The notes beneath the pieces were generated by a model. It was given only the letters and a program-made list of their open reading frames with translations, did no database searches and was not told the DNA's origin. A stretch of DNA of 64,000 bases, taken from a virus. The DNA lies in the IMG/VR virus record IMGVR_UViG_3300049893_000724, positions 1 through 64,000 of that record. The stretch is one strand, 5' to 3'. Below are positions 1 to 64,000 of this stretch, one piece after another (position 1 is the first letter of the stretch; every line of letters begins with the position of its first letter). The position numbers were made by a program, and so were the translations under genes.

Positions 1-1018
1 CGCCACCTGCGACAATGATATATCTTCCTACTGTTGAATCATAGACTCCAGTGGCTCCACCGCCACCTCCTCCACCACCAGACCAACCAGACCCACCAGC
101 TCCGCCTCCTCGTCCCCCAGATGCAACATCACTGGATCCAGGTCCACCATAAGCAGAGAAATTTCCGCTTCCACCACCATTACCACTTCTACCAATTCTA
201 AAGGTTAAAGTTCTTCCTCCAGGAGTTAATATAAAACGTCCAGCCCTACCATTAGCACCATTTCCACCTGGGCCACCGGCATCGCTACCACCATTCCCAC
301 CTCTTGCTCCAGCAAGAGTAACTTCAATATCTGTGGAGTCGGTTGGTAAATCTATTGAAGAATCACTAGTATAAGTGACATCTACTCTTGTTGCTGACGT
401 AATAGTTGTGATGACTCCATCATCAACAGCAACTCCATCTAGATACCATTGATAGGTTGAACCTTGAGTGAAATAAGTATCAGTCAGTCCACCATCAATA
501 GTAAAGGTAGTGTTTGTATTTGTTGCTACCGTTCTATTTGATGGTTGAGCAACAATTTCTAAAAGTGGATCAACAGTTAATGTTGCAATACTAGAGTTTG
601 CAGGTTCCAAAATTGCATTACCTGTTGATCTAGCACTTCCTACTGTGACTGCAACACCAGGTAATCCATAAGCAGAAGGTACATAATCTGCAGTAAGATA
701 AAACTGTCTTTGATTATCTGTTGGAGTGATAAGTCTTGATAATGTAAGTGTAGTAGTAGCAGTTCCAGTGACATAAGTGCTATCACTTAATGCGCCTACT
801 CCAACTTCATACCAACGATATGCAATGGATCCCGTATTTGTTGCTGTGTTTGCTACCGATCCAACAGTGATGAATGATGCTGTTGCAATACCAGTAAAAG
901 TAGCAATTCCACTTCCAGTTCCAGAAATAACACCAGTGGAAGCAACTCCTACTGGTTGTGTTGTAAATGATAATATAGGACCGTTAAGATCAAGTTTGGT
1001 CTGCTGACTATTATTCAT
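1..1018 (-). CDS. Tail-fibre/adhesin protein with Ig-like repeats and glycine-rich tip (3' end outside window)
   Basis: The reading frame is open from an ATG at 1018 to the left edge, so the C-terminus is missing; about 339 residues are visible. The first two thirds look like tandem Ig-like beta-sandwich repeats with YRWYEVG and YQWYLDG segments, the W in the usual core-strand position. After about residue 240 the chain becomes very glycine-rich (GGNGG, GGRGGG and a run of eight Gly near residues 312-320). This architecture is known from phage receptor-binding tips and glycine-rich adhesin domains. It lies 11 bases after the 1954-residue fibre gene and is probably co-transcribed with it. I infer a distal fibre or adhesin role; the exact receptor is unknown. 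The ATG is preceded by an AAGGTAGAG Shine-Dalgarno-like stretch. Confidence 0.7.
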   Translation of the reverse strand, partial: MNNSQQTKLDLNGPILSFTTQPVGVASTGVISGTGSGIATFTGIATASFITVGSVANTATNTGSIAYRWYEVGVGALSDSTYVTGTATTTLTLSRLITPTDNQRQFYLTADYVPSAYGLPGVAVTVGSARSTGNAILEPANSSIATLTVDPLLEIVAQPSNRTVATNTNTTFTIDGGLTDTYFTQGSTYQWYLDGVAVDDGVITTITSATRVDVTYTSDSSIDLPTDSTDIEVTLAGARGGNGGSDAGGPGGNGANGRAGRFILTPGGRTLTFRIGRSGNGGGSGNFSAYGGPGSSDVASGGRGGGAGGSGWSGGGGGGGGATGVYDSTVGRYIIVAGG

Positions 1019-1029
1019 AGTGCTCTACC

Positions 1030-4000
1030 TTAGTTAAAGTTTTGACCGACTACGACTCCATATAATCCAGAACTTGTAATATTTGTTCCATCAAAGGTCT
1101 TGAAGGAGTAAATATCAGTTCTATTCGCAACTGTTGTAACACCAGGTAATACACCACCTGCAGGCCAGTAAACTGGAATAGATATTCCACCAGAGTTCTT
1201 AAAGGTGTCAATACCAACGCTACGATTACCTGTAGAATCCTGATCAATTCTTAATGTGAACTGAGTTGAACCTGCAGGGGGATTGAGAACGATAAATTCG
1301 TTAATATTACCAGTTGCAGTGCAAATAAATGATTGTGCCTTGGATAAGTCTACAGTTGCGATACCAGCAGATACCGTGATGAAGTCTACGTTTTCACTAT
1401 AAGTCTTCAGTCTTGTATGACCTTCAATATCAAGTTTTGCTCTTGGAACTGATGTACCAATACCGACCAGACCACCAGTAGAAACAATTGCAGTTGAACT
1501 TGCACCAACATAAAGTGAAGTTGCAGTTACAACACCAGCAGTAATTCTACCTGATGAACTATTCAGATCATATGCACCTGTTGCAGTTAGAATTCCAGTT
1601 ACAAATACATTGTTTGCGGTGATAACCCCTACAAACTTTGCTTCACCATTGACATAGAGAGTTGTTGATGCAGTTCCAATTAGTCCAACTTCAAGATTAA
1701 ATCTAGGAACTGATGTACCAACTCCAACATTATTCAGTGTAGTGTTATAAATTCCACCAGTAATATTAGTCCAACCAGTTGCGCTTGCATTTAGAGATGT
1801 TAATGCACTACCATCACCAACGAAAGCAGTAGCATAACACGTACCAATGATATTTGTGCTACCATTGACGTGCAACTTAAAGTTGTTTGCTGTAGTTCCA
1901 ATACCTACACCACCATTTCCATCAACAGAGAACTGGGTTGTTCCAGAACCAACCAGAAGTTTTGCAGTTCCTGGCGAAGTGGTTGCAATTCCAACTTGAT
2001 CAAAAAGACCAATGTTGAGTGTCTTGGAAAGGCTAATAGGACCAAAACGATACCAATCATTGTTAGTGGTGTAAATCCAACCAACATAACCACCCGCAGT
2101 TGGGTTGTCTAGGTATACAATGTCTCCTGGGTTTCCTGCAAGTGCTGGTGTTGCAATACCAACAGTATACTTTCTAGAAACTGTCGAATCACCTTGTAAG
2201 AACAGGGAGAATGCTTCAATACCTTTTGTTGAGGTTGATGTGAGTTTGTTACTGAAAATAACAGGTCCATTAAATTCAGATGTTGCTTTACCATCACTCC
2301 CACCTTCAACACGAATTGAACGTCCAAAGGATCCTTCGATTGGATTAATAACATTCAGTCCTTGTTGTGCTCCAATGTCTTCTCCAGTGATGGTTTGAAT
2401 AGGGGTATCAAAGATTTCTTCCAATCCAGTGATGGAACTCATCTTCTTATTACCGGAGTATGAAATACCCTTATCATTCATACCAGTGTAGAAGTTGATA
2501 CCTCCATTCTTTCTGGTTGATTGTGCAAGAAGTTCTTCCTGAGCAGAGATTTGACGATCCTGCTTATCTGGGAATGCAGTTGAGTAATTACCAGGACCAA
2601 ATCCAACATATTCAAAGGTATGACCTGATGCACGAATAATGGAGTGTCTTCTTAATTCAACTGGTTTGACATCAATCTTTCTAACAACCGTTCCTGCAAT
2701 ATGAGTTGTTGCTTTAGAACCAAGAACACCACGAAATACGGTGATTGGGTTCGTAGCACCAGTGATGCTGCTTGTTGATGTGGTTGTCTTGATTCTCACA
2801 ATCTCATCATCAATCATCAAGTAATCACCAATGTTCACATCCAAGTTAGCAACTGATGTGATATTGATTTGATCAGTCGTTGCATTGATAACTGGACTTG
2901 CAAGTGTGGTAGTAATACCAGCATAAATCGTGGTCATTCTACCATTCAAGTTTTCATTATCAACTGTGATAACGCCATCATTTGAAGTTACACCTTCACG
3001 ATATGCAAAGAGTGTTCCAGTTGCTGATGGAGCATTTGTAGAAACTCCAACATTTATTTTAAATGAGGTGAGACTTACATTTTCAGTAACAACGAAGTCA
3101 CCAGTGTAGATACTTTGATTTGCACCAACGACACGAACCTTACTGTCTACCTTCAGTCCGTGATTGTTTGATGTAGTGACTGTTGCAATACCAGTTGTAT
3201 TATCATAACTAAAAGCATTGATACGAAGTGCTTCGCCAGTCAGATAGACATAAGCAGTTGCAGTGTCTGTTGCGCCAATACCAGTTGTATTACCTGTTCC
3301 TACGGTAGAAGTTGATGTAACAGTGAAACTCTTTGCTGCACCAACAGAAACATTCGTAATTCTGTAAACATTATTGTAAGATACATTGGTTTCTGATGAT
3401 ACGCCAGCAATTCTAACAACATCACCGACATTATTATAGATGCCAGATACAGTTACAACTGCTTGTGAATATCCCGTTGTTGTACCAACACCAACGACTG
3501 CAAGAGTATTGCCAATACCATAAGCAGATCCACCATCCATAATCTTTACATCAGTGATGGTTCCTGACCCATTCACTGTGATTTTTGCTGTTGCGTGTTG
3601 TCCAGTGGTTGAACCAGCAAATCCTACAAGTCTTGCATTATAGATATTGCCAGCAGTGCCTGAGCCATAACCAGCACCTGCAGTTGTAAGAGTTAGTCTG
3701 GTAATTCTATTCAGTCCATGATCAATGTTTGTATTAATCGTGTGTGCAATACCACTGGTACTGGAAATAATATCAGTAACACCAACACCAATATCAGTAT
3801 CTCTTAAAAACTTGGAGATTGTTTCTTTGGTGATGCTATTACGAACATCATTAACTACAACTTCACCAATCAGAGATGATGATGCAGAACAAATTGTTTC
3901 ATCTGGATCTGATTCTGGATTATCACGGTTAATTTGTGGGTAAAGTTCTTTAACTGGTTGAGAGAACTTTTCACTTGTAAATGGATTGATTGTTGGACTA

Positions 4001-6894
4001 TTTGAAGCATTTAGGATTGTGAGGTAGTAGATACCATCTTGCTGGCCTGCGACATATTTTTGTGCTTCTTGGTTTCTATAAACATAGTAAGTATCCTTGT
4101 ACTGCTTTCTCTTAAAGTATGGAAGAGAGGTTGTTCTAGCACTGGTATCATTTGTAAAGGTTCCGGGATCAGTGTTTAGTCCAACAGTAAATTCTTTTGC
4201 GCTACTTACACCAACGACAGTATAATTTCTATTGAAACCAGTATTTGCAACACCAGTTGTATTATTGGTACTCTTGATGTTAACTAGTTCAACTTGTGAT
4301 CCAACAGATAGATTATGCGGAAGTTCTGTTGTAATCTTTGCGGTGTTTGATGACCACTGTGCGTTTGCAACAAACCTAAAGTTTCTCTGTTGGTTTACAC
4401 TACTGAGAGACCCACTTCCAAAGTAAGTTTGAATTTCTCCATCCGTTGATCCAATTGAAGTGTTGGACTCTTGCAGAATAAATGCATCAACTGGAGGTCT
4501 TGCAACTACAGATCCAGTGTTTTTTGGAATAACATATCTAATTCTGTAGAGAGTATCAGTCGATGTGCGATTATCTGGTCTACGCTTGATGTATGTTCTA
4601 GGAGTCGCTGCGCCAAGAGCAGTAGAACCAAGTCCTACAACAGTTGAATAGATGGTATTATCTGTTGCAGCAGTTGATACCTTAATATACCACTGACTGT
4701 TAGTGCTATCGTATTGAACAGGGTGGCCAATATCACCGGAGTTTTTATCAGCAACACGACTTACAACTGACAAAACTCCACCTTTATCGTTAATGGTAAT
4801 TGCATTAGTGGAAACTGTTGAGTCACTTTCAGTCTTTGCAAGTTTCAGTTGACTTGAAGTGAGTGTACCATCAACGGTGTTGGTAATTGCATAATATACT
4901 ATATTTGGAGATAATCCATCAGGTAACTGTCCATTATCACTGAGTACCCGAACAGATTCGCCGCTGAAAAATGTATGAGCACTGGTAAGGTTGAGTGTAT
5001 TGCTGTTTGATACACTATTCGCAGTTCCAACACGACCAACAATGAACTTCTTCTCAGAGCTGGACTGTGATCCAGGCATTACAATACGAGCACTGTATTC
5101 TGATACAGACCCACCAGAAGAAACAAGAACTTTCAGCGTATCATTCTCTCTTGCACCAATACGATATCCTTCCAGTACATTCTCTGGTGGAATGTCTGAG
5201 TTTGTTTGATTATAGAGATAAAGATGTCCAGTTGATGCAACACCAACGGTTTTGTTTACATCAATTGCATTAAATTCAATTGCAGTTTCAGTAAGAGGTA
5301 ATTCCTTAGGTGGAATAATGTGAGTGATATATCCTAGATCATCTTGAGGAAATGCATCTTTACGGAAACCTGTTGCAACCAGTGCTTTTGCACCAAAGTT
5401 GGAGTTGGAGTTTGTAACAGACTGATCGCCACCACTATCGGTTGAGAAATGTTCTGCATAACCGATAGCAAAAATTGAAACGTTCTGAATAAACGCTTCA
5501 TTAATTGTCTTAATATGGAAGTTACGATAAGTTGGTTTAAAAATTGCTCTAGAATTATTGCTTATTGTTTCATTTCCAGGTTTTGTGTTATCATCGTATT
5601 CGCCTGTTGCTGAGTTATAAACAACAAATGCCTTGTCATCTTTTTGAAGACCGATACCCGTAAATTGGGCAATAACCATAGACTTAAATCCACTGGCCTT
5701 ATCACCATCAGCAAGAACGCCACACATACCAAATACGGAGCGCAGTGAGATGTTGAAGATGTATGGCGATGCTGACGTAACTGTATCTGATGAGAGTGTT
5801 AATGATGCACTAGTAACGCTTGGAAGTGCAACTGTTGGGGTGTTTTGAACTTGATACTTGAAGTTTGTATCATCAACTCTTTCAGTAACAACAAACTGAC
5901 CATTGTAAGTAGACTCTGATACATTACGGATACGGAATGCAGTATCAACATCTAAACCACTGACTGTGGATGCAGTAGTAACAGTAATGGTTGTTGTTGC
6001 AGTGACACCATCGCCAGATCTGATACTGGTGATTCCTACTTCACCTCCAGTAGGACCAACAATACGATATTCATCAATCTTTGCCTGAATGTCTAAACCA
6101 GAGCTTGGATAGTCTGGTTCAATCGCACGGCCAGAAGATTGTCCATAAGCAAGACCAACCTTCTCATAATACATATCCAGATCAGTACGATCTGTTGAAT
6201 AGTTAGTGATAAATGCATCATTGATGAAGACATCATTTACTCCATCAGCATATTCAAAGCAAGTCAGTTTATGATGAGAAAAGTTAGGAACAAATAGATT
6301 TGAAGTATAATCAATATAGCACTGACCATTTGGATCAGCATCAAACATAGAAAACTGCCAGAAGTAGCACCCACCAGTTACACGGAAAATTGTAGATCTA
6401 GCGATATTATCATTTGTTGGATCTGGAACATACTTCGGACGAATCTTTGTTTTGCGAAGATCCAGACCAACGATTGAAGTACCACGAGGAACAATGACCC
6501 CACCGTGAATACTGTTTAGCTTATAGAGAGCATTATTTGAAGTCGTTAAATCAAAGTTACTTGTTAAATCAAAAGCAGGAAAATCGTTTGATGTAGTTCC
6601 ATTTCTTAATTTAAAATTACTTAAACCGTCAGGAATCCATCCAGGACGGTTATCAACTAGGTGATCCCCAGGATAAAGAAGAATGGTAGTCTTTCCAAAT
6701 CTATCATTATTCAGCCCTCTTTGATATGAAAATCTAGATGCCTCTATCAGTGCTCTCTGAATCGTTTTGAAAGGACGTGTCAGTGAGTTACCTTGGTTTT
6801 CAATAGAGTCTGTTGCATCAAGAGAGTTTGGATCAACGTAGATGATTGTACCACGAACTGATTTCAGAAAATTATCTAATCTGGAGAGACCCAT
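1030..6894 (-). CDS. Large virion tail-fibre-like structural protein (1954 aa)
   Basis: This is a very long structural protein of the kind found in T4-like cyanophage tail regions. The N-terminus has a right-handed beta-helix signature: IIYVDPNSLDATD followed by PFKTIQRALIEAS and ILLYPGDH, like DUF1565 or pectate-lyase-type folds. The middle contains several beta-sandwich repeats with pattern HGL(x)VxSxVRVxG...YxGxFVVTE, seen at least three times. The C-terminal 350 residues carry the tail-fibre repeat VGIGTxxPxxKL several times (for example VGIATTSPGTAKLLVG and VGIGTSVPRAKLDIEG). No chaperone peptidase domain is seen at the end. A GATAAATA late-promoter motif lies 32 bases upstream. The assignment to the virion is firm; the exact fibre is inferred. 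Confidence 0.85.
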   Translation of the reverse strand: MGLSRLDNFLKSVRGTIIYVDPNSLDATDSIENQGNSLTRPFKTIQRALIEASRFSYQRGLNNDRFGKTTILLYPGDHLVDNRPGWIPDGLSNFKLRNGTTSNDFPAFDLTSNFDLTTSNNALYKLNSIHGGVIVPRGTSIVGLDLRKTKIRPKYVPDPTNDNIARSTIFRVTGGCYFWQFSMFDADPNGQCYIDYTSNLFVPNFSHHKLTCFEYADGVNDVFINDAFITNYSTDRTDLDMYYEKVGLAYGQSSGRAIEPDYPSSGLDIQAKIDEYRIVGPTGGEVGITSIRSGDGVTATTTITVTTASTVSGLDVDTAFRIRNVSESTYNGQFVVTERVDDTNFKYQVQNTPTVALPSVTSASLTLSSDTVTSASPYIFNISLRSVFGMCGVLADGDKASGFKSMVIAQFTGIGLQKDDKAFVVYNSATGEYDDNTKPGNETISNNSRAIFKPTYRNFHIKTINEAFIQNVSIFAIGYAEHFSTDSGGDQSVTNSNSNFGAKALVATGFRKDAFPQDDLGYITHIIPPKELPLTETAIEFNAIDVNKTVGVASTGHLYLYNQTNSDIPPENVLEGYRIGARENDTLKVLVSSGGSVSEYSARIVMPGSQSSSEKKFIVGRVGTANSVSNSNTLNLTSAHTFFSGESVRVLSDNGQLPDGLSPNIVYYAITNTVDGTLTSSQLKLAKTESDSTVSTNAITINDKGGVLSVVSRVADKNSGDIGHPVQYDSTNSQWYIKVSTAATDNTIYSTVVGLGSTALGAATPRTYIKRRPDNRTSTDTLYRIRYVIPKNTGSVVARPPVDAFILQESNTSIGSTDGEIQTYFGSGSLSSVNQQRNFRFVANAQWSSNTAKITTELPHNLSVGSQVELVNIKSTNNTTGVANTGFNRNYTVVGVSSAKEFTVGLNTDPGTFTNDTSARTTSLPYFKRKQYKDTYYVYRNQEAQKYVAGQQDGIYYLTILNASNSPTINPFTSEKFSQPVKELYPQINRDNPESDPDETICSASSSLIGEVVVNDVRNSITKETISKFLRDTDIGVGVTDIISSTSGIAHTINTNIDHGLNRITRLTLTTAGAGYGSGTAGNIYNARLVGFAGSTTGQHATAKITVNGSGTITDVKIMDGGSAYGIGNTLAVVGVGTTTGYSQAVVTVSGIYNNVGDVVRIAGVSSETNVSYNNVYRITNVSVGAAKSFTVTSTSTVGTGNTTGIGATDTATAYVYLTGEALRINAFSYDNTTGIATVTTSNNHGLKVDSKVRVVGANQSIYTGDFVVTENVSLTSFKINVGVSTNAPSATGTLFAYREGVTSNDGVITVDNENLNGRMTTIYAGITTTLASPVINATTDQINITSVANLDVNIGDYLMIDDEIVRIKTTTSTSSITGATNPITVFRGVLGSKATTHIAGTVVRKIDVKPVELRRHSIIRASGHTFEYVGFGPGNYSTAFPDKQDRQISAQEELLAQSTRKNGGINFYTGMNDKGISYSGNKKMSSITGLEEIFDTPIQTITGEDIGAQQGLNVINPIEGSFGRSIRVEGGSDGKATSEFNGPVIFSNKLTSTSTKGIEAFSLFLQGDSTVSRKYTVGIATPALAGNPGDIVYLDNPTAGGYVGWIYTTNNDWYRFGPISLSKTLNIGLFDQVGIATTSPGTAKLLVGSGTTQFSVDGNGGVGIGTTANNFKLHVNGSTNIIGTCYATAFVGDGSALTSLNASATGWTNITGGIYNTTLNNVGVGTSVPRFNLEVGLIGTASTTLYVNGEAKFVGVITANNVFVTGILTATGAYDLNSSSGRITAGVVTATSLYVGASSTAIVSTGGLVGIGTSVPRAKLDIEGHTRLKTYSENVDFITVSAGIATVDLSKAQSFICTATGNINEFIVLNPPAGSTQFTLRIDQDSTGNRSVGIDTFKNSGGISIPVYWPAGGVLPGVTTVANRTDIYSFKTFDGTNITSSGLYGVVVGQNFN

Positions 6895-6925
6895 CTTATT
6901 AGTGCTTATAGTTTCCGTTATGGAT

Positions 6926-6933
6926 TATTTATC
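6926..6933 (-). promoter_or_regulatory. Late promoter motif GATAAATA for the 1954-aa fibre gene
   Basis: The minus strand reads GATAAATA, matching the T4-type late -10 element NATAAATA used by gp55/gp33-dependent transcription. It lies 32 bases before the ATG at 6894 and directly after a hairpin, so the fibre gene can start its own transcript. Confidence 0.6.
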
Positions 6934-6940
6934 ATACAAC

Positions 6941-6962
6941 AAAACCCCCCGAAGGAGGTTTT
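6941..6962 (-). terminator. Intrinsic terminator-like hairpin after the Mom-like gene
   Basis: The AAAACC and GGTTTT arms, plus an inner CC/GG pair around one mismatch, form an imperfect stem with a short loop. On the minus strand it is followed by TTTTGTTG. It sits between the stop at 7007 and the late promoter at 6926-6933, so it would separate the two transcripts. Confidence 0.5.
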
Positions 6963-7006
6963 GAAGCACACGGAAGGGGTTTGGTTTGAGTATCGCCTTC
7001 TTTATT

Positions 7007-7615
7007 TTACCACGATTGTTCTTCCCACGTCAACCTTTTTTTCAACTCTTTATCAAACACCATCAAATATCTATGCTTTCTACTTCGGTCCTTCCATTCA
7101 CCATCTTCACCCTTTATTTTTCCACGAGAGTGTTTAGTTCCGTCTGAATAGTAGAAATCTTTTTTTCTATCCGTGAGACCGTAATATTTAAAGTTGCAAG
7201 CACGATAGATTGTACCAGAATGGAAATCGTTATCAGCATAAGAGAGGATTGCTTTAACTTCAGTATCTCTCCGAAGTTGTCTAATCGCTTTTGAAACAAA
7301 CCAAGAAGTGATGTTATATTCACTAGATTGTGTATCAGGTCTGATGCATAATCTGGAGAGTTCGAATAGTCCTTGTTGTTCGTGTCTTTCAAGTTCAAAT
7401 GCTCCTTTCGCAATTTCAGGTACAGGTAATCCAGTAAAAATACAAACTCCTAAAACACCACCAATATTCAGTGGAGAGAAGTCATTGTGTTTGAATAATC
7501 CATAATTATAACCAGACTTAAATCCTTTTGATAAGTCTTTTAGGTAATGATATTGAAGTAGAAGGTCTTCTGCTTGTTTTTTAGAAACTTTATCAATATA
7601 AAAATCAGACTTCAC
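7007..7615 (-). CDS. Mom-like DNA-modification protein (GNAT-fold family), 202 aa
   Basis: The sequence matches the phage Mu Mom family, GNAT-related proteins that modify adenine in phage DNA and protect it from restriction. Visible signatures in order: FELSRL near residue 93, an N-x-x-S-W-F segment, ILSYAD followed by HSGTIYRACNFKYYG, and then DGTKHSRG near the end. These correspond to the ELxRL, SYAD, HxGTIYxAxNW and DGxxHxR blocks of Mom. The length is close to that of Mu Mom. The start is GTG, with AAAGG just before it, because the next in-frame Met is far inside. The gene overlaps by 11 bases with a small upstream gene and ends in front of a hairpin. The fold family is well supported; the actual modification chemistry is inferred, since the family can diverge. 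Confidence 0.75.
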   Translation of the reverse strand: MKSDFYIDKVSKKQAEDLLLQYHYLKDLSKGFKSGYNYGLFKHNDFSPLNIGGVLGVCIFTGLPVPEIAKGAFELERHEQQGLFELSRLCIRPDTQSSEYNITSWFVSKAIRQLRRDTEVKAILSYADNDFHSGTIYRACNFKYYGLTDRKKDFYYSDGTKHSRGKIKGEDGEWKDRSRKHRYLMVFDKELKKRLTWEEQSW

Positions 7616-7775
7616 CTTTACTCAACATATATTCTACAGTATTTGCTACGTCATTCATAGCATCACGAAGATTTGGTTGCTGTCCTGATTCTTGCCTAAC
7701 AACAGGACGCACATCATCACACAAAGTCCATCGCCACTGCCCCATATCTTTACACCACCAAAGATTAATTTTCAT
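7605..7775 (-). CDS. Small conserved-looking protein, 56 aa
   Basis: The frame begins MKINLWWCKDMGQWRW and ends at a TGA inside the start of the Mom-like gene (11-base overlap). The N-terminus is unusually rich in tryptophan (four Trp in the first 16 residues) and the rest is an amphipathic stretch ending VEYMLSKGEV. I do not recognise a named family. Overlaps on both sides place it in a three-gene translationally coupled set with the Mom-like gene. The function is unknown; it could be a helper or regulator of the Mom-like protein, but nothing in the sequence proves that. Confidence 0.6.
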   Translation of the reverse strand: MKINLWWCKDMGQWRWTLCDDVRPVVRQESGQQPNLRDAMNDVANTVEYMLSKGEV

Positions 7776-7923
7776 TTTTGAAATACTCCAATTTTACCCA
7801 ATTAAGAAGAGTGTTATAAGAATAAATTGCTGCTTCATTGCAGTTATTCTTTTTCATATCCTCAATATAAAATTCTAGTGCTTCTATCACCATTTGGCGA
7901 TCTTTTTGTGATATTAATGACAT
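7765..7923 (-). CDS. Small hypothetical protein, 52 aa
   Basis: The frame begins MSLISQKDRQMVIEALEFY and is largely helical and polar, with no transmembrane segment or cysteine pair motif. It ends 11 bases into the next small gene, the same overlap length seen at the following junction. That repeated overlap, and the lack of any other frame here, are the main support. No clear Shine-Dalgarno is seen. It lies directly after tRNA-Thr in the direction of transcription. The function is unknown. Confidence 0.5.
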   Translation of the reverse strand: MSLISQKDRQMVIEALEFYIEDMKKNNCNEAAIYSYNTLLNWVKLEYFKNEN

Positions 7924-7942
7924 TTTGGAGTATTAGAACTCA

Positions 7943-8014
7943 AGCCCCCGATCCGATTTGAACGGACGACCGACGGTTTACAAAACCGTTGCTCTACCAC
8001 TGAGCTACAAGGGC
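7943..8014 (-). tRNA. tRNA-Thr (anticodon TGT)
   Basis: The minus strand folds as a full cloverleaf of 72 bases. The acceptor stem is GCCCTTG with CGGGGGC. The D arm contains AGCTCAGTGGTAGAGC. The anticodon arm is ACGGT-TTTGTAA-ACCGT with anticodon TGT. The T arm is GTCCG-TTCAAAT-CGGAT and the discriminator base is T. CCA is not encoded. It decodes ACA, an AT-ending codon that is common in these phage genes. Confidence 0.93.
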
Positions 8015-8015
8015 A

Positions 8016-8285
8016 TTAATCTTGAGGTAGCATTTCTGGATTTTCCAGTTCAACGTCGAACATAAGAGGATGACACTGTTCATCAATCAAATAGAATGAT
8101 GTTCTGTATAAATCTTCTGGTTCGTATCTACGTTCTTTATCTGCTGCTTCAAGTAGTTCCAAATCGTACAAATGACTTTCTGGAACGTCATCAAAAGTGA
8201 ATGGAACGCCTTCTATAAAATACATTAGAACAAGTTCTGTTCCCTTATTGTACCAAACATATCTGGCATCAATGCGGTATTTCAT
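8016..8285 (-). CDS. Hypothetical protein, 89 aa
   Basis: The frame begins MKYRIDARYVWYNKGTELVL and ends two bases before the 5' end of tRNA-Thr. The product is acidic, with alternating hydrophobic residues that suggest a small beta-rich fold followed by a helix (LYDLELLEAADKERRYEP). There is no signal peptide, membrane segment or catalytic motif. It sits between two tRNA genes, a common place for small accessory genes in T4-like phages. I do not recognise the family. Confidence 0.6.
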   Translation of the reverse strand: MKYRIDARYVWYNKGTELVLMYFIEGVPFTFDDVPESHLYDLELLEAADKERRYEPEDLYRTSFYLIDEQCHPLMFDVELENPEMLPQD

Positions 8286-8333
8286 AGGACATTTCCTACT
8301 TTTGATTATTTAGAGGTTGATTAAAACCCCTAA

Positions 8334-8417
8334 TAGGGCGAGGGGGACTTGAACCCCCACGGGATTACTCCCAACAGATTTTAAGTCTGGTGTGTCTACC
8401 ACTTCCACCACCGCCCC
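8334..8417 (-). tRNA. tRNA-Leu (anticodon TAA)
   Basis: The minus strand forms an 84-base class II tRNA with a long variable arm. The acceptor is GGGGCGG with TCGCCCT, using two terminal G-U pairs. The anticodon loop CTTAAAA gives TAA. The T arm GGGGG-TTCAAGT-CCCCC is perfect and the discriminator is A. The anticodon stem has one mismatch at its outer pair. It decodes TTA, the AT-rich leucine codon. CCA is not encoded. Confidence 0.9.
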
Positions 8418-8423
8418 AAAAAA

Positions 8424-8630
8424 TCACGCTTGATACGTGATAGGATTATACTTGAGATATTCCCAAAATGTCAATTTCATCTCTTTTTGTGACATTCCAC
8501 AATGTTTTGCTGCTTGAGGCAAATTCCACTTTGCAGAGAAAAGTGCTTCATTTGCCTCTTTTACGTTTTCTGGAGTGGTTTTGACTGGATCGTCCTTAAG
8601 GGTTTTATATGAGATTTTGTATAAATTCAT
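8424..8630 (-). CDS. Small protein with helix-turn-helix-like segment, 68 aa
   Basis: The C-terminal half, from about residue 30, reads like a helix-turn-helix: ALFSAKWNLPQAAKHCGMS followed by QKEMKLTFWEYLKYNP. The LPQAAKHCGMSQKEM segment resembles a turn and recognition helix. I infer a small DNA-binding protein, but there is no proof. It lies just upstream of tRNA-Leu in transcription order and downstream of another small gene. The ATG is clear; no other frame competes. Confidence 0.6.
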   Translation of the reverse strand: MNLYKISYKTLKDDPVKTTPENVKEANEALFSAKWNLPQAAKHCGMSQKEMKLTFWEYLKYNPITYQA

Positions 8631-8692
8631 ACTTTTGAAAAAGTATCGCGTGAGAAAATTTTGCCGGGATTTTTTCCCCCAGAAAATGAAAC

Positions 8693-8875
8693 TTAAAGTG
8701 GATTTGCGTATGAGAGAGTGCTTTCATCCACGGTAGCACGAACGAACTCTAGCACATTCATAAACTCTTCAACCGTATCACACGACACTTGCTTCTCTGC
8801 ACCTTCATTAGAATACAAATACACGGTTCGCTTCACAGGATCAACCACGCAGCGTGTCAGGTACTCATCTTGCAT
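8693..8875 (-). CDS. Small hypothetical protein, 60 aa
   Basis: The frame begins MQDEYLTRCVVDPVKRTVYL and has a simple beta-rich pattern (VYLYSNEGAEKQVSCDTVEEF) followed by one helix. There is no membrane segment and no named motif. It is separated by 50 bases from the fibre-like gene upstream and by 62 bases from the next small gene. I do not recognise a function. Confidence 0.6.
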   Translation of the reverse strand: MQDEYLTRCVVDPVKRTVYLYSNEGAEKQVSCDTVEEFMNVLEFVRATVDESTLSYANPL

Positions 8876-8925
8876 TGGTTCGTTTGTTGATTACTGGTCT
8901 AGTATAGCAGGATCAAACACCCAAG

Positions 8926-9612
8926 TCAAGTCCCAAGTTCTTTAATACCAATAAAGTCTTGTCCCGGATAATCCTGTAATGTTTCGCCTTCATATTCAAC
9001 GATAAGTTTTTCTAAATCTTTTCTTTCTGCATACACGGTATAGTAACAATTGATTGCGCCACCTTCTCTATTTTTTACGATGATATTTTTACCCCATTCA
9101 ATTTTTTCTACAAATAGTTCTTGATATAATCCTATCGAAGTTAAATTCACTGTGATTGTTTCTGGATTAATCAATTCTTCCCAATAATCAGGCAGTTGAA
9201 TAACATTAGTATTTTCTAACTTCCCTCTAAAATATACAGCGATCTCTGGTCCTTCTAAAGAAACGTGTCTTAAACGATGATTTTCTTTAGATGGATGCTT
9301 AATATCAAATGGTTTTGCAGGCAATGCTCTTGCGGTTGCTAACTGTCCATCCAACCAAGTGCTAATTATAGTGCCATTAATTGTAATATTTTGAGTAACT
9401 GTAAAATTATCAATTTTTCCATTACTATGATAATAAGGAGTACAAGCGTCGCTAGGATAACGACTTTGATCCATATTACCATACCAAATATATTCGGGAG
9501 AAGTCATTGCCGTTCCCCATCCACCTGCTGCTACATCACAGTTCTTACCTGATGCAGATGGTACAAATTCACCTGGGAATGATGCGTTTTCTGGTTGTCC
9601 GGGTGCGGGCAT
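8926..9612 (-). CDS. Fibre-like virion protein, 228 aa, paralogue of its neighbour
   Basis: The C-terminal 140 residues contain a block shared with the next gene upstream: KPFDIKHPSKENHRLRHVSLEGPE, followed by VYFRGKL, an LPDYWEELI segment and, near the end, VEYEGETLQDYPG. This (K)xFDIxHPxKxxxRLRHxxxEGPE block is familiar from cyanophage fibre or virion proteins of unknown fold. The N-terminus differs and is probably the attachment part. The ATG at 9612 is chosen because AAAGGAG lies at good spacing; an in-frame TTG six bases upstream is too close to it. It follows its paralogue with no gap. A structural role is inferred from family and context. Confidence 0.7.
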   Translation of the reverse strand: MPAPGQPENASFPGEFVPSASGKNCDVAAGGWGTAMTSPEYIWYGNMDQSRYPSDACTPYYHSNGKIDNFTVTQNITINGTIISTWLDGQLATARALPAKPFDIKHPSKENHRLRHVSLEGPEIAVYFRGKLENTNVIQLPDYWEELINPETITVNLTSIGLYQELFVEKIEWGKNIIVKNREGGAINCYYTVYAERKDLEKLIVEYEGETLQDYPGQDFIGIKELGT

Positions 9613-9614
9613 TT

Positions 9615-10409
9615 TCAATTCTCCTTTCTAACGTCATAGTGGTATCCAGAAACTGAGTATTCATTGTTGTTTCCTGGATAATCTGCTGGGCTTTCACCCT
9701 CATATTCTGGAATTAATCGTTCACCATCAGCACGAGTTCCAAAAATATGATAGAAGCAATGAATAGGAATTCCGCTTCTTGATTGTAGATAAACTTTCTC
9801 TTCATCAATTCTCTTTACAATTACATCTTGGTGAGCACCAATTGGAGTAAGAGATACTGTGATGGTTGTGAAGTCTACAAGTTTCTTCCAGTATTGTGGA
9901 AGTTCAATTTCAGTTCTGTTGAGAACCTTTCCTCTCACATAAACATCATTTGATGGACCTTCTGGACAGGTGTGGCGAAGTCTCCAACCCTCTTTAGTTG
10001 GGTGAGGAATATCAAAGTTTTTCTTTGCTGCAAGAATATGACCACCACAGTTGGAAATCACATTGCCCGATACAATCAGGTCACCACCCGCTTGGATACG
10101 ATAATTCACATCCAAGTTTCCCATCACTGCAGCATTGTTTGAGACGCACAGTGCATAAGGATTACTTACGGGTAAACATAAAGCACCTGGTACAAACGGT
10201 GGAGTAGAATCTGGATCTGGATTTGATAGTGGTCCAATATTTACAGTTGCATATGCTGTAGGAAAGTGTGTTGGACTTCCAAAAACAGCAGGACCTTCAA
10301 TAAAAGCAGATCCATTAATTTTTTGGTCGCCCTCCTTAATTGCAGGAACAACACCTGCTCCTACTTTAAGTTGCCCACCTACGTTTACATCATCCCATCC
10401 TGCAGTCAT
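9615..10409 (-). CDS. Fibre-like virion protein, 264 aa, paralogue of its neighbour
   Basis: This is the second copy of the FDIPHPTKEGWRLRHTCPEGP module, followed by VYVRGKVLNRTEIELPQYW and, at the end, IPEYEGESPADYPGNN. The N-terminal half is made of short beta strands and glycines (VGAGVVPAIKEGDQKINGSAFIEGPAVFG), consistent with a trimeric fibre shaft. Residues 110-125 include VISNCGGHILAAKKNFDIPH, where the shared module begins. It is in an operon with the spike-like gene upstream (12 bases) and its paralogue downstream. The two genes look like an old tandem duplication with diverged heads. Confidence 0.7.
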   Translation of the reverse strand: MTAGWDDVNVGGQLKVGAGVVPAIKEGDQKINGSAFIEGPAVFGSPTHFPTAYATVNIGPLSNPDPDSTPPFVPGALCLPVSNPYALCVSNNAAVMGNLDVNYRIQAGGDLIVSGNVISNCGGHILAAKKNFDIPHPTKEGWRLRHTCPEGPSNDVYVRGKVLNRTEIELPQYWKKLVDFTTITVSLTPIGAHQDVIVKRIDEEKVYLQSRSGIPIHCFYHIFGTRADGERLIPEYEGESPADYPGNNNEYSVSGYHYDVRKEN

Positions 10410-10421
10410 TGTTTAGCTCCT

Positions 10422-11132
10422 TTATACTCTGTTATTTTTTTGTTGATAATTACGTCCTCCATTCTTGGAGTCCTTCTTCGCACAGGCATCAGTCACCCCC
10501 TTAATAATTGATCCATACATTTTTAAGACTCCATTTGAAATAACTTCTCCTGTTCCTGGTGTTGCTAATTTGTAATTAACTTTTGCGTCTACTAAGAATT
10601 TTTTTGAATCGGTACTGATATTTTCAGTGGCAGTCATTTGGATATTTCCTTTACTGCCGCCTTCACCTGTCGCAACAAGTTCAATATCAGTTCCTTCTAA
10701 TCTAATTTTACCATTAGATGCAACAATAAGTATATTACCATTTTTTGCATTTAACATCAAGGTGTCTTGTGCTTCTTGATTAGCACGACCTGCCTCTACT
10801 TGGAAATTTCCAGGACTTGTAATGGTGGTCCATCCTTTTCTAGGACCATCTTTGTCCATAGAAAATTGATGCTTACCATCTGGTGCTTGCAGAATAACTG
10901 CGGCAGTTACGTCTGCCTGTGAGTGAATATGACCAAAGCTTATCGAACCATGATCATTACCATATCTTATAGCAGTATAATTTTGTTTTGAGGTGTCTGC
11001 TGGATTTGGATTTTCTCCACTGACAGGCAATCTATCTTCAACGCAATTTTTAAAGTTTTCAAAACTTTGAGTTATTTCCTCATTTTTAAGTGCGTTATCT
11101 AAAGATTTAAGTATTCCTGTTTCTTCTGCCAT
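10422..11132 (-). CDS. Spike-like beta-helix virion protein, 236 aa
   Basis: The central part (about residues 110-205) is a row of short repeats typical of the triple-stranded beta-helix of tail spikes: LMLNAKNGNILIVASNGKI, then RLEGTDIELVATG, then NIQMTATENIS. This I-x-L/x-G-x-I-x pattern is what is seen in the C-terminal spike domain of T4 gp5 and in VgrG/gp45-type spikes. The N-terminus is helical. The gp5 protein encoded at 15560-17284 lacks such a helix, so I infer that the spike needle is a separate polypeptide here. Transcription continues from the PA14-repeat gene. The function is inferred from sequence pattern and neighbours. Confidence 0.6.
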   Translation of the reverse strand: MAEETGILKSLDNALKNEEITQSFENFKNCVEDRLPVSGENPNPADTSKQNYTAIRYGNDHGSISFGHIHSQADVTAAVILQAPDGKHQFSMDKDGPRKGWTTITSPGNFQVEAGRANQEAQDTLMLNAKNGNILIVASNGKIRLEGTDIELVATGEGGSKGNIQMTATENISTDSKKFLVDAKVNYKLATPGTGEVISNGVLKMYGSIIKGVTDACAKKDSKNGGRNYQQKNNRV

Positions 11133-11157
11133 TTATAAATCTCCTGGTATGTTATAT

Positions 11158-14100
11158 TTAAATAAGATTTTCAGGCGTCCCAGGGAGGTTAAGTCTAGGA
11201 TTATTACTATTAATGTCAGTACCCTGTCTCTGGATTGCAGATGGAGGTGTGGTGACCTTAGCATCAATACTTTCTTGAAGTGTAGCATAAACCTGAACAA
11301 GATCTCCTGGGGTCTCATAGAACCCCGCATAACTAACTCCGTCTTTATAGAAGACAGCACCATAATAAGGTCTTCCATCAATATAACCAGTTTGTTTCAG
11401 ACCAACCAAGTCAGTAACCTGAATCAACTTATCTGGTGCAACAATTGGATCTCTAATGACTTCTAGCACAGGTATCAATTCTGCACCTATGCCAGTATCA
11501 CTCTCAATTGTTATTTCTGGATAAGTTGTAAAACCATAACACCCACCATTTACAGTCACACCCGTTATCCTACCAAAAGTATCACAAGTATAACTTAAAT
11601 CACAACCAAAATCAGGGGTGATTACTATCCGATCCTTTGAGCAATCATAGTTAATTCCAGTGCTACCTGGACCATCTGGAGGAATAATCACATCTTTTAA
11701 TCTTAAAGTTACTGGATATCCAGGTAAGGGATCTCCAGGGTTATTGGGTCTTGAGCGAGGAAATCTATTTCCAGGTTCATCGACAATTACTGCAACAACA
11801 GGTCCTTTACCTTTAACTTTCTTAGGGCAAGGTGGTGGAATGAGAATTGCAGAGATACCCATTGGATTTTCTGTCCAAGGTTTGCTGATCCCTGTTGAAG
11901 AATCAACAGGGACCGTAATCTGTGCAAATCCAACTACTGGATTTTGTTCAAATCCAGTTTCAGGGATGCGAATATTTGTGAGTTCTAATTCAACTGTTTT
12001 CTTTCCACTTGTTGCATTGAAGTTTAGTTTTCTTCTACCTTCAAATACTTTTGCCCTACCAACTTCAATGCCATCAATTTTTACAATCAAATTATCATCC
12101 GCCTCTGCCTCTAGTGTGTATTGACCTGTCACAGGAAAATCAACATTCGACCAACGGAAGATCCAAGTCTTACCTTGAATTTCTTCATTTGGTTTAGCAT
12201 TAATATTTTGGAAGACAGGTGAAATAAAATCACCTTTATAGTTTGCAATAGGAGTTGGTCCTTCATAAACAACACCAGCAGCAGTGGGTGATTGTTTTAT
12301 GATGGCAGTAGAAACAGTTGTTCCAACTTCTTTTGTAACTTGTGATGAACCTTTCTTCTTCCATACTTTAAGTTTATGCAAACCATAAGACTGAATGGAC
12401 CGTGAGAATCGTCCATCTCTAGTCGGTATAGAAAAAGCAGAAGTTTCTGAAAAAGCACCTAAGGTGACTCTAGTTTGGTCATCAACTTGAATATATTCCC
12501 CTGCAGTATATGGACCTTTTGTTCCAACATCTGCAACTGTCCCATCTATTTTTCCACCACCCCAGAAAATAAATCCATTATTTGTACCAAAAGAAACACC
12601 TGGAGGTCCTAATATGTAAGTAGAAGAACCACCACGAGCCATATTTCCTAATTGAACTGCTCCATATGTAACCCAATTACTAGGAACTCTTGCATCATAC
12701 TTACTACCTGTTGCAATATTGTCACGCAATGGACCAATATATGTTTCCGATTGAAGTTCATATTCATCAACTTGTTCTTGTACTACTATTGGTTGAACAC
12801 TAGGTTGAACTAACCAATCTTTCGTACTGAATACTTTTTTGTTTATCTTTTCATAAGTTTCCGTCACTCCATTTTCAACTTCAATCTGTATCTTGTGTCT
12901 TCCTTTGCTTAGAAAAACTTTCTTCGACTTTGGATTATTTTCTCTGAAGTTATAGATAACTCCACCATCAATTGCTTCGATACCGCTTCTACGTTCAACT
13001 CCACTTCCACCTTTTGTATTTTTTAGATTTGTTGGAATATAATTTGCCTGCATTACAGGTTTATCATCAACTAAAATTCTACCTGCATTATCAACGGTAG
13101 ATTTGAAGGCATAGAAACCATCATAAGGAATATCAACTTCCCATTCGTTTCTATATACGATTCCACCACCATCAGTTCCTTTCTTTGATAATGGTGGAAT
13201 TGGGGAGATTGCATAACGATTCATAAACTGGCTCCACTGGAATCCAGGATCACCTTTATAATTCACTGGCCACCATTTTTGCTTAGCATTTGGAAATCTT
13301 GTAGTCCAAATTGGATTGTTAGGACATCTCCCCTCTTGCTGAGGAATTGGTTCCTGAGGAATGGGTGGCATAGGTGCATCAATTGTTAATGCAACTCCCA
13401 TTGGATTTTCATTCCAAGACCTGGGTGTGACCACTTCATCTTCAGCGAAAGAAGTTTCAATATTTACAGCAAGAGCCATCGGATTACCTTTTGCCAAAGG
13501 TCCAACATTAATTTGCTTCAATTCTGCGATGAGTTTATAACTTCCTTTTTTGAATGCTCTTGTTTCTAAACTCTTTCCGGTGCTTTTACCAGGAGAACTA
13601 TATCCTATTTTTGTAATGACTGTTTCTGTTCCAGCGCCAATAAACTTTAGAGTTACATCATCATCAACCATTACTTCAATATTGTAGTTTCCATCAACGG
13701 GGAAATTAATATTGTCCCAAACAATTGTGTGAGTGCCCGAAAAACTTTCAGTCTGTGCTTCTGCTGAGTTTGGATCAAAGGGAAGAATACCATATTGATT
13801 TATGAATCCTGCGTCTCTTCCTGCTCTTGGATCCAGTCTCCACAATTGTCGATTTGCTTTACCAATATAATCTACAGTATTAAAAATTTGTCTTGTTTGG
13901 GTACTATCTGTTTGAGTAGATGGTTGTGATTTTGAAGCAATAGGAGTTGGTGTTACTGCATTAGGAAGTGCATTAATTGAAGAAATTGTAAGGTCAACAG
14001 TATCATCAACACAGACAGAAATTTGATAGTCTCCGTCTTCATTAAGAGTTATATTATTCCATTCAATAGTAGTTGTTGAAAATGATTGGAGATTTTCTGG

Positions 14101-15522
14101 AAAGACGCCGTTTTTTATAAGAAAACCATCACTGAAAGCAGCGGCATTTTTTAATTGATCATATTCTGATTTTCTTAATTGTATGATGGGCAAAAGTTTT
14201 GGAGTTGCAGCTCCAATGTTTCCTAAACTATTAAAAACTGTCTTTCCGTTTGCTTTATTTTTTATTTCAATTGCAATTGCCCCAGGGTTACCTAAATTTT
14301 TAAAGACTGCGGTTATTTTGTATGTGCCTGCCTTGAAATTATTAGGAACATCTCTAACTCCCGTATAAGATGTTTGAATTTTAAAAGGTTGTTGTGTTGG
14401 AATTGTGGGTTGGGATATTATTTGCTTTGTTATTTTTTCTTTGATTGGTCTATTATACAAGTCAATTCGAATACGATGCACACCAGCATTTACACTCTTT
14501 TGTATAATATTTGGAGTATCTTTTACACTTAATGCACTATCTTGACGATTATTCTCACCAATAAATGTTACACTTTGAAGATCACCTAGTTTTAAATTAT
14601 CCAGATAGAGTGTTGCCTTATTATCAGCAAGACCTCTGAAAACATATTCACCATCATATGGAAATTCTTCTTCCCATTCAAGGGTAAATCCTTCTCCAGA
14701 AAAGTCACTTCTAGGAGCATTTGATGGTGGAACAGGAGAAATAGCGTGCGCGTTTAAGAAGTCGCTCCAAGCAGGATAAGTTACATTATGTTTAATTTTG
14801 GTTGTTCGATTCGCAGAAGTTACTCTCAGTGGGTTTTTCTTTCTTGTAGTCCACCAAGGTGTTTGTAGTTGTTGTAAAAAGTCTTGGTACTCTTTAATCT
14901 CTATGGCAATAGGATCTTTGGTAAGGTTAGCATATAAAGTAGGATCCCAGTTTCCTAAAACTTTTCCGTCAGGACCATACCTAACACCATATCCAACATC
15001 AGTTGGTTCACAAATTTCATATTCTTCAAAGTCTCCTTCTTGGTCATAATACTCTACAGTCTCTACAACTTCACCAAGAACTGCACGGGCAACCGCACCA
15101 GCACCAATCCCACAGTTATCTTTAACTTCAACAATGGGAGGATACTGATATCCAAATCCACCAGATACTAAATCTACGGCAAGTAATGCGCCATCTTCAC
15201 CAAATACGGGATTACCTTTGGCTCCTACTCCTCCACCACCATAAAAATATACTTCTGGAGATCCACAATCAGAATCTAATACAATGCCACCACAGGAACT
15301 TCCAGCGGATATAATGTCATCGGGAGTTAATTTATTAACTTCATTAATGTTTAGATACTTAATAAAGTTTCTTGTCTTAAAAACAAACTGTGTTCCTGGA
15401 TTTAATTTTGCATAATCATTTGCTTCGCATATGGTAACATTGTCAACAAACCCTCTGTCCGTTGATATGTAACCAACACGAATGGAATTTTTTGTTGCAG
15501 GACCAAAGATATTAAACGACAT
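11158..15522 (-). CDS. Virion structural protein with PA14-like repeats, 1454 aa
   Basis: At least five segments share a PA14-like carbohydrate-binding pattern: a strand ending in W (LEWEEEFPYDGEYVFRGLAD, IEWNNITLNEDGDYQISVCV, IVWDNINFPVDGNYNIEVMV, NEWEVDIPYDGFYAFKSTVD, FRWSNVDFPVTGQYTLEAEA), then DDN or DNA and a beta hairpin. Two copies are preceded by a conserved F(L/M)NxxAISPxPP segment, near residues 240 and 740. Other parts are glycine- and proline-rich connectors. PA14 domains bind glycans, so a role in host-surface binding or a decorated baseplate is plausible. It lies between gp5 and the spike-like gene, with its own AATAAATA late promoter. The exact virion location is unknown. Confidence 0.8.
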   Translation of the reverse strand: MSFNIFGPATKNSIRVGYISTDRGFVDNVTICEANDYAKLNPGTQFVFKTRNFIKYLNINEVNKLTPDDIISAGSSCGGIVLDSDCGSPEVYFYGGGGVGAKGNPVFGEDGALLAVDLVSGGFGYQYPPIVEVKDNCGIGAGAVARAVLGEVVETVEYYDQEGDFEEYEICEPTDVGYGVRYGPDGKVLGNWDPTLYANLTKDPIAIEIKEYQDFLQQLQTPWWTTRKKNPLRVTSANRTTKIKHNVTYPAWSDFLNAHAISPVPPSNAPRSDFSGEGFTLEWEEEFPYDGEYVFRGLADNKATLYLDNLKLGDLQSVTFIGENNRQDSALSVKDTPNIIQKSVNAGVHRIRIDLYNRPIKEKITKQIISQPTIPTQQPFKIQTSYTGVRDVPNNFKAGTYKITAVFKNLGNPGAIAIEIKNKANGKTVFNSLGNIGAATPKLLPIIQLRKSEYDQLKNAAAFSDGFLIKNGVFPENLQSFSTTTIEWNNITLNEDGDYQISVCVDDTVDLTISSINALPNAVTPTPIASKSQPSTQTDSTQTRQIFNTVDYIGKANRQLWRLDPRAGRDAGFINQYGILPFDPNSAEAQTESFSGTHTIVWDNINFPVDGNYNIEVMVDDDVTLKFIGAGTETVITKIGYSSPGKSTGKSLETRAFKKGSYKLIAELKQINVGPLAKGNPMALAVNIETSFAEDEVVTPRSWNENPMGVALTIDAPMPPIPQEPIPQQEGRCPNNPIWTTRFPNAKQKWWPVNYKGDPGFQWSQFMNRYAISPIPPLSKKGTDGGGIVYRNEWEVDIPYDGFYAFKSTVDNAGRILVDDKPVMQANYIPTNLKNTKGGSGVERRSGIEAIDGGVIYNFRENNPKSKKVFLSKGRHKIQIEVENGVTETYEKINKKVFSTKDWLVQPSVQPIVVQEQVDEYELQSETYIGPLRDNIATGSKYDARVPSNWVTYGAVQLGNMARGGSSTYILGPPGVSFGTNNGFIFWGGGKIDGTVADVGTKGPYTAGEYIQVDDQTRVTLGAFSETSAFSIPTRDGRFSRSIQSYGLHKLKVWKKKGSSQVTKEVGTTVSTAIIKQSPTAAGVVYEGPTPIANYKGDFISPVFQNINAKPNEEIQGKTWIFRWSNVDFPVTGQYTLEAEADDNLIVKIDGIEVGRAKVFEGRRKLNFNATSGKKTVELELTNIRIPETGFEQNPVVGFAQITVPVDSSTGISKPWTENPMGISAILIPPPCPKKVKGKGPVVAVIVDEPGNRFPRSRPNNPGDPLPGYPVTLRLKDVIIPPDGPGSTGINYDCSKDRIVITPDFGCDLSYTCDTFGRITGVTVNGGCYGFTTYPEITIESDTGIGAELIPVLEVIRDPIVAPDKLIQVTDLVGLKQTGYIDGRPYYGAVFYKDGVSYAGFYETPGDLVQVYATLQESIDAKVTTPPSAIQRQGTDINSNNPRLNLPGTPENLI

Positions 15523-15556
15523 TACTTATTAGTTCTATCTTTTTTCTTCATAGTGG

Positions 15557-15564
15557 TATTTATT
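15557..15564 (-). promoter_or_regulatory. Late promoter motif AATAAATA for the PA14-repeat gene
   Basis: AATAAATA on the minus strand overlaps the last codons of gp5 and lies 35 bases before the ATG at 15522. It fits the NATAAATA late consensus, with spacing like the other late promoters in this window. Confidence 0.55.
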
Positions 15565-17284
15565 GTTTAAGTTTAACGTCTGGTGTTGCTTTTGTTGGTT
15601 CTAGATATGGAGCATCTGGTATTGGTGATACTGAAACTGATTGTTGTGCTGCATTATCAACACCCTTTTCACTTGGAAGTTGGGAATCTGGTTGTGCTCC
15701 ACTACCTCTTCCAAATGTATAGAAATCAGATACTGCAACATTAGGTTTCAACTCACATCCAAATATATTCAAACTAATATTAGTAAAACTTAATGCATCA
15801 GATAAACTTCCGCTAATATTACCAATGTTGGAAGTTATATCTGATAAGGATCCACTAACACCAGCAATTTGCCCTTGAATATCATCAAGAAAAGCATTTA
15901 CATTATCAACAATTGTATTATTTGCATCATCAATTTTTTGCTTGTTATATGAAATTGCCTGTCCCGCAAGAGTTTCTGCATAACACATTGGAACACTAGG
16001 AGTTATATTCCTATTTGAAGGACTACTTCTCATTTGTTCTTCCAACTCTTTTGGTTTTAAAATACCAACTAACAAACTTTCAATAAGTCCACACAAACCT
16101 TGCGTAATTTTATTATACAAACATAAAATAAGTTCAACAAGAATTTCTTTCATATCAGCAAACATATTTCTCATGCTCGAAGGCATTGCTGATACCACCT
16201 TAGTAAGTTCTTTGTTCAACAGTTTAAGAACATACTCCATAATCTTATCAAAAATAATCTTCATATATTTTGCAATAATACAAGCCGCTTTAGAAATCAA
16301 GTTTTGTATACTCGTGATTAAACCAGAAACTGCATCTGCATAGCAAGTAATTGCATTTAAGTATTTTTTAATTTCACGCATCAAGTTATCCAAAACTGTT
16401 TGAATACACTTAAGTGCTGATGTAATTTTATTTTCCCCTGGTTTCATCAAGGGAATTTTTTCATCATAAAGATCTTTTCGTTTTAAATCTGCCGCACTTA
16501 TTTGATGAACGGCATCAGCGTTTTCTTTTGCTGCTCCTGGTTGTGGTGGGGATGTAGGTGAACTTGCTTCTTTACATCTATTTTTAATTCCCTCTGCTAC
16601 TACCTTTTGTACATATTCTTCCTTCGCAGTCCCCACTAATCCTTTTTGATCTGCTTCTGCTCTCGCACTTTGAGCATCTGCAAGTTGCGTTGATGTAAGT
16701 GGTTTATCTGGTCTTAATCCATACTTATTAAGAGTAACTCCAGGAGGGGCTGGAGCACATTCATCTGCTTGTGCTTTTGATTTGGGTTTAAGAACTACCT
16801 TTCCTTCATCAGGAACCTTTGGTTTAGCAGTTCCTTTTGGTGGATTTTTTCCAGCAGCATGTCCACTTGTAGCGGCAAAATTTTCTTTCCAATTAGTATT
16901 CAGAGCGGTCTGAGCATTATTGCCCAGAACACCCATAATAACTGGAACTTGTTGGTCTTGTCCATCAAGAAAGAAACCAAATACAAAATTTCCTTGGCGT
17001 AGATTAGGTGTTTGTGATGAATTTGCCTGCCCACCGCCAGCAGTGACAGGATACATTACCTGAGCCCAAGGCAGTTGATCCGAAGGAATCGTTGCTTCCT
17101 CTCTGTCGTGCAACCCAATAATCCTTACTTTATATCTTCTTCCCCATCCAGGAATGGTATTTGCATCTGCGAATTTTCCCGGCAGAATGTTATCTCTCCA
17201 AGTGGAATCGTCAGCAATCTGACCAATCCACCAGTTAAAACCTCCACCCAAAAACCCTGGATTGAATAAAGAACTTTCAGCCAT
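15560..17284 (-). CDS. 5: Baseplate hub subunit gp5 (OB-fold hub, no lysozyme domain), 574 aa
   Basis: The N-terminus is the gp5 OB-fold: GRRYKVRIIGLHDREE, DQLPWAQVMYP and NFVFGFFLDGQDQQVPVIMG within the first 130 residues. This domain plugs into the gp27 trimer at the centre of the baseplate. A Pro/Lys-rich linker follows, then a long cysteine-containing helical region (about 290-430). I see no GH24 lysozyme motif and no long beta-helix, both of which T4 gp5 has, so those functions must lie elsewhere. It starts inside the stop of the CP12-like gene (TGATG) and is followed by the PA14-repeat gene. The assignment as the gp5 hub is good; the fate of the rest of T4 gp5 is inference. Confidence 0.85.
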   Translation of the reverse strand: MAESSLFNPGFLGGGFNWWIGQIADDSTWRDNILPGKFADANTIPGWGRRYKVRIIGLHDREEATIPSDQLPWAQVMYPVTAGGGQANSSQTPNLRQGNFVFGFFLDGQDQQVPVIMGVLGNNAQTALNTNWKENFAATSGHAAGKNPPKGTAKPKVPDEGKVVLKPKSKAQADECAPAPPGVTLNKYGLRPDKPLTSTQLADAQSARAEADQKGLVGTAKEEYVQKVVAEGIKNRCKEASSPTSPPQPGAAKENADAVHQISAADLKRKDLYDEKIPLMKPGENKITSALKCIQTVLDNLMREIKKYLNAITCYADAVSGLITSIQNLISKAACIIAKYMKIIFDKIMEYVLKLLNKELTKVVSAMPSSMRNMFADMKEILVELILCLYNKITQGLCGLIESLLVGILKPKELEEQMRSSPSNRNITPSVPMCYAETLAGQAISYNKQKIDDANNTIVDNVNAFLDDIQGQIAGVSGSLSDITSNIGNISGSLSDALSFTNISLNIFGCELKPNVAVSDFYTFGRGSGAQPDSQLPSEKGVDNAAQQSVSVSPIPDAPYLEPTKATPDVKLKQ

Positions 17285-17496
17285 CAGTCTTCATAAATCC
17301 TGCATTCAGATGCATCTGGGTGATCATTACAATACAACTCTAAACCAGTTGGGTCGTGATGATCATTGGGATGATTTTCAACCCATCTTTCAAGAGCATC
17401 TAACTCTTCTTCTACATGGCGTCTTGCTTGTGCTGATGTAGTTGGATCATCTAATATTTTTTTGTCATGCTCTATGTGCTTTTCTACACTTTCCAT
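17284..17496 (-). CDS. cp12: CP12-like Calvin-cycle inhibitor, 70 aa
   Basis: The C-terminus LELYCNDHPDASECRIYED is the CP12 signature (family form LELYCDENPEADECRVYDD) that binds GAPDH, with the two cysteines eight residues apart. The middle (RRHVEEELDALERWV) resembles the AWDxVEEL core of CP12. The N-terminal cysteine pair of plant CP12 is absent, as in some cyanobacterial and phage forms. CP12 blocks GAPDH and phosphoribulokinase, redirecting carbon from the Calvin cycle to NADPH-making routes during infection; this is known for cyanophages. Oddly, the gene lies inside the baseplate operon and its TGA overlaps the gp5 ATG, so it would be made with late structural proteins. Confidence 0.85.
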   Translation of the reverse strand: MESVEKHIEHDKKILDDPTTSAQARRHVEEELDALERWVENHPNDHHDPTGLELYCNDHPDASECRIYED

Positions 17497-17533
17497 AGTA
17501 GGAATTTATCAGTGTTATTTACTATTTAACAGT

Positions 17534-18913
17534 TTATTTTCCAAAAGGATAATATGTTGGAGATCCTTTTTTACCAACGGAGTCTCTGACCGCAGTGATT
17601 TTAGTATATCCACCCTCAGTTATACTTATATAATGACACAAATCAGCAATCACATAATAACCACCAAGATGATCATCCATTTGTTTTGTTGTGCTTGTAT
17701 CGTGAGATGGAGTATCAATATAAATTAAATCTCCAGCGTGTAAACTAAAATCTGCGTAAATTGTGATTGTCGTTTTTGAAGAGAATAATTGATTATATCT
17801 CATCACAGATTGTCCCAGGATATTTCTGGGATCAAAATTTTGTTCTTTTGATTTTTCAATTTGTTGTCTTGTAGTTCCAGAAGGTAATGTTCCAGTATCA
17901 AGGAGAATGTATTGTGTTCGAGTAAAATCTCTACCATCTTCTTTACGATTTAATTCTGGATTTAATTTTGGTAGAGTCTTTCCTGCTTTTTGTAAGTTAT
18001 TTTCAGATCCCAGCAATCCCTTATCTGCTTGAGAATTTGGAGTAATAACTTCATATACACAAGAAAAAGGATCAAAAAGAATTGTTCTTGTTGAATAAGT
18101 TCCAGCTTCATCTTTGGTTTGCATATCACCACTTGGAGTTGGTGGAACCAACTCTAATATTTTTCCATCATACCCCGCAGGCAAATCCGCAGTTTGATTA
18201 TACGCAAAACTTTTAATTTTCTTTTTCCCACCAGACGGATCAGTTTCTGATAACATTCCATCAATGGACTTGAATTTAAATCCATCCGAAGTTTCAAAAA
18301 AGAAAAATCCTGCGGTATTACCTTTAGCATTTTGTGTTTTTGGAATTGCTTTTTTTGCAAGCCAATTTAATGCATAAAATGGTCTTCTTTGATCTCCTGT
18401 AAAATTTAATTCGTTTTCAGTTTCTTCTATATCTAATTTTTTTTCCGATCCAAGAAGTTGAGGATCGGTAAGAATTTTTCTAACGTGTTCAGAAATTTTG
18501 CCATCATATCTTTTATTCAAAACTGACTTAAAATTCCATAGTCCTTCCTTTGACACAAATTCTAATCCAACCAAAGACTTCAAAGTATCTTTAGATAATG
18601 GAGTAATTTTATTCACATACAATTCAACTTTAATCTCTACTCCCTGTGGATCAACCATTGTGATTGATGTTTTTTCTTTTCCTTCTAAAGGAAGACCATC
18701 AAGAAGTGTTCTATAAATTCCATTTTTTTGAACTGTCTGTCCATTATCCGCGTATATAATTTGTGCTCTTATAGTTTCATTCAAAATACTTTCATAATAA
18801 TAAAAGTCAGTGAACATATCAGGAAGTTTATCACTCTTCGTGACTCCATCATTTGATATAATTAAAATATTTTTTAGATTAACTAATCTTTGTTCGACTG
18901 TCTTTTGAGACAT
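17534..18913 (-). CDS. 27: Baseplate hub subunit, gp27-like, 459 aa
   Basis: The protein has the layout of a T4 gp27-type or gpD-type hub. It begins with a tube-like domain (NILIISNDGVTKSDKLPDMF, then FYYYESILNETIRAQIIYAD). A peptide near residue 140 (VRKILTDPQLLG, then LNWLAKKAIP at about 180 with FFFFETSDGFKFKSIDGM) is typical of hub proteins. The C-terminus contains a second barrel with HAGDLIYIDTPS and YYVIADLCHYI. It sits directly upstream of the CP12-like gene and gp5, its T4 partner, and downstream of the tape-measure genes. I infer gp27 from domain order and context rather than from strong identity. Confidence 0.65.
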   Translation of the reverse strand: MSQKTVEQRLVNLKNILIISNDGVTKSDKLPDMFTDFYYYESILNETIRAQIIYADNGQTVQKNGIYRTLLDGLPLEGKEKTSITMVDPQGVEIKVELYVNKITPLSKDTLKSLVGLEFVSKEGLWNFKSVLNKRYDGKISEHVRKILTDPQLLGSEKKLDIEETENELNFTGDQRRPFYALNWLAKKAIPKTQNAKGNTAGFFFFETSDGFKFKSIDGMLSETDPSGGKKKIKSFAYNQTADLPAGYDGKILELVPPTPSGDMQTKDEAGTYSTRTILFDPFSCVYEVITPNSQADKGLLGSENNLQKAGKTLPKLNPELNRKEDGRDFTRTQYILLDTGTLPSGTTRQQIEKSKEQNFDPRNILGQSVMRYNQLFSSKTTITIYADFSLHAGDLIYIDTPSHDTSTTKQMDDHLGGYYVIADLCHYISITEGGYTKITAVRDSVGKKGSPTYYPFGK

Positions 18914-18937
18914 TTATATCATACCTCTTTATTATAT

Positions 18938-21754
18938 TTAACCTCTATTATAAAGGCCATCAAATGTTTCACCATCACTATAAGAAGATCCAAAGGAATC
19001 CCCACCCATAGGTATGGGCATCATTACAGGAACAACTTCTGGTTCTGGTTGTTCAACGACTACTTCTATTCCTGATCCAAACTCATAAGAAGCATAATTT
19101 CTTAAAACTTGAATTGCTCCATCATAATTTGCTTTGTTTAATGCGCCTAAAAATCCTGGGAAGTTTTGCTCTAATGCTGCTGTTGAGTCAGCATCAATAA
19201 CAAACTCCGGTCCTTTTTCACCAATGATTGCTCTTGTAAATCCTCTGACCAGACCTCCCTTTGCTAAAGCTACATGAACGTGATGATAGTGATTTGCATT
19301 TACAGATGATCCCCAATAATCTAACCCAACTTTTTTACCATTTGCAATACCAAATCCAAGAGGTGTGTATATTAGTTGAGTTAATGATGATCCATAATTT
19401 TCAACTAAGTATTTTGCAAATGCTAATTGTTGTGGGGTTCCTCTACCAACACCATCATTTGAATAATCTCTTGCTCTATTTTTCCCATGATATCCACTAT
19501 CTCCTGGACGATAATCACTAGTCAATTGAAGACCAAATTTTTGGGCGATAGAATTAAACTGATCAACTGCACCAACTTTGCCAGCACCAAGAGGTCCGAC
19601 CATTCCAGGACCAGGACCAGTGGTTGACGCTGTTGCTCCAAAATTAGGAACTGAACCTATTTTATTTGCTTGGTAATTATTATACCAACCAAAATAATTA
19701 TCACCAGACTTTCGTTGAATTCCTCCCGAAACACTATATCCTCTAAAATCAGTTCTCCCTTGAACAAACTCTCTTGCATTTTTTTGAAGTGTTGGATCTA
19801 AAAGTGCTGCTGCAACTTTCTTCATCGCATCTTCCGATTGACCAGCAGCCGCTCCAGCACTAGCAGCATCTTTAATTTGATACCACTCTGGATTTGGTTT
19901 ACCAGTTACTCCAGATTTTGGATATCTCCAAGTTGGTTCATACTGCATCTGTCCAACAATAAGATCTTTAATTGTTTTTCCAGAATAAGCACCAGATGCA
20001 AGTCTATTATAAATTGATTGCGCTACGTCAGCCCATGCTTGAGGTTCTCCATCCTCCCTCGAAGCAACAGCGACTAACGTCCAAAAATCAGCATCACCAC
20101 CTTGAATATTGATTGTATCCATTGCATCAGGAGCAGCAGGTCCTGGAACTCCTGCAGGTCTACTTGATGGTTTTAACATCATCTCTCGCATCAAATCATT
20201 AATTACATCATCAAGTTTTGTAGAAATACTCTCCTCCACAGACTTTGCAATGACCTTTGTTAAATCTTCACCTGCCATAAACATTTCAGCATTCACCTCT
20301 CCACCACCTGCAAATGCTCCACCAGTTCTTAATACTTCTCCACTGAAAGTATTATTCATCCAAGAGTTTAACCCCTTTCCAATATTATCATAGTCAAGTG
20401 AAGATGGTTTATCACCTAGGAGTATCTTAGTCGCAACACCAAAAATTGGTCCAAAGAAAGGAATATCGGTGGACTTTTCATAAAACTTTTCAGTATATCT
20501 AAGTGGACTTACAGTGTCTGGTTTATCTGACTTAGGAAATACCTTTTGAATTTCTTTATCACCACCAACAGATGAACCTGGTTTTAGTTTTGGTGGAATG
20601 ATACTAACTTCTCTCTTAGGAGCATCTTTTTTAATTTCTCTTTTTGCAGGACCACCAACAAACTTTCCACCTCTTGTTACAGAACCACCTTGAGCACGTC
20701 CTTGAACTTTTGTTTTCTGTGGTTCTTTCTGCCCAAAGAATAAATCATACAACGAACCACCAATCCAGTCACCTGCAAGTCCACCAAGTATTCCTCCAGC
20801 AATAGATGCTGGTCCACCTATAGCACCAACGGCAGCACCAATAGAACCAAGAAGACCTGCACCAACTGCTTTAAATGCTGCTCTTCCTGGGTTTTCTCCT
20901 AGTGCAACAGAAAGACCAAAATCAATCAGTGCTCCAATAATTGGAAGTCTTTTTAGAAAAGGTCTTACAAATTTTAGAACTAACTTTGATCCACCTCTAC
21001 CAAAAGTTCTTAAAGCAAGTCTAGTTCCAGCTCTTCCCAGTCCTCTTTTTCCAACATCAGCAGATATTTTTCTACCTGATTTTTTAACATCAGGTCCAAA
21101 ATCATCACTACCCAATTCACTAAAAGCAATTGCAGCAATGATACTTGCTTCTATCACCTTATCCATTGCACCTATAAATCCATCAAAAACCTTAGTGAAG
21201 TTTTCTCCACCAAGTCCTTTCAAGAACGCTTTTGTACCATCATATGCTTTATAACCCCAATCAACAAATGTGACTAAACCATTTAAAAGTTTTCCACCCC
21301 AATCAGTCACAAAGTCTAATGCTTGTCCTGCTAACTTTGCAACTCCCATTAATTTAGGAAGGTGTGGTATTAAGCGATAGACAACAAAACCTAAAAGAAC
21401 ATTGAACAAAAACTTTTTGATACGATCAAGAAAACTTAACCTTGGTGCAGCAGGAAGTTTTACCTTATCTATACCCTCATCTTTTGGTTTTTCAAGTTTC
21501 TCTTCTTTTCCTGCAAATCTTTTCTTTTCAGATTCTTTTCTTTTTCTTTCTTCTTCTTTTGCTTTTAGTAAAGTATTAGTTGCAATCAGGTCTTTAATTT
21601 TTATGACTTGTTTTTTGATGACAAGAACATCAGATTGAGGTCCATCTTTTTTTAAAGAAGACACATCAATCTTTTTTGGTTTGATTGCAAGACTTGATTT
21701 ATTAAAAAGTTTAATCGCGCTAATTTTTGCGGGTGGGAGTGCTTTAGGTTCCAT
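18938..21754 (-). CDS. Tape-measure-like tail protein with two peptidoglycan-hydrolase domains, 938 aa
   Basis: Domains in order: a Lys/Glu-rich coiled coil (about 40-95); a hydrophobic helical region with Gly/Ala membrane-like segments (about 115-310); a disordered Pro/Lys linker; a SleB-like cell-wall hydrolase domain (about 545-670, VAVASREDGEPQAWADVAQS with IYNRLASGAYSG); and an M15-like peptidase domain (about 715-820) with the zinc-ligand pattern YRPGDSGYHGKNRARD and HYHHVHVA. The end has AIIGEKGPEFVIDAD, a segment often found in tape measures. It follows the 741-residue protein by three bases. I infer a tail-lumen protein that helps open the cell wall on injection. It may take over the muralytic role missing from gp5. 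Confidence 0.75.
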   Translation of the reverse strand: MEPKALPPAKISAIKLFNKSSLAIKPKKIDVSSLKKDGPQSDVLVIKKQVIKIKDLIATNTLLKAKEEERKRKESEKKRFAGKEEKLEKPKDEGIDKVKLPAAPRLSFLDRIKKFLFNVLLGFVVYRLIPHLPKLMGVAKLAGQALDFVTDWGGKLLNGLVTFVDWGYKAYDGTKAFLKGLGGENFTKVFDGFIGAMDKVIEASIIAAIAFSELGSDDFGPDVKKSGRKISADVGKRGLGRAGTRLALRTFGRGGSKLVLKFVRPFLKRLPIIGALIDFGLSVALGENPGRAAFKAVGAGLLGSIGAAVGAIGGPASIAGGILGGLAGDWIGGSLYDLFFGQKEPQKTKVQGRAQGGSVTRGGKFVGGPAKREIKKDAPKREVSIIPPKLKPGSSVGGDKEIQKVFPKSDKPDTVSPLRYTEKFYEKSTDIPFFGPIFGVATKILLGDKPSSLDYDNIGKGLNSWMNNTFSGEVLRTGGAFAGGGEVNAEMFMAGEDLTKVIAKSVEESISTKLDDVINDLMREMMLKPSSRPAGVPGPAAPDAMDTINIQGGDADFWTLVAVASREDGEPQAWADVAQSIYNRLASGAYSGKTIKDLIVGQMQYEPTWRYPKSGVTGKPNPEWYQIKDAASAGAAAGQSEDAMKKVAAALLDPTLQKNAREFVQGRTDFRGYSVSGGIQRKSGDNYFGWYNNYQANKIGSVPNFGATASTTGPGPGMVGPLGAGKVGAVDQFNSIAQKFGLQLTSDYRPGDSGYHGKNRARDYSNDGVGRGTPQQLAFAKYLVENYGSSLTQLIYTPLGFGIANGKKVGLDYWGSSVNANHYHHVHVALAKGGLVRGFTRAIIGEKGPEFVIDADSTAALEQNFPGFLGALNKANYDGAIQVLRNYASYEFGSGIEVVVEQPEPEVVPVMMPIPMGGDSFGSSYSDGETFDGLYNRG

Positions 21755-21757
21755 ACG

Positions 21758-23983
21758 TTAGAAGATACCCAATATCTTTTTCTTCTTAGTTCTTTCTGGA
21801 CTTGGACAGGTTGCTCCAAAAATTGGTGCCTTTGGAACTCCACCTGTTGACTTCATAGCACCTGCCTTACCAGAACCAACAGGATTAGATCTTACAATCA
21901 CTGGTGGTTTTGATGGTGGAATTGGTGTTGATAATTTTGGTCTAGTTGAAGACAGTTTTATAACATTCATTGCAGTGTTATTAGTTTGATTAAGACCTGC
22001 AAGACCTCCACTTCCAAATTTTGGGGGACTAAATCCAAAAGAACCGTCAGACATCATAGAAGGTTTCTCTAACCCTTTACTTCCACCCTCCAAATACTTT
22101 GCACGATAATCTCTGATGGTTGTATCGGCATCTCTTAACTTCATTGCGTGTTCAGATTCTGCAGGAGATGCTCCACGACTTTCATAATATCCAGGACCAT
22201 ACGTTGAAGTTAATGCAACTGCATCACGATACGCTGCAGTCTCCGCCTCAGTGGGGATGGGAGGAACATCTGGAGTTACTTGCTGACCAGACGGAGTTGC
22301 TTGCTGTCCTGATTTATTTGGTGTTGGTTCTATTTCTGGAGTAGTTACTTTTGGCTTTGCCTGCGGAGAACCTAGATAAAAACTATTCAAATTAGCAACA
22401 AGACTTCCAGTTAATCCCTTTTTAACTTTTGGTGTTTGGTTTTCTGGTGGTGAAGCATAAGGAATTCTTGGTTCAGATGATGAAGTTAATTTATCCAATG
22501 AACTCGTTAGATTATTCAGTGCAGTTTGAACAGCAACTTCCGCAGCGGTTGGTTCATATGTTGATCCATAACCAAGAGTAGCACTAGCACTTCCTTGAGT
22601 TGTTTTACTTCCACCAGTGATATCTACTCCTATCCATCGTGTTTGACCAGTTCCAGGAGCTCCACCAAACGTTGTTCCTACCTTTAACATTCCTCCGCTG
22701 ACTGGGCCATCGCCAATTAGTCCACCACCTGCAGCATAAGTAGTCCCACTAATCATTCTTGGTCTGTTTGTTCCGCCGCCAGCAGCGTTCATTGACTCAA
22801 GTGTATCAACTCCATACTTTTGTACTGCTCCACGAGACATAACAAATTCACCATCACTTAACATCGCAGGAATTTTATCAACTCCTTTCTGCCCACTTAC
22901 ATATCCAGGTCCACCACCAAAAAATCCAAATAACTTTTTAAAATTTGCTAGTCCTCCACCAAAAAATCCAGGTGTCTTTGGTTCTTTCTCTTCTCCGCCA
23001 ATACCACCAAAGTTTTCAATACCACTACTTAAAGCCATGGTGGTGCCTACAGTTGCAGCGACTTGCAACCCAGCACCCAATAATTTTCCACCTCTGCCAC
23101 CTAAAAATCTAGCGACTCCTTTTGCACCAACTAATCTTGCAGCAAGTTGCACAAGTCTTAATGTACCTGCAATTACAAGTTTAGAAAGACCACCAACAAA
23201 TTTGCCAAACTGTGTTCCAAATCTTAGATAAAGTGCTAAAAGTTTTGGCCAATTATCTCCAAAAAATCTACCAATAACTTCTAGTTTTCTTTTATTTTCT
23301 GGATTACCAAACCATTCTAAAAGTAAAAATATAGATCTACCAATAAAGATAGCAGTAAAGTAATCAATAATTTTTTTCAGTAATGATTTAACTGGTGATA
23401 AGATTTTTTCTGCTACTTTAATTGCTGCCTTAAAACCACTTTCAAGTTTTGATTCTTGTAATGCTCTCTTTGCGTCCTCTGCTTCTTTTCTGGATTTTTC
23501 GTTCGCTTTCTTTTGATTTGTATTCTGTTGAGTTAGACTTTTAATAATTTCACCTAACAATCCAATAATTTCTTGGATGTCACTTTTCCCAGTCATCTTT
23601 TCAGTCGCTGGTGGAAGTGCTAACTGTTTAATTCCTGGGAGTAAGTTTTGTTTTTTTAGGTTAATACCAACCGCAGTTCCTTTTTTAAAACTTGCTGCTG
23701 TAATCTTTTTAACTTTAAATCTACCTTTCTTACCCTTTATTCTTTTCCATTCATTAGTAATCAATTCAACTTCTTCTGTTGCAACTCTCTGCTTGGTCAT
23801 TCTAGCAGCAGCCATTCTTTCTCTCAGAAGAGAAGAATAAGTATCATAGTCAATATCAAAAACATCCTCAAGACCAATCATCCTGAGAATTCTTTCATCA
23901 ATTTTTTCATTAACTAAAGCAGTCCCATTCTTTGCCTTTGATGGCATCAGTGCTGGTAAGGTTTTAGAAGAATTGGGTGCCAT
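21758..23983 (-). CDS. Tape-measure-like tail protein, 741 aa
   Basis: The N-terminal third is charged and coiled-coil-like (LTQQNTNQKKANEKSRKEAE). It is followed by hydrophobic helices (IIDYFTAIFIGRSIFLLLEW and others, about 210-330) and Gly-rich stretches. A segment near residue 375 reads VDKIPAMLSDGEFVMSRGAV followed by QKYGVDTLESMNA, the P-A-M-L-x-x-G-E-F-V motif familiar from phage tape-measure proteins. It starts 20 bases inside the end of the gp51-like frame, directly after the gp26 and frameshift unit, which is where tape-measure genes sit in many tailed phages. T4 has gp29 (590 aa) here. Which of the two large proteins sets tail length is not clear from sequence. Confidence 0.7.
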   Translation of the reverse strand: MAPNSSKTLPALMPSKAKNGTALVNEKIDERILRMIGLEDVFDIDYDTYSSLLRERMAAARMTKQRVATEEVELITNEWKRIKGKKGRFKVKKITAASFKKGTAVGINLKKQNLLPGIKQLALPPATEKMTGKSDIQEIIGLLGEIIKSLTQQNTNQKKANEKSRKEAEDAKRALQESKLESGFKAAIKVAEKILSPVKSLLKKIIDYFTAIFIGRSIFLLLEWFGNPENKRKLEVIGRFFGDNWPKLLALYLRFGTQFGKFVGGLSKLVIAGTLRLVQLAARLVGAKGVARFLGGRGGKLLGAGLQVAATVGTTMALSSGIENFGGIGGEEKEPKTPGFFGGGLANFKKLFGFFGGGPGYVSGQKGVDKIPAMLSDGEFVMSRGAVQKYGVDTLESMNAAGGGTNRPRMISGTTYAAGGGLIGDGPVSGGMLKVGTTFGGAPGTGQTRWIGVDITGGSKTTQGSASATLGYGSTYEPTAAEVAVQTALNNLTSSLDKLTSSSEPRIPYASPPENQTPKVKKGLTGSLVANLNSFYLGSPQAKPKVTTPEIEPTPNKSGQQATPSGQQVTPDVPPIPTEAETAAYRDAVALTSTYGPGYYESRGASPAESEHAMKLRDADTTIRDYRAKYLEGGSKGLEKPSMMSDGSFGFSPPKFGSGGLAGLNQTNNTAMNVIKLSSTRPKLSTPIPPSKPPVIVRSNPVGSGKAGAMKSTGGVPKAPIFGATCPSPERTKKKKILGIF

Positions 23984-24143
23984 TTAATTGTTGTTGTTTC
24001 GTTTTCTCTTCTTCTAGATGCTGCTTTAAAAGTTCAACATAGATATCGCGTTCCCACGGTATCATATTTTCAATCTCCGTTAATGAGTATTTATGGTACT
24101 GCATCAAGGAAAAGTTAAGACGAAAATAACTTTCTAGGTCCAT
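23964..24143 (-). CDS. 51: gp51-like baseplate hub assembly frame, 59 aa (probably also expressed as a -1 frameshift extension of gp26)
   Basis: The frame reads MDLESYFRLNFSLMQYHKYS, then LTEIENMIPWERDIYVELL. This resembles the conserved xxFxLMxxHxYSLxEIExMxPWERxIYV segment of T4-like hub assembly proteins (gp51/gp26 family). It overlaps the next gene (741 aa) by 20 bases. The same frame is open upstream to a TTTTTTC slippery heptamer inside gp26, with no stop in between (codons CGC ATA GCA CTG GTC CAT then ATG), so it can be made as a gp26 fusion of about 302 residues. It may also start alone at 24143. This matches the G/GT arrangement of tail-assembly chaperones. Confidence 0.8.
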   Translation of the reverse strand: MDLESYFRLNFSLMQYHKYSLTEIENMIPWERDIYVELLKQHLEEEKTKQQQLNGTQFF

Positions 24144-24154
24144 ATGGACCAGTG

Positions 24155-24874
24155 CTATGCGAAAAAAGATGCTAACCCTTCTAGTACTACTTCACTTTCT
24201 ACCTGAGTTTTTGGATTAGTAACCTTAACTTTATGAGAAAGTTTAGGCATTGTTTCAAAGAACTTCTCAATTTCTTTAAACTGAGATGAATTCATTTGTT
24301 CTAAAAACTCATTCAGTTCTTTTTTAGTCACATCTGAAGTAGACCAAACTTCATCCTCAGTATAAATTTTATCGATACAAGAAGCAATCAATTCAAATGA
24401 TTGATCCATTGCATTTGCATCAGTGAAATCAAAATTGTTTTTAATAAACTGTTCAAGTGATGGATACTTCATTTCCATCATAATATTTTTATCTACTTTA
24501 ATTTTATTTGTATGGTCTTCATTCTTTTGAACTTTGATTGAATCTAAATCAATTTTTACTGTTGTTGTAGTTTGTTCATCATCTGGACAGATTACATTAA
24601 CTTCAATTTCTTCACCAACAGACTTACCACGAATATTCAAAAACAAATATTCAATATCAAAGGTAGGAAGTGTTTCTACCTTAACTCCCTTTGTCAAAAT
24701 ACAATTCTTGATAACTGTTTTGATTGCATTAGTAATTTGCTTCGTATCTTCACTCTCCAAAGCAATTACTAATACCTTTTCTTCTTTTACTAGAAACGGT
24801 CTATATTGAATTGTTTCTCCCGTTGATGGCAATTCAACTTCATAAGTTGGCGTACTAATCTTAGGTAAAGGCAT
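24155..24874 (-). CDS. 26: Baseplate hub assembly protein gp26, 239 aa
   Basis: The N-terminus (STPTYEVELPSTGETIQYRP, then FLVKEEKVLVIALES) matches the T4 gp26-type hub assembly family. The rest contains an acidic beta-rich insert (VNVICPDDEQTTTTVKIDLD) and a helical end. The protein ends EGLASFFA, where the slippery site lies. A CATAAATA late promoter is 28 bases upstream of the ATG. The family assembles the hub and tape measure and is usually not part of the final virion. Assignment is from the characteristic N-terminal segment and its place before the tape-measure genes. Confidence 0.8.
   Translation of the reverse strand: MPLPKISTPTYEVELPSTGETIQYRPFLVKEEKVLVIALESEDTKQITNAIKTVIKNCILTKGVKVETLPTFDIEYLFLNIRGKSVGEEIEVNVICPDDEQTTTTVKIDLDSIKVQKNEDHTNKIKVDKNIMMEMKYPSLEQFIKNNFDFTDANAMDQSFELIASCIDKIYTEDEVWSTSDVTKKELNEFLEQMNSSQFKEIEKFFETMPKLSHKVKVTNPKTQVESEVVLEGLASFFA
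24161..24167 (-). other. Programmed -1 frameshift site TTTTTTC in gp26
   Basis: In the gp26 frame the minus strand reads GCA TCT TTT TTC GCA TAG. The heptamer T TTT TTC fits the X XXY YYZ slippery rule exactly in frame, two codons before the gp26 stop. A slip of -1 continues into the gp51-like frame without a stop. Many tailed phages use such a shift to make the longer tail-assembly chaperone from a gene just before the tape measure. Confidence 0.75.
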
Positions 24875-24901
24875 AATGTCCTATAGAAATTTCAGTGTGA
24901 T

Positions 24902-24909
24902 TATTTATG
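24902..24909 (-). promoter_or_regulatory. Late promoter motif CATAAATA for gp26 and the hub block
   Basis: CATAAATA on the minus strand is 28 bases before the gp26 start, in the 37-base gap after the gp54-like gene. It fits the NATAAATA late consensus. Confidence 0.55.
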
Positions 24910-24911
24910 GA

Positions 24912-25733
24912 TTAAAATCCAGGTCCCAAACGCCCGATAAGATTTCCACCTACTGATCCTCCACCAAGAGGATTGGTTGTTAGGTTCTGCCCCACTTGTC
25001 CACCTATTTCCCCAGTCCTATCAAAACCATATTTTGGATTTATAAAAGTATCAATTTCAGACTTTTGTTTTACATTAAACTCTCCACTAATTAGGTATCG
25101 AGTGTATGTAAATGATACTGTGCATTTTAGTAAAGATGATGAATCATAAGAAACTGGCATCGAAGATATTGATATTGGATATGCCTGCAAAAATCTATAT
25201 CTAGTATATCTTCCATCATAGTCTCTTTCAAATTTATTAATATAAATTTCTGTTCTATAAAGGTTTGGGTAATTCACTCTATATGAAAAATTATCTAACT
25301 CAAGTGCATTATTAGGTGTTCCATCATTATCGGTAAATTGTTCATTTACAATAAAACTAATCCAATTTTCAAAAAATTTAATAATATTATGATCATGGTC
25401 AACATAAAAAGTAAAGTCCGCACGATCATCATATATTCTTCTATATGCATGTCTCTCTGTTACTCCAGTAAAATCATTATTAATTTCGTGAGTTGCTAAT
25501 GAAGAACCAGGAAGAGATGCTTCAGAACAAAGTATTGAATAAAGTTCTTTACTATTATTATCATAAGGAATTCCAATACCAGCCTTACTTTTATCAATAA
25601 ACCATTTTCTTACTTTTTCATTATCATTTCCTGGAGGATTAAACCAACATTCAAAATGAGAAGTTAAGGCAGGTCGTAAAAGTGCTGCCTTAATTTTAGA
25701 AACATTTTTTCTAGATGGTGCTGGCGACGCCAT
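24912..25733 (-). CDS. 54: Baseplate tail-tube initiator, gp54-like, 273 aa
   Basis: The protein has the pattern of the T4 tail-tube fold: FECWFNPPGND near the start, CSEASLPGSSLATHEI (compare the tube CKATALPxG segment), a long hairpin region, RADFTFYVDHDH followed by FFENWISF, and LLKCTVSFTYTRYLI at the end of the fold. It is longer than the tube protein gp19, which fits gp48/gp54 proteins that carry a tube domain. The C-terminal 45 residues are Gly-rich. Its divergent neighbour is the gp4 operon that includes gp48. gp54 is the best fit; a gp19-related variant is the alternative. Confidence 0.65.
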   Translation of the reverse strand: MASPAPSRKNVSKIKAALLRPALTSHFECWFNPPGNDNEKVRKWFIDKSKAGIGIPYDNNSKELYSILCSEASLPGSSLATHEINNDFTGVTERHAYRRIYDDRADFTFYVDHDHNIIKFFENWISFIVNEQFTDNDGTPNNALELDNFSYRVNYPNLYRTEIYINKFERDYDGRYTRYRFLQAYPISISSMPVSYDSSSLLKCTVSFTYTRYLISGEFNVKQKSEIDTFINPKYGFDRTGEIGGQVGQNLTTNPLGGGSVGGNLIGRLGPGF

Positions 25734-25734
25734 T

Positions 25735-25742
25735 TATAAATA
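25735..25742 (+). promoter_or_regulatory. Late promoter TATAAATA for the gp4-gp48-gp53 operon
   Basis: A perfect T4 late promoter TATAAATA lies on the plus strand 24 bases before the gp4 ATG, in the 32-base gap between divergent genes. It is the only promoter candidate I see for the plus-strand virion genes. Confidence 0.75.
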
Positions 25743-25765
25743 TTTTTTGATCTTATATATTATGT

Positions 25766-26209
25766 ATGGCAGAAAGTATAAAAAGTAAGTACAAACCATC
25801 GTACCCCCAAAAATATAAAGGAGATCCAAATAATATTATTTGTAGGAGTAGTTGGGAAAGACGTTTCTGCCATTGGTGTGATTTAAATGAAAGTATTTTA
25901 GAGTGGGGTAGTGAAGAATTTTGGATTCCATATCGTTCTCCTATTGACAATCGTGTTCATCGGTACTTTCCAGATTTTATTATTAAAGTAAAAGAACAAT
26001 CTGGGCAGATTAAAACCTATGTGATTGAAGTGAAACCAAAGAAACAAACAGTACCCCCACAGAAAAAAAGTAGGGTTACTAAATCATATCTCTATGAATG
26101 CACGACTTATGCAGTGAACCAAGCAAAGTGGAAAGCAGCAAAAGAATTTTGTGATGATAGATTATTAGAGTTTAAAGTCATCACCGAAGAAGAACTAGGT
26201 ATTAAATAA
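25766..26209 (+). CDS. 4: Head completion protein gp4, 147 aa
   Basis: This is the T4 gp4 (gp50/65) family, which finishes the filled head before tail joining and has a nuclease-like fold. Visible blocks: YKGDPNNIICRSSWERRFC, WCDLNESILEWGSEEFWIPY, HRYFPDFIIKVKEQ and TYVIEVKPKKQT. The E-x(n)-PDF-x(n)-EVKP pattern is that of PD-(D/E)XK-like nucleases, with D in YFPDF and E/K in VIEVKP. The length is close to T4 gp4 (150 aa). Its TAA overlaps the next ATG (TAATG). It is first in the plus-strand operon. Confidence 0.88.
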   Translation: MAESIKSKYKPSYPQKYKGDPNNIICRSSWERRFCHWCDLNESILEWGSEEFWIPYRSPIDNRVHRYFPDFIIKVKEQSGQIKTYVIEVKPKKQTVPPQKKSRVTKSYLYECTTYAVNQAKWKAAKEFCDDRLLEFKVITEEELGIK

Positions 26210-26595
26210 TGGCACAAGGATTTGGTCAATATGTAGGAACAACGGCAAGAGTTAATAAACTTAAGCAAGAGGTCGCTAAAAGAGATTTAAAAGATCCAGA
26301 AGATATTATGCTTTTGATTATGGAACTCTTTACTGAAAAAACTTGGGTTCCTGAAGTTGGAAAGTTTTATACGTTTGTTTATAATCCTAAGACACCAGAT
26401 ATTGAATATGATCAACATCCATTGATTGCTTGCACAGAAATTCAAAGATGGGGATTTAAAGCAATCAATTTTCACTGGAGACAATCAAGAAATTATACTT
26501 GGGAAGAATTGGCAGGACAACTTCACGTCGTTAAGTATGAAGAACTTGATGAACTTCTATCTCTACAATATGCAAAATTCCGTCTAAATAAATAA
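26209..26595 (+). CDS. Conserved T4-like phage protein of unknown function, 128 aa
   Basis: The central segment reads GKFYTFVYNPKTPDIEYDQH, then PLIACTEIQRWGFKAINFHW. The YDxxPLIxxxxxxxxGFxxxNxHW pattern recurs in T4-like phage proteins encoded near head or tail genes, but I cannot name the family with certainty. The end is helical (YEELDELLSLQYAKFRLNK). It is translationally coupled to gp4 by a 1-base overlap and followed by gp48, so a virion-assembly role is likely. No membrane segment or signal peptide is present. Confidence 0.7.
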   Translation: MAQGFGQYVGTTARVNKLKQEVAKRDLKDPEDIMLLIMELFTEKTWVPEVGKFYTFVYNPKTPDIEYDQHPLIACTEIQRWGFKAINFHWRQSRNYTWEELAGQLHVVKYEELDELLSLQYAKFRLNK

Positions 26596-26666
26596 AAAAC
26601 CGCGTCAATGCCTAAAAGAATAAGACAACGTACCTTCATTTGTTCCTTTTATGAGGAGATTGTCTG

Positions 26667-28025
26667 ATGGCTACTGAAGGCATAGCTAGTGGTCCAATGC
26701 AAACTCCAGTTGGAACCGCTGGAACAAAATTAGAAACATATACAGAAACAAGATATAACATTGACTCTAATGGTAATATAGATCCAAAAAGTGTAAAAAC
26801 AGAAATACTGTACAATAATTCAACAATACCTGGAGTAAAAAATTGGGTTCCTGCTGCAGCATCTACTGATGGCGGAAAAACTTGGGACACAACTTCAAAA
26901 AGATATCAAAAACTTGATGGTACTCCCGTGTTTAGTCCAGAGGCACAAAAATCTTTAAAGGAAGGTGCTTTACGAACAACAACAAATCAACAAATACAAA
27001 TAGCGGCAACAAAAGCAAAACTAAAACCAGAGCAAACAAAAGTATTGTCTGATGCTGCTAAAAATAATGCATCAGATACAGAAAGAGAAGCGGCTAAAAA
27101 TAAAGCAACAATAGAAGAAGAGTTATCAGAAGAAAATGTTCGAGAAAGAAAAAAAGGGGAATATAAACAAGTAGTAAAATATCCAGAAAAACTAAACCTT
27201 GAATATCAAGATTGTATAAAATTTTCAATGTTAAAGTATCAACAATCAGGACTAAATGTAACTGTTTCTGATTTAAATAAAGTTAAAAGATCAGTTTTAG
27301 TTAATAAGGAAGGTATTCCCACTGTAGGTGGTAGAGTTCCCATTACAACGATTATTCTTCCAATACCTGGAGGAATTAGTGACTCAAACGGAGTTGACTG
27401 GCAGGGAAATGAATTAGATGAAATAACAAAAGCTTTTGCAGGTATAGCGCAAGGAACTATAACTGGAGGTGGGGAGGGACTACAAAAGAGCGCGACAGAG
27501 ACAAAAGATGCTGCACAACAAAATATCAGCGGTCTCCAACAAACCGTTGCATCAAAATTCGTACAGAGTGCAACTGGTGCTAGTGGAATAATGCAAAGAC
27601 AATATGGAGCAATCATAAATCCAAACATTGAATTGTTATTCAACGGTCCTCAACTCAGAACTTTTAGTTTTATTTTTAAATTATCACCAAGAAGTGCAAC
27701 AGAAGCAAAAGAAGTTCAAAGAATTATTCGATACTTCAAACAGGGAATGACACCTAAAAGATCTAAGGGATATTTGCTTCTACAATCTCCACACACTTTT
27801 GCCATATCATATCTCACATCTAATAAAGAACATCCATACTTAAATAGATTTAAAGAGTGTGCATTGACTCAGTGTAATGTAAATTACACTCCCGATGGAA
27901 ATTATATGTCCTTCAATGGAACTGAAAGATCAATGACTTCTTATGAATTAACTCTTCAGTTTCAAGAACTTGTTCCACTCTTTGATGATGATTATGGTAA
28001 TAAAGACGATAACATAGGTTTCTAA
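26667..28025 (+). CDS. 48: Baseplate tail-tube cap gp48, 452 aa
   Basis: The C-terminal 130 residues carry the gp48-type tube-cap domain: PNIELLFNGPQLRTFSFIF, KLSPRSATEAKEVQRIIRYF, SYLTSNKEHPYLNRFKECAL and YELTLQFQELVPLFDDDY. The N-terminal part is Lys/Glu-rich and longer than in T4 gp48 (364 aa). The ATG has a strong GAGGAG at seven bases. A 19-codon open frame in the 71-base gap (26608-26667) ends in a TGATGG overlap with this start; it may be a leader peptide or chance. The gene is followed by gp53 after one base. Confidence 0.85.
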   Translation: MATEGIASGPMQTPVGTAGTKLETYTETRYNIDSNGNIDPKSVKTEILYNNSTIPGVKNWVPAAASTDGGKTWDTTSKRYQKLDGTPVFSPEAQKSLKEGALRTTTNQQIQIAATKAKLKPEQTKVLSDAAKNNASDTEREAAKNKATIEEELSEENVRERKKGEYKQVVKYPEKLNLEYQDCIKFSMLKYQQSGLNVTVSDLNKVKRSVLVNKEGIPTVGGRVPITTIILPIPGGISDSNGVDWQGNELDEITKAFAGIAQGTITGGGEGLQKSATETKDAAQQNISGLQQTVASKFVQSATGASGIMQRQYGAIINPNIELLFNGPQLRTFSFIFKLSPRSATEAKEVQRIIRYFKQGMTPKRSKGYLLLQSPHTFAISYLTSNKEHPYLNRFKECALTQCNVNYTPDGNYMSFNGTERSMTSYELTLQFQELVPLFDDDYGNKDDNIGF

Positions 28026-28026
28026 A

Positions 28027-28695
28027 ATGCCAAGTTACTTCCGCCAAGTTCCAAACTTTGATTACGTTAGCAGATTACCTGACGCTAAAATATCTGATTA
28101 TGCCCCGGTAAAAAATCTATTCAAAAAAGGAAAACTTAGAGAAGACATCTTTCAAGATTTATCATTCTTCACTAAGTATAAGATCAATGGCGATGATCGT
28201 CCAGATAATGTTGCGTTTGAAATCTATGATGATTCTTCTTTAGATTGGTTAGTTCTTATTTGTAATAATATTGTCAATATCCAAACTGAGTGGCCAATGA
28301 CTCAAGTCGCATTTGATGAATATCTGTTATCAAAATACGGAACTTATGAAACTCTTTATAGTGGCATTCATCATTACGAAACAAGTGAAGTGGTTAATAG
28401 TCAAGGTGTCGTAATTGTTCCTGCGGGTCTTGAAGTTTCTTCTCCATATTCTATAAGTTTTTATGATTACTTTACAGACGGACAAATTAATACTGGAAAT
28501 ATAGCAGTTCCTGTTACAAATTATGAGTATGAAGAAAAGAAAGAAAATGATAAGAGAAACATCTATCTTTTAAAATCACAATACTTAAATATTGTTTTAA
28601 ATGATATGAATGAAATTATGCCCTACAAAAAAGGGTCCTCACAGTATGTTAGTGAGGACCTCAAGAGGGGGGACAATATTAGACTTTATTCTTAA
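28027..28695 (+). CDS. 53: Baseplate wedge subunit gp53, 222 aa
   Basis: The protein resembles T4 gp53 (196 aa) in layout: a start with FRQVPNFDYVSRLP, then DYAPVKNLFKKGKLREDI, a conserved VAFEIYDDSSLDWLVLICNN (T4: IYGNPQLYWVLLMCND), a WPMTQVAFDEYLLSKY block, and a C-terminal helix NIVLNDMNEIM (T4: DINSFMNDLIRIM). gp53 joins wedges around the hub. It is last in the plus-strand operon and ends directly against the gp32 stop, with no gap. The opposite strand of its last codons encodes the gp32 terminator. Confidence 0.85.
   Translation: MPSYFRQVPNFDYVSRLPDAKISDYAPVKNLFKKGKLREDIFQDLSFFTKYKINGDDRPDNVAFEIYDDSSLDWLVLICNNIVNIQTEWPMTQVAFDEYLLSKYGTYETLYSGIHHYETSEVVNSQGVVIVPAGLEVSSPYSISFYDYFTDGQINTGNIAVPVTNYEYEEKKENDKRNIYLLKSQYLNIVLNDMNEIMPYKKGSSQYVSEDLKRGDNIRLYS
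28627..28660 (-). terminator. Intrinsic terminator of gp32 located inside the antisense of gp53
   Basis: A perfect 9-base-pair stem, GGTCCTCAC with GTGAGGACC, has a 9-base loop at 28634-28660. On the minus strand it is followed by C and TTTTTT (28633-28627). It lies 36 bases after the gp32 stop and entirely within the coding end of gp53. On the plus strand no T-run follows, so it acts only for gp32. Confidence 0.85.
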
Positions 28696-29631
28696 TCACT
28701 CTTCAGCAAGACGCTGGAAGTAGGCAAGAGCATCATCTTCATCCTCATCAACTTCTTTAGTGACTACAGGAAGTGAAGGGGACTTAGAACGAGCATAGGA
28801 CTCTTCCAGTTCCTTTACAACAGCACTTTCTTTGTTTTCAGTATAGTTGTCATACTCAGTCTCTTCCTCGACAGAGGACATACGGGGAGTGCCTTTTTGT
28901 CCAAGAACATACTTCAGACGCTTTTCAAGTTCTTCATAGGACTTGAATTGGTCAGGAGCAGTAATGGCAGTCAGTGAATACTGCTTTTTCCACAGTGCTT
29001 CAAGAGCATCATCATCGTCCAGGAGAGGTTCAACCGAACCAAACTCAGACTTATCATAGTTCCAATAACCATCCTTTTTCACAATCTTCAGTTTGAAGTT
29101 AGCGCCCTGCCAGAAATCAAAAGGATTGATAGGCGTTTCATCCTCAAACTCAGGTTGCATAGCTTCCATAATTTTATCAAAGATCTTCTTGCCATACTTA
29201 AACAGGAAGACACGACCTTCATTTGCAGGATTTGCAGGATCTTTTACCACATAGATGTTAGAGTAATAAGACAGTTTACGCTTCTGCTTACGAACAGTTT
29301 CTTTGTTTGCTTCAGTTCCACTGTTCCAGAGTTCGCGGTTGTACTCGCCAAGAGGATCCTTCTGACCAACAGTGGTCAGAGAGTTTTCAATGTACCAACC
29401 ACCAGGACCTTGGAAGGCATGGGAATACATTTTTGCCCAGGGAAGTTCTTCACCCTCAGGAGCAGGAAGGAAACGAATGACTGCAAAACCATTGCCAGTC
29501 TTATCCATTTCAGGTTTCCAGAGACGCTCATCTGCGCCACCAGAAGTTGTACTCATCTTCTCTACTTCTTTAACCAGTTTCTGTGTAAGAGAACCCAGAG
29601 AAGATTGCTTTTTAAGATCTTTAAAAGACAT
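28696..29631 (-). CDS. 32: Single-stranded DNA-binding protein gp32, 311 aa
   Basis: gp32 coats single-stranded DNA in replication and recombination. The N-terminal LKKQSSLGSLTQKLVKEVEK is the cooperativity segment. The core contains WKPEMDKTGNGFAVIRFLPA, KLSYYSNIYVVKDPANPANE and FKYGKKIFDKIMEAM, close to T4. The C-terminus is very acidic (EVDEDEDDALAYFQRLAEE), the protein-interaction tail. The zinc-binding cysteines of T4 gp32 are absent; this protein has no cysteine at all. The ATG at 29631 has GAGGTAATCTA before it; an in-frame extension further upstream lacks any family match. It is followed by its own terminator hairpin. Confidence 0.93.
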   Translation of the reverse strand: MSFKDLKKQSSLGSLTQKLVKEVEKMSTTSGGADERLWKPEMDKTGNGFAVIRFLPAPEGEELPWAKMYSHAFQGPGGWYIENSLTTVGQKDPLGEYNRELWNSGTEANKETVRKQKRKLSYYSNIYVVKDPANPANEGRVFLFKYGKKIFDKIMEAMQPEFEDETPINPFDFWQGANFKLKIVKKDGYWNYDKSEFGSVEPLLDDDDALEALWKKQYSLTAITAPDQFKSYEELEKRLKYVLGQKGTPRMSSVEEETEYDNYTENKESAVVKELEESYARSKSPSLPVVTKEVDEDEDDALAYFQRLAEE

Positions 29632-29680
29632 TAGATTACCTCGTATTTGTACGGATTTGGCTTTTGTGTACTTCGTTATT

Positions 29681-30025
29681 CTACAGGTCGGAACCTGTCT
29701 TGTCAATCTGTGCTTTCATCACTTCCAGCATTTTAGTCATGTTAGAGAAAATAACATTCATATCAACACCAGGAGGAAGTCCCATCATTCTAGCTGAATC
29801 TGAAATACGTTCTTTCATTTCCTGCGCTTCAGGGTCATCAGACAAACTCATACGAGTATACAAAACCTGTTGCTTGCTCAATAGTTTTTCAAGAAGATTT
29901 ACATGGTGAATTTTATCCTCCTTCGTCATTGAAGGAAACTTAAAAACACTTCCATAAATTTCCTCTTGCAGTTCAGAGATTTCTGCCATCTCTGCACGAA
30001 CAAATTCGGAATCAAAAAAACTCAT
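29681..30025 (-). CDS. DUF1825 family protein, 114 aa
   Basis: The start MSFFDSEFVRAEMAEISELQ and the later YTRMSLSDDPEAQEMKERIS match DUF1825, a small helical family found in cyanobacteria and cyanophages. The end reads MNVIFSNMTKMLEVMKAQID, again as in the cyanobacterial family. Function is unknown. It overlaps gp59 by four bases (ATGA) and precedes gp32, so it belongs to the replication operon. The cyanobacterial homologues suggest an old transfer from a host. Confidence 0.85.
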   Translation of the reverse strand: MSFFDSEFVRAEMAEISELQEEIYGSVFKFPSMTKEDKIHHVNLLEKLLSKQQVLYTRMSLSDDPEAQEMKERISDSARMMGLPPGVDMNVIFSNMTKMLEVMKAQIDKTGSDL

Positions 30026-30618
30026 GCGTCTCCTAAAATAACTTCCTTTAAAATATTTTTATAACGCTGTACATTAATATTTAGAAACGGGTTATACTTT
30101 TTAATTTTACGACTTACGGTTTCCCACACTGGGTCCTTCAGTTTCTTATCAAAAGTATTCCCGTACAGGAATATTCTATCGTAAATCACCATAGTTTCAA
30201 GACTTATCTTACCGCTCAGGAACTTTTTAAGAACAGGTGGATGTCCCATAGAGCAGTTGAATACTTCTTCAAACTTATGTTGTTCAAAGAGTTGTTGAGT
30301 TTCTTCTTTGAAGATATAAGATAAAGACTGAACTTTCTTTTGCCATTGTTGATATCTATCTTCTCCTTCTTTCATGATTTCACCAATCCACAGCGACTCT
30401 GGATTGCTACAGGAGACAAAATTAGCAACAAAAAAATCTACAACTTCTTTATCTGTTTTGTTTCTTGCAAACTTCTCAAACCAAAAGCGATCTTTACGTT
30501 TATAGAAAGATTGAACAGTTGCTCTACTTTTTCCACAATACTTGTGATAGTCATAACTATCTTTTGTAAAATGGTTCTTTAGAGCAAGATATTCACGATA
30601 TGCATCAAAAGGCATCAT
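30022..30618 (-). CDS. 59: Helicase loader gp59, 198 aa
   Basis: gp59 loads the gp41 helicase onto gp32-coated forks. The protein is all-helical and rich in Lys, Tyr and Phe, as in T4 gp59 (217 aa). Recognisable stretches are PFDAYREYLALKNHFTKDSY, DYHKYCGKSRATVQSFYKRK and the repeated FFVANFVSCSNPESLWIGEI. It lies between gp33 and gp32, as in T4. The start may be either of two adjacent ATG codons; the second (30615) is equally likely. Confidence 0.88.
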   Translation of the reverse strand: MMPFDAYREYLALKNHFTKDSYDYHKYCGKSRATVQSFYKRKDRFWFEKFARNKTDKEVVDFFVANFVSCSNPESLWIGEIMKEGEDRYQQWQKKVQSLSYIFKEETQQLFEQHKFEEVFNCSMGHPPVLKKFLSGKISLETMVIYDRIFLYGNTFDKKLKDPVWETVSRKIKKYNPFLNINVQRYKNILKEVILGDA

Positions 30619-30876
30619 TCAAAAAATTAATTTAGCACGGGATGTTTTCTTAAGAAAATTAAGTTCCATTGCTTCGTACTTAATTTTCTCTTTTAATGGT
30701 TTTGAAATCAGTTTGGGAACAGACTCTACATCAATATTGTTCTGCTCACAGAAATGAATAATCGCATCGATATAGTTCATATCGGGATTTGTTTGAACTA
30801 ACTTTTCAATTTCTTGTGCGAATCTTGATGGGCAAAAGAATTTGCTCTCTAGAACCTTCTCTAATTCATTCTCCAT
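30619..30876 (-). CDS. 33: Late-transcription coactivator gp33, 85 aa
   Basis: gp33 bridges host RNA polymerase to the sliding clamp and works with gp55 at late promoters. The body PSRFAQEIEKLVQTNPDMNY, then IDAIIHFCEQNNID and the end LNFLKKTSRAKLIF, follows the T4 gp33 pattern of two helices and a hydrophobic C-terminal clamp-binding end. The ATG at 30876 is chosen over an in-frame TTG further up. It overlaps the nuclease gene by 11 bases. NATAAATA-like late promoters elsewhere in this window fit its presence. Confidence 0.85.
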   Translation of the reverse strand: MENELEKVLESKFFCPSRFAQEIEKLVQTNPDMNYIDAIIHFCEQNNIDVESVPKLISKPLKEKIKYEAMELNFLKKTSRAKLIF

Positions 30877-31546
30877 CTTGCCTAGTATTGTGACGTACAA
30901 ATTCTTTGATATACCGAACTAATAACTTAATATAATCCCCTTTGTTTCTTTTGTCAAATATTTTGACTTCACCACCAGGAGTTACCATAATAGTGATAAG
31001 TTTTACTGGAACAATATCAGTTAGTTCGTAGTATGCAGCAGCATAGAATGTTTCTTGAACGAAATAGTTTTCAATCCATTCTTCTGGTTTAATTTTTTCT
31101 GAAGTCTTAAAGTCAATCACTGCAAGTTCGCCTTCATATTCAGCGATACAATCTACTCTACCTGCCAGTCCAAGATACTCTGAGTAGAGTGTGCGTTCAA
31201 TTGCGTGTATGTTATTTATCTTATCAAGATAAGGCTTTGCGTGATAGAACATAAACTTTGTCAGGGGTTGATAGTCATCCCAGTTAAGTTCTTTGTTCTC
31301 AAGATAGTCTTGACAGACTTGGTGAAAGTCTGTACCCCTTGCTGTTGCCTTCTTTGTGATACGATTTGCTTCTTCAAGTCCAACACGCTCACGCCACTTT
31401 GCAAAGATTTGGCGATTATAGAATGAAGTCACAGAGGTAATAGAAGGCACCCAAGCTCCATTTGGAAGATTGTAGAGACGGATGCCATTCTGTTCTTTCT
31501 TTTCTAATTCAAGTTCACCTAAGTAATTACAATGAATAAAACTCAT
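30866..31546 (-). CDS. PD-(D/E)XK exonuclease, 226 aa
   Basis: The core LAGRVDCIAEYEGELAVIDF followed by KTSEK holds the D, D and K of a RecB-type PD-(D/E)XK nuclease (D in GRVD, D in IDF, K in FKTS). An upstream helix with GTDFHQVCQDYL and a downstream QETFYAAAYYEL (Q motif) complete the fold, as in the MGME1/RecB-like family. A role in DNA processing or host-DNA recycling is inferred. It overlaps phoH by four bases (ATGA) and gp33 by 11. It is conserved in this position in T4-like cyanophages as far as I know. Confidence 0.85.
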   Translation of the reverse strand: MSFIHCNYLGELELEKKEQNGIRLYNLPNGAWVPSITSVTSFYNRQIFAKWRERVGLEEANRITKKATARGTDFHQVCQDYLENKELNWDDYQPLTKFMFYHAKPYLDKINNIHAIERTLYSEYLGLAGRVDCIAEYEGELAVIDFKTSEKIKPEEWIENYFVQETFYAAAYYELTDIVPVKLITIMVTPGGEVKIFDKRNKGDYIKLLVRYIKEFVRHNTRQDGE

Positions 31547-32298
31547 ACACCAACTTCCATTTTCGCTAGGATATATTCTTTCACTAATCCAGAGCGAACA
31601 ATGTCTTCAACTCCAAATTCAATAATATCAACTGAAGGCATAATGCGAAGAACTTTCATAAAATCAATAATTCCATTCTTCTCATTTGTTTTAACAAGGT
31701 CAGATTGTGTTGCGTCTCCACAGAACATAATCTTACTGTTTTCACCAACACGAGTAATTATACTATCAAGTTCGTGATAGTTCAAGTTTTGAAATTCATC
31801 AACAAGAATGATTGAATTATCCAGAGTTGTACCGCGAATAAACGAAGTACTCCAAAAACTAATCGTTCCTTGTGTTTTAAGGTTACCATAGAGCATTTCA
31901 AAATCTGCGTCTGTTGGCAACTCAAACATAAACTTTACCATGTTCTTATATGGAATTTGGTAAAGTGATGACTTATCTTCATGGTCTCCAGGGAGAAAAC
32001 CAATTTCACGGGTAGCAACAAGAGACCTAACAATATAGATTTTTTCGTAAGGAGATCTTTCGTCAAGAACATCTCTCAGTGCATTGTAGAGTGCAATGAA
32101 CGTTTTACCCGTTCCAGCACATCCATATGCAACAATATTTTGATCCAATTTATAGGACTTAAAAAACTCTTCTTGATTATCAGTAAGAGGATCAATAGTC
32201 CTCATCAAATCAGAGTTAATAGGTTTTTTACGTTTCATTTGTTTATTACTCATACCAAATGGAACTGGTGTTTTTGGAGTGTTTCTTTTTGCTGGCAT
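31543..32298 (-). CDS. phoH: PhoH-like ATPase, 251 aa
   Basis: The Walker A motif is CAGTGKTF near residue 59 and Walker B is IILVDEFQN near 168. The sensor region MFCGDATQSD follows. These, and LTDNQEEFFKSY at the start of the domain, define the PhoH family. Phage PhoH is widespread in marine phages; its biochemical role is still unsettled (RNA or nucleotide metabolism is suggested). It lies in the replication operon, not next to the phosphate-stress genes. No Pho-box-like array is seen directly upstream. Confidence 0.92.
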   Translation of the reverse strand: MPAKRNTPKTPVPFGMSNKQMKRKKPINSDLMRTIDPLTDNQEEFFKSYKLDQNIVAYGCAGTGKTFIALYNALRDVLDERSPYEKIYIVRSLVATREIGFLPGDHEDKSSLYQIPYKNMVKFMFELPTDADFEMLYGNLKTQGTISFWSTSFIRGTTLDNSIILVDEFQNLNYHELDSIITRVGENSKIMFCGDATQSDLVKTNEKNGIIDFMKVLRIMPSVDIIEFGVEDIVRSGLVKEYILAKMEVGV

Positions 32299-32305
32299 AG
32301 GAGTA

Positions 32306-32554
32306 TCAAATTGGTTTTACTTTAGATCCAGGTGCTTTCGATGCTTTATGTAAAACATCATTCCATCCTGGATGGGACTTTTTCAGTCTGTCATAAATTT
32401 CACCAACTTCTCCTGCAGAAGGACATGTTGATGGATCTGACCAATCTCTATCCCAATCTGGATTATCTTTCTTCCACTGATCCCAGTCATGAACACTCAT
32501 GCTCACTTCTTTCTGTTCACCAGTAGTTTTGTTAATAACAGGATATGTTGCCAT
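32306..32554 (-). CDS. Small conserved phage protein, FmdB-like N-terminus, 82 aa
   Basis: The start MATYPVINKTTGEQKEVSMS resembles the M-P-T-Y-x-F-x-N-x-x-T-G-E start of phage FmdB-type small regulatory proteins, but the zinc-ribbon cysteines are missing. The middle is Trp-rich (VHDWDQWKKDNPDWDRDWSD) and the end is WNDVLHKASKAPGSKVKP, also seen in those proteins. No function can be given. It sits between thyX and phoH in the same direction. Confidence 0.7.
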   Translation of the reverse strand: MATYPVINKTTGEQKEVSMSVHDWDQWKKDNPDWDRDWSDPSTCPSAGEVGEIYDRLKKSHPGWNDVLHKASKAPGSKVKPI

Positions 32555-32579
32555 AAATTACATAAAAATATAGGAATAT

Positions 32580-33296
32580 TTATTCAATGGTAATTGAAGG
32601 TGCGTCTACACATTCAGAACACCCATCACGTTTCCATCCAAGTGCTTCTGATACTGCAGGAAATTGGCAAGTAAAAATACAACGAATCAACTCTGCGATT
32701 TCCATATGTTCTTTTTGAGTTCCGTGTGCAGAACGAAGATCAATATAATGGATCCACGAACGCACAGAGCCGGTCATATAGAGGCGTGTGGGCGTCGCTA
32801 AGGGCAGTACGAACCTTGCACACTCTTTTGCCACTCCCTTGTCTAGAAGACGATTATAGATGCGTAGAGACTGCTCAAAATGCATTCTAATGTCTTCACA
32901 CAAAGTCAGTTTCAAATAATCAGGAATATCATCAATACTGTTCTGACGATTTTTAGTATCCTGACGACGCAACTCAGGAAGAGGAATAGATTTACCTAAA
33001 AGACTTGCATCAGCATAGCGTTGTGAAAATTCTTGATATGTGAAAGAACGATGGCGAAGGATTTGAGCCGCGATGCCACGAGTCGTGTTAATCTCCACTG
33101 TCATCGTCGCTTGTTCGAAGATGCTCCAGTGTTGATGCTGAATACAATACTTAAGAAGACCGGAGAACTTTTCGTTTTCTTGATTAGCAGGATTACTCAC
33201 ACGGGCACAGTATGCCATATGCTTTTCTGCATCTGGAGTAACACTAATGAGTTTTACTTCTGGTTTCATAAACTCAAACTCAGTCGGGATATCCAT
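32580..33296 (-). CDS. thyX: Flavin-dependent thymidylate synthase ThyX, 238 aa
   Basis: ThyX makes dTMP from dUMP with FAD, NADPH and methylene-tetrahydrofolate. The signature RHRSFTYQEFSQRY (family RHRxxSxxxxSxRY, slightly varied) is present near residue 80. The catalytic region LPLATPTRLYMTGSVRSWIH and FLxxR..HGTQKEHMEIAEL follow. The start at 33296 is chosen because GGAG lies six bases before it; several other Met codons are nearby, including one at 33269. It overlaps the small upstream gene. It supplies thymidine for replication. Confidence 0.92.
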   Translation of the reverse strand: MDIPTEFEFMKPEVKLISVTPDAEKHMAYCARVSNPANQENEKFSGLLKYCIQHQHWSIFEQATMTVEINTTRGIAAQILRHRSFTYQEFSQRYADASLLGKSIPLPELRRQDTKNRQNSIDDIPDYLKLTLCEDIRMHFEQSLRIYNRLLDKGVAKECARFVLPLATPTRLYMTGSVRSWIHYIDLRSAHGTQKEHMEIAELIRCIFTCQFPAVSEALGWKRDGCSECVDAPSITIE

Positions 33297-33459
33297 CATC
33301 ATCTCCATCATAAAATACTTCGTCGTAATCAGAAATGTAAGGTGCTACTTCTTCGTAGGATGCTTTATATGCGTCCACGTCTGAGTAAACTTCAGACTTT
33401 AAAGAGTCAACTAGTAACTCCAAATTATGGACGATCAGTTTAAGTTTTTCTTTGTCCAT
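33280..33459 (-). CDS. Small acidic protein upstream of thyX, 59 aa
   Basis: The frame begins MDKEKLKLIVHNLELLVDSL, an amphipathic helix, and ends in a strongly acidic tail (VFYDGDDDGYPD). It overlaps the thyX start by about 17 bases, which suggests translational coupling. I believe this small protein is common upstream of thyX in T4-like cyanophages, but I cannot name a function. No cysteine, membrane or DNA-binding motif is seen. Confidence 0.65.
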   Translation of the reverse strand: MDKEKLKLIVHNLELLVDSLKSEVYSDVDAYKASYEEVAPYISDYDEVFYDGDDDGYPD

Positions 33460-33490
33460 TTTTATAACACTGACGTAACAATTATAGTTA

Positions 33491-33515
33491 AAAAAAAGGG
33501 AGGTGTCAACCTCCC
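33491..33515 (-). terminator. Intrinsic terminator after the DUF4278 unit
   Basis: A 7-base-pair stem, GGGAGGT with ACCTCCC and a 4-base loop, is followed on the minus strand by seven T (33497-33491). It lies eight bases after the 32-aa gene, separating that short early unit from the thyX-gp32 operon. Confidence 0.88.
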
Positions 33516-33522
33516 AGAGTTA

Positions 33523-33621
33523 TTATTTTGCTGCTACTAGCGTAGCAAGAGATGCCTTTTGGCGTCTCTCTTCTTTTTGTTTTTGTTCTTTAATGATTTG
33601 TAGGAAGTTAAGTTTCTTCAT
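33523..33621 (-). CDS. Very small basic protein, 32 aa
   Basis: The frame begins MKKLNFLQIIKEQKQKEERR and ends TLVAAK; it is a single Lys/Arg/Glu-rich helix. The ATG is preceded by GAGAGGGTAAA and overlaps the DUF4278 stop (ATGA), so it is translationally coupled. The stop is eight bases before a strong terminator. These features support a real short gene. The function is unknown. Confidence 0.55.
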   Translation of the reverse strand: MKKLNFLQIIKEQKQKEERRQKASLATLVAAK

Positions 33622-33770
33622 TTTACCCTCTCCATGGAAGACTTGTTTCCATTTTCATCAACATAAAACATTGTTCCACGGTAGATTTCTACGTGTGGTT
33701 CACGCTTAAATGTTTGATTGGGGCGTTCGATGGTGTTATATTCTACACCACGGTATACTACTTTTGACAT
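33618..33770 (-). CDS. DUF4278-like small protein, 50 aa
   Basis: The start MSKVVYRGVEYNTIERP and the later EIYRGTMFYVDENGN match the cyanobacterial DUF4278 pattern of YRGxxY with a short beta-rich fold. The Shine-Dalgarno AAGGAG is strong and well placed. It is the first gene after the structured RNA-like region at 33803-33870 and is coupled to the 32-aa gene by a 4-base overlap. Function is unknown; the family is widespread in cyanobacteria and their phages. Confidence 0.75.
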   Translation of the reverse strand: MSKVVYRGVEYNTIERPNQTFKREPHVEIYRGTMFYVDENGNKSSMERVK

Positions 33771-33802
33771 TAGGTTTCTCCTTAATGGTTTAGGTTAAAG
33801 AG

Positions 33803-33870
33803 CGTTCCTTCAGTCGGCGTTTGCGTTCGCTATTTGAGAATAGCGAATGAACGATCCGTTCCGCGTCGGC
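33803..33870 (-). repeat. Structured leader: hairpin flanked by direct repeats
   Basis: A perfect 9-base-pair stem, TTCGCTATT with AATAGCGAA and a 4-base loop (33826-33847), can be extended by a CGTT/AACG pair across an internal loop (33818-33853). It is flanked by two direct repeats (33803-33818 and 33857-33870) sharing CGTTCC and GTCGGC. No T-run follows, so it is not a simple terminator. It lies in the 120-base gap without a gene upstream of the DUF4278 gene and could be a leader element or a small RNA. Confidence 0.55.
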
Positions 33871-33890
33871 TTACTTCCGTCCTATTCAGT

Positions 33891-34094
33891 TCAGCACCTA
33901 GTCACAACATCCTTTCGGAGTTCTAATAGCAGTCGGTCTTCCATCTTTTGGTAAACTACATCGTCGTTTTTAACAATGTCCATTAGTTCCCACGCCGCAT
34001 TGCAACTTATTCTAACTGGATATTCAGTTTTAAGTTGCGGTGAGGCAAAAGAAAGAAGTGGAACCCATGCTAAAAGCAAAAGTGCTTTAGTCAT
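33891..34094 (-). CDS. Small secreted protein, 67 aa
   Basis: A short signal peptide is visible: MTKALLLLAWVPLLSFASP, with a likely cut after Ser-Phe-Ala. The mature part (about 50 residues) has two cysteines (ISCNAAWELM and VVTRC at the end) that could form a disulphide in the periplasm. It has its own sigma70-like promoter directly upstream, suggesting early expression. I do not recognise the family. Together with the other secreted proteins of this phage it points to early activity in the cell envelope. Confidence 0.6.
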   Translation of the reverse strand: MTKALLLLAWVPLLSFASPQLKTEYPVRISCNAAWELMDIVKNDDVVYQKMEDRLLLELRKDVVTRC

Positions 34095-34114
34095 AGGATG
34101 AACGGTAGGGGATT

Positions 34115-34143
34115 ATTATACCCCTATTCAACCTATATAGCAA
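34115..34143 (-). promoter_or_regulatory. Sigma70-type early promoter
   Basis: On the minus strand TTGCTA (34143-34138) and a perfect TATAAT (34120-34115) are separated by exactly 17 bases. This would start transcription near 34108, just before the 67-aa secreted protein, and could drive the DUF4278 unit too. Early cyanophage genes use host-type promoters of this kind. Confidence 0.75.
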
Positions 34144-34173
34144 GTTTTGTGTGTATTTCCTGATACAATTTTC

Positions 34174-34500
34174 CTATCGCTCAATATAACTTAACGTATG
34201 ATTGGTTGCGTAAAGTTGTTGAATGATAATATCACATCCAATCTTAGGATTACAATCTCCACAGGTATATACATCAACTGCTGCTTTACCTTCTTCGGGC
34301 CAAGTATGAATACTAATATGACTTTCAGACAATAAACAAATCACAGTAACTCCTTGTGGTTCAAACTTTTTTGAAATTGTTTGAACCACTGTAGCACCAC
34401 TTGCTACCGCTGCATTTTCTAATAGGTCTATAAGGCAACGTTCATCGTCCAAAAGAACAAACGAACAACCATATAAATTAAGTAGATAATGTTTCCCCAT
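34174..34500 (-). CDS. speD: S-adenosylmethionine decarboxylase SpeD, 108 aa
   Basis: SpeD makes decarboxylated AdoMet for spermidine synthesis. The self-cleavage site is LLSESHISIHTWPE: the chain is cut before the Ser that becomes the pyruvoyl group, with the catalytic His just after it. The end contains VDVYTCGDCNPKIGCDII, as in the short prokaryotic class. Length is usual for the family (about 110-130 aa). It overlaps the gene before it by 23 bases. SpeD is common in marine T4-like cyanophages; polyamines may help pack DNA. Confidence 0.9.
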   Translation of the reverse strand: MGKHYLLNLYGCSFVLLDDERCLIDLLENAAVASGATVVQTISKKFEPQGVTVICLLSESHISIHTWPEEGKAAVDVYTCGDCNPKIGCDIIIQQLYATNHTLSYIER

Positions 34501-34678
34501 TCTCTTCTGCTTCTTTAATCAATTGACTCACATACGTTTCAGTTCCATCCATAGTCTTAACTTCAAAAATTGAAGATCTTTGGTACTTTTTTATCTTCTT
34601 ATATCTTTTAAGAAGTTTTTTTACCTCTTCTTTGTAAATTGCAACTTCAATTTTTTCTTCACTAAAACCTTCACTCAT
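34478..34678 (-). CDS. Small Lys/Glu-rich protein, 66 aa
   Basis: The frame from ATG 34678 begins MSEGFSEEKIEVAIYKEEVK and is highly charged, with a basic middle (KKLLKRYKKIKKYQRS). The ATG overlaps the previous stop as ATGA, which decides the start. The end overlaps speD by 23 bases. There is no membrane segment or recognised motif. The function is unknown. Confidence 0.6.
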   Translation of the reverse strand: MSEGFSEEKIEVAIYKEEVKKLLKRYKKIKKYQRSSIFEVKTMDGTETYVSQLIKEAEENGETLST

Positions 34679-35010
34679 TTTCTTTTTTTCTTTTCTGGTT
34701 GTTTGTATCCCCAAAGTTTAGGGTTAGTTCTACCGTATCCAAAATCAATTTTTTGGACTGCACCTGGACCATACTTATCATAGTACATATCAAAGATACG
34801 TACTCTAGTACCTCTTACGAGATCGATATAATCTTTTCCATCAAGATTGTACCAAATCAAATAGGCATCATTTGGAAAAGAAGAATCTTTTGCAGTTTCA
34901 ACCGTTGTTTTTTCTAGAAGAATTTCGCATCCATAGTTGCTGGGCAGAACACTTCTGTCTTCTCTTCCATTATCTGCCATACGCTTCTCCGTACTTACTG
35001 CAACTGTCAT
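34675..35010 (-). CDS. Conserved cyanophage hypothetical protein, 111 aa
   Basis: The frame begins MTVAVSTEKRMADNGREDRS, with a second candidate Met at MADNG. The body SNYGCEILLEKTTVETAKDS then FPNDAYLIWYNLDGKDYIDL and VRIFDMYYDKYGPGAVQKID looks like a compact alpha/beta protein. It starts in an ATGA overlap with the previous gene and ends in one with the next. No named family is recognised. The tight coupling suggests a single operon from 36.5 kb to speD. Confidence 0.65.
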   Translation of the reverse strand: MTVAVSTEKRMADNGREDRSVLPSNYGCEILLEKTTVETAKDSSFPNDAYLIWYNLDGKDYIDLVRGTRVRIFDMYYDKYGPGAVQKIDFGYGRTNPKLWGYKQPEKKKRK

Positions 35011-35579
35011 GAACGCCCACCCCATTGAATATCGGGGTATGCCTCTTTTACATTTTCATGAGTGATTTTGTATTTAGTTTGTAACTTCTTATCCTTTACA
35101 AGGCACAGTAGTTCTGCTTCTCTGGGATGCAAACCTTCAAGAAGGTTAATGAACATCATTTCTCTACGAATAGTTGTCAGAGAATTGTTACCACCACGAA
35201 CATAGTGATAAAGATTTTGATACTCTCTTCGAAGAGAAGTTTTTCCAAGACCCTGAAGGTCTTGAGTAGTTGCAGATTCTCCACCTGCAGCTTCTCTAGA
35301 AAGATTATCAGAAAGATTTCCAGAATAAACGTTTTGATCTTTTACATCACCATAAGGAACAGGTCCCTCTGGGAGAAGAGAGATTACAGTCTCATCAAAA
35401 TTCCAAATCAAAACAGATTTAATAGAGGGATGCTCGTAAGTTTTTAAAACCTCTACTTTCTTTTCATTACTTCTTTGTTTTGATGCAAGTTCTAGAACTT
35501 CAAAAACAAATGGATTTGTGGGAAGAGATGGGATTGGTTCTTCAGTCTTCTTCCTCGTCTTCGTAGTCGTCATAGTCAT
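35007..35579 (-). CDS. Conserved T4-like phage protein (DUF6433-like), 190 aa
   Basis: The body contains KTYEHPSIKSVLIWNFDETV, ISLLPEGPVPYGDV, LRREYQNLYHYVRGGN and INLLEGLHPREAELLCLVKD, which I associate with DUF6433 of T4-like phages; this link is from memory. It is largely helical and basic at its start. Function is unknown. The start is uncertain by a few codons (ATG at 35579 or 35573). It overlaps the membrane protein upstream by 38 bases. Confidence 0.65.
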   Translation of the reverse strand: MTMTTTKTRKKTEEPIPSLPTNPFVFEVLELASKQRSNEKKVEVLKTYEHPSIKSVLIWNFDETVISLLPEGPVPYGDVKDQNVYSGNLSDNLSREAAGGESATTQDLQGLGKTSLRREYQNLYHYVRGGNNSLTTIRREMMFINLLEGLHPREAELLCLVKDKKLQTKYKITHENVKEAYPDIQWGGRS

Positions 35580-35763
35580 TTTCAAATCGTACTGCTAAAA
35601 TTTCGTCTGGTATTACATTCCCATTTGAGTCAAACATCTCTGGGTGTGTATAGACTGGCGAAGTTTGATAAAAATGCTCCTTTGCCATCCATCCTATTAC
35701 TCCACCAACAAAAAAGAACATTATAGAAACTAGAGTGCCGATGGTGAGTGTTACTGCTAACAT
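35542..35763 (-). CDS. Small membrane protein with acidic tail, 73 aa
   Basis: One transmembrane helix is visible (about residues 3-26, TLTIGTLVSIMFFFVGGVIGW), followed by a soluble part with YQTSPVYTHPEMFDSNGN and a very acidic end (DYDDYEDEEED). GGAGAAGGAAA before the ATG is a good Shine-Dalgarno. It lies in the small-gene operon between the basic protein upstream and the DUF6433-like gene. Function unknown; I believe it is common in T4-like cyanophages. Confidence 0.7.
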   Translation of the reverse strand: MLAVTLTIGTLVSIMFFFVGGVIGWMAKEHFYQTSPVYTHPEMFDSNGNVIPDEILAVRFENDYDDYEDEEED

Positions 35764-35781
35764 TTTCCTTCTCCAGAGAGT

Positions 35782-36006
35782 TTATTTTTTCCTAATATCA
35801 AAATGAAATTCTATAAAGAAGTGAAACTCTCTGCGGAATAGAGAGATCATCTTACCAAACTTCACTTGAAAAGTCTTTGGTTTTTCTGATCTTCTCCTCC
35901 TATTGCGTAATAATAATTCAACACCCCGATTAATCTGGGGTTCTGACTTATTTAGTTTGCTTCTTGCGTCTTCCTGGTCGTCTATCATGACTGTATTTCC
36001 AGGCAT
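35782..36006 (-). CDS. Small basic protein, 74 aa
   Basis: The C-terminal half is strongly basic and aromatic: LLLRNRRRRSEKPKTFQVKF, then LFRREFHFFIEFHFDIRKK. This end is a pattern I recall from other cyanophages. The start is either ATG 36006 or 35988 (MIDDQED); neither has a good ribosome site. It overlaps the preceding gene by 41-59 bases. Membrane or nucleic-acid contact by the basic end is possible, but the function is unknown. Confidence 0.5.
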   Translation of the reverse strand: MPGNTVMIDDQEDARSKLNKSEPQINRGVELLLRNRRRRSEKPKTFQVKFGKMISLFRREFHFFIEFHFDIRKK

Positions 36007-36307
36007 CTTCTAGGATGCTATACAAATAGTTTCTAATTTTTCTTGCTTCGGGTTTTGGTAGATAACCATATCCCTCACGAAGTTGTTTATGTATTTCATC
36101 AGCGCCACCTTCAAGATAGTCATCAAGATCCATTACAAGGCTATTAATTTCATTTGCAGTGGCACTTTCAATAAACTCTTCAACTTCGTGGCGTTTTGTT
36201 CCACGAATTTTTAAGTAATCATAGAACTTTAAAACAAATTGTCCTTTGAAAGCATAGTCGATTGCTTTCTCAACATCACCATAAACTTCGTGAAAATTGC
36301 TGTCCAT
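35948..36307 (-). CDS. Hypothetical helical protein, 119 aa
   Basis: The protein is helical and acidic in the middle (ATANEINSLVMDLDDYLEGG) with a basic end (HDRRPGRRKKQTK). The C-terminus reads KPEARKIRNYLYSILEDAWK, like a coiled contact surface. The ATG lies in a TAATG overlap with the glutaredoxin stop, so it is translated with it. No known family is recognised and no catalytic motif is visible. Confidence 0.65.
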   Translation of the reverse strand: MDSNFHEVYGDVEKAIDYAFKGQFVLKFYDYLKIRGTKRHEVEEFIESATANEINSLVMDLDDYLEGGADEIHKQLREGYGYLPKPEARKIRNYLYSILEDAWKYSHDRRPGRRKKQTK

Positions 36308-36543
36308 TAAACTAGATTTTGCTCCTTCAGGTATTGAACAGTATCAGTGCATCCACCAATATGTTTATCGTCAACAATGACTTGAGGGAAAGTGGAACCC
36401 TCTCCAAATTCTGCGTAAAACTCTTCACGAGTAAAATCTGTATTCAATTTGTAGACAACATGCTGCAACTCTGCTAATTGTAGCACCTGTTCCACTTTTG
36501 TGCAATATGGACAACCATCTTTTGAATAAATTGTGAACTTCAT
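36307..36543 (-). CDS. grx: Glutaredoxin, 78 aa
   Basis: The fold is complete and short: MKFTIYSKDGCPYCTKVEQV with the CPYC dithiol active site at residues 11-14, the cis-Pro segment STFPQVIVDD, and the glutathione-binding GGCTDTVQYL end. Such phage glutaredoxins (T4 NrdC is the analogue) reduce ribonucleotide reductase for dNTP supply; nrd genes are not in this window. It is coupled to the following gene by a 1-base overlap. Confidence 0.92.
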   Translation of the reverse strand: MKFTIYSKDGCPYCTKVEQVLQLAELQHVVYKLNTDFTREEFYAEFGEGSTFPQVIVDDKHIGGCTDTVQYLKEQNLV

Positions 36544-36563
36544 ATCTTTTATAAAACTGAAAT

Positions 36564-36875
36564 TTATTTAGCGTTAACTGGAATCCCTTGTCCTTCAGGG
36601 AGTTTAATTTGTGGGAGTTTTTCTGGTTCACGGACTTCCCAAGAACCACCAACTCCACCGTCCATATTTACAATAATCTCATTGGTTGGTAATGCCTTGG
36701 GTATCTCAACATCAATCACTGGACTCATGAGTGTTTTGTTTTTTACAATCTCACGATTTGGTGTGTCCAGACTCATCACCATTTTTGCATCTTCAAGGTT
36801 ACCACAATCACAAATTTTTTTATGAGTTCTTCTTTCTCTTACTGTGAAATAGTCTTCACTGTTGTACTTGTTCAT
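36564..36875 (-). CDS. Conserved hypothetical protein, 103 aa
   Basis: The first half is basic with a short CDCGNLEDAKMVMSLD segment; the second half is Pro-rich and low in order (EKLPQIKLPEGQGIPVNAK). The two close cysteines (CDC) could bind metal, but there is no second pair. It lies 20 bases before glutaredoxin and overlaps the small gene before it by 20 bases. I cannot name the family. Confidence 0.6.
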   Translation of the reverse strand: MNKYNSEDYFTVRERRTHKKICDCGNLEDAKMVMSLDTPNREIVKNKTLMSPVIDVEIPKALPTNEIIVNMDGGVGGSWEVREPEKLPQIKLPEGQGIPVNAK

Positions 36876-36984
36876 CTTCTAAATTATTTTCCTTATTATA
36901 GGTCTCTTGTGGTTTTCTGTAAAGATTAGGCCAAGTATCTCTAATTATTTCTGCCAACTTGTAAGGTGTTTCTGTTGTTATCAT
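36856..36984 (-). CDS. Very small hypothetical protein, 42 aa
   Basis: The frame begins MITTETPYKLAEIIRDTWPN and ends EDEQVQQ; it is polar and helical. It overlaps the next gene by 20 bases and its ATG overlaps the stop of a still shorter frame (ATGA). The ribosome site is weak. It lies after the psbD terminator, so it needs a promoter I cannot point to. Confidence 0.4.
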   Translation of the reverse strand: MITTETPYKLAEIIRDTWPNLYRKPQETYNKENNLEDEQVQQ

Positions 36985-37055
36985 AAATCTTGTGATACTG
37001 CTACTATAAACATAAAAATTCCAAAAAGAATAAAAGTAATTAGAATACCAAGCAT
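36981..37055 (-). CDS. Possible single-helix membrane peptide, 24 aa
   Basis: The frame MLGILITFILFGIFMFIVAV with four more residues would be one hydrophobic helix, like small photosystem subunits, but it matches none that I know. Its stop overlaps the next start as ATGA, which favours translation. Against it, the ATG follows the psbD terminator T-run directly and has no ribosome site. I rate it doubtful. Confidence 0.25.
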   Translation of the reverse strand: MLGILITFILFGIFMFIVAVSQDL

Positions 37056-37079
37056 AAAAAAAGGAGTTCAGAGAACTCC
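37056..37079 (-). terminator. Intrinsic terminator after psbD
   Basis: A 7-base-pair stem, GGAGTTC with GAACTCC and a 3-base loop (37063-37079), is followed on the minus strand by seven T (37062-37056). It starts 11 bases after the psbD stop and ends the photosystem transcript. Confidence 0.88.
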
Positions 37080-37089
37080 CTTATTTAGA

Positions 37090-38151
37090 TCAGAGTGCGT
37101 TGCCTCGTGGCAAGACTTCCTCTGGGAACACAAAGTTCTCGTGAGGTTGGTCTACTGGTGCCATCCACGCACGGAGACCTTCATTGAGAAGGATATTCTT
37201 GGTATAGAAAGTTTCAAACTCGGGGTCTTCTGCTGCTCGAATCTCCTGACTTACAAAGTCGTAAGCACGAAGATTGAGAGCGAGACCAATGATACCAATA
37301 GAAGAAGTCCAGAGACCCATGACGGGAACGAAAAGCATAAAGAAATGAAGCCAACGCTTATTGGAAAAAGCAATCCCAAAAATCTGCGACCAGAAACGGT
37401 TCGCAGTAACCATCGAGTAAGTCTCTTCTTCTTGGGTTGGTTCAAATGCTTTAAAAGTGTTTGCTTTGTCGCCATCTTCAAATAGTGTGTTTTCTACAGT
37501 TGCTCCATGAATCGCACAGAGCAGTGCTCCACCTAGTATACCAGCAACTCCCATCATATGGAAGGGGTTGAGGGTCCAGTTGTGGAAACCCTGAAGGAAC
37601 AATAGGAACCTGAAGATTGCTGCGACACCAAAGGAAGGTGCGAAGAACCAACTGGATTGACCTAGTGGATACATCAGGAAGACGCTGACGAACACAGCGA
37701 TAGGTCCAGAGAATGCGATTGCGTTATAAGGACGAATGCCCACAAGTCGGGCAATCTCAAACTGGCGAAGCATGAATCCGATTAAGCTGAAAGCCCCGTG
37801 GAGCGCCACAAAAGGCCAGAGTCCCCCAAGTTGGACCCAGCGGACGAAATCTCCCTGAGCCTCAGGACCCCATAGGAGTAGGAGAGAATGTCCGAGAGCG
37901 TCAGCAGGAGTAGAAACAGCAGCAGTAAGAAAGTTGCACCCCTCAAGATATGAACTCGCAATGCCGTGGGTGTACCAACTGGTAGCAAAGGTGGTTCCTG
38001 TAAGCCACCCGCCAAGAGCAAGATAAGCTGTAGGGAAAAGGAGAAGGCCAGACCAACCGACAAACACAAACCGATCACGCTTAAGCCAATCATCGAGAAC
38101 ATCGAACCACCCCCGTTGTTGAATAGGTTGTGAAAGTGTAGATGAAACCAT
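37090..38151 (-). CDS. psbD: Photosystem II D2 protein PsbD, 353 aa
   Basis: D2 pairs with D1 to form the photosystem II reaction centre in the host thylakoid. The sequence is uninterrupted and full length (host D2 is about 351-353 aa), with familiar segments [40 protein letters not shown] (chlorophyll and iron-ligand His) and the C-terminal FEVFP-type end [15 protein letters not shown]. It follows psbA after a 61-base spacer containing a hairpin. A GGAGGAATAA ribosome site precedes it. Phages carry it to keep photosynthesis running as host D1/D2 decline. Confidence 0.98.
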
Positions 38152-38164
38152 TTATTCCTCCATA

Positions 38165-38192
38165 GAAAAGAAAAGGGGATCCGAAGATCCCC
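38165..38192 (-). terminator. UUCG-loop hairpin between psbA and psbD
   Basis: On the minus strand GGGGATC-TTCG-GATCCCC forms a 7-base-pair stem with a very stable UUCG tetraloop, followed by TTTTCTTTTC. It lies 20 bases after the psbA stop and 13 bases before the psbD start. It can work as an attenuating terminator or a 3' end stabiliser that makes psbA RNA exceed psbD RNA. Confidence 0.75.
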
Positions 38193-38212
38193 AGTGAATA
38201 TTGGTTGTTAAG

Positions 38213-39292
38213 TCAACCGATTGCAGGTGCAGTGAGAGCAACAGGAGTTGACTCAGCAGCAGCAAGATCCAGAGGGAAGTTGTGTGCGTTCCTCTCGTGC
38301 ATCACCTCCATGCCCAGACCAGCGCGGTTCAGTACATCAGCCCAGGTGTTAAGAACACGACCTTGTGAGTCAATGATCGACTGGTTGAAGTTGAATCCGT
38401 TGAGGTTGAAGGCCATCGTGGAAACACCAAGAGCGGTGAACCAGATACCTACAACAGGCCATGCAGCGAGGAAGAAGTGAAGTGAACGAGAGTTGTTGAA
38501 CGAAGCGTACTGGAAGATCAGACGACCAAAGTAGCCGTGTGCAGCAACGATGTTATAGGTCTCTTCTTCTTGACCGAACTTGTAACCGTAGTTCTGTGAC
38601 TCGTTCTCGGTGGTTTCACGAACCAGCGAGGAAGTAACCAGAGAACCGTGCATAGCACTGAACAAAGAACCACCGAACACACCAGCAACTCCAAGCATAT
38701 GGAAGGGGTGCATCAGGATGTTGTGCTCTGCCTGGAACACAAGCATATAGTTGAACGTACCAGAGATACCCAGAGGCATCGCGTCAGAGAAAGAACCCTG
38801 ACCAAAAGGATACACAAGGAACACTGCGCTTGCAGCAGCAACAGGTGCAGAGTAAGCAACGCAGATCCAAGGACGCATACCCAAACGGTAGGAAAGTTCC
38901 CACTCACGACCCATATAAGCATAGATGCCGATGAGGAAGTGGAAGACTACCAGTTGGAAAGGTCCACCGTTGTAAAGCCACTCATCTAGGGAAGCAGCTT
39001 CCCAGATGGGGTAAAAGTGAAGTCCAATAGCATTGGACGACGGAATCACAGCACCAGAGATGATGTTGTTTCCGTACATGAGTGAACCAGCAACGGGTTC
39101 ACGGATACCATCGATGTCCACAGGAGGAGCAGCGATGAATGCAACGATGAAGCAGATTGTTGCAGCAAGCAGGCAAGGAATCATCAGAACGCCGAACCAA
39201 CCCACATAGAGGCGGTTGTCGGTGCTGGTGATCCACTCGCAGAATTGTTCCCAAGTATTCGATTGTCGTTGTTGAGCGATTGAAGCAGTCAT
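38213..39292 (-). CDS. psbA: Photosystem II D1 protein PsbA, 359 aa
   Basis: D1 is the fast-turnover reaction-centre subunit replaced by the phage during infection. The frame is intact at family length with no intron. Key parts: [36 protein letters not shown] (Glu at the position that marks the high-light D1 form), [20 protein letters not shown], and the C-terminal [11 protein letters not shown] followed by a short processed tail. The upstream leader has two late-promoter-like motifs and a hairpin. psbD follows in the same direction. Confidence 0.98.
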
Positions 39293-39342
39293 TTTTTTAA
39301 ACAGTTAGTAAGACCATCAGGGGAATGGTGGAGTTACTATGC

Positions 39343-39361
39343 TCCCCGCACCCTCAGCGGG
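39343..39361 (-). promoter_or_regulatory. GC-rich hairpin in the psbA leader
   Basis: CCCCGC and GCGGGG form a 6-base-pair stem with a 7-base loop, about 50 bases before the psbA ATG. It is inside the transcribed leader if either late motif upstream is used. It could stabilise the psbA RNA. There is no T-run. Confidence 0.5.
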
Positions 39362-39375
39362 GATATGAGAGACGT

Positions 39376-39383
39376 GATTTATA
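39376..39383 (-). promoter_or_regulatory. Late-promoter-like motif TATAAATC upstream of psbA
   Basis: The minus strand reads TATAAATC, one base from the TATAAATA late element, 84 bases before psbA. The 251-base gap between psbA and the divergent gene at 39544 holds this motif, a second one at 39456-39463 and a hairpin. Confidence 0.45.
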
Positions 39384-39455
39384 CACCCATAGGTCTCGGT
39401 TAACGGGTGTTTAACAATGTTAAGATTTATGAGAAATCCGTAACATTTGTTTACC

Positions 39456-39463
39456 TATTTATC
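39456..39463 (-). promoter_or_regulatory. Late promoter motif GATAAATA upstream of psbA
   Basis: GATAAATA on the minus strand fits the NATAAATA late consensus. It is 164 bases before the psbA ATG, so use of this site would give a long structured leader. Confidence 0.45.
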
Positions 39464-39511
39464 ATACTACGGTTTGTTGCCAGTGTCAACCCTCAAAATG
39501 GGGACATTCTG

Positions 39512-39518
39512 CTAAATA
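39512..39518 (+). promoter_or_regulatory. Possible late-type motif CTAAATA before the secreted-protein cluster
   Basis: GCTAAATACT on the plus strand lies 26 bases before the ATG at 39544, at the distance seen for other late promoters here. CTAAATA also occurs before 43653 and 51804, so it may be a variant of the late element. This is weaker than the NATAAATA matches. Confidence 0.4.
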
Positions 39519-39543
39519 CTTGCAGTGTTTATCACAGAGAAAA

Positions 39544-40005
39544 ATGAAAAGACTTCTACTAGCCTTTTCGTTATTCTTTATCACTCCTGTAAGTGCTGCT
39601 GAAATTACATCAAAAATCACTGACTCTATCCAATTAGGCGTTCAGGGCGCAGCGATTCAAACAGAAAGAGTAGGCGGACAATATGCCGTCTCAGGTACAA
39701 ATATTAATGTCACAACTCTTGGTGGAGTTGGTGGAGCAGGCTCTTATGCTATCAACACAAACGGTCAAGCATTTAGTTTCACTGAATCAACTCGCACTGC
39801 AGATACGGCAGTCACCACTGAAACTGTCTCTGCTGGAGCAATTGCTTCTCCCCACACTTATGGGAGTTCTACTACTCAGTTAGCAGGAGACAAAGGTTCT
39901 CTTGCTGGTACATTGTCACCAACTGGTGTTCCTACTGTAACTGCTGGTGGTCCTGGAACCACTGCTACAGCACAACGTAGTATTGAATTGAGCGTATTCA
40001 AATGA
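39544..40005 (+). CDS. Secreted protein of a paralogous family, 153 aa
   Basis: The ATG at 39544 gives a clear signal peptide, MKRLLLAFSLFFITPVSAAE, cut after SAA or nearby. The mature part has YAVSGTNINVTTLGG and YAINTNGQAFSFTES, and ends RSIELSVFK. The next gene shows the same pattern (YTVTGTNINI, QFSETT, NSISVFTQ), so the two are paralogues; this copy has an extra segment of about 40 residues before the end. The mature chain is Thr/Ser/Gly-rich and beta-like. A periplasmic or surface role is inferred. The stop overlaps the next ATG by four bases. Confidence 0.75.
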   Translation: MKRLLLAFSLFFITPVSAAEITSKITDSIQLGVQGAAIQTERVGGQYAVSGTNINVTTLGGVGGAGSYAINTNGQAFSFTESTRTADTAVTTETVSAGAIASPHTYGSSTTQLAGDKGSLAGTLSPTGVPTVTAGGPGTTATAQRSIELSVFK

Positions 40006-40361
40006 GAAGGACCCTAGTGGCATTGATGCTGCTAGGGTTTTCCTCCCCCGCCATAGCGAATACGGTTGTGCCTAATTTTACAAGGGGGACGATTACAGCA
40101 GAGACCAAATCTCATACTGAAATCATAGAAACCATTAAACAAATAGAGTATACCACTGGAACTTCTTATACTGTCACTGGCACCAATATCAATATCCCCG
40201 GAACTCCTGCTCCAGGAGCGAATTATACGATTGTAAATCAAGGTGCTCCATTCCAGTTTAGTGAAACAACACTTGGACCTGGTGTGGCAAAAGAAACATG
40301 GATCGAAAGAACTACTACAACCGATTCTACAACAAACTCTATATCTGTCTTTACGCAATAG
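40002..40361 (+). CDS. Secreted protein of a paralogous family, 119 aa
   Basis: The signal peptide is MRRTLVALMLLGFSSPAIAN, with a standard AxA-type cut (AIA). The mature part aligns with the preceding gene: SYTVTGTNINIPGTPAPGAN, YTIVNQGAPFQFSETT and the end TNSISVFTQ. It is the shorter member. The start is in an ATGA overlap with the first gene. The next gene starts 64 bases inside this one, in another frame. No catalytic motif is visible. A shared envelope function for the whole four-gene set is likely. Confidence 0.75.
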   Translation: MRRTLVALMLLGFSSPAIANTVVPNFTRGTITAETKSHTEIIETIKQIEYTTGTSYTVTGTNINIPGTPAPGANYTIVNQGAPFQFSETTLGPGVAKETWIERTTTTDSTTNSISVFTQ

Positions 40362-40879
40362 GACTTTATGTATCGCCAGTGCTGGCTCAAACAGCTCCTA
40401 GTAATACTAATATCGCTGGGCCTTCTGCTAGTGCTACTGGAAACGTTACAAACCAAGCGGTCCAAGTCCTCCAGGGTCCATACGCAATCAACACGTATGG
40501 TTCTGGAGTTAGTTGTCAAGGGCCGACAATGAGTTTGTCTCCATTTGTAATGGGAAGTTTGAATGGAAGTCAAGACCCAACAACATACCAAACTCAAAAC
40601 GGAAATGCCGGATTCTCAATGGGTTTTAACTTTCCTCTTGATGGAAGTCTTACAGAGATATGTAAATCAAGAGCACGAGTAGAAATCTCAAGGCAACAAG
40701 CAGAAGCAGATAAAGCAAGATTAGATTTTGAACTGGTTAGATTATTAAAGTGCGGTGAAGCATTAAAAGCAGGAATCAGTTTTCACCCAGACAGTCCATA
40801 CGCAAAAATATGTGCTGATGTTGTTGTGAGATATCCAAAAATTGCGGATGTTGTCAATGGAAATAAGACCAATAAGTAA
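40298..40879 (+). CDS. Secreted or membrane-anchored protein, 193 aa
   Basis: The N-terminus MDRKNYYNRFYNKLYICLYA then IGLYVSPVLAQ is an export signal with a cut after VLAQ or a short anchor. Next comes NTNIAGPSASATGN, which is shared with the fourth gene (NINIAGPSVIPT). A conserved QVLQGPYAINTYGSGVSCQG and SLSPFVMGSLNG follow. The C-terminal 70 residues are a charged coiled coil (RARVEISRQQAEADKARLDF) and contain two cysteines. The start is far inside the previous gene, with only a weak ribosome site, but no other Met is available. Function unknown. Confidence 0.65.
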   Translation: MDRKNYYNRFYNKLYICLYAIGLYVSPVLAQTAPSNTNIAGPSASATGNVTNQAVQVLQGPYAINTYGSGVSCQGPTMSLSPFVMGSLNGSQDPTTYQTQNGNAGFSMGFNFPLDGSLTEICKSRARVEISRQQAEADKARLDFELVRLLKCGEALKAGISFHPDSPYAKICADVVVRYPKIADVVNGNKTNK

Positions 40880-41543
40880 CATCGGTTCTCCAAACATTAA
40901 TATTGCTGGACCTAGTGTTATACCAACAATCAATCCACCAGTCAGCAAGAGTGTAGAAGTTCCCGTTGTACGTGGAATGGATCTTCCTGTGATTCTGATG
41001 CCTGATACCAGAATCAAATATCCAACTGTTGATGTTCCAACTCAAGAAGAGTTTGATGCTGCGGTAAGAGCAGAAAGAGAAAAACAAGCACAGGAACAAC
41101 AAGAGAAGTCAAGAGGACTTCCAGACACAAAACCAGTTGTTCCTCAAGTTCAAGTTCCTGTTATTGATAAACAAGAAAATAAAAATATCGCTGAAGAAAC
41201 TAGTACAAATAATAATCTAGGAGTACCTGTCATTGAAGTACCGATCGTCGGGCAAGTTCCAATACCACCTAAAGAACAAGTTATTCTTGCTGGCACCACT
41301 GCTACTGCTTCTGTTGCTGCGGCTCTTGTTGGCAAATCTTTGGTGGAATGGATGGTAAAGAAGTTTAAACCAGTTGTTGAAAGAATATTCGCACAAATCA
41401 AAAAGGCATTGAATAGGGATGTAACTGACTATGAGTTACAACTATTCTTTGCCTATGAACATCAAAAGAAAGTCAATAAGATTTTAAAGAAAGAGTTTAA
41501 GAAACAAAAGTTAGAGCAATACAAGAAAGCTCATAACAAATGA
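40857..41543 (+). CDS. Membrane-linked protein with Pro-rich arm, 228 aa
   Basis: From ATG 40857 the protein begins MEIRPISNIGSPNINIAGPS, sharing the NIAGPS motif with the gene before it. The middle is Pro/Val-rich (VVPQVQVPVIDKQEN, VPVIEVPIVGQVPIPP), like an extended periplasm-spanning arm. A hydrophobic stretch follows (LAGTTATASVAAALVGK), then a basic helical end (FFAYEHQKKVNKILKKEFKK). A long Pro-rich arm with one membrane segment is reminiscent of TonB-like or spanin-like bridging proteins, but this is only an analogy. It ends directly against the nuclease gene on the other strand. Confidence 0.65.
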   Translation: MEIRPISNIGSPNINIAGPSVIPTINPPVSKSVEVPVVRGMDLPVILMPDTRIKYPTVDVPTQEEFDAAVRAEREKQAQEQQEKSRGLPDTKPVVPQVQVPVIDKQENKNIAEETSTNNNLGVPVIEVPIVGQVPIPPKEQVILAGTTATASVAAALVGKSLVEWMVKKFKPVVERIFAQIKKALNRDVTDYELQLFFAYEHQKKVNKILKKEFKKQKLEQYKKAHNK

Positions 41544-41957
41544 TTATTTCTTACGCTTTGCATCAAGTTCAGCAAAGTTCTTAACTTTTGTTCCACCATC
41601 ATAATTCCAAGCATATCCTTCAGTAATCATTTGATTATTGAGAGATACTGCTTCTCCATTGATAAACAAGTGTCCAATGATTCTACCATACTTTTCAGTA
41701 GAATCTGGAAGTTCTGTCTTAATGATAATATCTTTGGCACCTTCTACTCTGTGCTTGAGCCATTCTTTTGATTCAAGCCCATATTTTTTCTCATTCGCAT
41801 CAGCTGTGCGGCTCTCTGGGGTATCGACACCAGCAAGACGAATTCGCTTAGTAAGGGAGATATCAAAACCCAAATCAATATCAGCGTCAATAGTGTCGCC
41901 ATCTACCACCTTATGAATTTCACGTATTCTATAAATGTAAGGATCCTTGTCTGGCAT
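41544..41957 (-). CDS. Staphylococcal-nuclease-like (thermonuclease) protein, 137 aa
   Basis: The SNase fold is visible: VVDGDTIDADIDLG, KRIRLAGVDTPES with the catalytic Arg and Glu, and STEKYGRIIGHLFI with the second Arg. Calcium-binding Asp residues precede them. No signal peptide is seen, so it may act in the cytoplasm. Length is close to the SNase core. It is convergent with the secreted-protein cluster and is followed upstream by a small membrane protein. Degradation of host DNA is the usual idea for such phage nucleases. Confidence 0.88.
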   Translation of the reverse strand: MPDKDPYIYRIREIHKVVDGDTIDADIDLGFDISLTKRIRLAGVDTPESRTADANEKKYGLESKEWLKHRVEGAKDIIIKTELPDSTEKYGRIIGHLFINGEAVSLNNQMITEGYAWNYDGGTKVKNFAELDAKRKK

Positions 41958-41960
41958 TTG

Positions 41961-42170
41961 TTAGAATAGTTTAAACTTCTCAGTATTTAGTTTAGGAATA
42001 GGCAACTTTTCAAATGCTTTACTTACTTGGTTCTCTACAACCTTACCAACAAACTCTTCTGGGTTGTTAAGAATTGCTTCTGCTCTCTTATAAGTCATAT
42101 AAGCACCATAACAAAGTGCTCCACTAATTGCCAGACTCGTCGCTGACAGAATGATTGCTAGGTTCTTCAT
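41961..42170 (-). CDS. Small membrane protein, 69 aa
   Basis: The N-terminus is one transmembrane helix or uncleaved signal (LAIILSATSLAISGALCYGAY), followed by a short amphipathic part (NPEEFVGKVVENQVSKAFEK) and a basic end. It overlaps the 51-aa membrane protein by 47 bases in another frame and lies three bases before the nuclease. I do not recognise the family. Confidence 0.6.
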   Translation of the reverse strand: MKNLAIILSATSLAISGALCYGAYMTYKRAEAILNNPEEFVGKVVENQVSKAFEKLPIPKLNTEKFKLF

Positions 42171-42279
42171 TTTTCATTTCCTCATTTGCTAATCGTAGTA
42201 TGTAATAGATTATGTACAGAACAAATACTAAACCAACTCCCAAGATTGTAATAACACCATATGGGAAGTCTTGTGGCAT
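42124..42279 (-). CDS. Small membrane protein, 51 aa
   Basis: The frame begins MPQDFPYGVITILGVGLVFV then LYIIYYILRLANEE: one transmembrane helix and a polar acidic tail ending HSVSDESGN. Its ATG overlaps the stop of the metallopeptidase (TGATG) with GAGGGTAAATAC upstream, a good sign of coupled translation. Together with the 69-aa protein it resembles a pair of tiny overlapping membrane genes, an arrangement also used for spanins, though neither has a lipobox. Confidence 0.6.
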   Translation of the reverse strand: MPQDFPYGVITILGVGLVFVLYIIYYILRLANEEMKNEEPSNHSVSDESGN

Positions 42280-43025
42280 CAGTATTTACCCTCTACACAA
42301 TAATCTGCTTTTTTATTTGGAGTATATTCCTTATAACCTTCTTGTGGTTTCATCCATCCACAACCAATCAACCATTCCATCGTAAGTGGTGTCGGTCTGA
42401 TCTGTTCCCACAAAGGACCTTTGGCACACATTTCTAGGTGCTTTGCTGTAGTATTTGATTGTTCCTCTGCCCAGTTTGCATCAGCCTCCCAAGGCACAGC
42501 ACGGGACATTCCCATACTCTCATAAGCAAGTTTTGTATTTTTCATCACCCAAGCAGGAATCTCTGCATCCTGATGAACCTGTGCCATAAAAGATGTTTTG
42601 AGACCGCCACCCATACAGTCCTGAACGACGTGCCATCCTTCGTGACGCATTGTTCCTAGAAATTCTCTAGGGTCTTGAAGGAGAGATTCGTTTACATAGA
42701 AGCGATTGTATTCTGGTTTGTAGAGGCCAACAGTTCTTGGAGTAAAATATCTTGATGGTCCAACATAAACAGGAACACCAAGTTTATCGAGTCCGGCAAG
42801 AATACGTTTGATTTCCTCTCTGAAATTATCAAACTCCTTTCCTTTGATAAGAGCAGAGTCTGGTGTAAGTTGTTCTACACCTTCAGTACATTCTCTTAAA
42901 ATCATACAACCCATCGCTGCCAGACTGTATGCTGGAACGGTGGGTTGTTTTTTGATTATTGTGTTTGCGGTTGATGGAGCAATCAGAGTTAATGATAAAC
43001 CAATTGCTGTGAGGAATTTTTTCAT
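42279..43025 (-). CDS. Secreted zinc-metallopeptidase-like protein, 248 aa
   Basis: The ATG at 43025, with GAGGGGCGATA upstream, gives a signal peptide MKKFLTAIGLSLTLIAPSTA. The likely active site is GTMRHEGWHVVQDCMGGG, an HExxH-type zinc site (HEGWH) near residue 130; a further Glu lies in AVPWEADANWAEEQS, where a third ligand is expected. Six cysteines suggest disulphides in the periplasm. I infer an exported protease acting on the envelope, in lysis or surface remodelling. The flanking small genes overlap it by one base on both sides. No named peptidase family is certain. Confidence 0.75.
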   Translation of the reverse strand: MKKFLTAIGLSLTLIAPSTANTIIKKQPTVPAYSLAAMGCMILRECTEGVEQLTPDSALIKGKEFDNFREEIKRILAGLDKLGVPVYVGPSRYFTPRTVGLYKPEYNRFYVNESLLQDPREFLGTMRHEGWHVVQDCMGGGLKTSFMAQVHQDAEIPAWVMKNTKLAYESMGMSRAVPWEADANWAEEQSNTTAKHLEMCAKGPLWEQIRPTPLTMEWLIGCGWMKPQEGYKEYTPNKKADYCVEGKY

Positions 43026-43216
43026 TATCGCCCCTCTTGTTGATGTATCCAAACTTTCAAATCTTTTACATACTTTCTTAAGGTTTCTGCTTGAGAAAAG
43101 TGCCACTCATCACCTGTCTTTAGATGCTGTCGCATATGTTCATCAACAGCATCAAGACACTTTTTAATTACAGGGTTCCAAGGTTCCCGTATAGGAGTAT
43201 TCCATTCTCTTGGCAT
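43025..43216 (-). CDS. Small conserved-looking protein, 63 aa
   Basis: The frame begins MPREWNTPIREPWNPVIKKC, rich in Trp and Pro, and then becomes helical (HFSQAETLRKYVKDLKVWIH). The stop overlaps the ATG of the peptidase as TAATG. It has no signal peptide, so it stays in the cytoplasm. I believe similar proteins occur in other cyanophages, but the function is unknown. Confidence 0.65.
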   Translation of the reverse strand: MPREWNTPIREPWNPVIKKCLDAVDEHMRQHLKTGDEWHFSQAETLRKYVKDLKVWIHQQEGR

Positions 43217-43222
43217 AATACC

Positions 43223-43339
43223 TCATTTTTTCTTTCCACCATTTTTTGCTTTATTTGCATTAGCATTGCCAGAGTTCTGCTTCTTGTTATTAGCAGAGCC
43301 TGCTCCACCTTTTTTTGCTTTGTTTGCGGACTTTGCCAT
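43223..43339 (-). CDS. Very small Lys/Asn/Gly-rich basic protein, 38 aa
   Basis: The frame MAKSANKAKKGGAGSANNKK, followed by QNSGNANANKAKNGG and three Lys, is low in complexity and strongly basic. The ATG overlaps the previous stop as TAATG, and it is followed after six bases by the 63-aa gene. A disordered nucleic-acid-binding or charge-neutralising peptide is possible. The coupling and clean ends argue for a real gene. Confidence 0.55.
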   Translation of the reverse strand: MAKSANKAKKGGAGSANNKKQNSGNANANKAKNGGKKK

Positions 43340-43653
43340 TAGGCTCCTGTGCGAGGTTGAACGAATCCTTCCTCAAGTGCTTCAACTCTTTCTTCAAGAC
43401 TTGCAGCAGGTGCTTCAGCGGTAGGTGCTGGTGGTTCTGGTGGGGTTTCTACAACTTCTTCTCTACGTGGTTCTTCTTTCTTTTCGTCTTCATCACCACC
43501 TTTCTTCATCGTATTAATACCGAAAGTCGCAGCGGAGGCAGTAAAGACAGTCGCAATAAAGGTAGGATCCATTTTGGATAACATACCTGCATAACTAGCG
43601 GTAAGAAGAGCAGCAGACCAACTCAAGATAGCAATACGAATAACTTGTCCCAT
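43339..43653 (-). CDS. Small membrane protein, possible holin, 104 aa
   Basis: From ATG 43653 (with AGAGAGAAAGCT upstream) the protein has two close transmembrane helices (GQVIRIAILSWSAALLTASY and PTFIATVFTASAATFGINTM) and a long Pro/Glu-rich cytoplasmic tail. An in-frame ATG at 43680 is less likely. Two helices with a charged tail, near lysis enzymes, fit a class II holin, but no holin family match is certain. The stop overlaps the next start. Confidence 0.6.
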   Translation of the reverse strand: MGQVIRIAILSWSAALLTASYAGMLSKMDPTFIATVFTASAATFGINTMKKGGDEDEKKEEPRREEVVETPPEPPAPTAEAPAASLEERVEALEEGFVQPRTGA

Positions 43654-43704
43654 AGCTTTCTCTCTTTTGTTGTTTTCCATCAGTCTGTGCGATGATGTCC
43701 TTTT

Positions 43705-43711
43705 TATTTAG
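43705..43711 (-). promoter_or_regulatory. Possible late-type motif CTAAATA before the holin-like gene
   Basis: CCTAAATAA on the minus strand lies about 50 bases before the ATG at 43653, in the short gap after the autotransporter-like gene. It is the same CTAAATA form as near 39512 and 51914. Support is moderate at best. Confidence 0.35.
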
Positions 43712-43714
43712 GAT

Positions 43715-46060
43715 TTAGAACCTAAATTTAACCTTTCCTGCAATAGAGTTAGTTGTAATACCATCACTTACACCGTGAGAACCCTCAACAAATAACATCT
43801 CTTTATAATCAACAGAAACAGTTACGCCATAAGAGTTATCAGTTCCATAGGCACCTTCTACACTCATACCAAATAAGTCCCTCTTCTTACCACCAAATCT
43901 GGTTTCAAGTTTGAGTCCTGCTTCACCAACGTGTGTGGTTTGGTTGTGTGTTTCAACAGTTCTTGCAGACTGAATAGAACCAGTTTCAGTGTATCCATTT
44001 CTCTTTACATTCTGAACGGAGTATCCAACAAATGGATGTAACCATTTTGTAAGATGCAGGTAAAGTCTATTAGATACCCACCACTCATTACCTGTCGTTT
44101 CACCTGCATTATTAAAGACACCCTCTACTGTTCTTGAATAGTTATACTTACTGTTTGCAATCGCAGCATTTGTATTCAGAGTCAGTGTGTTGCCGTGGAA
44201 GGTATTAAAGATACCGTGAATGTCTTTCTTCTGTTTTGCAGTTGAATCAACACCACGAAGATTGATATTTACATTATTATATTGATAACCAACAGTCCAA
44301 CCTTTGGATAAGTCTAACTCAAATCCACCACCGAAGATTTTACTATCAGCGGAATATCCATCAGCATTATATGACTGAATGAATCTGTTGTTCTCAAATA
44401 CTCTGAACTTTTGTTTGGTTCTTGATGGTTCGTGATTGAGAAGTCCATTAATCGCACCACTCATATTATCAAGAACTTCAAGTTGGTCTACACGTCCATA
44501 AAGAGAATCATATGTATGAGTGATTCCTACATCATTCCAGAGTTCGTAGGTAGTAACAGGAGTTCCATTTGTTATTGTATCATTTCCAGATGAATCAGTT
44601 GTCGTTGTAACTGGTGTGGTTACAATCGTTCTCACCATTGGAGTGGTGGTTGTTTTAGTATGATGTCTTGCAATCCTTTGAACTCCACTATTCTCTGATG
44701 GAGTATGCTCCGTAATAGTTACGTTTAGAACTGGAAGAGTCGTAGATACCGCATTAGATATTGCAGCAGAAGGACGGGTGATTGCTGTGGTTTGTAGTGT
44801 GCTCGCAGTTACAGCAGAAGTTCCAGAACCATCAGAAGATGAAGATGTAACTACTGGTGTTCCTGATGAAGTCGTTGTAGTTCCGTCAGACCAGGTGGTG
44901 GTTGTGACTGGTGTGGTGGTTGTGGTGGTGGTTGTAACAGGAATGGTTGTTACAACTGTATCAACATAAGTTCTTACACCTGGATGTCCATCAGAAGAAG
45001 TGAATGTTTCAGTTCTGGTTACATAAGAAGTTTCAGTTCTTGTGGATGATGATGTTGAGGTAGTTACAGAACTTGAAGTTGAAGTTCCTGTTGATGTTGG
45101 TGCTGGGGGTGGAGTTGGTGTTGCTGGTGGTGTTGAACCATCGGCAGAACCAGTATCAGTAACTGTAAATGATGTTGGAGAAGCACCACCTGCTCCACCA
45201 GCAACGGCAGTAGAACCAGCAGCAAATGCAGATGGTCCAAAAATATATGCGTATTGGATATTAATAATGTCTCCAATATTAATACCAGAGAACATAAATG
45301 CAACGCCAATCGTATAATCACCATTACCACTATTCACACCATTATAATAATCAACTGGATTAGTAGTCCAAGCATTACTTACACCAGTATTGGAGTTTGT
45401 TGCTGCTGTGAAAAGTCCAAGTGCATATTTGGATGCAAGTGCTTCTGATAAAACTACATTCGTTGCTGGAATACCACCAGAATATCCCCTGGTATTATTC
45501 GTTGCCGAACTATCGCCCGCTGCTGCTCTTGCATCTGGGTCAGTGAAACGACCAAAGTAAAGAGTTGGAACGGCAACAGAAAACTCTAAACGAGTATTAA
45601 TATCAACAAAGTGCTGACTATCGTTAAATCTTACATCGTGTTCGATATTAAAGTTTGATGTAGAACCAGACCATACAGCACGATTATCATAGGTTACTCC
45701 ACGATATGATACACCAGAATAATCTACGTTTGTTCCTGTGACTGGATTACTTGGTCCGTATGAAGCATTATTGTTAGAGTGATTAAAAATAATCGCACCA
45801 GACGCATCTAAACCCTTAATCGTCCATCCTTCAAATGGAGTTCCTGGTGTGAGGTAATCGTATGCTGGATTAAAAGTGGAAGTACAGGTGGAATCATAGA
45901 GAATACCTGGTGCGGTGTTACCTTGCGAACCAATCGTCCCTCTATCTGATGTACCTATCTTTACACAGTTACCCTGTAAAGTAACATTTCCTGCTAATGC
46001 TGTTGGTGCCCCAAGCAAAAGGGCTGACGCTGCTGCGAGCGCCCTTGTGGTGTAAGACAT
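43715..46060 (-). CDS. Autotransporter-like outer-membrane protein, 781 aa
   Basis: Three parts are visible. A signal peptide, MSYTTRALAAASALLLGAPT with ALA, starts the protein. Residues 25-290 form a Gly/Asn/Ser-rich beta-like passenger. Residues 300-500 are a Thr/Ser-rich low-complexity stalk with Pro (TPPATPTPPPAPTSTGTS and many TTT and SSS runs). The last 240 residues look like a beta-barrel: alternating hydrophobic/aromatic strands (GWTVGYQYNNVNIN, WWVSNRLYLHLTKWL, GEAGLKLETRFGG, YGVTVSVDYKEMLFV) ending KVKFRF with the C-terminal Phe used for outer-membrane insertion. I infer a phage protein placed in the host outer membrane. A virion fibre is the alternative. Confidence 0.7.
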   Translation of the reverse strand: MSYTTRALAAASALLLGAPTALAGNVTLQGNCVKIGTSDRGTIGSQGNTAPGILYDSTCTSTFNPAYDYLTPGTPFEGWTIKGLDASGAIIFNHSNNNASYGPSNPVTGTNVDYSGVSYRGVTYDNRAVWSGSTSNFNIEHDVRFNDSQHFVDINTRLEFSVAVPTLYFGRFTDPDARAAAGDSSATNNTRGYSGGIPATNVVLSEALASKYALGLFTAATNSNTGVSNAWTTNPVDYYNGVNSGNGDYTIGVAFMFSGINIGDIINIQYAYIFGPSAFAAGSTAVAGGAGGASPTSFTVTDTGSADGSTPPATPTPPPAPTSTGTSTSSSVTTSTSSSTRTETSYVTRTETFTSSDGHPGVRTYVDTVVTTIPVTTTTTTTTPVTTTTWSDGTTTTSSGTPVVTSSSSDGSGTSAVTASTLQTTAITRPSAAISNAVSTTLPVLNVTITEHTPSENSGVQRIARHHTKTTTTPMVRTIVTTPVTTTTDSSGNDTITNGTPVTTYELWNDVGITHTYDSLYGRVDQLEVLDNMSGAINGLLNHEPSRTKQKFRVFENNRFIQSYNADGYSADSKIFGGGFELDLSKGWTVGYQYNNVNINLRGVDSTAKQKKDIHGIFNTFHGNTLTLNTNAAIANSKYNYSRTVEGVFNNAGETTGNEWWVSNRLYLHLTKWLHPFVGYSVQNVKRNGYTETGSIQSARTVETHNQTTHVGEAGLKLETRFGGKKRDLFGMSVEGAYGTDNSYGVTVSVDYKEMLFVEGSHGVSDGITTNSIAGKVKFRF

Positions 46061-46063
46061 AAA

Positions 46064-46150
46064 AAGTCCTCTATTACTTAGTGTGTACTAAACAAAACAG
46101 ACCGAAGTTTGTTTAAAAGTAAAGTATTCACCAAGTCTTAGAGGACTTGG
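46064..46150 (-). promoter_or_regulatory. Leader with possible Shine-Dalgarno-masking RNA switch
   Basis: The leader of the autotransporter-like gene has a hairpin with arms CCAAGTC and GACTTGG and a 6-base loop (46150-46131, minus strand). Its 5' arm plus loop contains AAGTCCTCTA (46148-46139). The ribosome site of the gene is TAGAGGACTT (46073-46064), an exact 10-base complement, with GAGGA six bases before the ATG. The two pairings exclude each other, so the site can be open or masked. Confidence 0.55.
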
Positions 46151-46198
46151 AGTATGTAGATTCAGATCAGAAGATCAAGAATCAGTATTGATTGCAAC

Positions 46199-46206
46199 TA
46201 TTTATC
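46199..46206 (-). promoter_or_regulatory. Late promoter motif GATAAATA for the autotransporter-like gene
   Basis: GATAAATA on the minus strand overlaps the end of the lysozyme gene and lies 139 bases before the ATG at 46060. It fits NATAAATA and would give a transcript with the structured leader described at 46064-46150. Confidence 0.55.
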
Positions 46207-46870
46207 CCTTTTTCCACGCTTCTCCTTCTGCTTTTCTTCTACGTGCTAAACCTGCTTCAACATTAGAACCAGGATTGCGGTAGAGATAAAGAGCATCGGG
46301 AACTAAGTCCCACTCTTTATTCTTCAGGCGTTTAGTAATAGTATTAAAGTTATCGCCACCGTAAAAACCGGCACCAAGATTATAAGCAAAGCTGAGCAGA
46401 GCGCCTCTTTTTCCATCTGACATTTCATTCCAATGTGGGATTTTACGAAGTGCAGGTAGAAACTCTTTCTTACACTGCTCGATGAGAAGTGCGTCTGCTT
46501 CTGCCTGTGTTAATGTATCACCAAGTTTAAATGCTGAACCATCCTTCTTACGAGTGGAACCCCAACCGATTGTGATTGGAAGGCCTCCAGTCAGAGGGTC
46601 AGGATATGCTTTGAGATGACATCCCTCAAACTCTTTAATTAATTTGATGCCCATCATAGGAACATCATCACCACCTGTTACAGGAGCTGCAGCAGCTGGG
46701 GTTGCTGGTGCAGCACTAGTCTTTTTTCCTCTAAAAATCTCCGCCCACTCTACGTTATCACCAAGATATTCAACGGGGAGATTGTCTTCTAACCACTGGA
46801 CTGCCTTGACGTGGTTAGGATTTCTTTCATCATAGAATTGAAAGAAATTATGCAAATCGATACGTGCCAT
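46202..46870 (-). CDS. GH24 lysozyme (endolysin) with N-terminal module, 222 aa
   Basis: From about residue 72 the protein is a T4-lysozyme-type GH24 domain: IKLIKEFEGCHLKAYPDPLT then GGLPITIGWGST, with the catalytic Glu in EFEG, Asp in YPD and Thr in ITIG. RGALLSFAYNLGAG and GLARRRKAEGEAW complete it. The first 50 residues (IDLHNFFQFYDERNPNHVKA, VQWLEDNLP) are shared with the C39 peptidase upstream. An Ala/Pro linker joins the parts. The ATG at 46870 has GGAG upstream. The gene degrades the cell wall at lysis; no signal peptide is present, so it needs a holin. Confidence 0.9.
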   Translation of the reverse strand: MARIDLHNFFQFYDERNPNHVKAVQWLEDNLPVEYLGDNVEWAEIFRGKKTSAAPATPAAAAPVTGGDDVPMMGIKLIKEFEGCHLKAYPDPLTGGLPITIGWGSTRKKDGSAFKLGDTLTQAEADALLIEQCKKEFLPALRKIPHWNEMSDGKRGALLSFAYNLGAGFYGGDNFNTITKRLKNKEWDLVPDALYLYRNPGSNVEAGLARRRKAEGEAWKKG

Positions 46871-46884
46871 TGTTGTGTCTCCTA

Positions 46885-47556
46885 TCAGTCGAAAATTCTG
46901 CCCCAACCATCGTTGCCACCTGGGCACCAACGATGCTTAAGAACTGCTTTGGTGTAAACGGTTTTCTTACCGTTAGTCACAGGTCCAGTATAGTTATCAT
47001 TGAGTGAACCATATGGATCGTTTACAAAATATCCCTTACCATCTGGAGTCTTACCGATTACAACACACATGTGCCCACCAGTAGGTGCAGATAAAGGACC
47101 GCGATGCAGGATACCAATAACGACAGGTTTCCCAGCATCAAGACTTTTATCAATATCAGCAAAAGAAAGATTGTAACTAAAGTGTGACTTAACTCCATAA
47201 CCTGCAAGTACTTTTGTTTGTACCGCATGGTCCGTAGTATCACCAATCGCAAATACTTTCTTAACATATTCATCGTCGCCCTTGATACTTCCTGGCTTGA
47301 GGAATGCAAGGCACATAGCACACGATGAACTGTTACAAGTTCTATGTGCATCTCTATAGTTGTCTACTTGGTTGAAGTATGGAACTGCGAGTACTTCTGG
47401 AGTTGGTGGCTTAGTTCTGAAGATACCAATCCAATCAGTCTCTGCATCGTCTAGGAATTTTTCTGGAAGTTTGTCTTCCAACCACTGAACGGCAGCAACG
47501 TGGTTTGCGTTCTTCTCATCATAAAACTTAAAAAAGTTATGAAGATCTAGGGTCAT
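46885..47556 (-). CDS. C39-like cysteine peptidase with shared N-terminal module, 223 aa
   Basis: The domain from about residue 55 has the C39-type signature: VPYFNQVDNYRDAHRTCNSS then SCAMCLAFL with the catalytic Cys, GGHMCVVIGK with the His and VNDPYGS with the Asp. Residues 1-45 (LDLHNFFKFYDEKNANHVAA, VQWLEDKLP) are about two-thirds identical to the start of the lysozyme downstream. I infer that both enzymes use this module to bind the same target and that the peptidase cuts peptide cross-links. An AATAAATA late promoter is 25 bases upstream. No signal peptide is present. Confidence 0.82.
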   Translation of the reverse strand: MTLDLHNFFKFYDEKNANHVAAVQWLEDKLPEKFLDDAETDWIGIFRTKPPTPEVLAVPYFNQVDNYRDAHRTCNSSSCAMCLAFLKPGSIKGDDEYVKKVFAIGDTTDHAVQTKVLAGYGVKSHFSYNLSFADIDKSLDAGKPVVIGILHRGPLSAPTGGHMCVVIGKTPDGKGYFVNDPYGSLNDNYTGPVTNGKKTVYTKAVLKHRWCPGGNDGWGRIFD

Positions 47557-47580
47557 TGGATATTACTCTAAACACTCAGG

Positions 47581-47588
47581 TATTTATT
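47581..47588 (-). promoter_or_regulatory. Late promoter motif AATAAATA for the lysis pair
   Basis: AATAAATA on the minus strand lies 25 bases before the peptidase ATG, directly after the terminator of the redox cassette. It fits the late consensus, as expected for lysis genes. Confidence 0.65.
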
Positions 47589-47612
47589 AAAAAAGCGCCC
47601 TTTTGGGGCGCT
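47589..47612 (-). terminator. Intrinsic terminator after the redox cassette
   Basis: A 7-base-pair GC-rich stem, AGCGCCC with GGGCGCT and a 5-base loop, is followed on the minus strand by a T-run. It lies 10 bases after the peroxiredoxin stop, so the petF-hli-peroxiredoxin transcript ends here. Confidence 0.88.
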
Positions 47613-47621
47613 CATTTATCT

Positions 47622-48149
47622 TCAAACTGTAGCACCAACTTTTACATCGGCAGCGACATAACTCAAAACATTTTCAGGTGTCGATACCTCATATGGGTCG
47701 GTGTCCGCATTGTCACGCAGACCGTCTTCCACGAATAGTTTCTCGATGATTCCATTATCCACGACCGCAGCATAACGCCAAGAGCGATCACCGAAACCAA
47801 GGTTAGACTTGTTGACGAGATATCCCATTGAGCGAGTAAAGTATGCATTGCCATCTGGAATGAGTTTTACTTTTTCGATGTTCTGGTCTTGTGCCCAGGC
47901 ATTCATCACAAAGCCATCATTAACAGAAATGCAGTAAATAGCATCGATACCAAGAGCAGCAAACTCTTCGTACTTCTCTTCAAATCCAGGCAACTGGTAA
48001 GCAGAGCAAGTAGGAGTGAATGCACCAGGCAGACTGAAAATAACTACACGCTTACCATTAAAAAGTTCAGTAGAAGTACGAGTTACAAATTCACCAGATT
48101 CACGAAACTGAAACTGAACTTCGGGAATAGTATAACCTTCTTTACGCAT
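47622..48149 (-). CDS. Peroxiredoxin (Prx5/type II), 175 aa
   Basis: The peroxidatic site is FSLPGAFTPTCSAYQLPGFE, with the P-x-x-x-T-P-T-C pattern of the type II/Prx5 group near residue 45. The conserved Arg is in GFGDRSWRYAAVVDNG and the end matches the fold. Full length is usual (160-190 aa). The start at 48149 is chosen for its GGAGGT ribosome site. It would reduce peroxides using thioredoxin or glutaredoxin; a phage glutaredoxin is encoded at 36307. It is last in a cassette with two hli genes and ferredoxin, fitting protection from light stress. A cyanobacterial origin is likely. Confidence 0.88.
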   Translation of the reverse strand: MRKEGYTIPEVQFQFRESGEFVTRTSTELFNGKRVVIFSLPGAFTPTCSAYQLPGFEEKYEEFAALGIDAIYCISVNDGFVMNAWAQDQNIEKVKLIPDGNAYFTRSMGYLVNKSNLGFGDRSWRYAAVVDNGIIEKLFVEDGLRDNADTDPYEVSTPENVLSYVAADVKVGATV

Positions 48150-48160
48150 TTTGACCTCCA

Positions 48161-48264
48161 TCACCATACGCCAGGAATGATTTGACCAGTGGCAGCATAA
48201 CTACCCATAGCAGCAATAATACCAATCATAGCTGCCCAACCGTTAATACGTTCTGCTCTTTCGT

Positions 48265-48268
<4 letters not shown>
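48161..48268 (-). CDS. hli: High-light-inducible protein (Hli), minimal, 35 aa
   Basis: The whole protein is one chlorophyll-binding helix: MNERAERINGWAAMIGIIAA, then MGSYAATGQIIPGVW. The E-R-x-N-G-x-A-A-M-I-G core is diagnostic of Hli proteins, with Glu and Asn as chlorophyll ligands, and the GQIIPG end is typical of the cyanophage and Prochlorococcus type. Hli proteins protect photosystems by binding free pigments. The ATG overlaps the previous stop (ATGA). It lies in the thylakoid membrane. Confidence 0.93.
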
Positions 48269-48830
<562 letters not shown>

Positions 48831-48917
48831 TTAATAAGTCTCTGATAGTTGATTTACGGAATGTGCCAGTAAAACGAAAAAGGCAACACTCGTAATTGTA
48901 AAGATAATTGAAGTCAT
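48831..48917 (-). CDS. Possible small membrane peptide, 28 aa
   Basis: The frame MTSIIFTITSVAFFVLLAHS, with NQLSETY after, is a single hydrophobic helix with a short polar tail. GAGGG lies at the right distance before the ATG. It fills the gap between hli and petF, so it is part of the photosynthesis cassette. It matches no photosystem or Ndh subunit I know, but the size is that of such subunits. Confidence 0.55.
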   Translation of the reverse strand: MTSIIFTITSVAFFVLLAHSVNQLSETY

Positions 48918-48926
48918 TGTCAACCC

Positions 48927-49121
48927 TCAGAAGAGTCCGAAGTAGAGGTTGCCAGTGAAAGCGTAAGAAATAAACCCAGCAATAATGCCGACCATAGCCC
49001 AGCGTCCATTAGTCCTCTCCTTTACTTCATTAGGTGTAAGCATACCATAGTTCTCGTAGTACATAGTAGGCTCTTTGGCAAACATATTTTGTTGCCCATA
49101 TTCATTAGTTGTTACAGTCAT
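48927..49121 (-). CDS. hli: High-light-inducible protein (Hli), 64 aa
   Basis: The C-terminal half is the Hli helix: VKERTNGRWAMVGIIAGFIS, then YAFTGNLYFGLF, with the E-R-x-N-G-R-x-A-M-V-G core that binds chlorophyll. The N-terminal half (residues 1-30) is a soluble extension seen in longer cyanobacterial Hli. ATG 49121 is the best start. It comes first in the cassette with petF, the smaller Hli and peroxiredoxin. A strong terminator separates it from pstS upstream. Confidence 0.93.
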   Translation of the reverse strand: MTVTTNEYGQQNMFAKEPTMYYENYGMLTPNEVKERTNGRWAMVGIIAGFISYAFTGNLYFGLF

Positions 49122-49158
49122 TGTACATTCGTTAAGAATTGTTACACAATTATATAGG

Positions 49159-49184
49159 AAAAATAAAGGGGTGTCAAGCACCCC
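49159..49184 (-). terminator. Intrinsic terminator after pstS
   Basis: GGGGTG and CACCCC form a 6-base-pair GC-rich stem with a 5-base loop, followed on the minus strand by TTTATTTTT. It is 32 bases after the pstS stop and just before the hli gene, so the phosphate and light cassettes are separate transcripts. Confidence 0.85.
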
Positions 49185-49215
49185 TGGTAGTAATTTATAC
49201 TTATTTTGTTAAGAT

Positions 49216-50184
49216 TTACTGACCAATCTGTTTTACCTTGTTGCGAGCCTTGTTCAAAACAGAACCTGCAAGAGGGACATAACCCAGATCATCAGCAAGC
49301 AGTTGTGCCTTACCACTCAACATATAATTAAGAGCAGAACGAACATCATCTGCCTTTGCACCATTACCTTCCTTATAAGCAAGGACCCAAGTTAGCGTCG
49401 TAATAGGATAAGCATTAGGAGCAGAAGGATTAGGATCTTCGCCAGCAAGAGAAACGGGATCAAGTTTGATACCATTAACAGCAGCAAATCCACTTTTGAG
49501 AGTGGGAAGAATATAGTTTCCTGCCTTGTTTTGAAGAGAGGCGGACTGAAGTTGTTTGTTATTCTTCACAAATGCGTGTGAGAGATAACCGATAGAACCA
49601 GGAGTATTCACCAGGGTTCCAGCAACACCTTCATTACCTTTGGCACCAACACCAACTGGCCAGTTGATGGACTTGGCAGCACCTGCAGTCCAACCACCAA
49701 ATGCCTTCAGAGAGTTGGTAAAGGCAAATGTGGTGCCAGAACCATCAGAACGATAAACGACTTTGATGGCACCAGCAGCACAACCAAGTGCTTTCCAATC
49801 CTTGATATCACCTTGGAATACATCAACAACCTGCTTCTGGGTCAGACGCAGTTTGCATCCAGGTTTGTTGTAGGCAACGTCAATCGTACCAGCAGTCATA
49901 GGCAGTTGGACATAACCACGCTTGACTTTGGCACCATCCTTGGCGCTGATAGGTTCATCAGATGCAGCAAAGTCAACAGTTTCTTTGATAAACTGTTTGA
50001 TACCAGCGCCAGAACCAACTGACTGGTAGTTTACACGATTACCAGTGGCAGCAGAGTAATCGGCAAGCCAACGCTGGTAGAGAGGCGCAGGGAAGGTAGC
50101 ACCAGCACCATTCAGAGCGGGTCCTGCAAGTGCAACGGTAGGCATCAGAGCAAGACCAATTGTAGCAATGTGTTTGAGTTTCAT
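49216..50184 (-). CDS. pstS: Phosphate-binding protein PstS, 322 aa
   Basis: PstS binds phosphate in the periplasm and passes it to the PstCAB transporter. A signal peptide (MKLKHIATIGLALMPTVALA) is followed by the PstS core: NGAGATFPAPLYQRW, RVNYQSVGSGAGIKQFI, DFAASDEPIS and YRSDGSGTTFAFT. The typical end PLAGSVLNKARNKVKQIG is present. The length is usual for marine cyanobacterial PstS. A TTAA-type Pho-box-like array and a TACAAT -10 element lie just upstream. The host PhoB regulator is known to control cyanophage pstS under phosphate stress. Confidence 0.96.
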   Translation of the reverse strand: MKLKHIATIGLALMPTVALAGPALNGAGATFPAPLYQRWLADYSAATGNRVNYQSVGSGAGIKQFIKETVDFAASDEPISAKDGAKVKRGYVQLPMTAGTIDVAYNKPGCKLRLTQKQVVDVFQGDIKDWKALGCAAGAIKVVYRSDGSGTTFAFTNSLKAFGGWTAGAAKSINWPVGVGAKGNEGVAGTLVNTPGSIGYLSHAFVKNNKQLQSASLQNKAGNYILPTLKSGFAAVNGIKLDPVSLAGEDPNPSAPNAYPITTLTWVLAYKEGNGAKADDVRSALNYMLSGKAQLLADDLGYVPLAGSVLNKARNKVKQIGQ

Positions 50185-50207
50185 TGGAATTAAAAAACTT
50201 CTTAGTA

Positions 50208-50240
50208 ATTGTACTTGATTAAGTTTAAAAGAAAGTTAAA
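50208..50240 (-). promoter_or_regulatory. Pho-box-like array and -10 element upstream of pstS
   Basis: On the minus strand TTTAACTT (50240-50233) and TTTAAACT (50229-50222) lie 11 bases apart, followed by CTTAATCA (50223-50216). The cyanobacterial PhoB box is an 8-base PyTTAAPyPy(T/A) repeat every 11 bases. A TACAAT (50213-50208) -10 element follows at a suitable distance. This fits PhoB control. Confidence 0.65.
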
Positions 50241-50254
50241 TGTCACCAAACACC

Positions 50255-50280
50255 AAAAAAACCTCCCTGAAAGGAGGTTT
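50255..50280 (-). terminator. Intrinsic terminator after the porin gene
   Basis: AAACCTCC and GGAGGTTT form an 8-base-pair stem with a 6-base loop, followed on the minus strand by more T. It begins 18 bases after the porin stop and precedes the pstS Pho-box array. Confidence 0.85.
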
Positions 50281-50298
50281 AAAGGTATCAGGATATTA

Positions 50299-51804
50299 TC
50301 AGAAACGGAAAGTCGTCTGAATAACACCACCATAGTTGTCCGAAGCATTCTTCAGACCTTGGTTGTTAGACACATAGAACACAGCAGGAGTTACACTGAT
50401 GTTGTCACTGACCTTGTAACGATAGAATGCTTCCCACATGAGAGCCTTCTTATCATCTGCAAGAGAAGCAGCATTACCAGGAGCGCCGATGGCAAAACCA
50501 GCAGCATTACCCTTGGCAAATACATCACTCCACTGAAGACCTGCCATCCAAGTCTGAGAGTTAGTAGCACCAGTAGGAGTTTGCTTACCAGCAGCATTCA
50601 GACTTACATCAGTCCAACCGTAGGAACCACTCACAGAAGGAATGATACCCGACTTCTTAGGTTGCCAGTATGCATTGATAGCATAGCTACTAGAAGTTTG
50701 TCCAGAAGCAAGAGCAGCAGAACCACCACCAATAGCATTGAAGTTACGAACACGGGTTCCTTCAGTGCCATAGCGGTAACCGAAAGCAATACCATACTGA
50801 GGAGCACGATAACCAACTTGAGCAAGAGTGTTCAGAGCACCAGTCTCATCAAACTGTCCCTTAGAAGAGTTGTCACCACTTTGAGCAACATAGTTCAGAG
50901 CAGCAGTAAGAGCAGGTTTGCCCTTCTTGACTTGTTGAGTCCACTCTACGCCGAAACCAGAACCAGTTGCCTTGTTATAGACACCAGGAGCACCAGCAAC
51001 AGCAAAGAAGTCCAGAATATCAGACTTATATGCGGTGGGCATCCATGCCATTTCAGTGTTACGAACGATAGCACCAGCAGTCAGATTCACACCTTTAGCA
51101 AGTGCTGGAAAACGGTAGTAGAGACGATCCAGTTGCAGTGCATTAGCATAGGTTTCTGCCTTGTCCAGTTTGAACAGGGAAGAAGAGGAACCGAAGGGTT
51201 GACTGGAGAAGTTACCAGTACGCAAACGGGTCTTGAGCAAATCCTTACCAGTAAAGGAAGTATCAAAACTCAGACGGAGATCATAATTGAAGGCAGTATT
51301 GCCAACGTTAGTGTTGTTAGCAAGACGAGCACCTTCTACACCACCCAGAACGAAGGTTGCTTCGCCCTTGAGTTTGGTAGTAGTAGAGAACTGTTGCGCT
51401 TCAAGAGAACCAATCTTCTTATCCAGTTTAGCGATTTGACCACGAAGAACAGTAAGTTCCTTAGCAAAATCGTTAGCAAGACGATTAAGTTCATCAGTGT
51501 TTTCGGTTACACGCTCAAGACAGGAGTTCAGCAGTGCTGCTGCCTCAAAACGAGTCAGAGTTTGACCACCAGCAAACTTGCTGTCAGTCATACCAGCGAT
51601 GCAACCATACTTTTCGATAAGATTGCCCAGGGCTTGATATGCCCAATCACCAGGCTTAACATCTGTAAATTGTGTGACGCTTGTAGCCTGTTCCGAAGAA
51701 GTGTATTGGTTGACTGCTGCCATATTAAGGTCTGCCGCATTCGCAGCAACAGGAGCAACCATTCCCAGAGCAACAGGTGCAAGCATCAGTTGTTTGAGTT
51801 TCAT
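50299..51804 (-). CDS. Cyanobacterial-type outer-membrane porin, 501 aa
   Basis: A signal peptide (MKLKQLMLAPVALGMVAPVA) is followed by an SLH domain (VTQFTDVKPGDWAYQALGNL, IEKYGCIAGMT, then TLTRFEAAALLN) that holds the cell wall, a coiled coil (about 100-135), and an OprB-type beta-barrel to the C-terminal Phe (VIQTTFRF). This is the architecture of cyanobacterial Som-type porins. It sits upstream of pstS with Pho-box-like arrays before it, so it is probably a phosphate-stress porin, widening uptake into the periplasm where PstS works. Its start is a clear ATG. Confidence 0.88.
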   Translation of the reverse strand: MKLKQLMLAPVALGMVAPVAANAADLNMAAVNQYTSSEQATSVTQFTDVKPGDWAYQALGNLIEKYGCIAGMTDSKFAGGQTLTRFEAAALLNSCLERVTENTDELNRLANDFAKELTVLRGQIAKLDKKIGSLEAQQFSTTTKLKGEATFVLGGVEGARLANNTNVGNTAFNYDLRLSFDTSFTGKDLLKTRLRTGNFSSQPFGSSSSLFKLDKAETYANALQLDRLYYRFPALAKGVNLTAGAIVRNTEMAWMPTAYKSDILDFFAVAGAPGVYNKATGSGFGVEWTQQVKKGKPALTAALNYVAQSGDNSSKGQFDETGALNTLAQVGYRAPQYGIAFGYRYGTEGTRVRNFNAIGGGSAALASGQTSSSYAINAYWQPKKSGIIPSVSGSYGWTDVSLNAAGKQTPTGATNSQTWMAGLQWSDVFAKGNAAGFAIGAPGNAASLADDKKALMWEAFYRYKVSDNISVTPAVFYVSNNQGLKNASDNYGGVIQTTFRF

Positions 51805-51923
51805 AAAAGTTTGTTTTTAGTACTAAACGACATTGTACTTCAGGGTTAAATAAACCCCTTGTATTATGGGTCACATATAGACGCGAGTAGTTGGGGCGTC
51901 TTCTATGCGGGAGTATTTAGAGG

Positions 51924-51953
51924 TACTTAATCAAATCTTAAAAGACTATTAAG
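51924..51953 (-). promoter_or_regulatory. Proximal Pho-box-like array upstream of the porin gene
   Basis: Three 8-base units, CTTAATAG, TTTAAGAT and ATTAAGTA on the minus strand, each contain TTAA exactly 11 bases apart. This is the spacing of PhoB boxes. A CTAAATA motif (51919-51913) follows at the place of a -10 or late element. Confidence 0.6.
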
Positions 51954-51961
51954 TTAACGGT

Positions 51962-52007
51962 ATCATAGCATAACCATATAAGATGTGTCAATTAAGAGAC
52001 GGTTAAG
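51962..52007 (-). promoter_or_regulatory. Distal Pho-box-like array with -10 element upstream of the porin gene
   Basis: CTTAACCG (52007-52000) and CTTAATTG (51996-51989) are near-perfect PyTTAAPyPy units, 11 bases apart; a weaker third unit CATCTTAT (51985-51978) continues the phase. A TATGAT -10 element (51967-51962) follows 10 bases later. The first unit overlaps the stop codon of the GT25 gene. Together with the proximal array this gives five or six TTAA units before one gene. Confidence 0.7.
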
Positions 52008-52818
52008 AATTTTCTTGTTGTTGGTGCATTGAATTTTCAGTTACCCGACCAAGATATGGATCATAATTCATATAATCTTTGATATCAATGGTTGCTCCAT
52101 TCTGTTCCCAAAACTGAGACTGTGCCTGATAATTTCCCTTATGAAAAGCATCTACGTGCTCTGGGTGAATACTAGATCCAAGCTCTGTTCTATAGAGAAG
52201 AAGAGGAATAGAATAAGTATTACCAGAATTATAAATCAGATCATCAGCGACTGGACGTGGTTTTACACCATTATCAAGTTTATATTTTTCTCCTCTTACG
52301 TGATGCTTTAGAAGTTTTTCGGCATGATGACGATTAATTAGATAGCAAGCCGTTGAGAAATCATTTACAAATCTTTTGTGAAGTTTAACGTGAATATCTC
52401 CGGTACAAATAATAGCAATCTGTACGATATCCCAGTCATAAGGAATGTTTGCATAAAAATCTTGCCAAGAAAAATTCCAATACCTGACTAAATCTAAACT
52501 GCAATCATCCTCCATCATAATCGCATATTGACTATCAGAAGTTTCATACCAATGTTTGATTGCTTTAAGATGAGAAGTAATACATCCAATCTCACCAGAA
52601 GTCATCATCTCAGGATAACGTCCAGTAAGAATATCACTTAGGTCATCTTCACGACCATCATATGCAGAAATGCGTGTGTAATTTTCTATCTCCCAGTATT
52701 TGAACTGGGATTCCATATACTCTTTTCTATCAGGTTGACCATCAAGATTCAAATAATAAATTGGACCGATACCTTTTAGTTTATATGCTGACTTATTTTT
52801 ATCATTAAGATCAAACAT
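52003..52818 (-). CDS. GT25-family glycosyltransferase, 271 aa
   Basis: The start of the domain is GPIYYLNLDGQPDRKEYMES, the GT25 signature, with RISAYDGRED following. SGEIGCITSHLKAIKHWYET and YAIMMEDDCSLDL carry the conserved GCxxSHxxxW and EDD (metal and nucleotide sugar) motifs. GT25 enzymes add Gal or Glc in LPS outer core. It is the last gene of the glycan operon, and its stop overlaps a Pho-box unit. The acceptor is not known. Confidence 0.85.
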   Translation of the reverse strand: MFDLNDKNKSAYKLKGIGPIYYLNLDGQPDRKEYMESQFKYWEIENYTRISAYDGREDDLSDILTGRYPEMMTSGEIGCITSHLKAIKHWYETSDSQYAIMMEDDCSLDLVRYWNFSWQDFYANIPYDWDIVQIAIICTGDIHVKLHKRFVNDFSTACYLINRHHAEKLLKHHVRGEKYKLDNGVKPRPVADDLIYNSGNTYSIPLLLYRTELGSSIHPEHVDAFHKGNYQAQSQFWEQNGATIDIKDYMNYDPYLGRVTENSMHQQQENS

Positions 52819-53530
52819 GATATTTTGAATTGTTTTTCGCTAAGTGTACTATCTTTGGTTCAAAATTGCAATACGTTTCAAAAATTTCTGGATATGCAAA
52901 AGATGGTCCTAATAAATGAACGTTATCTTTGTTTTGAATAAAAAATTTATTTAAGTGGCTTTCATCGTGCCAAACTGCAATTACATTATCATCCAAATCT
53001 TTTTTAACTCTATCTTGCAACTCATTAATCATATCAAGAACTGCAGGAACCTTTCCTCCCCATAAGCATCCTTGATAATAAACAGAAGTGTCATCAGTAT
53101 CAGTTACACAAGCTCTTGAAAGTGGGTTGATTTCAAATGCACCTGGTAGTTGATCGTGAGGTGGCATTTGGAGATAATGGCAAGGATGATGCACTCCAAA
53201 GAGAGACTTTGTGCTATCAAAGAAGTCTTCTTCCGTAATCGTATTAACTACTAAAGCATCAGCATCAATAAAAACAAACCAGTCGTTTTGTGAGATGATG
53301 TCTTTTGCTTTTTGAATGATTTCAAAACGAGTTAGAGTAATATAAGGCCACTCCAAATGTTCTTGATAATATGGAATTAAATTATCTGGAGTCTCATTTA
53401 ACTCTCCGTCAGTAAAAACTAAAATAGTTTTTTCTGCATTTGGCAAAAAATACTTTTCAAGGTTCTCATAATAGTTTGGAAGAAAGTTTAAATATTCTCC
53501 CGTGCCTATAAAACAAATAGCAACTTTCAT
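52811..53530 (-). CDS. GT6-family (ABO blood-group type) glycosyltransferase, 239 aa
   Basis: GT6 enzymes add alpha-1,3-Gal or GalNAc, in people making the A and B antigens. The signature is clear: FIGTGEYLNFLPNYYENLEK, FVFIDADALVV with the metal-binding DAD, LFGVHHPCHY, YYQGCLWGGKVP and IAVWHDESHLNKFF. The last two blocks are diagnostic. Most bacterial members have NxN in place of DxD; this one has DxD like vertebrate enzymes and, as I recall, the cyanophage P-SSM2 member. Start ATG 53530 overlaps the fucosyltransferase stop (TGATG), so the two are translated together. Confidence 0.92.
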   Translation of the reverse strand: MKVAICFIGTGEYLNFLPNYYENLEKYFLPNAEKTILVFTDGELNETPDNLIPYYQEHLEWPYITLTRFEIIQKAKDIISQNDWFVFIDADALVVNTITEEDFFDSTKSLFGVHHPCHYLQMPPHDQLPGAFEINPLSRACVTDTDDTSVYYQGCLWGGKVPAVLDMINELQDRVKKDLDDNVIAVWHDESHLNKFFIQNKDNVHLLGPSFAYPEIFETYCNFEPKIVHLAKNNSKYHV

Positions 53531-54321
53531 CAAATAACCATCCAATCTTCAGGAATTATGTCTTTAGTATCTAGGTGTTCATTATTTGAACCTTTAAACC
53601 AGTCTTTGGGAGAAACTACTTTTTCTTGTTCGGATAACCATGCTCCCCACCAACTAAAAGAACTGTTAGCAATAATATGTTTAGAACAGAGAGTCATTAA
53701 ACAAAGGTCAACATAATTTGAATTTCCTTCAGCAATCAAAAATCGATCTTCAGAAAAAATTTCTTGCTGATTACACCACTCTGGATCATCAGAAAAAACT
53801 AGAACTGTTGAGGTCTCATCAAACTCTTTCAATGCTTTTTTGTAATAATCAAGTTCAAGAGCAGTGTGATTTGGATTAGTGACATAATCTGTCCTACGAA
53901 TGTGTAATGAAATGGGTGAGTCTAGTTCAGATAACATTTCATTACAAGGTTCAAAAATTTCATCTTTGAAAGAAAAATCTCCTTTGATTTCATCTTTGAT
54001 ATGTTTGAAGTACTTTTCTGTTTGAAAATACCCTTGAATAGAAACCCAGTCTGGACATCCATTAAACAGTTTTTCGTCAAAAGAAAAACCACCTTCTACC
54101 ACTGTAGGGCGATCAACATCAATAAACTGAACGTTTAACTGAGTTGTATTAGAAAGTTTAAACGGATTGAATAATTGATGATCAGTCCATTCATTTTGAT
54201 TTTTTGTTGGTGGAATACAATACTCATATCCATTATTCCTAGCAATTCCTTTAAGAGAGGCAAATTGAAACATTTGGTTTCCAAGTCTACCAAATTGACC
54301 TAATGCATTAAAACCAATCAT
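53530..54321 (-). CDS. GT11-family alpha-1,2-fucosyltransferase, 263 aa
   Basis: GT11 enzymes move L-fucose from GDP-fucose to Gal, making H-antigen-like ends. Motifs in order: FGRLGNQMFQFASLKGIA at the start, SLHIRRTDYVTNP (the HxRRxDY donor site) near residue 140, and NSSFSWWGAWLSE near 220. Length is normal. The gene is coupled to the GT6 gene by a 1-base overlap and the same locus encodes the two enzymes that make GDP-L-fucose (57759 and 59942). Together they form a complete fucosylation route from GDP-mannose. Confidence 0.93.
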   Translation of the reverse strand: MIGFNALGQFGRLGNQMFQFASLKGIARNNGYEYCIPPTKNQNEWTDHQLFNPFKLSNTTQLNVQFIDVDRPTVVEGGFSFDEKLFNGCPDWVSIQGYFQTEKYFKHIKDEIKGDFSFKDEIFEPCNEMLSELDSPISLHIRRTDYVTNPNHTALELDYYKKALKEFDETSTVLVFSDDPEWCNQQEIFSEDRFLIAEGNSNYVDLCLMTLCSKHIIANSSFSWWGAWLSEQEKVVSPKDWFKGSNNEHLDTKDIIPEDWMVI

Positions 54322-55262
54322 AACGCAATCACCTTTTCAACATTTGGTAGATAATAATTTTGAATGATATTTACCCAATCAAACTCTTTAGAATACTCTA
54401 AAATTTCTTTTCTGTTTTGTACAGAATAATTTCTATTCTCTATAATTTTTTCTTCAACGTATGAAATGTCCTCTACCTTGTCTTCAGGAATGATTGTAAT
54501 AAATTCCTTCGACTGATCTAAGTTTGCCTTTCCCCATTCAGTAACAACAACGCCAAGTCCTGCAGATAGAGCCTCCATACACACCAGAGGATGTGCTTCA
54601 CCATCGCTTAGTAGAACAAGATTTCCATATTCAGTTAACTGGTCGTGCAAAGTTGGTTTATCCCATTCACCAAGATAATTTTTAGAAGTATTAAACCTAC
54701 TGTCTGCATTATTACCAGCAAACCAAAGACTATCAATACTTTGGAACATATGCTGCCGTTTTCTATAATCTATCTTTGCAAGATAAATTGATCGATCAGG
54801 ATAAGCGGGAGTTTCAGAGTATCTAAATGCTTCGCAGTTAACTCCATTAGGAGTAACAAAAAGTTTTTCCTCTGGAATGTTCATCAAAATTTTATAGATG
54901 TTCTTAATCCCATCAGATAAACAAAAAATATTTGGTTTGATCTGAGCAAATGCATTGGCAATATTTGCATATCCACCGAACATTTCTGGTCTTTCCAAAT
55001 ACCCGAAGTGACTTGTAATTACTTTTGGATATTGAATGTATGGATAGACACCTATAAATTCGTCATAATGTACGTGTACAAAGTCAGGTCTAAATGCATT
55101 TATCTCATTAATGATTTGATTAGGATCTCTGGTGTTTACAATTTGAACTTCGTGTCCCAATTTTTTCAGAGCATTTCTAGTATCCCAAATTAGAATTTCA
55201 ACTGCCCCCCAGCCCGTAGGAGGAATTGGCATAATTCCAGGACCAACTAAAGTAATTTTCAT
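54318..55262 (-). CDS. GT4-family glycosyltransferase, 314 aa
   Basis: A GT-B fold enzyme: MKITLVGPGIMPIPPTGWGA at the N-terminus, PDFVHVHYDEFIGVY and VITSHFG in the first domain, then FVTPNGVNCEAFR and the donor-site motif DGEAHPLVCMEALSAGLGVV with the E-x7-E pattern of GT4. It starts in an ATGA overlap with the HtrL-like gene and ends in one with the GT11 gene. Substrate unknown; one of several transferases building the same glycan. Confidence 0.88.
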   Translation of the reverse strand: MKITLVGPGIMPIPPTGWGAVEILIWDTRNALKKLGHEVQIVNTRDPNQIINEINAFRPDFVHVHYDEFIGVYPYIQYPKVITSHFGYLERPEMFGGYANIANAFAQIKPNIFCLSDGIKNIYKILMNIPEEKLFVTPNGVNCEAFRYSETPAYPDRSIYLAKIDYRKRQHMFQSIDSLWFAGNNADSRFNTSKNYLGEWDKPTLHDQLTEYGNLVLLSDGEAHPLVCMEALSAGLGVVVTEWGKANLDQSKEFITIIPEDKVEDISYVEEKIIENRNYSVQNRKEILEYSKEFDWVNIIQNYYLPNVEKVIAL

Positions 55263-56068
55263 CGCTTACCCAACTCCTCAAACAAAGCAGCGTGTTTACC
55301 ATTATAACGCTCATAGACCTCATAATCATTGGAATATAATTTTACAAGATAACCTAGAGCAATTTGTTCATTATTTACAAAGTTCTCTGCAATCATTTTA
55401 TTCAAGAAAATATCTTCAATGTCTGTTGCAACTTTTTTAAGAGACTCTACACCTCCACCAAACATCGATCCAAGAACATAAGATCTATTATCAAGAAGAT
55501 AACTCTTTGGAAGAATAGATGCATTCGCAAGATCTTTGTAATATTCCATATTCATTTGAACAAGGAATTTATCTCCCATCTGGTTCAGAGCTTCTATTGC
55601 GTTTGGACTTGGATAAGGAAGGTCCAAATCATAGTCATCAAAAAATCTAGATCCGCCAGCATCAACCCAAAAGAAGAATTTACTATCAAATGGATTTTTT
55701 TCTGCAGCAGTTGTTAACCACTTGAATTTGGAGTATTGAATTATGGAATACATTGAGTGCTGGCACTCAATTCTATTTGGATCGGAAATTTTGGTTTTAT
55801 ACTCATCCGAAGAAATAATTCCATCAATCTGTTCCTTGAGGTGATAATAAGGAATGTCATCGATAGTTTGTACAATCACTTCTGTTGGAAGATCCCCTCT
55901 CTTCTCTAAAATAAATGATTCAAGATCCTCAGTAACGAAGAAGATCATAGGGCATTTTAATTTAAGGGTGATTTCAAACCAATCAAGATATTCTTGCCAG
56001 GTTCTTCCATCCATCCCTTCTCTTTTAATATTAAAAAGAGCGGATACAATGGTAAAATCTTTATTCAT
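55259..56068 (-). CDS. HtrL/YibB-like putative glycosyltransferase, 269 aa
   Basis: The protein matches the HtrL/YibB family (LPS-locus proteins, GT-A-like): DFTIVSALFNIKREGMDGRT, YLDWFEITLKLKCPMIFFVT, SIIQYSKFKWLTTAAEKNPF and FFFWVDAGGSRFF. The last block, with DAG as the DxD-like site, is diagnostic. The family is found in many capsule and LPS loci but the reaction is not well defined. It overlaps both neighbours by 4-8 bases. Confidence 0.82.
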   Translation of the reverse strand: MNKDFTIVSALFNIKREGMDGRTWQEYLDWFEITLKLKCPMIFFVTEDLESFILEKRGDLPTEVIVQTIDDIPYYHLKEQIDGIISSDEYKTKISDPNRIECQHSMYSIIQYSKFKWLTTAAEKNPFDSKFFFWVDAGGSRFFDDYDLDLPYPSPNAIEALNQMGDKFLVQMNMEYYKDLANASILPKSYLLDNRSYVLGSMFGGGVESLKKVATDIEDIFLNKMIAENFVNNEQIALGYLVKLYSNDYEVYERYNGKHAALFEELGKR

Positions 56069-56795
56069 AATATTCTCTAAATTGATGAACTAATGGATTT
56101 GGTTTTGATTTCCAATCCGAATCTCTTGAACACTCTATAATTTCTGGATTAAAAACTTCTTCTTCTCCAACTAAAGCAAATAAAGTTGGGAGAAGTAAAT
56201 CGTGAGCGTACATAGCATAATATTCCATTGATAATCTATCAATGATATCTGGATTAGATTTTAGCACAGATAAACCTTTTAGGAAAGTTTTCACTTCAAA
56301 AATTCCAGGAGTTGCTCCCCAACAATCAATAACCTTCGCTCCCTCTATAGAAGATAAAACTTCTTTAAATCCAGGAAAAAGACCTTGATTAATTCTAGAT
56401 CCTAAAAGTTTTGCTGTCTTTGGTATTGTCAATTTTCCTCTTACTAAGGCATCAGGATCCAACATTAAAATATAATCAGTTTTGCAATAATCAATTGCCT
56501 TTTCCAATCTATTCAACGTAGCCCATGCACCACTTATAATTGCTTTTTGATTTTCTTCTTCTCTAAAGTTTCCGGTGATTAAATCTCCAGTAATGTGTTT
56601 TGTCGCTGAGATAGTATCTTCTTCCAAAGAAGTAGTAAGATTTTCATATTCTTTTTGAAGATATGAAAAATCCATTCCACCATCAGAAACCAAATATATT
56701 GGATTATCTGGATATATTTCTCTCAATTTTTTAATAGAATATTCTACTGCTCTTTTTTCATTATAGCAGGTATAAAAAAATCCAAGACTAGACAT
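56061..56795 (-). CDS. Putative GT-A glycosyltransferase, 244 aa
   Basis: The N-terminus SLGFFYTCYNEKRAVEYSIK, the PIYLVSDGG segment and TDYILMLDPDALVRGKL (D-x-D) give a GT-A nucleotide-sugar transferase layout. The rest has no strong family match. It overlaps the HtrL-like gene by 8 bases and follows the next gene by one base. I infer transfer of one sugar in the same glycan. It could be GT2-like. Confidence 0.7.
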   Translation of the reverse strand: MSSLGFFYTCYNEKRAVEYSIKKLREIYPDNPIYLVSDGGMDFSYLQKEYENLTTSLEEDTISATKHITGDLITGNFREEENQKAIISGAWATLNRLEKAIDYCKTDYILMLDPDALVRGKLTIPKTAKLLGSRINQGLFPGFKEVLSSIEGAKVIDCWGATPGIFEVKTFLKGLSVLKSNPDIIDRLSMEYYAMYAHDLLLPTLFALVGEEEVFNPEIIECSRDSDWKSKPNPLVHQFREYYE

Positions 56796-56796
56796 A

Positions 56797-57762
56797 TTAT
56801 AAGATCGAAATCAAACTATGTATTCTGTTTATATACGTATGATTTTCTTTTACAAATTTCATACCACTCTTTATTAAGGTATAATTACTTCTATTTTCCA
56901 TACCATCATAGAAGAGTTGTTCAGTGTTATCATTAAAAATACAATTTCCATCCAGTTCTTCATAGACTGATGGAGAATTTGTTAGTCCCAAATGACCGTA
57001 ACTTATGTTTTTAAAAACTCTACACGTTAACAATCCCTGTTTTAAATGTTGGGGACCTCTAATGTCTATACCAAGTATTGATTTTTTTGTTCTGGCAATT
57101 ACTTCATCAGTTGATAATGGATTAGACCAGGGATCATTATGTTTAAAATCAATATTGTTTTTTCGACAAGCATCTATAAAGGGAACAAAGTTTGAATAAT
57201 TTTCACAAACTCCACTTGGAGATATTGTACCAGAATAATAAATTAAATTCTCTCTTTCCAAATAGATATCATTCTCATCAAATTCTTCTGGAAGAAGATT
57301 GGTTGCCCAACTAATATAAACCTTATCATAATCATCCATTTCATAGTCAACATAATCGTTAACTACTCTGACTTTTTGATTTGTCTTTGGTACAAAATAA
57401 CACGCTGGGCCCAACTTGGTTGAGTTTTGTTTATCTACAGAATACTCTTGAATATGATCTTTAAAATTAACAGCAGTCATTCTAACATCAACATATCTTT
57501 CAGCATTCTGATATTTGATGGGAGAAGGGCAATACATTATATAATAACAACTTGTATCATTGATTGGTATATTCTTATCGGCAAATCCCTCCCCAATAAA
57601 CAAACAATTAGTATAATCAAAATCTAATGGATAATCATCATCGTGAAACCAATATACATCATATCCAAGATGCTTAAACGTTTTATAGTAAGATTCGTGA
57701 ACATATGAATGCGTATGGGAATATAGAGGATGTCCCCAAATTATTACTTTTGAATATTTCAT
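56797..57762 (-). CDS. Putative GT-B-like glycosyltransferase, 321 aa
   Basis: The protein begins MKYSKVIIWGHPLYSHTHSY (start ATG 57762 in an ATGA overlap with fcl). The C-terminal half has GIDIRGPQHLKQGLLTCRVF and ISYGHLGLTNSPSVYEEL, which resembles the nucleotide-binding domain of capsule GT-B enzymes (spore-protein CgeB-like). I cannot assign a family with confidence. Context strongly suggests a glycosyltransferase. Confidence 0.6.
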   Translation of the reverse strand: MKYSKVIIWGHPLYSHTHSYVHESYYKTFKHLGYDVYWFHDDDYPLDFDYTNCLFIGEGFADKNIPINDTSCYYIMYCPSPIKYQNAERYVDVRMTAVNFKDHIQEYSVDKQNSTKLGPACYFVPKTNQKVRVVNDYVDYEMDDYDKVYISWATNLLPEEFDENDIYLERENLIYYSGTISPSGVCENYSNFVPFIDACRKNNIDFKHNDPWSNPLSTDEVIARTKKSILGIDIRGPQHLKQGLLTCRVFKNISYGHLGLTNSPSVYEELDGNCIFNDNTEQLFYDGMENRSNYTLIKSGMKFVKENHTYINRIHSLISIL

Positions 57763-58694
57763 TTGCAAGAGTCGTAATAAGTATGTTCAGTAAACCACTG
57801 ATAAGTTTTAGCAAGACCAGATGCAAGACTGTGATTGGGTTTCCATCCCAAACTAATCATTTTTGAATAATCTAAAGGTCTATTGGGAGTTCCGTTCGGT
57901 CTAGATGTATCCCATTCAATTTCCCCAGTATATCCTACAACAGATGCAACAGTTTCTGCAAGTTCCTTAATACTCACATTATACCCAGATCCAACGTTAA
58001 TTAGCTCTGCATTTTCAAATTTGTCCATAGCAAAAAGACAAGCATCTGCCAAATCATCAGAATATAAAAATTCTCTCATTGGGGTTCCATCACCCCAGAA
58101 AGTTACAGTCTTTCCATTTGAATTATTAAACTTAGTCATCATAGCAGGAATGACGTGTCCGTTTTCGGGGTGAAAATTATCACCAGGACCATATAGATTA
58201 GAGGGCATTAAAGAGACACTTTTGAACCCATATTGTTTACGATATGCCTGAAGCATTTTGATTCCAGAAATCTTTGCAATAGCATATGCATCATTTGTTG
58301 GTTCAAGAAAACCCGTCAATAAAGATTCTTCCTTTACAGGAACCTCAGCAAACTTTGGATAGATGCAAACTGATCCTAGAAACAAAAACTTTTTAACTCC
58401 GTGCTTCCAAGAATTATGAATTAGATTTGTTTGAATTAAAATGTTTTCATAAATGAAATCTGCAGAATAAGTGTCATTTGCATAGATTCCACCAACGCGA
58501 GCAGCTGCATCAAAAACATATTCAGGTCTTTCAGTATTAAAAAAATCTTCTACATCATTTTGATTTAAAAGGTTTAATTCCTGACGAGTCTTTGTAATTA
58601 TATTTGTATATCCTCTTTCAATCAATGTTCTCACAATAGCAGAACCAACTAGACCTCGGTGTCCTGCGACAAATATTTTAGAGTCTTGTTTCAT
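57759..58694 (-). CDS. fcl: GDP-L-fucose synthase Fcl (WcaG), 311 aa
   Basis: This enzyme epimerises and reduces GDP-4-keto-6-deoxymannose to GDP-L-fucose. The NADP site is IFVAGHRGLVGSAIVR, and the catalytic Ser-Tyr-Lys set is in FLGSVCIYPK and YAIAKISGIK. FDAAARVGGIYAND and SNLYGPGDNF are also conserved. Length is normal (about 310-320). It acts after Gmd, encoded two genes upstream, and supplies the GT11 enzyme. The gene order and overlaps suggest one long operon. Confidence 0.95.
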   Translation of the reverse strand: MKQDSKIFVAGHRGLVGSAIVRTLIERGYTNIITKTRQELNLLNQNDVEDFFNTERPEYVFDAAARVGGIYANDTYSADFIYENILIQTNLIHNSWKHGVKKFLFLGSVCIYPKFAEVPVKEESLLTGFLEPTNDAYAIAKISGIKMLQAYRKQYGFKSVSLMPSNLYGPGDNFHPENGHVIPAMMTKFNNSNGKTVTFWGDGTPMREFLYSDDLADACLFAMDKFENAELINVGSGYNVSIKELAETVASVVGYTGEIEWDTSRPNGTPNRPLDYSKMISLGWKPNHSLASGLAKTYQWFTEHTYYDSCK

Positions 58695-58701
58695 AATAAA
58701 A

Positions 58702-59940
58702 TTAAGGAATTACAACTTCTGGATTTGGTAGGGGAAATACTAGCGTTTTTCCTTTGAACTTAGGACTATTAACAAAGAAATTTTTAAAGTGCCACGGTAG
58801 AATTACGAACACGTCACAGGCATCGATTACAGAATCTTCTGCTTGAATAGGAATCCAAGTGCCTGGAGTAAAGGAACCATCTTTATCTGGATTAACGTCA
58901 CCCACGACTTGAATATCATTTGGAGTAACGTTCCAAGTTTGTAGGGTAACATTTCCTTTCGTGCTTGCTCCAAGAGCTGCTACCTTTAGTCCTTGATCTT
59001 TAAACTGACTGATCAACTTCCAAAATTCTAACTTACATTGTTCAATACGGAAAGAAAAATCTTTCCAAGGTTCAAGAGTATCTAACTTAAGATCTAGTTC
59101 TTCTTGTATAAGATCGTTAACTCTTTCTGTTGCTTCTTGATACTTACTTTCTTTATTTGCAACGACTAGAGAAATACTACCACCATTCACCTCATTGAAT
59201 TCAAAGTCAATAATTTTAAAGTTAGAACGATCCATAATATACTTCAACTGCCTCATTCCATAATAAGACAGGTGTTCGTGACATACAGTATCAAAAGAAT
59301 TTACCCGAAGCATCTCAGGCATATAACTTTGTTCTAGAACCCAAATTCCATCTTCAGGATCCAATACAGAGTTTACTTCGCGTGCAAACTGACAAGGATC
59401 TTCAAGATCATAAAACATTGAGAATGATGTAATTAGTTTTGCTTTTTCATTCCCAAAACAAGACTTATATGTCTGCTCACTAAAAAAGTCTGGAATATAA
59501 TCTACGTGCTCTTTATAATATTTGGAAAACTTTTTGGAGGTTGGATCAATGCTCACCAACTTTAGATGTGGGGGAAAGAATCCAAGAAAAGTACCGTCAT
59601 TACCTGCAATATCAATTACAAGATCCTTTTCTTTCAAGTCAAGAAAACTTGCAATCTTTTCATACTTTCCTTGGAGATGTTTAACCATACTGGCATTCAG
59701 TCCAGATCGATACCCATACTCCTGACCATACATTGTAGGGAGATCAAAAGTATGCTCTAACTGAACGTGGCCACACCCACCAGTCTCTTCATTACACTTC
59801 ACAAGTGTAAGCGGACCTCTATACATTCCAGTATCGACAGTTTTAGGAAAAATTCCTGACAGATATTGATTTCCTAAATCTAAAACTGTAACGAGATGAT
59901 CATTGCCACAGATTCTACATTTTTCAATTTTATGAAACAT
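58702..59940 (-). CDS. Sugar C-methyltransferase-like SAM enzyme, 412 aa
   Basis: Three domains match NDP-hexose C-methyltransferases (TylCIII/TcaB9-like). An N-terminal zinc part has KCRICGNDHL and KCNEETGGCGHVQLEH. A SAM-binding part has LVIDIAGNDGTFLG. A C-terminal part has LKVAALGASTKGNVTLQTWN. A downstream HEHLSYYGMRQLKYI is a conserved catalytic segment of the family. It would add a methyl branch to a keto sugar, possibly from the Gmd product. The start is uncertain: ATG 59940 or 59952, the latter overlapping gmd by 11 bases. Confidence 0.85.
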   Translation of the reverse strand: MFHKIEKCRICGNDHLVTVLDLGNQYLSGIFPKTVDTGMYRGPLTLVKCNEETGGCGHVQLEHTFDLPTMYGQEYGYRSGLNASMVKHLQGKYEKIASFLDLKEKDLVIDIAGNDGTFLGFFPPHLKLVSIDPTSKKFSKYYKEHVDYIPDFFSEQTYKSCFGNEKAKLITSFSMFYDLEDPCQFAREVNSVLDPEDGIWVLEQSYMPEMLRVNSFDTVCHEHLSYYGMRQLKYIMDRSNFKIIDFEFNEVNGGSISLVVANKESKYQEATERVNDLIQEELDLKLDTLEPWKDFSFRIEQCKLEFWKLISQFKDQGLKVAALGASTKGNVTLQTWNVTPNDIQVVGDVNPDKDGSFTPGTWIPIQAEDSVIDACDVFVILPWHFKNFFVNSPKFKGKTLVFPLPNPEVVIP

Positions 59941-59941
59941 A

Positions 59942-60943
59942 TCAGTGCTCATTAATACACATATCCTCAACTAATTGTTTAAATGAAGTCTTTGGTTCCC
60001 AACCAAGTTCCTTCTTTGCCTTAGAGGCATCACCCAATAAAGTTTCCACTTCAGCAGGTCGAAAATATTTAGGATCAATTATAACACAAACCAATCCAGT
60101 ATTGCTATCAATACCAACCTCGTCCAGACCTTTACCTTGCCATACAATATTCATACCAAAGTAAGGTGCTGCTTGCTCTACAAACTCACGAACAGAATAC
60201 TGAACACCAGTTGCGACCACATAATCATCAGGTTTATCTTGCTGAAGCATTAACCACATTGCTTCTACAAAGTCTCTAGCGTGTCCCCAATCACGTTTTG
60301 CATTCAGATTACCTAGAGTAAGAACTTCTTGCTTACCTTCGGATATTGCTTTTAGAGCCCTAGTAATCTTACGAGTTACAAATGTTTCACCACGTCTTGG
60401 AGATTCGTGGTTAAAAAGAATACCAGTGCAAGCATACATTCCATATGCTTCACGATAATTCTTTGTAATCCAATATCCATAAATCTTTGCTACACCATAA
60501 GGAGAGCGGGGATAAAAAGGAGTAGTTTCGCGCTGAGGAGTTTCTTGAACAAGACCGTAGAGTTCGCTTGTAGATGCTTGATAGATGCGTACACGGTCTT
60601 CCATACCCAGGAGACGCACTGCTTCAAGAACACGAAGAGTTCCCATAGCATCGACATCAGCAGTATATTCAGGCATCTCAAAGGATACCTTAACGTGACT
60701 CTGAGCACCAAGATTATAAATCTCATCTGGTTGAACTTTTTGTATGACTCTTACTATATTTGTAGAATCTGTTAAATCTCCGTAATGTAACTTAATATTT
60801 TGATACAAATGGTCAATACGATGAGTATTGATTAGGGAAGAGCGCCTGATGATACCGTGAACTTCATAACCTTTTTCTAGAAGAAGTTCAGCAAGGTATG
60901 ATCCATCTTGTCCCGTAATACCTGTGATTAATGCAACTTTCAT
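59942..60943 (-). CDS. gmd: GDP-mannose 4,6-dehydratase Gmd, 333 aa
   Basis: Gmd makes GDP-4-keto-6-deoxy-mannose, first step to GDP-fucose. The NADP site is [20 protein letters not shown]; the catalytic Thr-Glu with Tyr-Lys are in QASTSELYG and [15 protein letters not shown]; the dimer and substrate segments [16 protein letters not shown] and [14 protein letters not shown] are intact. The length is close to bacterial Gmd (about 330-370). The gene feeds Fcl and possibly the adjacent C-methyltransferase. Substrate GDP-mannose must come from the host. Confidence 0.96.
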
Positions 60944-60946
60944 AAG

Positions 60947-61696
60947 TTATCCTTTATGTCCAAATACCAAAAGATTTGCGTGAATTATTTTTATATTATT
61001 ATTATTCAAATGATGTTTGACGTGAAGTTCATTACACCACCACCCATCCATTTGAATTGATTGTTTGATAATGCCATCAATATGGTGGTAGATTCCACAA
61101 TAAGCATTCATCGATTCTGTTCGTCCTACAGCAAACCAATCGTGTGGCATACCATAAGGTAAACCTGTTGAATGACATAGGATTTCATCTTCTTTTAAAT
61201 TAAGAGCATTGAAATTAATAATTCCGTGTGGAGCAAAATCAAATCTGCACCTAACAACAAAATCATATTCAATGTTATTATCAACCGCGTATTTTTCTTT
61301 TATAAGATTAGACATCATTATACTATAGAACATACTATTTGTCATATTACACAAATACTGCTTACCAACTTCAAGACCACCCTCAACATCTCGAGCCCAT
61401 CCAGGTCCTTCATCAAGTTGTTTTTCTGTTATTTCATAACTTCTTTTCCAAATCTTTGGTTTTTCAACCATCATTCCTTTTGGTTGATAAAGGTTCTTAA
61501 TTTTATCAATCGCGTCTGCAGAGAAAGTCTTATGAGTTCTGTCTGGAATGACGGAATTATGACTTAAGTTATTAGGATCCCACCAAGTATGAACGAAAAC
61601 ATCAACATCATTACCATCAAGAATAGTTTGTTTTATGATAGGATGAATGATATCAATATCTCTGGGTTGCCCAGAAAAACAAAGTGCAATTTTCAT
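60947..61696 (-). CDS. Putative glycosyltransferase of unknown family, 249 aa
   Basis: It begins MKIALCFSGQPRDIDIIHPI, a start seen in a group of uncharacterised capsule-locus proteins, and has DVDVFVHTWWDPN and EYDFVVRCRFDFAPHG (the RxRxD or RCRFD segment). The end GMPHDWFAVGRTESMNAY resembles a substrate-binding region of that group. It is one base off overlap with the WavE-like gene and three bases from gmd. I infer a sugar transferase from context. Confidence 0.65.
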   Translation of the reverse strand: MKIALCFSGQPRDIDIIHPIIKQTILDGNDVDVFVHTWWDPNNLSHNSVIPDRTHKTFSADAIDKIKNLYQPKGMMVEKPKIWKRSYEITEKQLDEGPGWARDVEGGLEVGKQYLCNMTNSMFYSIMMSNLIKEKYAVDNNIEYDFVVRCRFDFAPHGIINFNALNLKEDEILCHSTGLPYGMPHDWFAVGRTESMNAYCGIYHHIDGIIKQSIQMDGWWCNELHVKHHLNNNNIKIIHANLLVFGHKG

Positions 61697-62469
61697 TAGA
61701 ATCCCTCCTCATCCCAACCTTCATTTGCCGAATCAAATGGCAGACAGTATATATTTCTTTTTGGCCAAATCATATGAACATCTCTTCTAGGAAATGATTT
61801 GAAATATTTTGGAGTAACTTCATCACTCACTTTTTTTGCCTCGTTCCAATTTGGTGATTGATCATAAAGATATTGATTCTCATTATCAACCATTTTTTTC
61901 ACTCTCTCATCAAATCTACTGCAATAATGAGCGCCAATATAAGTCTCTGGGCGAGTAAATAAATTCATCGCTCCGCTATAGTTGCTACTATTGATTCCCA
62001 TTCTTTCACAAACTTCATTAACTTCGTGAGGGGGATCAAAGAGGTTTATCATATCATTTCGATATCCCCAATAGACCCAATCCTTTGGATGAAAAAGATG
62101 ATGAAAATGATTTCCAACTACAAAGATTCTTCTGTCTTTTAAGTTGCTCATAAAAAAATCATACATCTGCTCAATCCCCTCCAGATTAAACAATTGATCA
62201 CTACGAAATTTTGCAACTAAATTTGAACTTGTTCTTTTAACACCAGCAAGTGATGTAGTCAGTTGCAAGTTTACATTTGCTGGACCAGGATATTTTTGAT
62301 ACGAGGGACTTCTAACAAACTCTACTTTATCAGAAAATACGGATTGATCTTTATCAATTTCCCAACAAGAAACAATAATCTTATCTACAAAAGATAATTT
62401 TATATAAGAAGAAATTACCTCATCAGTAAAGTCGGTATATGGACCCTGTACAATAAGATCTATTGTCAT
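61696..62469 (-). CDS. WavE-like LPS/capsule synthesis protein, 257 aa
   Basis: From ATG 62469 the protein begins MTIDLIVQGPYTDFTDEVIS, the (I)VxQGP start of WavE-type LPS core proteins, followed by VDKIIVSCWEID, NVNLQLTTSLAGVK and LVAKFRSDQLF (the K-x-R-x-D site). These blocks are typical. The family is thought to be glycosyltransferases. The ATG overlaps the GDPD-like stop (ATGA). Confidence 0.8.
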   Translation of the reverse strand: MTIDLIVQGPYTDFTDEVISSYIKLSFVDKIIVSCWEIDKDQSVFSDKVEFVRSPSYQKYPGPANVNLQLTTSLAGVKRTSSNLVAKFRSDQLFNLEGIEQMYDFFMSNLKDRRIFVVGNHFHHLFHPKDWVYWGYRNDMINLFDPPHEVNEVCERMGINSSNYSGAMNLFTRPETYIGAHYCSRFDERVKKMVDNENQYLYDQSPNWNEAKKVSDEVTPKYFKSFPRRDVHMIWPKRNIYCLPFDSANEGWDEEGF

Positions 62470-62912
62470 ACAAATCCAGGATAATCTGTACAAACGCCAT
62501 AGGCATTATCAAAGAAAGTCGTATTTGTCAGTCCAAGAATATCTTCTTTAGATAAAAGTGGGATAATTGTATTATCATCAATTTTTTGTGTGAGATCGTG
62601 CAACCATATCTTTCCAGTTGAAGTATATGTAAAAGGATCTCCAGTATGGCAAAACGAATGATATGCCCAACATTCGACTGCTGCTTCAAGATTTTTACAA
62701 TGAATCCAGAGATAGTGCCGACGTTTGTCTAACCAATTATGATCAACTTTGTATTGGGGTTCATCGTGCCCTAACCACAACTCACCATTGATTGATCGGA
62801 TATCAATTTCAACATCATATCCACAACCAATAGCACAATCAATGTAACTGGGTCTGTTCTCTTTATCTAGAACAGGACCCTTAATGTTTCCGCGATGAGA
62901 TATAAGTTTCAT
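62466..62912 (-). CDS. Short GDPD-like phosphodiesterase, 148 aa
   Basis: The active site resembles glycerophosphodiester phosphodiesterase: SHRGNIKGP with catalytic His-Arg, KENRPSYIDCAIGCGYDVEI then DIRSINGELWLGHDEP, with Glu and Asp for metal and the second His. The family usually has about 240 residues, so this form is shortened after the core half. It overlaps the HAD gene and the WavE gene by 4 bases each. Its role in sugar synthesis is not clear; it may use a phospho-polyol. Confidence 0.75.
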   Translation of the reverse strand: MKLISHRGNIKGPVLDKENRPSYIDCAIGCGYDVEIDIRSINGELWLGHDEPQYKVDHNWLDKRRHYLWIHCKNLEAAVECWAYHSFCHTGDPFTYTSTGKIWLHDLTQKIDDNTIIPLLSKEDILGLTNTTFFDNAYGVCTDYPGFV

Positions 62913-63220
62913 AGTTCTTCAATTCTCAATGATTTATCTTCAATAAACAAATCATAAAAAGGTTTATCTGCTCTTAGCTCATGGTACTTTGCGCCCCAAG
63001 CATTAAGTTGATCTCTAGTAAGTTCAGTCCAGTCGTTTTGCCTTCTACTTCCACGAGCAGTCCAATAAACAATAGTATGACCCTCATCATAAAGTTTATT
63101 GATCTTATCTATGTTTTCTGGAATTGGTTTTGCTTTAGTATAGTCGTGCTTTGTTCCAAAATCTACAGAGGTTTCTCGATGACAAATAGTTTCATCAATA
63201 TCAACATAAATGACTTTCAT
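62909..63220 (-). CDS. HAD-family phosphatase of capsule-locus type, 103 aa
   Basis: The HAD motifs are VIYVDIDETICHRE (motif I, nucleophile Asp), IVYWTARGSRRQNDW (motif II) and KPFYDLFIEDKSLR (motif IV). The small size and ARG and KP(x)YD(x)xIDD-type ends match capsule biosynthesis phosphatases. It is coupled by ATGA overlaps to the aldolase and the GDPD-like gene. It probably removes phosphate from a sugar or polyol phosphate before or after activation. Confidence 0.85.
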   Translation of the reverse strand: MKVIYVDIDETICHRETSVDFGTKHDYTKAKPIPENIDKINKLYDEGHTIVYWTARGSRRQNDWTELTRDQLNAWGAKYHELRADKPFYDLFIEDKSLRIEEL

Positions 63221-63897
63221 TGATACAGTGTTCTCCTATAGTTTTCATTTGGGCAGGTATCGACATCAGCAACTTCTTGTTTGGTCAGAAACTTAACTCC
63301 ACCTAGAAGTTTTGCTCCAACAAAAATATCAGCAGATTTTTCACACATTAAAGTTGCAGCAGCGCAATCTTTCTTAGATGCAGATGCTGTAATTATACCA
63401 TGATTTTGTAGTAAGATCAACTTAGGAAAAAATCCTTCGTGATTCACGAATGCAGAGACGTGTTTTTCAACTAACTTCAAAATTGCTTGTCCAGGAGGAG
63501 CATAAGGAACCACACAGGACTTTGTACCATTTCTAACAATTTGATCAGGGAACCAACGATGATTTGCAAACTGATATAACTGACTTGAACAAAGAATTTT
63601 TGTGGTGTGTGGTGGATGAGTATGTGCAATAAAATTAACTTCTGGAAAAGTCTTCATAATCCAAGCGTGAAAAGAAGTTTCAATACTTGGTTTCTTATGA
63701 AGAAGTTCTATCTGTGCTCCATTAGTATTGCATAAGGTCAAATCTTCTTCAGAGAGTGTGTGGAGACTTGTTCCACTTGCCTTAATCAAAAAAGTATTTT
63801 CATCTTGGCGCATAGAAACATTTCCTTCACCACAAATGGTGTATTCACATATTTCATGAGCTAAATCTAAAAGTTCGTTAGTTTGTAAAATAGTCAT
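63217..63897 (-). CDS. Class II aldolase/adducin-family enzyme, 226 aa
   Basis: The fold is class II aldolase: EYTICGEGNVSMRQDENTFL at the N-terminus (substrate phosphate site GNxS), FIAHTHPPHTTKIL with the zinc-binding His pair, a Glu or Ser region SIETSFHAWI, and LLQNHGIITASASKKD with the third His. Family members include fuculose-phosphate aldolase and ribulose-phosphate epimerase. In capsule loci they are found with an HAD phosphatase and a nucleotidyltransferase, as here. The reaction is unknown. Confidence 0.87.
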   Translation of the reverse strand: MTILQTNELLDLAHEICEYTICGEGNVSMRQDENTFLIKASGTSLHTLSEEDLTLCNTNGAQIELLHKKPSIETSFHAWIMKTFPEVNFIAHTHPPHTTKILCSSQLYQFANHRWFPDQIVRNGTKSCVVPYAPPGQAILKLVEKHVSAFVNHEGFFPKLILLQNHGIITASASKKDCAAATLMCEKSADIFVGAKLLGGVKFLTKQEVADVDTCPNENYRRTLYQ

Positions 63898-64000
63898 TTT
63901 CGTAAGAGTAAGGATGCCAGTCTACTTTATTAAAAAATGTTTGCCAATACTGATATGTTTTTAAATCGTTTGGTGTTCCCCAACAAATATATTCATCGAT
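63878..64000 (-). CDS. Sugar nucleotidyltransferase, C-terminal end only
   Basis: Only 40 residues are in the window: IDEYICWGTPNDLKTYQYWQ, then TFFNKVDWHPYSYENDYFTN. The WGTP-(N/D)-DLxxYxYWQ segment is typical of the end of capsule-type nucleotidyltransferases that activate sugar phosphates. The gene starts beyond the right edge. Its stop overlaps the aldolase by 20 bases, so it begins the coupled run of five genes that ends with the WavE-like gene. Confidence 0.75.
   Translation of the reverse strand: MDEYICWGTPNDLKTYQYWQTFFNKVDWHPYSYENDYFTN

Follow-up and report, generated by a model that had tools for sequence, protein, structure and literature searches.

Genes 26 and 51 of T4-like phages were reportedly proposed by Vladimirov, Gautam and Davidson to give, in several groups of T4-like phages, a long form made by frameshifting, and T4's own group is said to have separate genes for the short and long forms. 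The study itself, on genes 26/51 as chaperones of T4-like phages (2022, Virology 566:9-15), was cited in passages of PMC10885494 and PMC12846349; in such passages the former confirmed the two-gene variant and the latter mentioned slippery poly-T signals in the chaperone genes of T4-like phages. The locus described here resembles the gpG/gpGT pair of phage lambda, in which a single tail-module gene yields a short protein together with its -1 frameshift extension, and T4 has been described as an exception to G/GT frameshifting (PMC5009743). The likeness of gp26/gp51 to the lambda pair is one of design.

In the virus record IMGVR_UViG_3300049893_000724, a marine T4-like cyanophage, gp26 matched PF12322 at 261.1 bits (curated cut-off, 24.5), and a profile search identified it as the single PF12322 copy in the 184-kb record. 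The sequence-only reading had placed a T TTT TTC heptamer in the gp26 phase close to the gene's stop codon, and this was confirmed: on the minus strand, the 3' end of gp26 reads ...GCA TCT TTT TTC GCA TAG in its own frame, with one sense codon, GCA, separating the heptamer from the TAG (Table 1). After a -1 slip the codons would be CGC ATA GCA CTG GTC CAT ATG GAC... (R I A L V H M D...), in a frame that is open for 65 codons until a stop at 23964-23966. The expectation that the slip enters a gp51-like frame without meeting a stop therefore held, and the sequence bore out both the predicted S-F-F-R-I-A junction and the Met at 24143. The predicted fusion product is 238 + 65 = 303 aa. The gp51-like frame matched phrog_634, the "baseplate hub assembly catalyst" (E=6e-29), and a second match fell at the C-terminus of phrog_150, the family to which gp26 belongs (E=1e-5).

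To estimate how often such a heptamer arises by chance, we counted in-phase sites in the window (the whole 64,000-nt stretch of DNA that was analysed), whose 57 ORFs of at least 100 aa offer 18,684 in-phase positions. Five in-phase T TTT TT(C/T) sites were found in these ORFs. The gp26 site was the sole T TTT TTC among them, and it alone lay at the end of a gene and opened a long -1 frame.

Table 1. Features of the gp26/gp51 locus and its neighbours (positions in the window).
Feature	Coordinates	Strand	Remarks
741-aa ORF, directly downstream, tail/tape-measure candidate	21758..23983	-	phrog_35029 E=8e-52 (no function)
gp51-like -1 frame extension, RIALVHMDLESYF...	23964..24161	-	65 codons + stop; proposed C-terminal domain (TAC-C)
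Hairpin core GGTCC-ATAT-GGACC, proposed stimulator	24137..24150	-	predicted fold extends outwards from core
gp26, 239 aa	24155..24874	-	PF12322 T4_baseplate E=1.1e-77; phrog_150 E=8e-83; proposed short form (TAC-N)
Slippery heptamer T TTT TTC, gp26 frame	24161..24167	-	read 24167..24161
Shine-Dalgarno-like AGAAGGG, proposed stimulator	24176..24182	-	moderate, -3.8 kcal/mol vs anti-SD
Tail tube protein gene, directly upstream	24912..25733	-	phrog_45 E=4e-34; PF23849 E=8e-17

The heptamer was conserved to a high degree among relatives. The site and the -1 frame were present in every locus analysed of the 80 from the first viral-contig scan, and scans of viral contigs together with 22 annotated phage regions gave 334 distinct related loci. 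An in-phase T TTT TT(C/T) was kept in 332 of these, as T TTT TTC in 316 and T TTT TTT in 16, and in all 181 of the non-redundant loci; statistics across loci count related sequences as independent. Elsewhere in these genes, just 2 of the 197 other Phe-Phe pairs had the slippery pattern. One observation named beforehand as speaking against a frameshift, loss of the heptamer from close relatives with an intact gp51, was not made, the two loci that had neither form of the site being distant Ackermannviridae. A conserved in-phase X XXY YYZ heptamer, as expected of a bacterial -1 frameshift site, is thus present. In six loci (L356, L382, L401, L402, L404, and L416) the 0-frame extended 24 nt past the heptamer instead of the usual 3 nt.

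The comparison of more than 300 loci also bears on whether gp51 is a gene of its own. Under that alternative, gp51 would be a separate small gene, translated from the Met at 24143 or by reinitiation just past the gp26 stop, and the heptamer would be incidental. Public records often annotate gp51 in this way. Among the 314 loci in which the conserved gp51 core motif was recognised, an ATG was present between the slip site and the core in 157, including this phage, as a separate gene would need; 85, however, had no ATG, GTG or TTG anywhere in this stretch. Of the 314 loci, 310 had exactly 15 codons between slip site and core. In addition, the -1 frame shows protein-level conservation ahead of the usual gp51 ATG: in the four -1 codons between the gp26 stop and that ATG, synonymous to nonsynonymous changes numbered 2176:1401 (with kin counted as independent), as compared with 598:4015 for one of the remaining frames and 274:3776 for the other. 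The putative gp51 ATGs mostly lacked a Shine-Dalgarno sequence, with 6 of 96 reaching -4 kcal/mol or lower, and a separate gene leaves the invariant heptamer unexplained. We consider a separate gp51 very improbable. What these loci do contain is the arrangement of a G/GT-type pair, a short gene with an overlapping -1 extension that needs no start of its own, and the comparison supported the earlier proposal that gp51 is a -1 frameshift extension of gp26 in this phage, across Kyanoviridae and in several other T4-like groups.

Two T4-type phages, Merlin and AS-gz, provide a natural control. Two PF12322 genes were found in each of these genomes and one in each of the other 22 tested. Their gp51 is a separate protein of 249-250 aa whose first 200 residues match PF12322, and which aligns to phrog_150 (282 positions) over 13-281 in Merlin and 13-282 in AS-gz. 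By these profile matches, gp51 of Merlin and AS-gz is a single ORF that joins a gp26 to the extension. The gp26 gene of both phages lacks the site, Merlin encoding the same Phe-Phe as TTC TTT in place of the slippery pair; the slip site is thus gone in phages that encode the long form separately.

Signals flank the heptamer on both sides. A GAGG-type sequence was found about 7-9 nt upstream, with a strong GAGG in many relatives. The Glu codon at this signal was over-used as GAG relative to elsewhere (odds ratio 9.8), and the family-wide anti-SD energy of the upstream region was -6.1, versus -4.7 +/- 0.12 under synonymous randomisation. Predicted structure right after the site exceeded codon-preserving controls family-wide (z=-2.4), whereas predicted structure elsewhere in gp26 or gp51 gave z of about 0. 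In this phage the downstream structure was -9.7 kcal/mol against -4.7 kcal/mol in the codon-preserving control (z=-2.5). At the codon level, then, the family as a whole shows selection for the signal on each side of the heptamer, and stimulatory signals of the kind known from bacterial -1 frameshift sites are present family-wide with the exception of the S-RIM2 clade, which has little downstream structure (z about -0.7).

The codon-preserving energy test was used in place of covariation of a single helix. Helix covariation of the downstream hairpin was not above shuffle in the clade of this phage or in the S-CAM4 clade, and it was marginal in the S-PM2 clade, where 41 of 1000 shuffles reached the observed value. 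A screen of all pairs was too noisy for a signal because the stretch is T-rich. Based on the lack of structure in S-RIM2 and on no single helix clearly covarying, the hairpins seem to differ between clades.

These flanks are also informative with respect to slippage of another kind, in which RNA polymerase would slip on the T6 run and altered mRNAs would enter the -1 frame by ordinary translation. A homopolymer T run is indeed present in nearly all relatives, but it is just six T long, the next base is C in 316 of 332 loci, and the X XXY YYZ phase is kept. Moreover, a selected Shine-Dalgarno-like sequence and hairpin on either side of the run are usual for ribosomal slippage. Slippage by the polymerase is, in our view, very improbable, and we regard free initiation of gp51 and transcriptional slippage alike as unlikely.

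Three loci departed from the pattern. In the S-SCSM1 record (L083 3491-3520), an 11-nt insertion, AATCCTAATAG, lies directly after the gp26 stop and closes the -1 frame, while both the heptamer and gp51 are retained; we treat this phage as a qualified exception to the frameshift reading. The other two are the Ackermannviridae without the site (L099 1470-1500 and L101 2190-2220), in which an open -1 frame follows gp26 without a T6 run. The corresponding sequences are GGTTTTC in Serratia 3M and CTTTTTC in Vibrio 1.244.A, the former resembling the start of the slip site of phage T7 gene 10, which has G_GU as its first part (PMC5009743).

The surroundings of the locus had been likened to those of G/GT chaperones, directly before tape-measure genes. 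The tail-tube gene directly upstream agrees with such a position. The tape-measure label of the downstream genes was supported in part, as matches to tape-measure PHROGs were weak for the 741-aa ORF (E 7e-4), whose start overlaps the end of the gp51 frame, and covered only part of a 938-aa ORF (2e-13). A structural model of gp26 (pLDDT 87; input rows from viral-contig loci only) had the HK97 tail assembly chaperone 2OB9 as its top PDB match, which was not significant (E=0.73, prob 0.33), and a sequence-profile search of solved structures returned chance matches only. Lying just behind the tail-tube gene and built as a short and a long form, gp26/gp51 would by analogy fit a tail assembly chaperone of G/GT type.

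The site, the open frame, their conservation and the coding constraint were all observed directly in the sequences, and from these we infer the slippage itself, its rate and the chaperone role. In our reading, gp26 and the gp51-like frame are very probably one tail assembly chaperone gene whose long form is made by a -1 slip. Most ribosomes would terminate at the gp26 TAG and release the 239-aa short form. A minority would shift one base backwards at T TTT TTC and produce the 303-aa long form, with the gp51 domain at its end. The slipping ribosomes would be held by the downstream hairpin, and the upstream Shine-Dalgarno-like sequence probably pairs with 16S rRNA and helps hold them. If the pair works as gpG/gpGT of lambda do, the tape measure would be coated by the short form, and the long form would bring in subunits of the tail tube.

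Among the 22 public phage records examined, none carried a frameshift annotation at gp26/gp51. The gp51-like frame was unannotated in eight records (L081, L082, L088, L090, L094, L095, L096, and L099). We think it likely that marine T4-like phages obtain the gp51 domain mainly through the cassette of Shine-Dalgarno-like sequence, T TTT TTC and hairpin, that the separate "gene 51" in many public cyanophage records is therefore a misannotation, and that the full-length gene 51 of T4 is a paralogue of gp26 that has the extension joined to it in a single frame. If this is correct, the annotation of gp26/gp51 would need correction in hundreds of cyanophage genomes that now give gp51 as separate or omit it, and the T4 "baseplate hub assembly catalyst" would be tied to the proteins that serve other phages as tail assembly chaperones. 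It would also make this a well-conserved site for measuring frameshifting in marine cyanobacteria.

A frameshift chaperone of this kind was reportedly already predicted for some T4-like phages, and this phage is a further example. The codon-level tests and the loss of start codons add mechanistic detail; the 2022 study of Vladimirov and colleagues may already contain these, the flanking signals and this clade. Other systems are similar in layout. The frameshift signal of E. coli dnaX consists of an upstream Shine-Dalgarno-like sequence, the slippery heptamer A AAA AAG and a downstream hairpin, and the gp26/gp51 site has its three parts in the same order; the dnaX frameshift shortens its product, whereas that of gp26 would lengthen it. 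Finally, the chaperones of Vandenendeviridae and Andersonviridae share with gp26/gp51 a conserved -1 open frame and a poly-T site where the short gene ends, although these are different phage families and their site is GTTTTT rather than the T TTT TTC found here (PMC12846349).

Follow-up and report, generated by a model that had tools for sequence, protein, structure and literature searches.

The locus analysed here raises the question of which sugar a cyanophage makes with its own pathway genes and what kind of glycan end it would build with it. The window, i.e. the whole stretch of 64,000 nucleotides that was analysed, is part of a 184,459-base virus record from a cyanophage. Its nearest annotated genome is Synechococcus phage DSL-LC02 (OR032571; Kyanoviridae), which carries matching genes in the same order beside hli, ferredoxin and peroxiredoxin genes. 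A sequence-only reading had proposed that Gmd and Fcl supply plain GDP-L-fucose, that GT11 makes an H-like Fuc-alpha-1,2-Gal and that GT6 completes an A- or B-like trisaccharide. The data reported here are best explained as a whole, with moderate confidence, by a phage glycan-capping gene set in which a methylated L-sugar would be placed by GT11 and extended by GT6.

Gene content of the cluster

The following features were located, all on the (-) strand:

59942..60943, (-), Gmd; Pfam GDP_Man_Dehyd 520.7 bits; TIGR01472 (gmd) 570.6 bits, cut-off 415
58702..59970, (-), MT, TylC3/TcaB9-type sugar 3-C-methyltransferase; Pfam Methyltransf_13/23/14; 4rv9 (TylC3) E 2.8e-40; putative and uncertain start TTG at 59970, overlapping the end of Gmd
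57759..58694, (-), Fcl-like GDP-4-keto-6-deoxymannose epimerase/reductase of the MT-linked clade; Pfam Epimerase 214.8 bits; 1bsv E 8.1e-104
58368..58370, (-), Val109 codon of Fcl, equal to E. coli position 108 (numbering via the 1bsv-search alignment)
56797..57768, (-), conserved protein without an assigned family
56061..56795, (-), GT2-like protein; PF00535 20.3 bits, under the Pfam cut-off of 23.3
55259..56068, (-), HtrL/YibB-like protein; PF09612 55.3 bits
54318..55262, (-), GT4-like glycosyltransferase; PF13439 39.7 bits
53530..54321, (-), GT11 (alpha-1,2-fucosyltransferase family); PF01531 96.1 bits, cut-off 23.9; HIRRTD motif, residues 140-145
52811..53530, (-), GT6; PF03414 76.1 bits, cut-off 25; BoGT6a (4ayj) E 1e-24; one-base overlap with GT11
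53066..53074, (-), Q153-G-C155 of the GT6 donor loop, from alignments
52003..52818, (-), GT25-like glycosyltransferase; PF01755 47.9 bits

What the sequence-only reading had observed (the genes, their coupling and the DxD motif of GT6) is confirmed, and all four of the enzymes it named, Gmd, Fcl, GT11 and GT6, were matched by Pfam, Fcl through the Epimerase model. The Gmd listed is the only one found in the record. The MT, GT25, GT4, HtrL/YibB and GT2-like genes were absent from that reading. The protein at 56797..57768 had no match in Pfam, PHROG or NCBIfam, and its structure prediction (mean pLDDT 41.4) was not used. Promoter- and terminator-like sites showed no excess over shuffled sequences.

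The GT11-GT6 pair

At the junction TTTGATGAAA the TGA stop of GT11 and the ATG start of GT6 share one base, just as had been claimed. The two genes also belong together in other viruses, though the dependence runs in one direction. GT11 was present in 78/80 viral GT6 loci, the other two being cut; these were the best 80 of at least 460 (three of them, L025, L082 and L086, come from the contigs of L004, L006 and L007 and are included in that total). When the count was restricted to loci with flanks of 3 kb or longer on each side, GT11 was found in 48/48 of these GT6 loci, whereas GT6 was found in only 25/50 of the corresponding GT11 loci, drawn from the best 80 of at least 588. That GT6 implies GT11 and not the reverse fits a GT6 that acts on the product of GT11. 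In 17 of the same 80 GT6 loci a homologue of the window's GT4-like protein is fused to GT6, and in all 17 GT6 precedes GT11, which counts against the capping explanation.

Coupling of GT11 and GT6 is common in cyanophages, and its outline has been known since P-SSM2. The sugar cluster of that phage (PSSM2_257 to 271, AY939844) holds Gmd, Fcl, GT11, GT6 and GT25 together beside hli and ferredoxin genes, as in the window; however, its GT6 lies two genes from GT11, has an AGG loop and is only 36% identical to the GT6 of the window. DSL-LC02 is much closer, with the orders GT25-GT6-GT11-GT4 and Fcl-MT-Gmd and identities of 68% (GT6), 68% (GT11) and 75% (MT), but its cluster contains an additional FkbM methyltransferase gene.

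The GT11 of the window scores above the PF01531 gathering score and has the HxRRxD motif of the family. No credible relative was found among solved structures, and the protein falls in a clade other than that of the GT11s from five-gene operons (Gmd-MT-Fcl-GT11-GT6). Residue 144 of GT11, the T or G in HxRRxD, was considered as a mark of donor specificity since it tracked the supplier in 52/54 labelled rows, but the relatedness control failed. It is not counted as evidence, because there are only three independent pairs on supported branches, of which one agrees and two are without a difference.

The GT6 resembles BoGT6a of Bacteroides ovatus and human ABO in fold family, catalytic Glu (E190) and WHDE motif, and has a DxD (D89-A90-D91) where BoGT6a has NxN. 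It had been said to keep DxD unlike most bacterial members, and this holds: among 79 sampled bacterial GT6 sequences 62 have NxN and 12 have DxD. DxD is unusual against bacteria and the rule in viruses (111/111). The bacterial set was the best 80 of 227, and the patterns used to collect it came from phage sequences, so it favours phage-like loops. The donor loop reads YYQGCLWGG in the window; the corresponding stretches are YYAGGLSGG (BoGT6a) and YYMGAFFGG (ABO chain 4frq). The Q-G-C loop is present in 110/111 viral GT6 proteins, and 3/111 (L208, L240 and L283) are altered at the equivalents of Arg73, Trp189, His190 and Asp191. The subfamily model NF041524 (Gltr_6) gave 183.7 bits, below its curated cut-off of 250. 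Phage GT6s make up a subfamily characterised by a Q-G-C loop unlike that of ABO or BoGT6a.

This bears directly on the proposed A- or B-like end. The A/B-type donor-loop positions, 266/268 with L/G or M/A, are occupied by Q and C in the window (MGA in the aligned 4frq). As the loop matches neither ABO nor BoGT6a, the donor cannot be read off, and an A- or B-like end is not predicted. The premise that GT6 enzymes act on Fuc-alpha-1,2-Gal stood in part: this acceptor is used by the ABO enzymes and BoGT6a, but is not known to be used by alpha-3-galactosyltransferase or the iGb3 and Forssman synthases, so the premise is too broad for the family.

A methyltransferase within the GDP-sugar pathway

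The MT gene sits between Gmd and Fcl. Among solved structures its closest relative is the 3-C-methyltransferase TylC3, and the protein has the three-domain architecture and the H-E-H motif of the TylC3/TcaB9 group; the motif is kept in 71/72 phage copies, while the Tyr that precedes it in TylC3 is a Cys in 72/72 phage MT proteins. Gmd-MT-Fcl is contiguous in 59/70 viral MT loci (the full output of the scan), and seven more are cut after MT. Purifying selection likewise speaks for the capping explanation.

The Fcl partner is distinct as well. MT-linked Fcl proteins (42/43) form one distinct clade, in which E. coli position 108, adjoining the catalytic Cys, is Val in 42/43 compared to Ser in 21/21 others; this signature is a single evolutionary event, which counts against the capping explanation. 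The GDPFucSynFcl model NF047922 gave 442.6 bits for the window, below its curated cut-off of 500. The active-site residues of GDP-L-fucose synthase (S107, C109, Y136, K140 and H179) are kept in 43/43 MT-linked Fcl proteins.

With a TylC3-like MT embedded in the pathway genes and a distinct Fcl clade, plain GDP-L-fucose as the end product is unsupported. What the trio makes is probably a fucose analogue of the virenose type with a methyl branch at C3. A parallel is the published in silico scheme for GDP-virenose in Coxiella (PMC3539893), which places Gmd, TylCIII and GMER one after another. The phage trio, compared with it by description alone, has the same three predicted activities (Gmd, a TylCIII-type 3-C-methyltransferase and GMER/Fcl), but the phage genes are contiguous and often adjoin GT11-GT6.

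Could the trio still feed the blood-group-like route, with MT acting elsewhere? The conserved Fcl catalytic residues, the families of GT11 and GT6 and their coupling would fit. P-SSM2 and ACG-2014f carry Gmd-Fcl with GT11 and GT6, with no MT match reported for either (in which P-SSM2 differs from the window), and BoGT6a, the nearest solved GT6 relative, makes A-like products (PMC3961637). Nevertheless, the embedding of MT in 59/70 loci, the separate Fcl clade under the NCBIfam cut-off and a QGC loop that matches no ABO type make this route unlikely.

A cyanobacterial host source of the trio was not found: MT relatives at E <=1e-60 occurred in 12/386 cyanobacterial genomes (38-44% identity; marine picocyanobacteria are perhaps not among the 386), and Gmd-MT-Fcl in 0/12 of these regions. 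In one of the 12 a strong Gmd relative adjoins MT.

Use of the sugar and exchange of suppliers

The full order Gmd-MT-Fcl-GT11-GT6 is contiguous in 24/70 MT loci, equal to 12 groups at 95% MT identity. In the window the protein at 56797..57768 and the GT2-like, YibB-like and GT4 genes intervene, and GT11 is of a different clade from that in these operons, so another transferase may use the trio product; both points count against the capping explanation. Under such a reading the methyl-branched sugar would be used by GT4, the YibB-like protein or the 56797..57768 protein, GT11 would take host GDP-fucose, and the product could even be a D-sugar with Fcl as a reductase only. The distance of 3-5 kb between trio and GT11 in both the window and DSL-LC02 is consistent with this, as is the order Gmd-MT-Fcl-YibB-GT4 in 6/70 MT loci (among the genes scored). 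On the other hand, the trio directly precedes GT11-GT6 in the 24 loci above, and C109 and H179, which are needed for epimerisation (PMC3539893) and kept in every MT-linked Fcl, also argue against this reading. Overall we regard use by another transferase as improbable.

Different suppliers accompany the pair in other phages. Among 10 phage genomes and the record of the window, five have a strong Gmd without GDP-mannose 3,5-epimerase (GME), five have GME without a strong Gmd and one (B23) has neither. Strict exclusivity of Gmd and GME was rejected: it is clean in 10/11 whole records, but in a check of 20 contigs, hand-picked mostly for size, both occur in the GT6 contig G001 and neither in four others. 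GT11-GT6 would be fed in other phages by plain Gmd-Fcl (L-fucose) or by GME (L-galactose). The pair is best read as a constant capping unit whose GDP-L-hexose suppliers can be exchanged, the chemistry being predicted throughout.

Proposed mechanism

Genes, their coupling, the conservation and exchange of modules and the residue signatures are direct observations; each chemical step is put forward here as a prediction, as are the choice of acceptor and the biological role. In the capping explanation MT would add a methyl group at C3, and the specialised Fcl would then epimerise C5 and reduce C4 to give a GDP-6-deoxy-3-C-methyl-L-hexose, with 3-C-methyl-L-fucose or its C3 epimer L-virenose as candidates. 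GT11 would move this fucose analogue onto a glycan sugar, the glycan itself being built with help from the neighbouring GT4, and the translationally coupled GT6 would put a further sugar beside the analogue. Blood-group synthesis follows the same order, but here the L-sugar would differ and the GT6 donor is left unspecified.

The likely target is a host envelope glycan during infection. GT6 and GT11 enzymes act on sugar acceptors, and the neighbours are of the polysaccharide type (e.g. GT25, GT4 and a WavE-like protein); both points speak against transferases that decorate phage DNA or the virion, and we give that reading a low probability. It derives from DSL-LC02, published as a case of GDP-fucose synthesis and DNA glycosylation, the latter suggested by its authors for the PF03414 (GT6) protein (PMC10611076).

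It is tentatively suggested that a constant GT11-GT6 cap with exchangeable GDP-L-hexose modules, including a C3-methyl-branched virenose-type route, would let a phage set its own type of host surface glycan through the swap of one module. If this is true, cyanophages with a pathway to a branched C-methyl deoxysugar would add a novel form of auxiliary metabolism, in which a virus builds an exotic sugar to rewrite a host glycan. The title of PMC3539893 describes virenose as unique to Coxiella lipopolysaccharide, so genes for sugars of this kind may be far more widespread in the environment. Supplier exchange around a fixed pair would also offer a clean system for the donor specificity of GT11 and GT6, and for the effects of phage sugar clusters on host surfaces and superinfection.

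Results

The record holding the window is a virus of 184,459 bases. The sugar genes of the window are all on the minus strand and are listed here in order of transcription.

59942-60943, minus strand, Gmd
58702-59970, minus strand, C-methyltransferase (MT; Pfam Methyltransf_13, 23 and 14)
57759-58694, minus strand, Fcl
56797-57768, minus strand, unknown protein
56061-56795, minus strand, GT2-like protein
55259-56068, minus strand, HtrL/YibB-like protein
54318-55262, minus strand, GT4-like protein
53530-54321, minus strand, GT11
52811-53530, minus strand, GT6
52003-52818, minus strand, GT25

The GT11 stop and the GT6 start have one base in common, as the sequence-only reading had noted. Matching genes in the same order, plus one extra gene, are found in cyanophage DSL-LC02, a member of the Kyanoviridae whose genome was assembled from Dishui Lake (PMC10611076). 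Compared with four relatives, the window's GT6, GT11, MT, Fcl and Gmd gave dN of 0.09-0.26, with dS between 0.79 and saturation, and this low dN relative to dS indicates that these genes are under purifying selection. Also in the window, at 50299-51804 on the minus strand, is a gene for a protein of 501 aa that combines S-layer homology with OprB porin domains. This is a type of outer-membrane porin of cyanobacteria, here in a phage record; the corresponding place in DSL-LC02 is occupied by a short gene labeled "outer membrane protein".

The best solved relative of MT is the D-mycarose 3-C-methyltransferase (E 2.8e-40), followed by solved structures of other sugar 3-C-methyltransferases. A viral scan for MT gave 70 loci (26 groups at 90% MT identity), and Gmd was directly upstream of MT in 66 of them, 59 being Gmd-MT-Fcl and 7 breaking off inside MT or shortly beyond it. 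The four others were L283 (GT6-MT-Fcl), L331 and L332 (Gmd-like gene 904 bases downstream) and L335 (no scored neighbor, contig cut). The unbroken order Gmd-MT-Fcl-GT11-GT6 occurred in 24 of the 70 loci, and in 23 of the 47 with at least 2.6 kb downstream; clustering these 24 loci by MT identity leaves 12 groups at 95% and 6 at 90%. Six annotated phage records matched MT, of which DSL-LC02 is the only named cyanophage. The contig of L283 (G417) holds a second GT6, and no Gmd was detected on it at E 1e-60. L331 (9995-13289; also L332 and L335) carries a methyltransferase with 43% identity, on a contig with a terminase-like protein, and may have adopted this chemistry independently.

Fcl was compared between 43 distinct MT-linked proteins and 21 that adjoin Gmd without MT (E. 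coli numbering). C109, Y136, K140 and H179 were kept in all 64 and S107 in 63, whereas the residue between S107 and C109 was V in 42/43 MT-linked proteins and S in 21/21 others; 16 alignment columns in all separated the two sets. In the Fcl tree 42 of the 43 MT-linked proteins formed one clade on a long stem, and the exception, from locus L282, sat among ordinary Fcl and carried S. This supports specialization of the MT-linked Fcl together with MT, though as one evolutionary event it is not proof.

Among the top 80 of at least 460 viral GT6 loci, 78 contained GT11. GT6 was unfused in 63. Of these, 55 have GT11 as the gene immediately upstream and 5 have it farther upstream but within 2.5 kb; in 2 it lies downstream, on contigs that both end about 0.5 kb upstream of GT6, and the last was cut by the contig end. 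In the other 17 (L035, L036, L038, L041-L046, L052-L054, L059, L062, L063, L067 and L083) GT6 was fused to a GT4-like protein; in all but one of these, whose contig is cut, GT11 follows 5 to 1,078 bases downstream. These fusions (about 555-590 aa, followed by GT11 and GT25 in 16/17) mean that gene order is not fixed. Among loci whose contigs extend 3 kb or more in both directions, GT11 was found in 48/48 GT6 loci and GT6 in 25/50 GT11 loci. Of 80 bacterial GT6 loci, 31 had GT11 within 1.5 kb and 21 elsewhere, and none was found within the locus in 28. GT11 immediately upstream of GT6, as in phages, was seen on gut-type Lachnospiraceae and Clostridiales contigs (L103, L106, L118, L121, L122, L125, L132, L133, L154 and L163).

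All 111 distinct viral GT6 proteins have the DxD motif and the catalytic Glu, and 110 have the donor loop QGC, the exception being P-SSM2 (AGG). DxD was present in only 12/79 bacterial proteins, so the contrast with most bacterial members drawn earlier holds, yet the motif is universal among these viral ones. In nine bacterial rows the donor loop begins with Q. Two of these, L097 and L098, on contigs binned as Omnitrophota and Saprospiraceae, have a phage-type GT6 (DAD and QGC) and are possibly viral contigs within MAGs.

The predicted donor-supply genes that accompany GT11 varied. A different sugar epimerase is directly upstream of GT11 in S-CAM9, S-PRM1, S-8S55, Bellamy, SynMITS9220M01 and marine virus AG-345-E15, and that of AG-345-E15 matches GDP-mannose 3,5-epimerase (GME) at 2.1e-79. 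Among 10 phage genomes with the GT11-GT6 pair plus the window's record, five had a strong Gmd and no GME (the window, DSL-LC02, DSL-LC03, P-SSM2 and ACG-2014f), five had GME but lacked a strong Gmd (in two, a dehydratase with 34-38% identity to Gmd is present), and neither was found in B23. Of 20 larger contigs, hand-picked and mostly fragments, 17 hold GT6; Gmd alone accompanies it in 12, Gmd and GME together in 1, and neither in 4. Directly upstream of GT11 in 106 distinct pairs (10 bacterial) were Fcl with MT (22), GME (21), GT4 (14), Fcl without MT (11) or no scored gene (33), and 5 were cut. On trees of the 96 viral pairs, supplier labels required 6 changes for GT11 (shuffled mean 36.4) and 10 for GT6. 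The supplier is therefore usually passed on together with the pair, yet was switched more than once.

Discussion

Cyanophage Gmd and Fcl have been interpreted as GDP-fucose synthesis (PMC9602691; PMC10611076). The presence of MT suggests a different product. A pathway proposed in silico runs from Gmd through a TylCIII-type methyltransferase to GMER/Fcl and ends in GDP-L-virenose, and the same source reports that TylCIII inverts C3 (PMC3539893). The scheme as published requires C3 epimerization after methylation, which by our reasoning the quaternary carbon forbids. If MT methylates with inversion, as reported for TylCIII, C5 epimerization and C4 reduction would then yield 6-deoxy-3-C-methyl-L-galactose (3-C-methyl-L-fucose); the opposite C3 outcome would yield L-virenose. 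Both predicted sugars are fucose analogues that GT11 might accept. A single clade unites the GT11 proteins of the five-gene operons and leaves out the window's GT11, so the direct link of Gmd-MT-Fcl to GT11-GT6 would extend to the window by analogy.

The earlier proposal that GT6 works on the GT11 product fits the one-way dependence of GT6 loci on GT11, and the GT4-GT6 fusion is compatible with both enzymes acting on one sugar residue. The accompanying prediction of an A- or B-antigen-like end is unsupported because the QGC loop matches no ABO type; the blood-group wording should be replaced by a GT11-GT6 cap with its donor unassigned.

GT6 genes were reported from 36 bacterial species and two cyanophages in 2014 (PMC3961637). 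Here 71 phage records matched GT6 (64 named Synechococcus or Prochlorococcus phages, the others marine, uncultured or unspecified) and 104 matched GT11. The P-SSM2 genes include Gmd and a nucleotide-sugar epimerase that scored as Fcl, besides GT11, GT6 and GT25, all three of which already carry transferase annotations. A search of mainly open-access literature met neither the phage Gmd-MT-Fcl trio nor supplier exchange around GT11-GT6; virenose searches gave no phage title among the matches listed, and those for cyanophage C-methyltransferases no title about a cyanophage sugar cluster. The gene set is real and well conserved, and its outline was already known. What is new here is the reading of a methyl-branched sugar and of interchangeable modules that would supply the GT11 donor.
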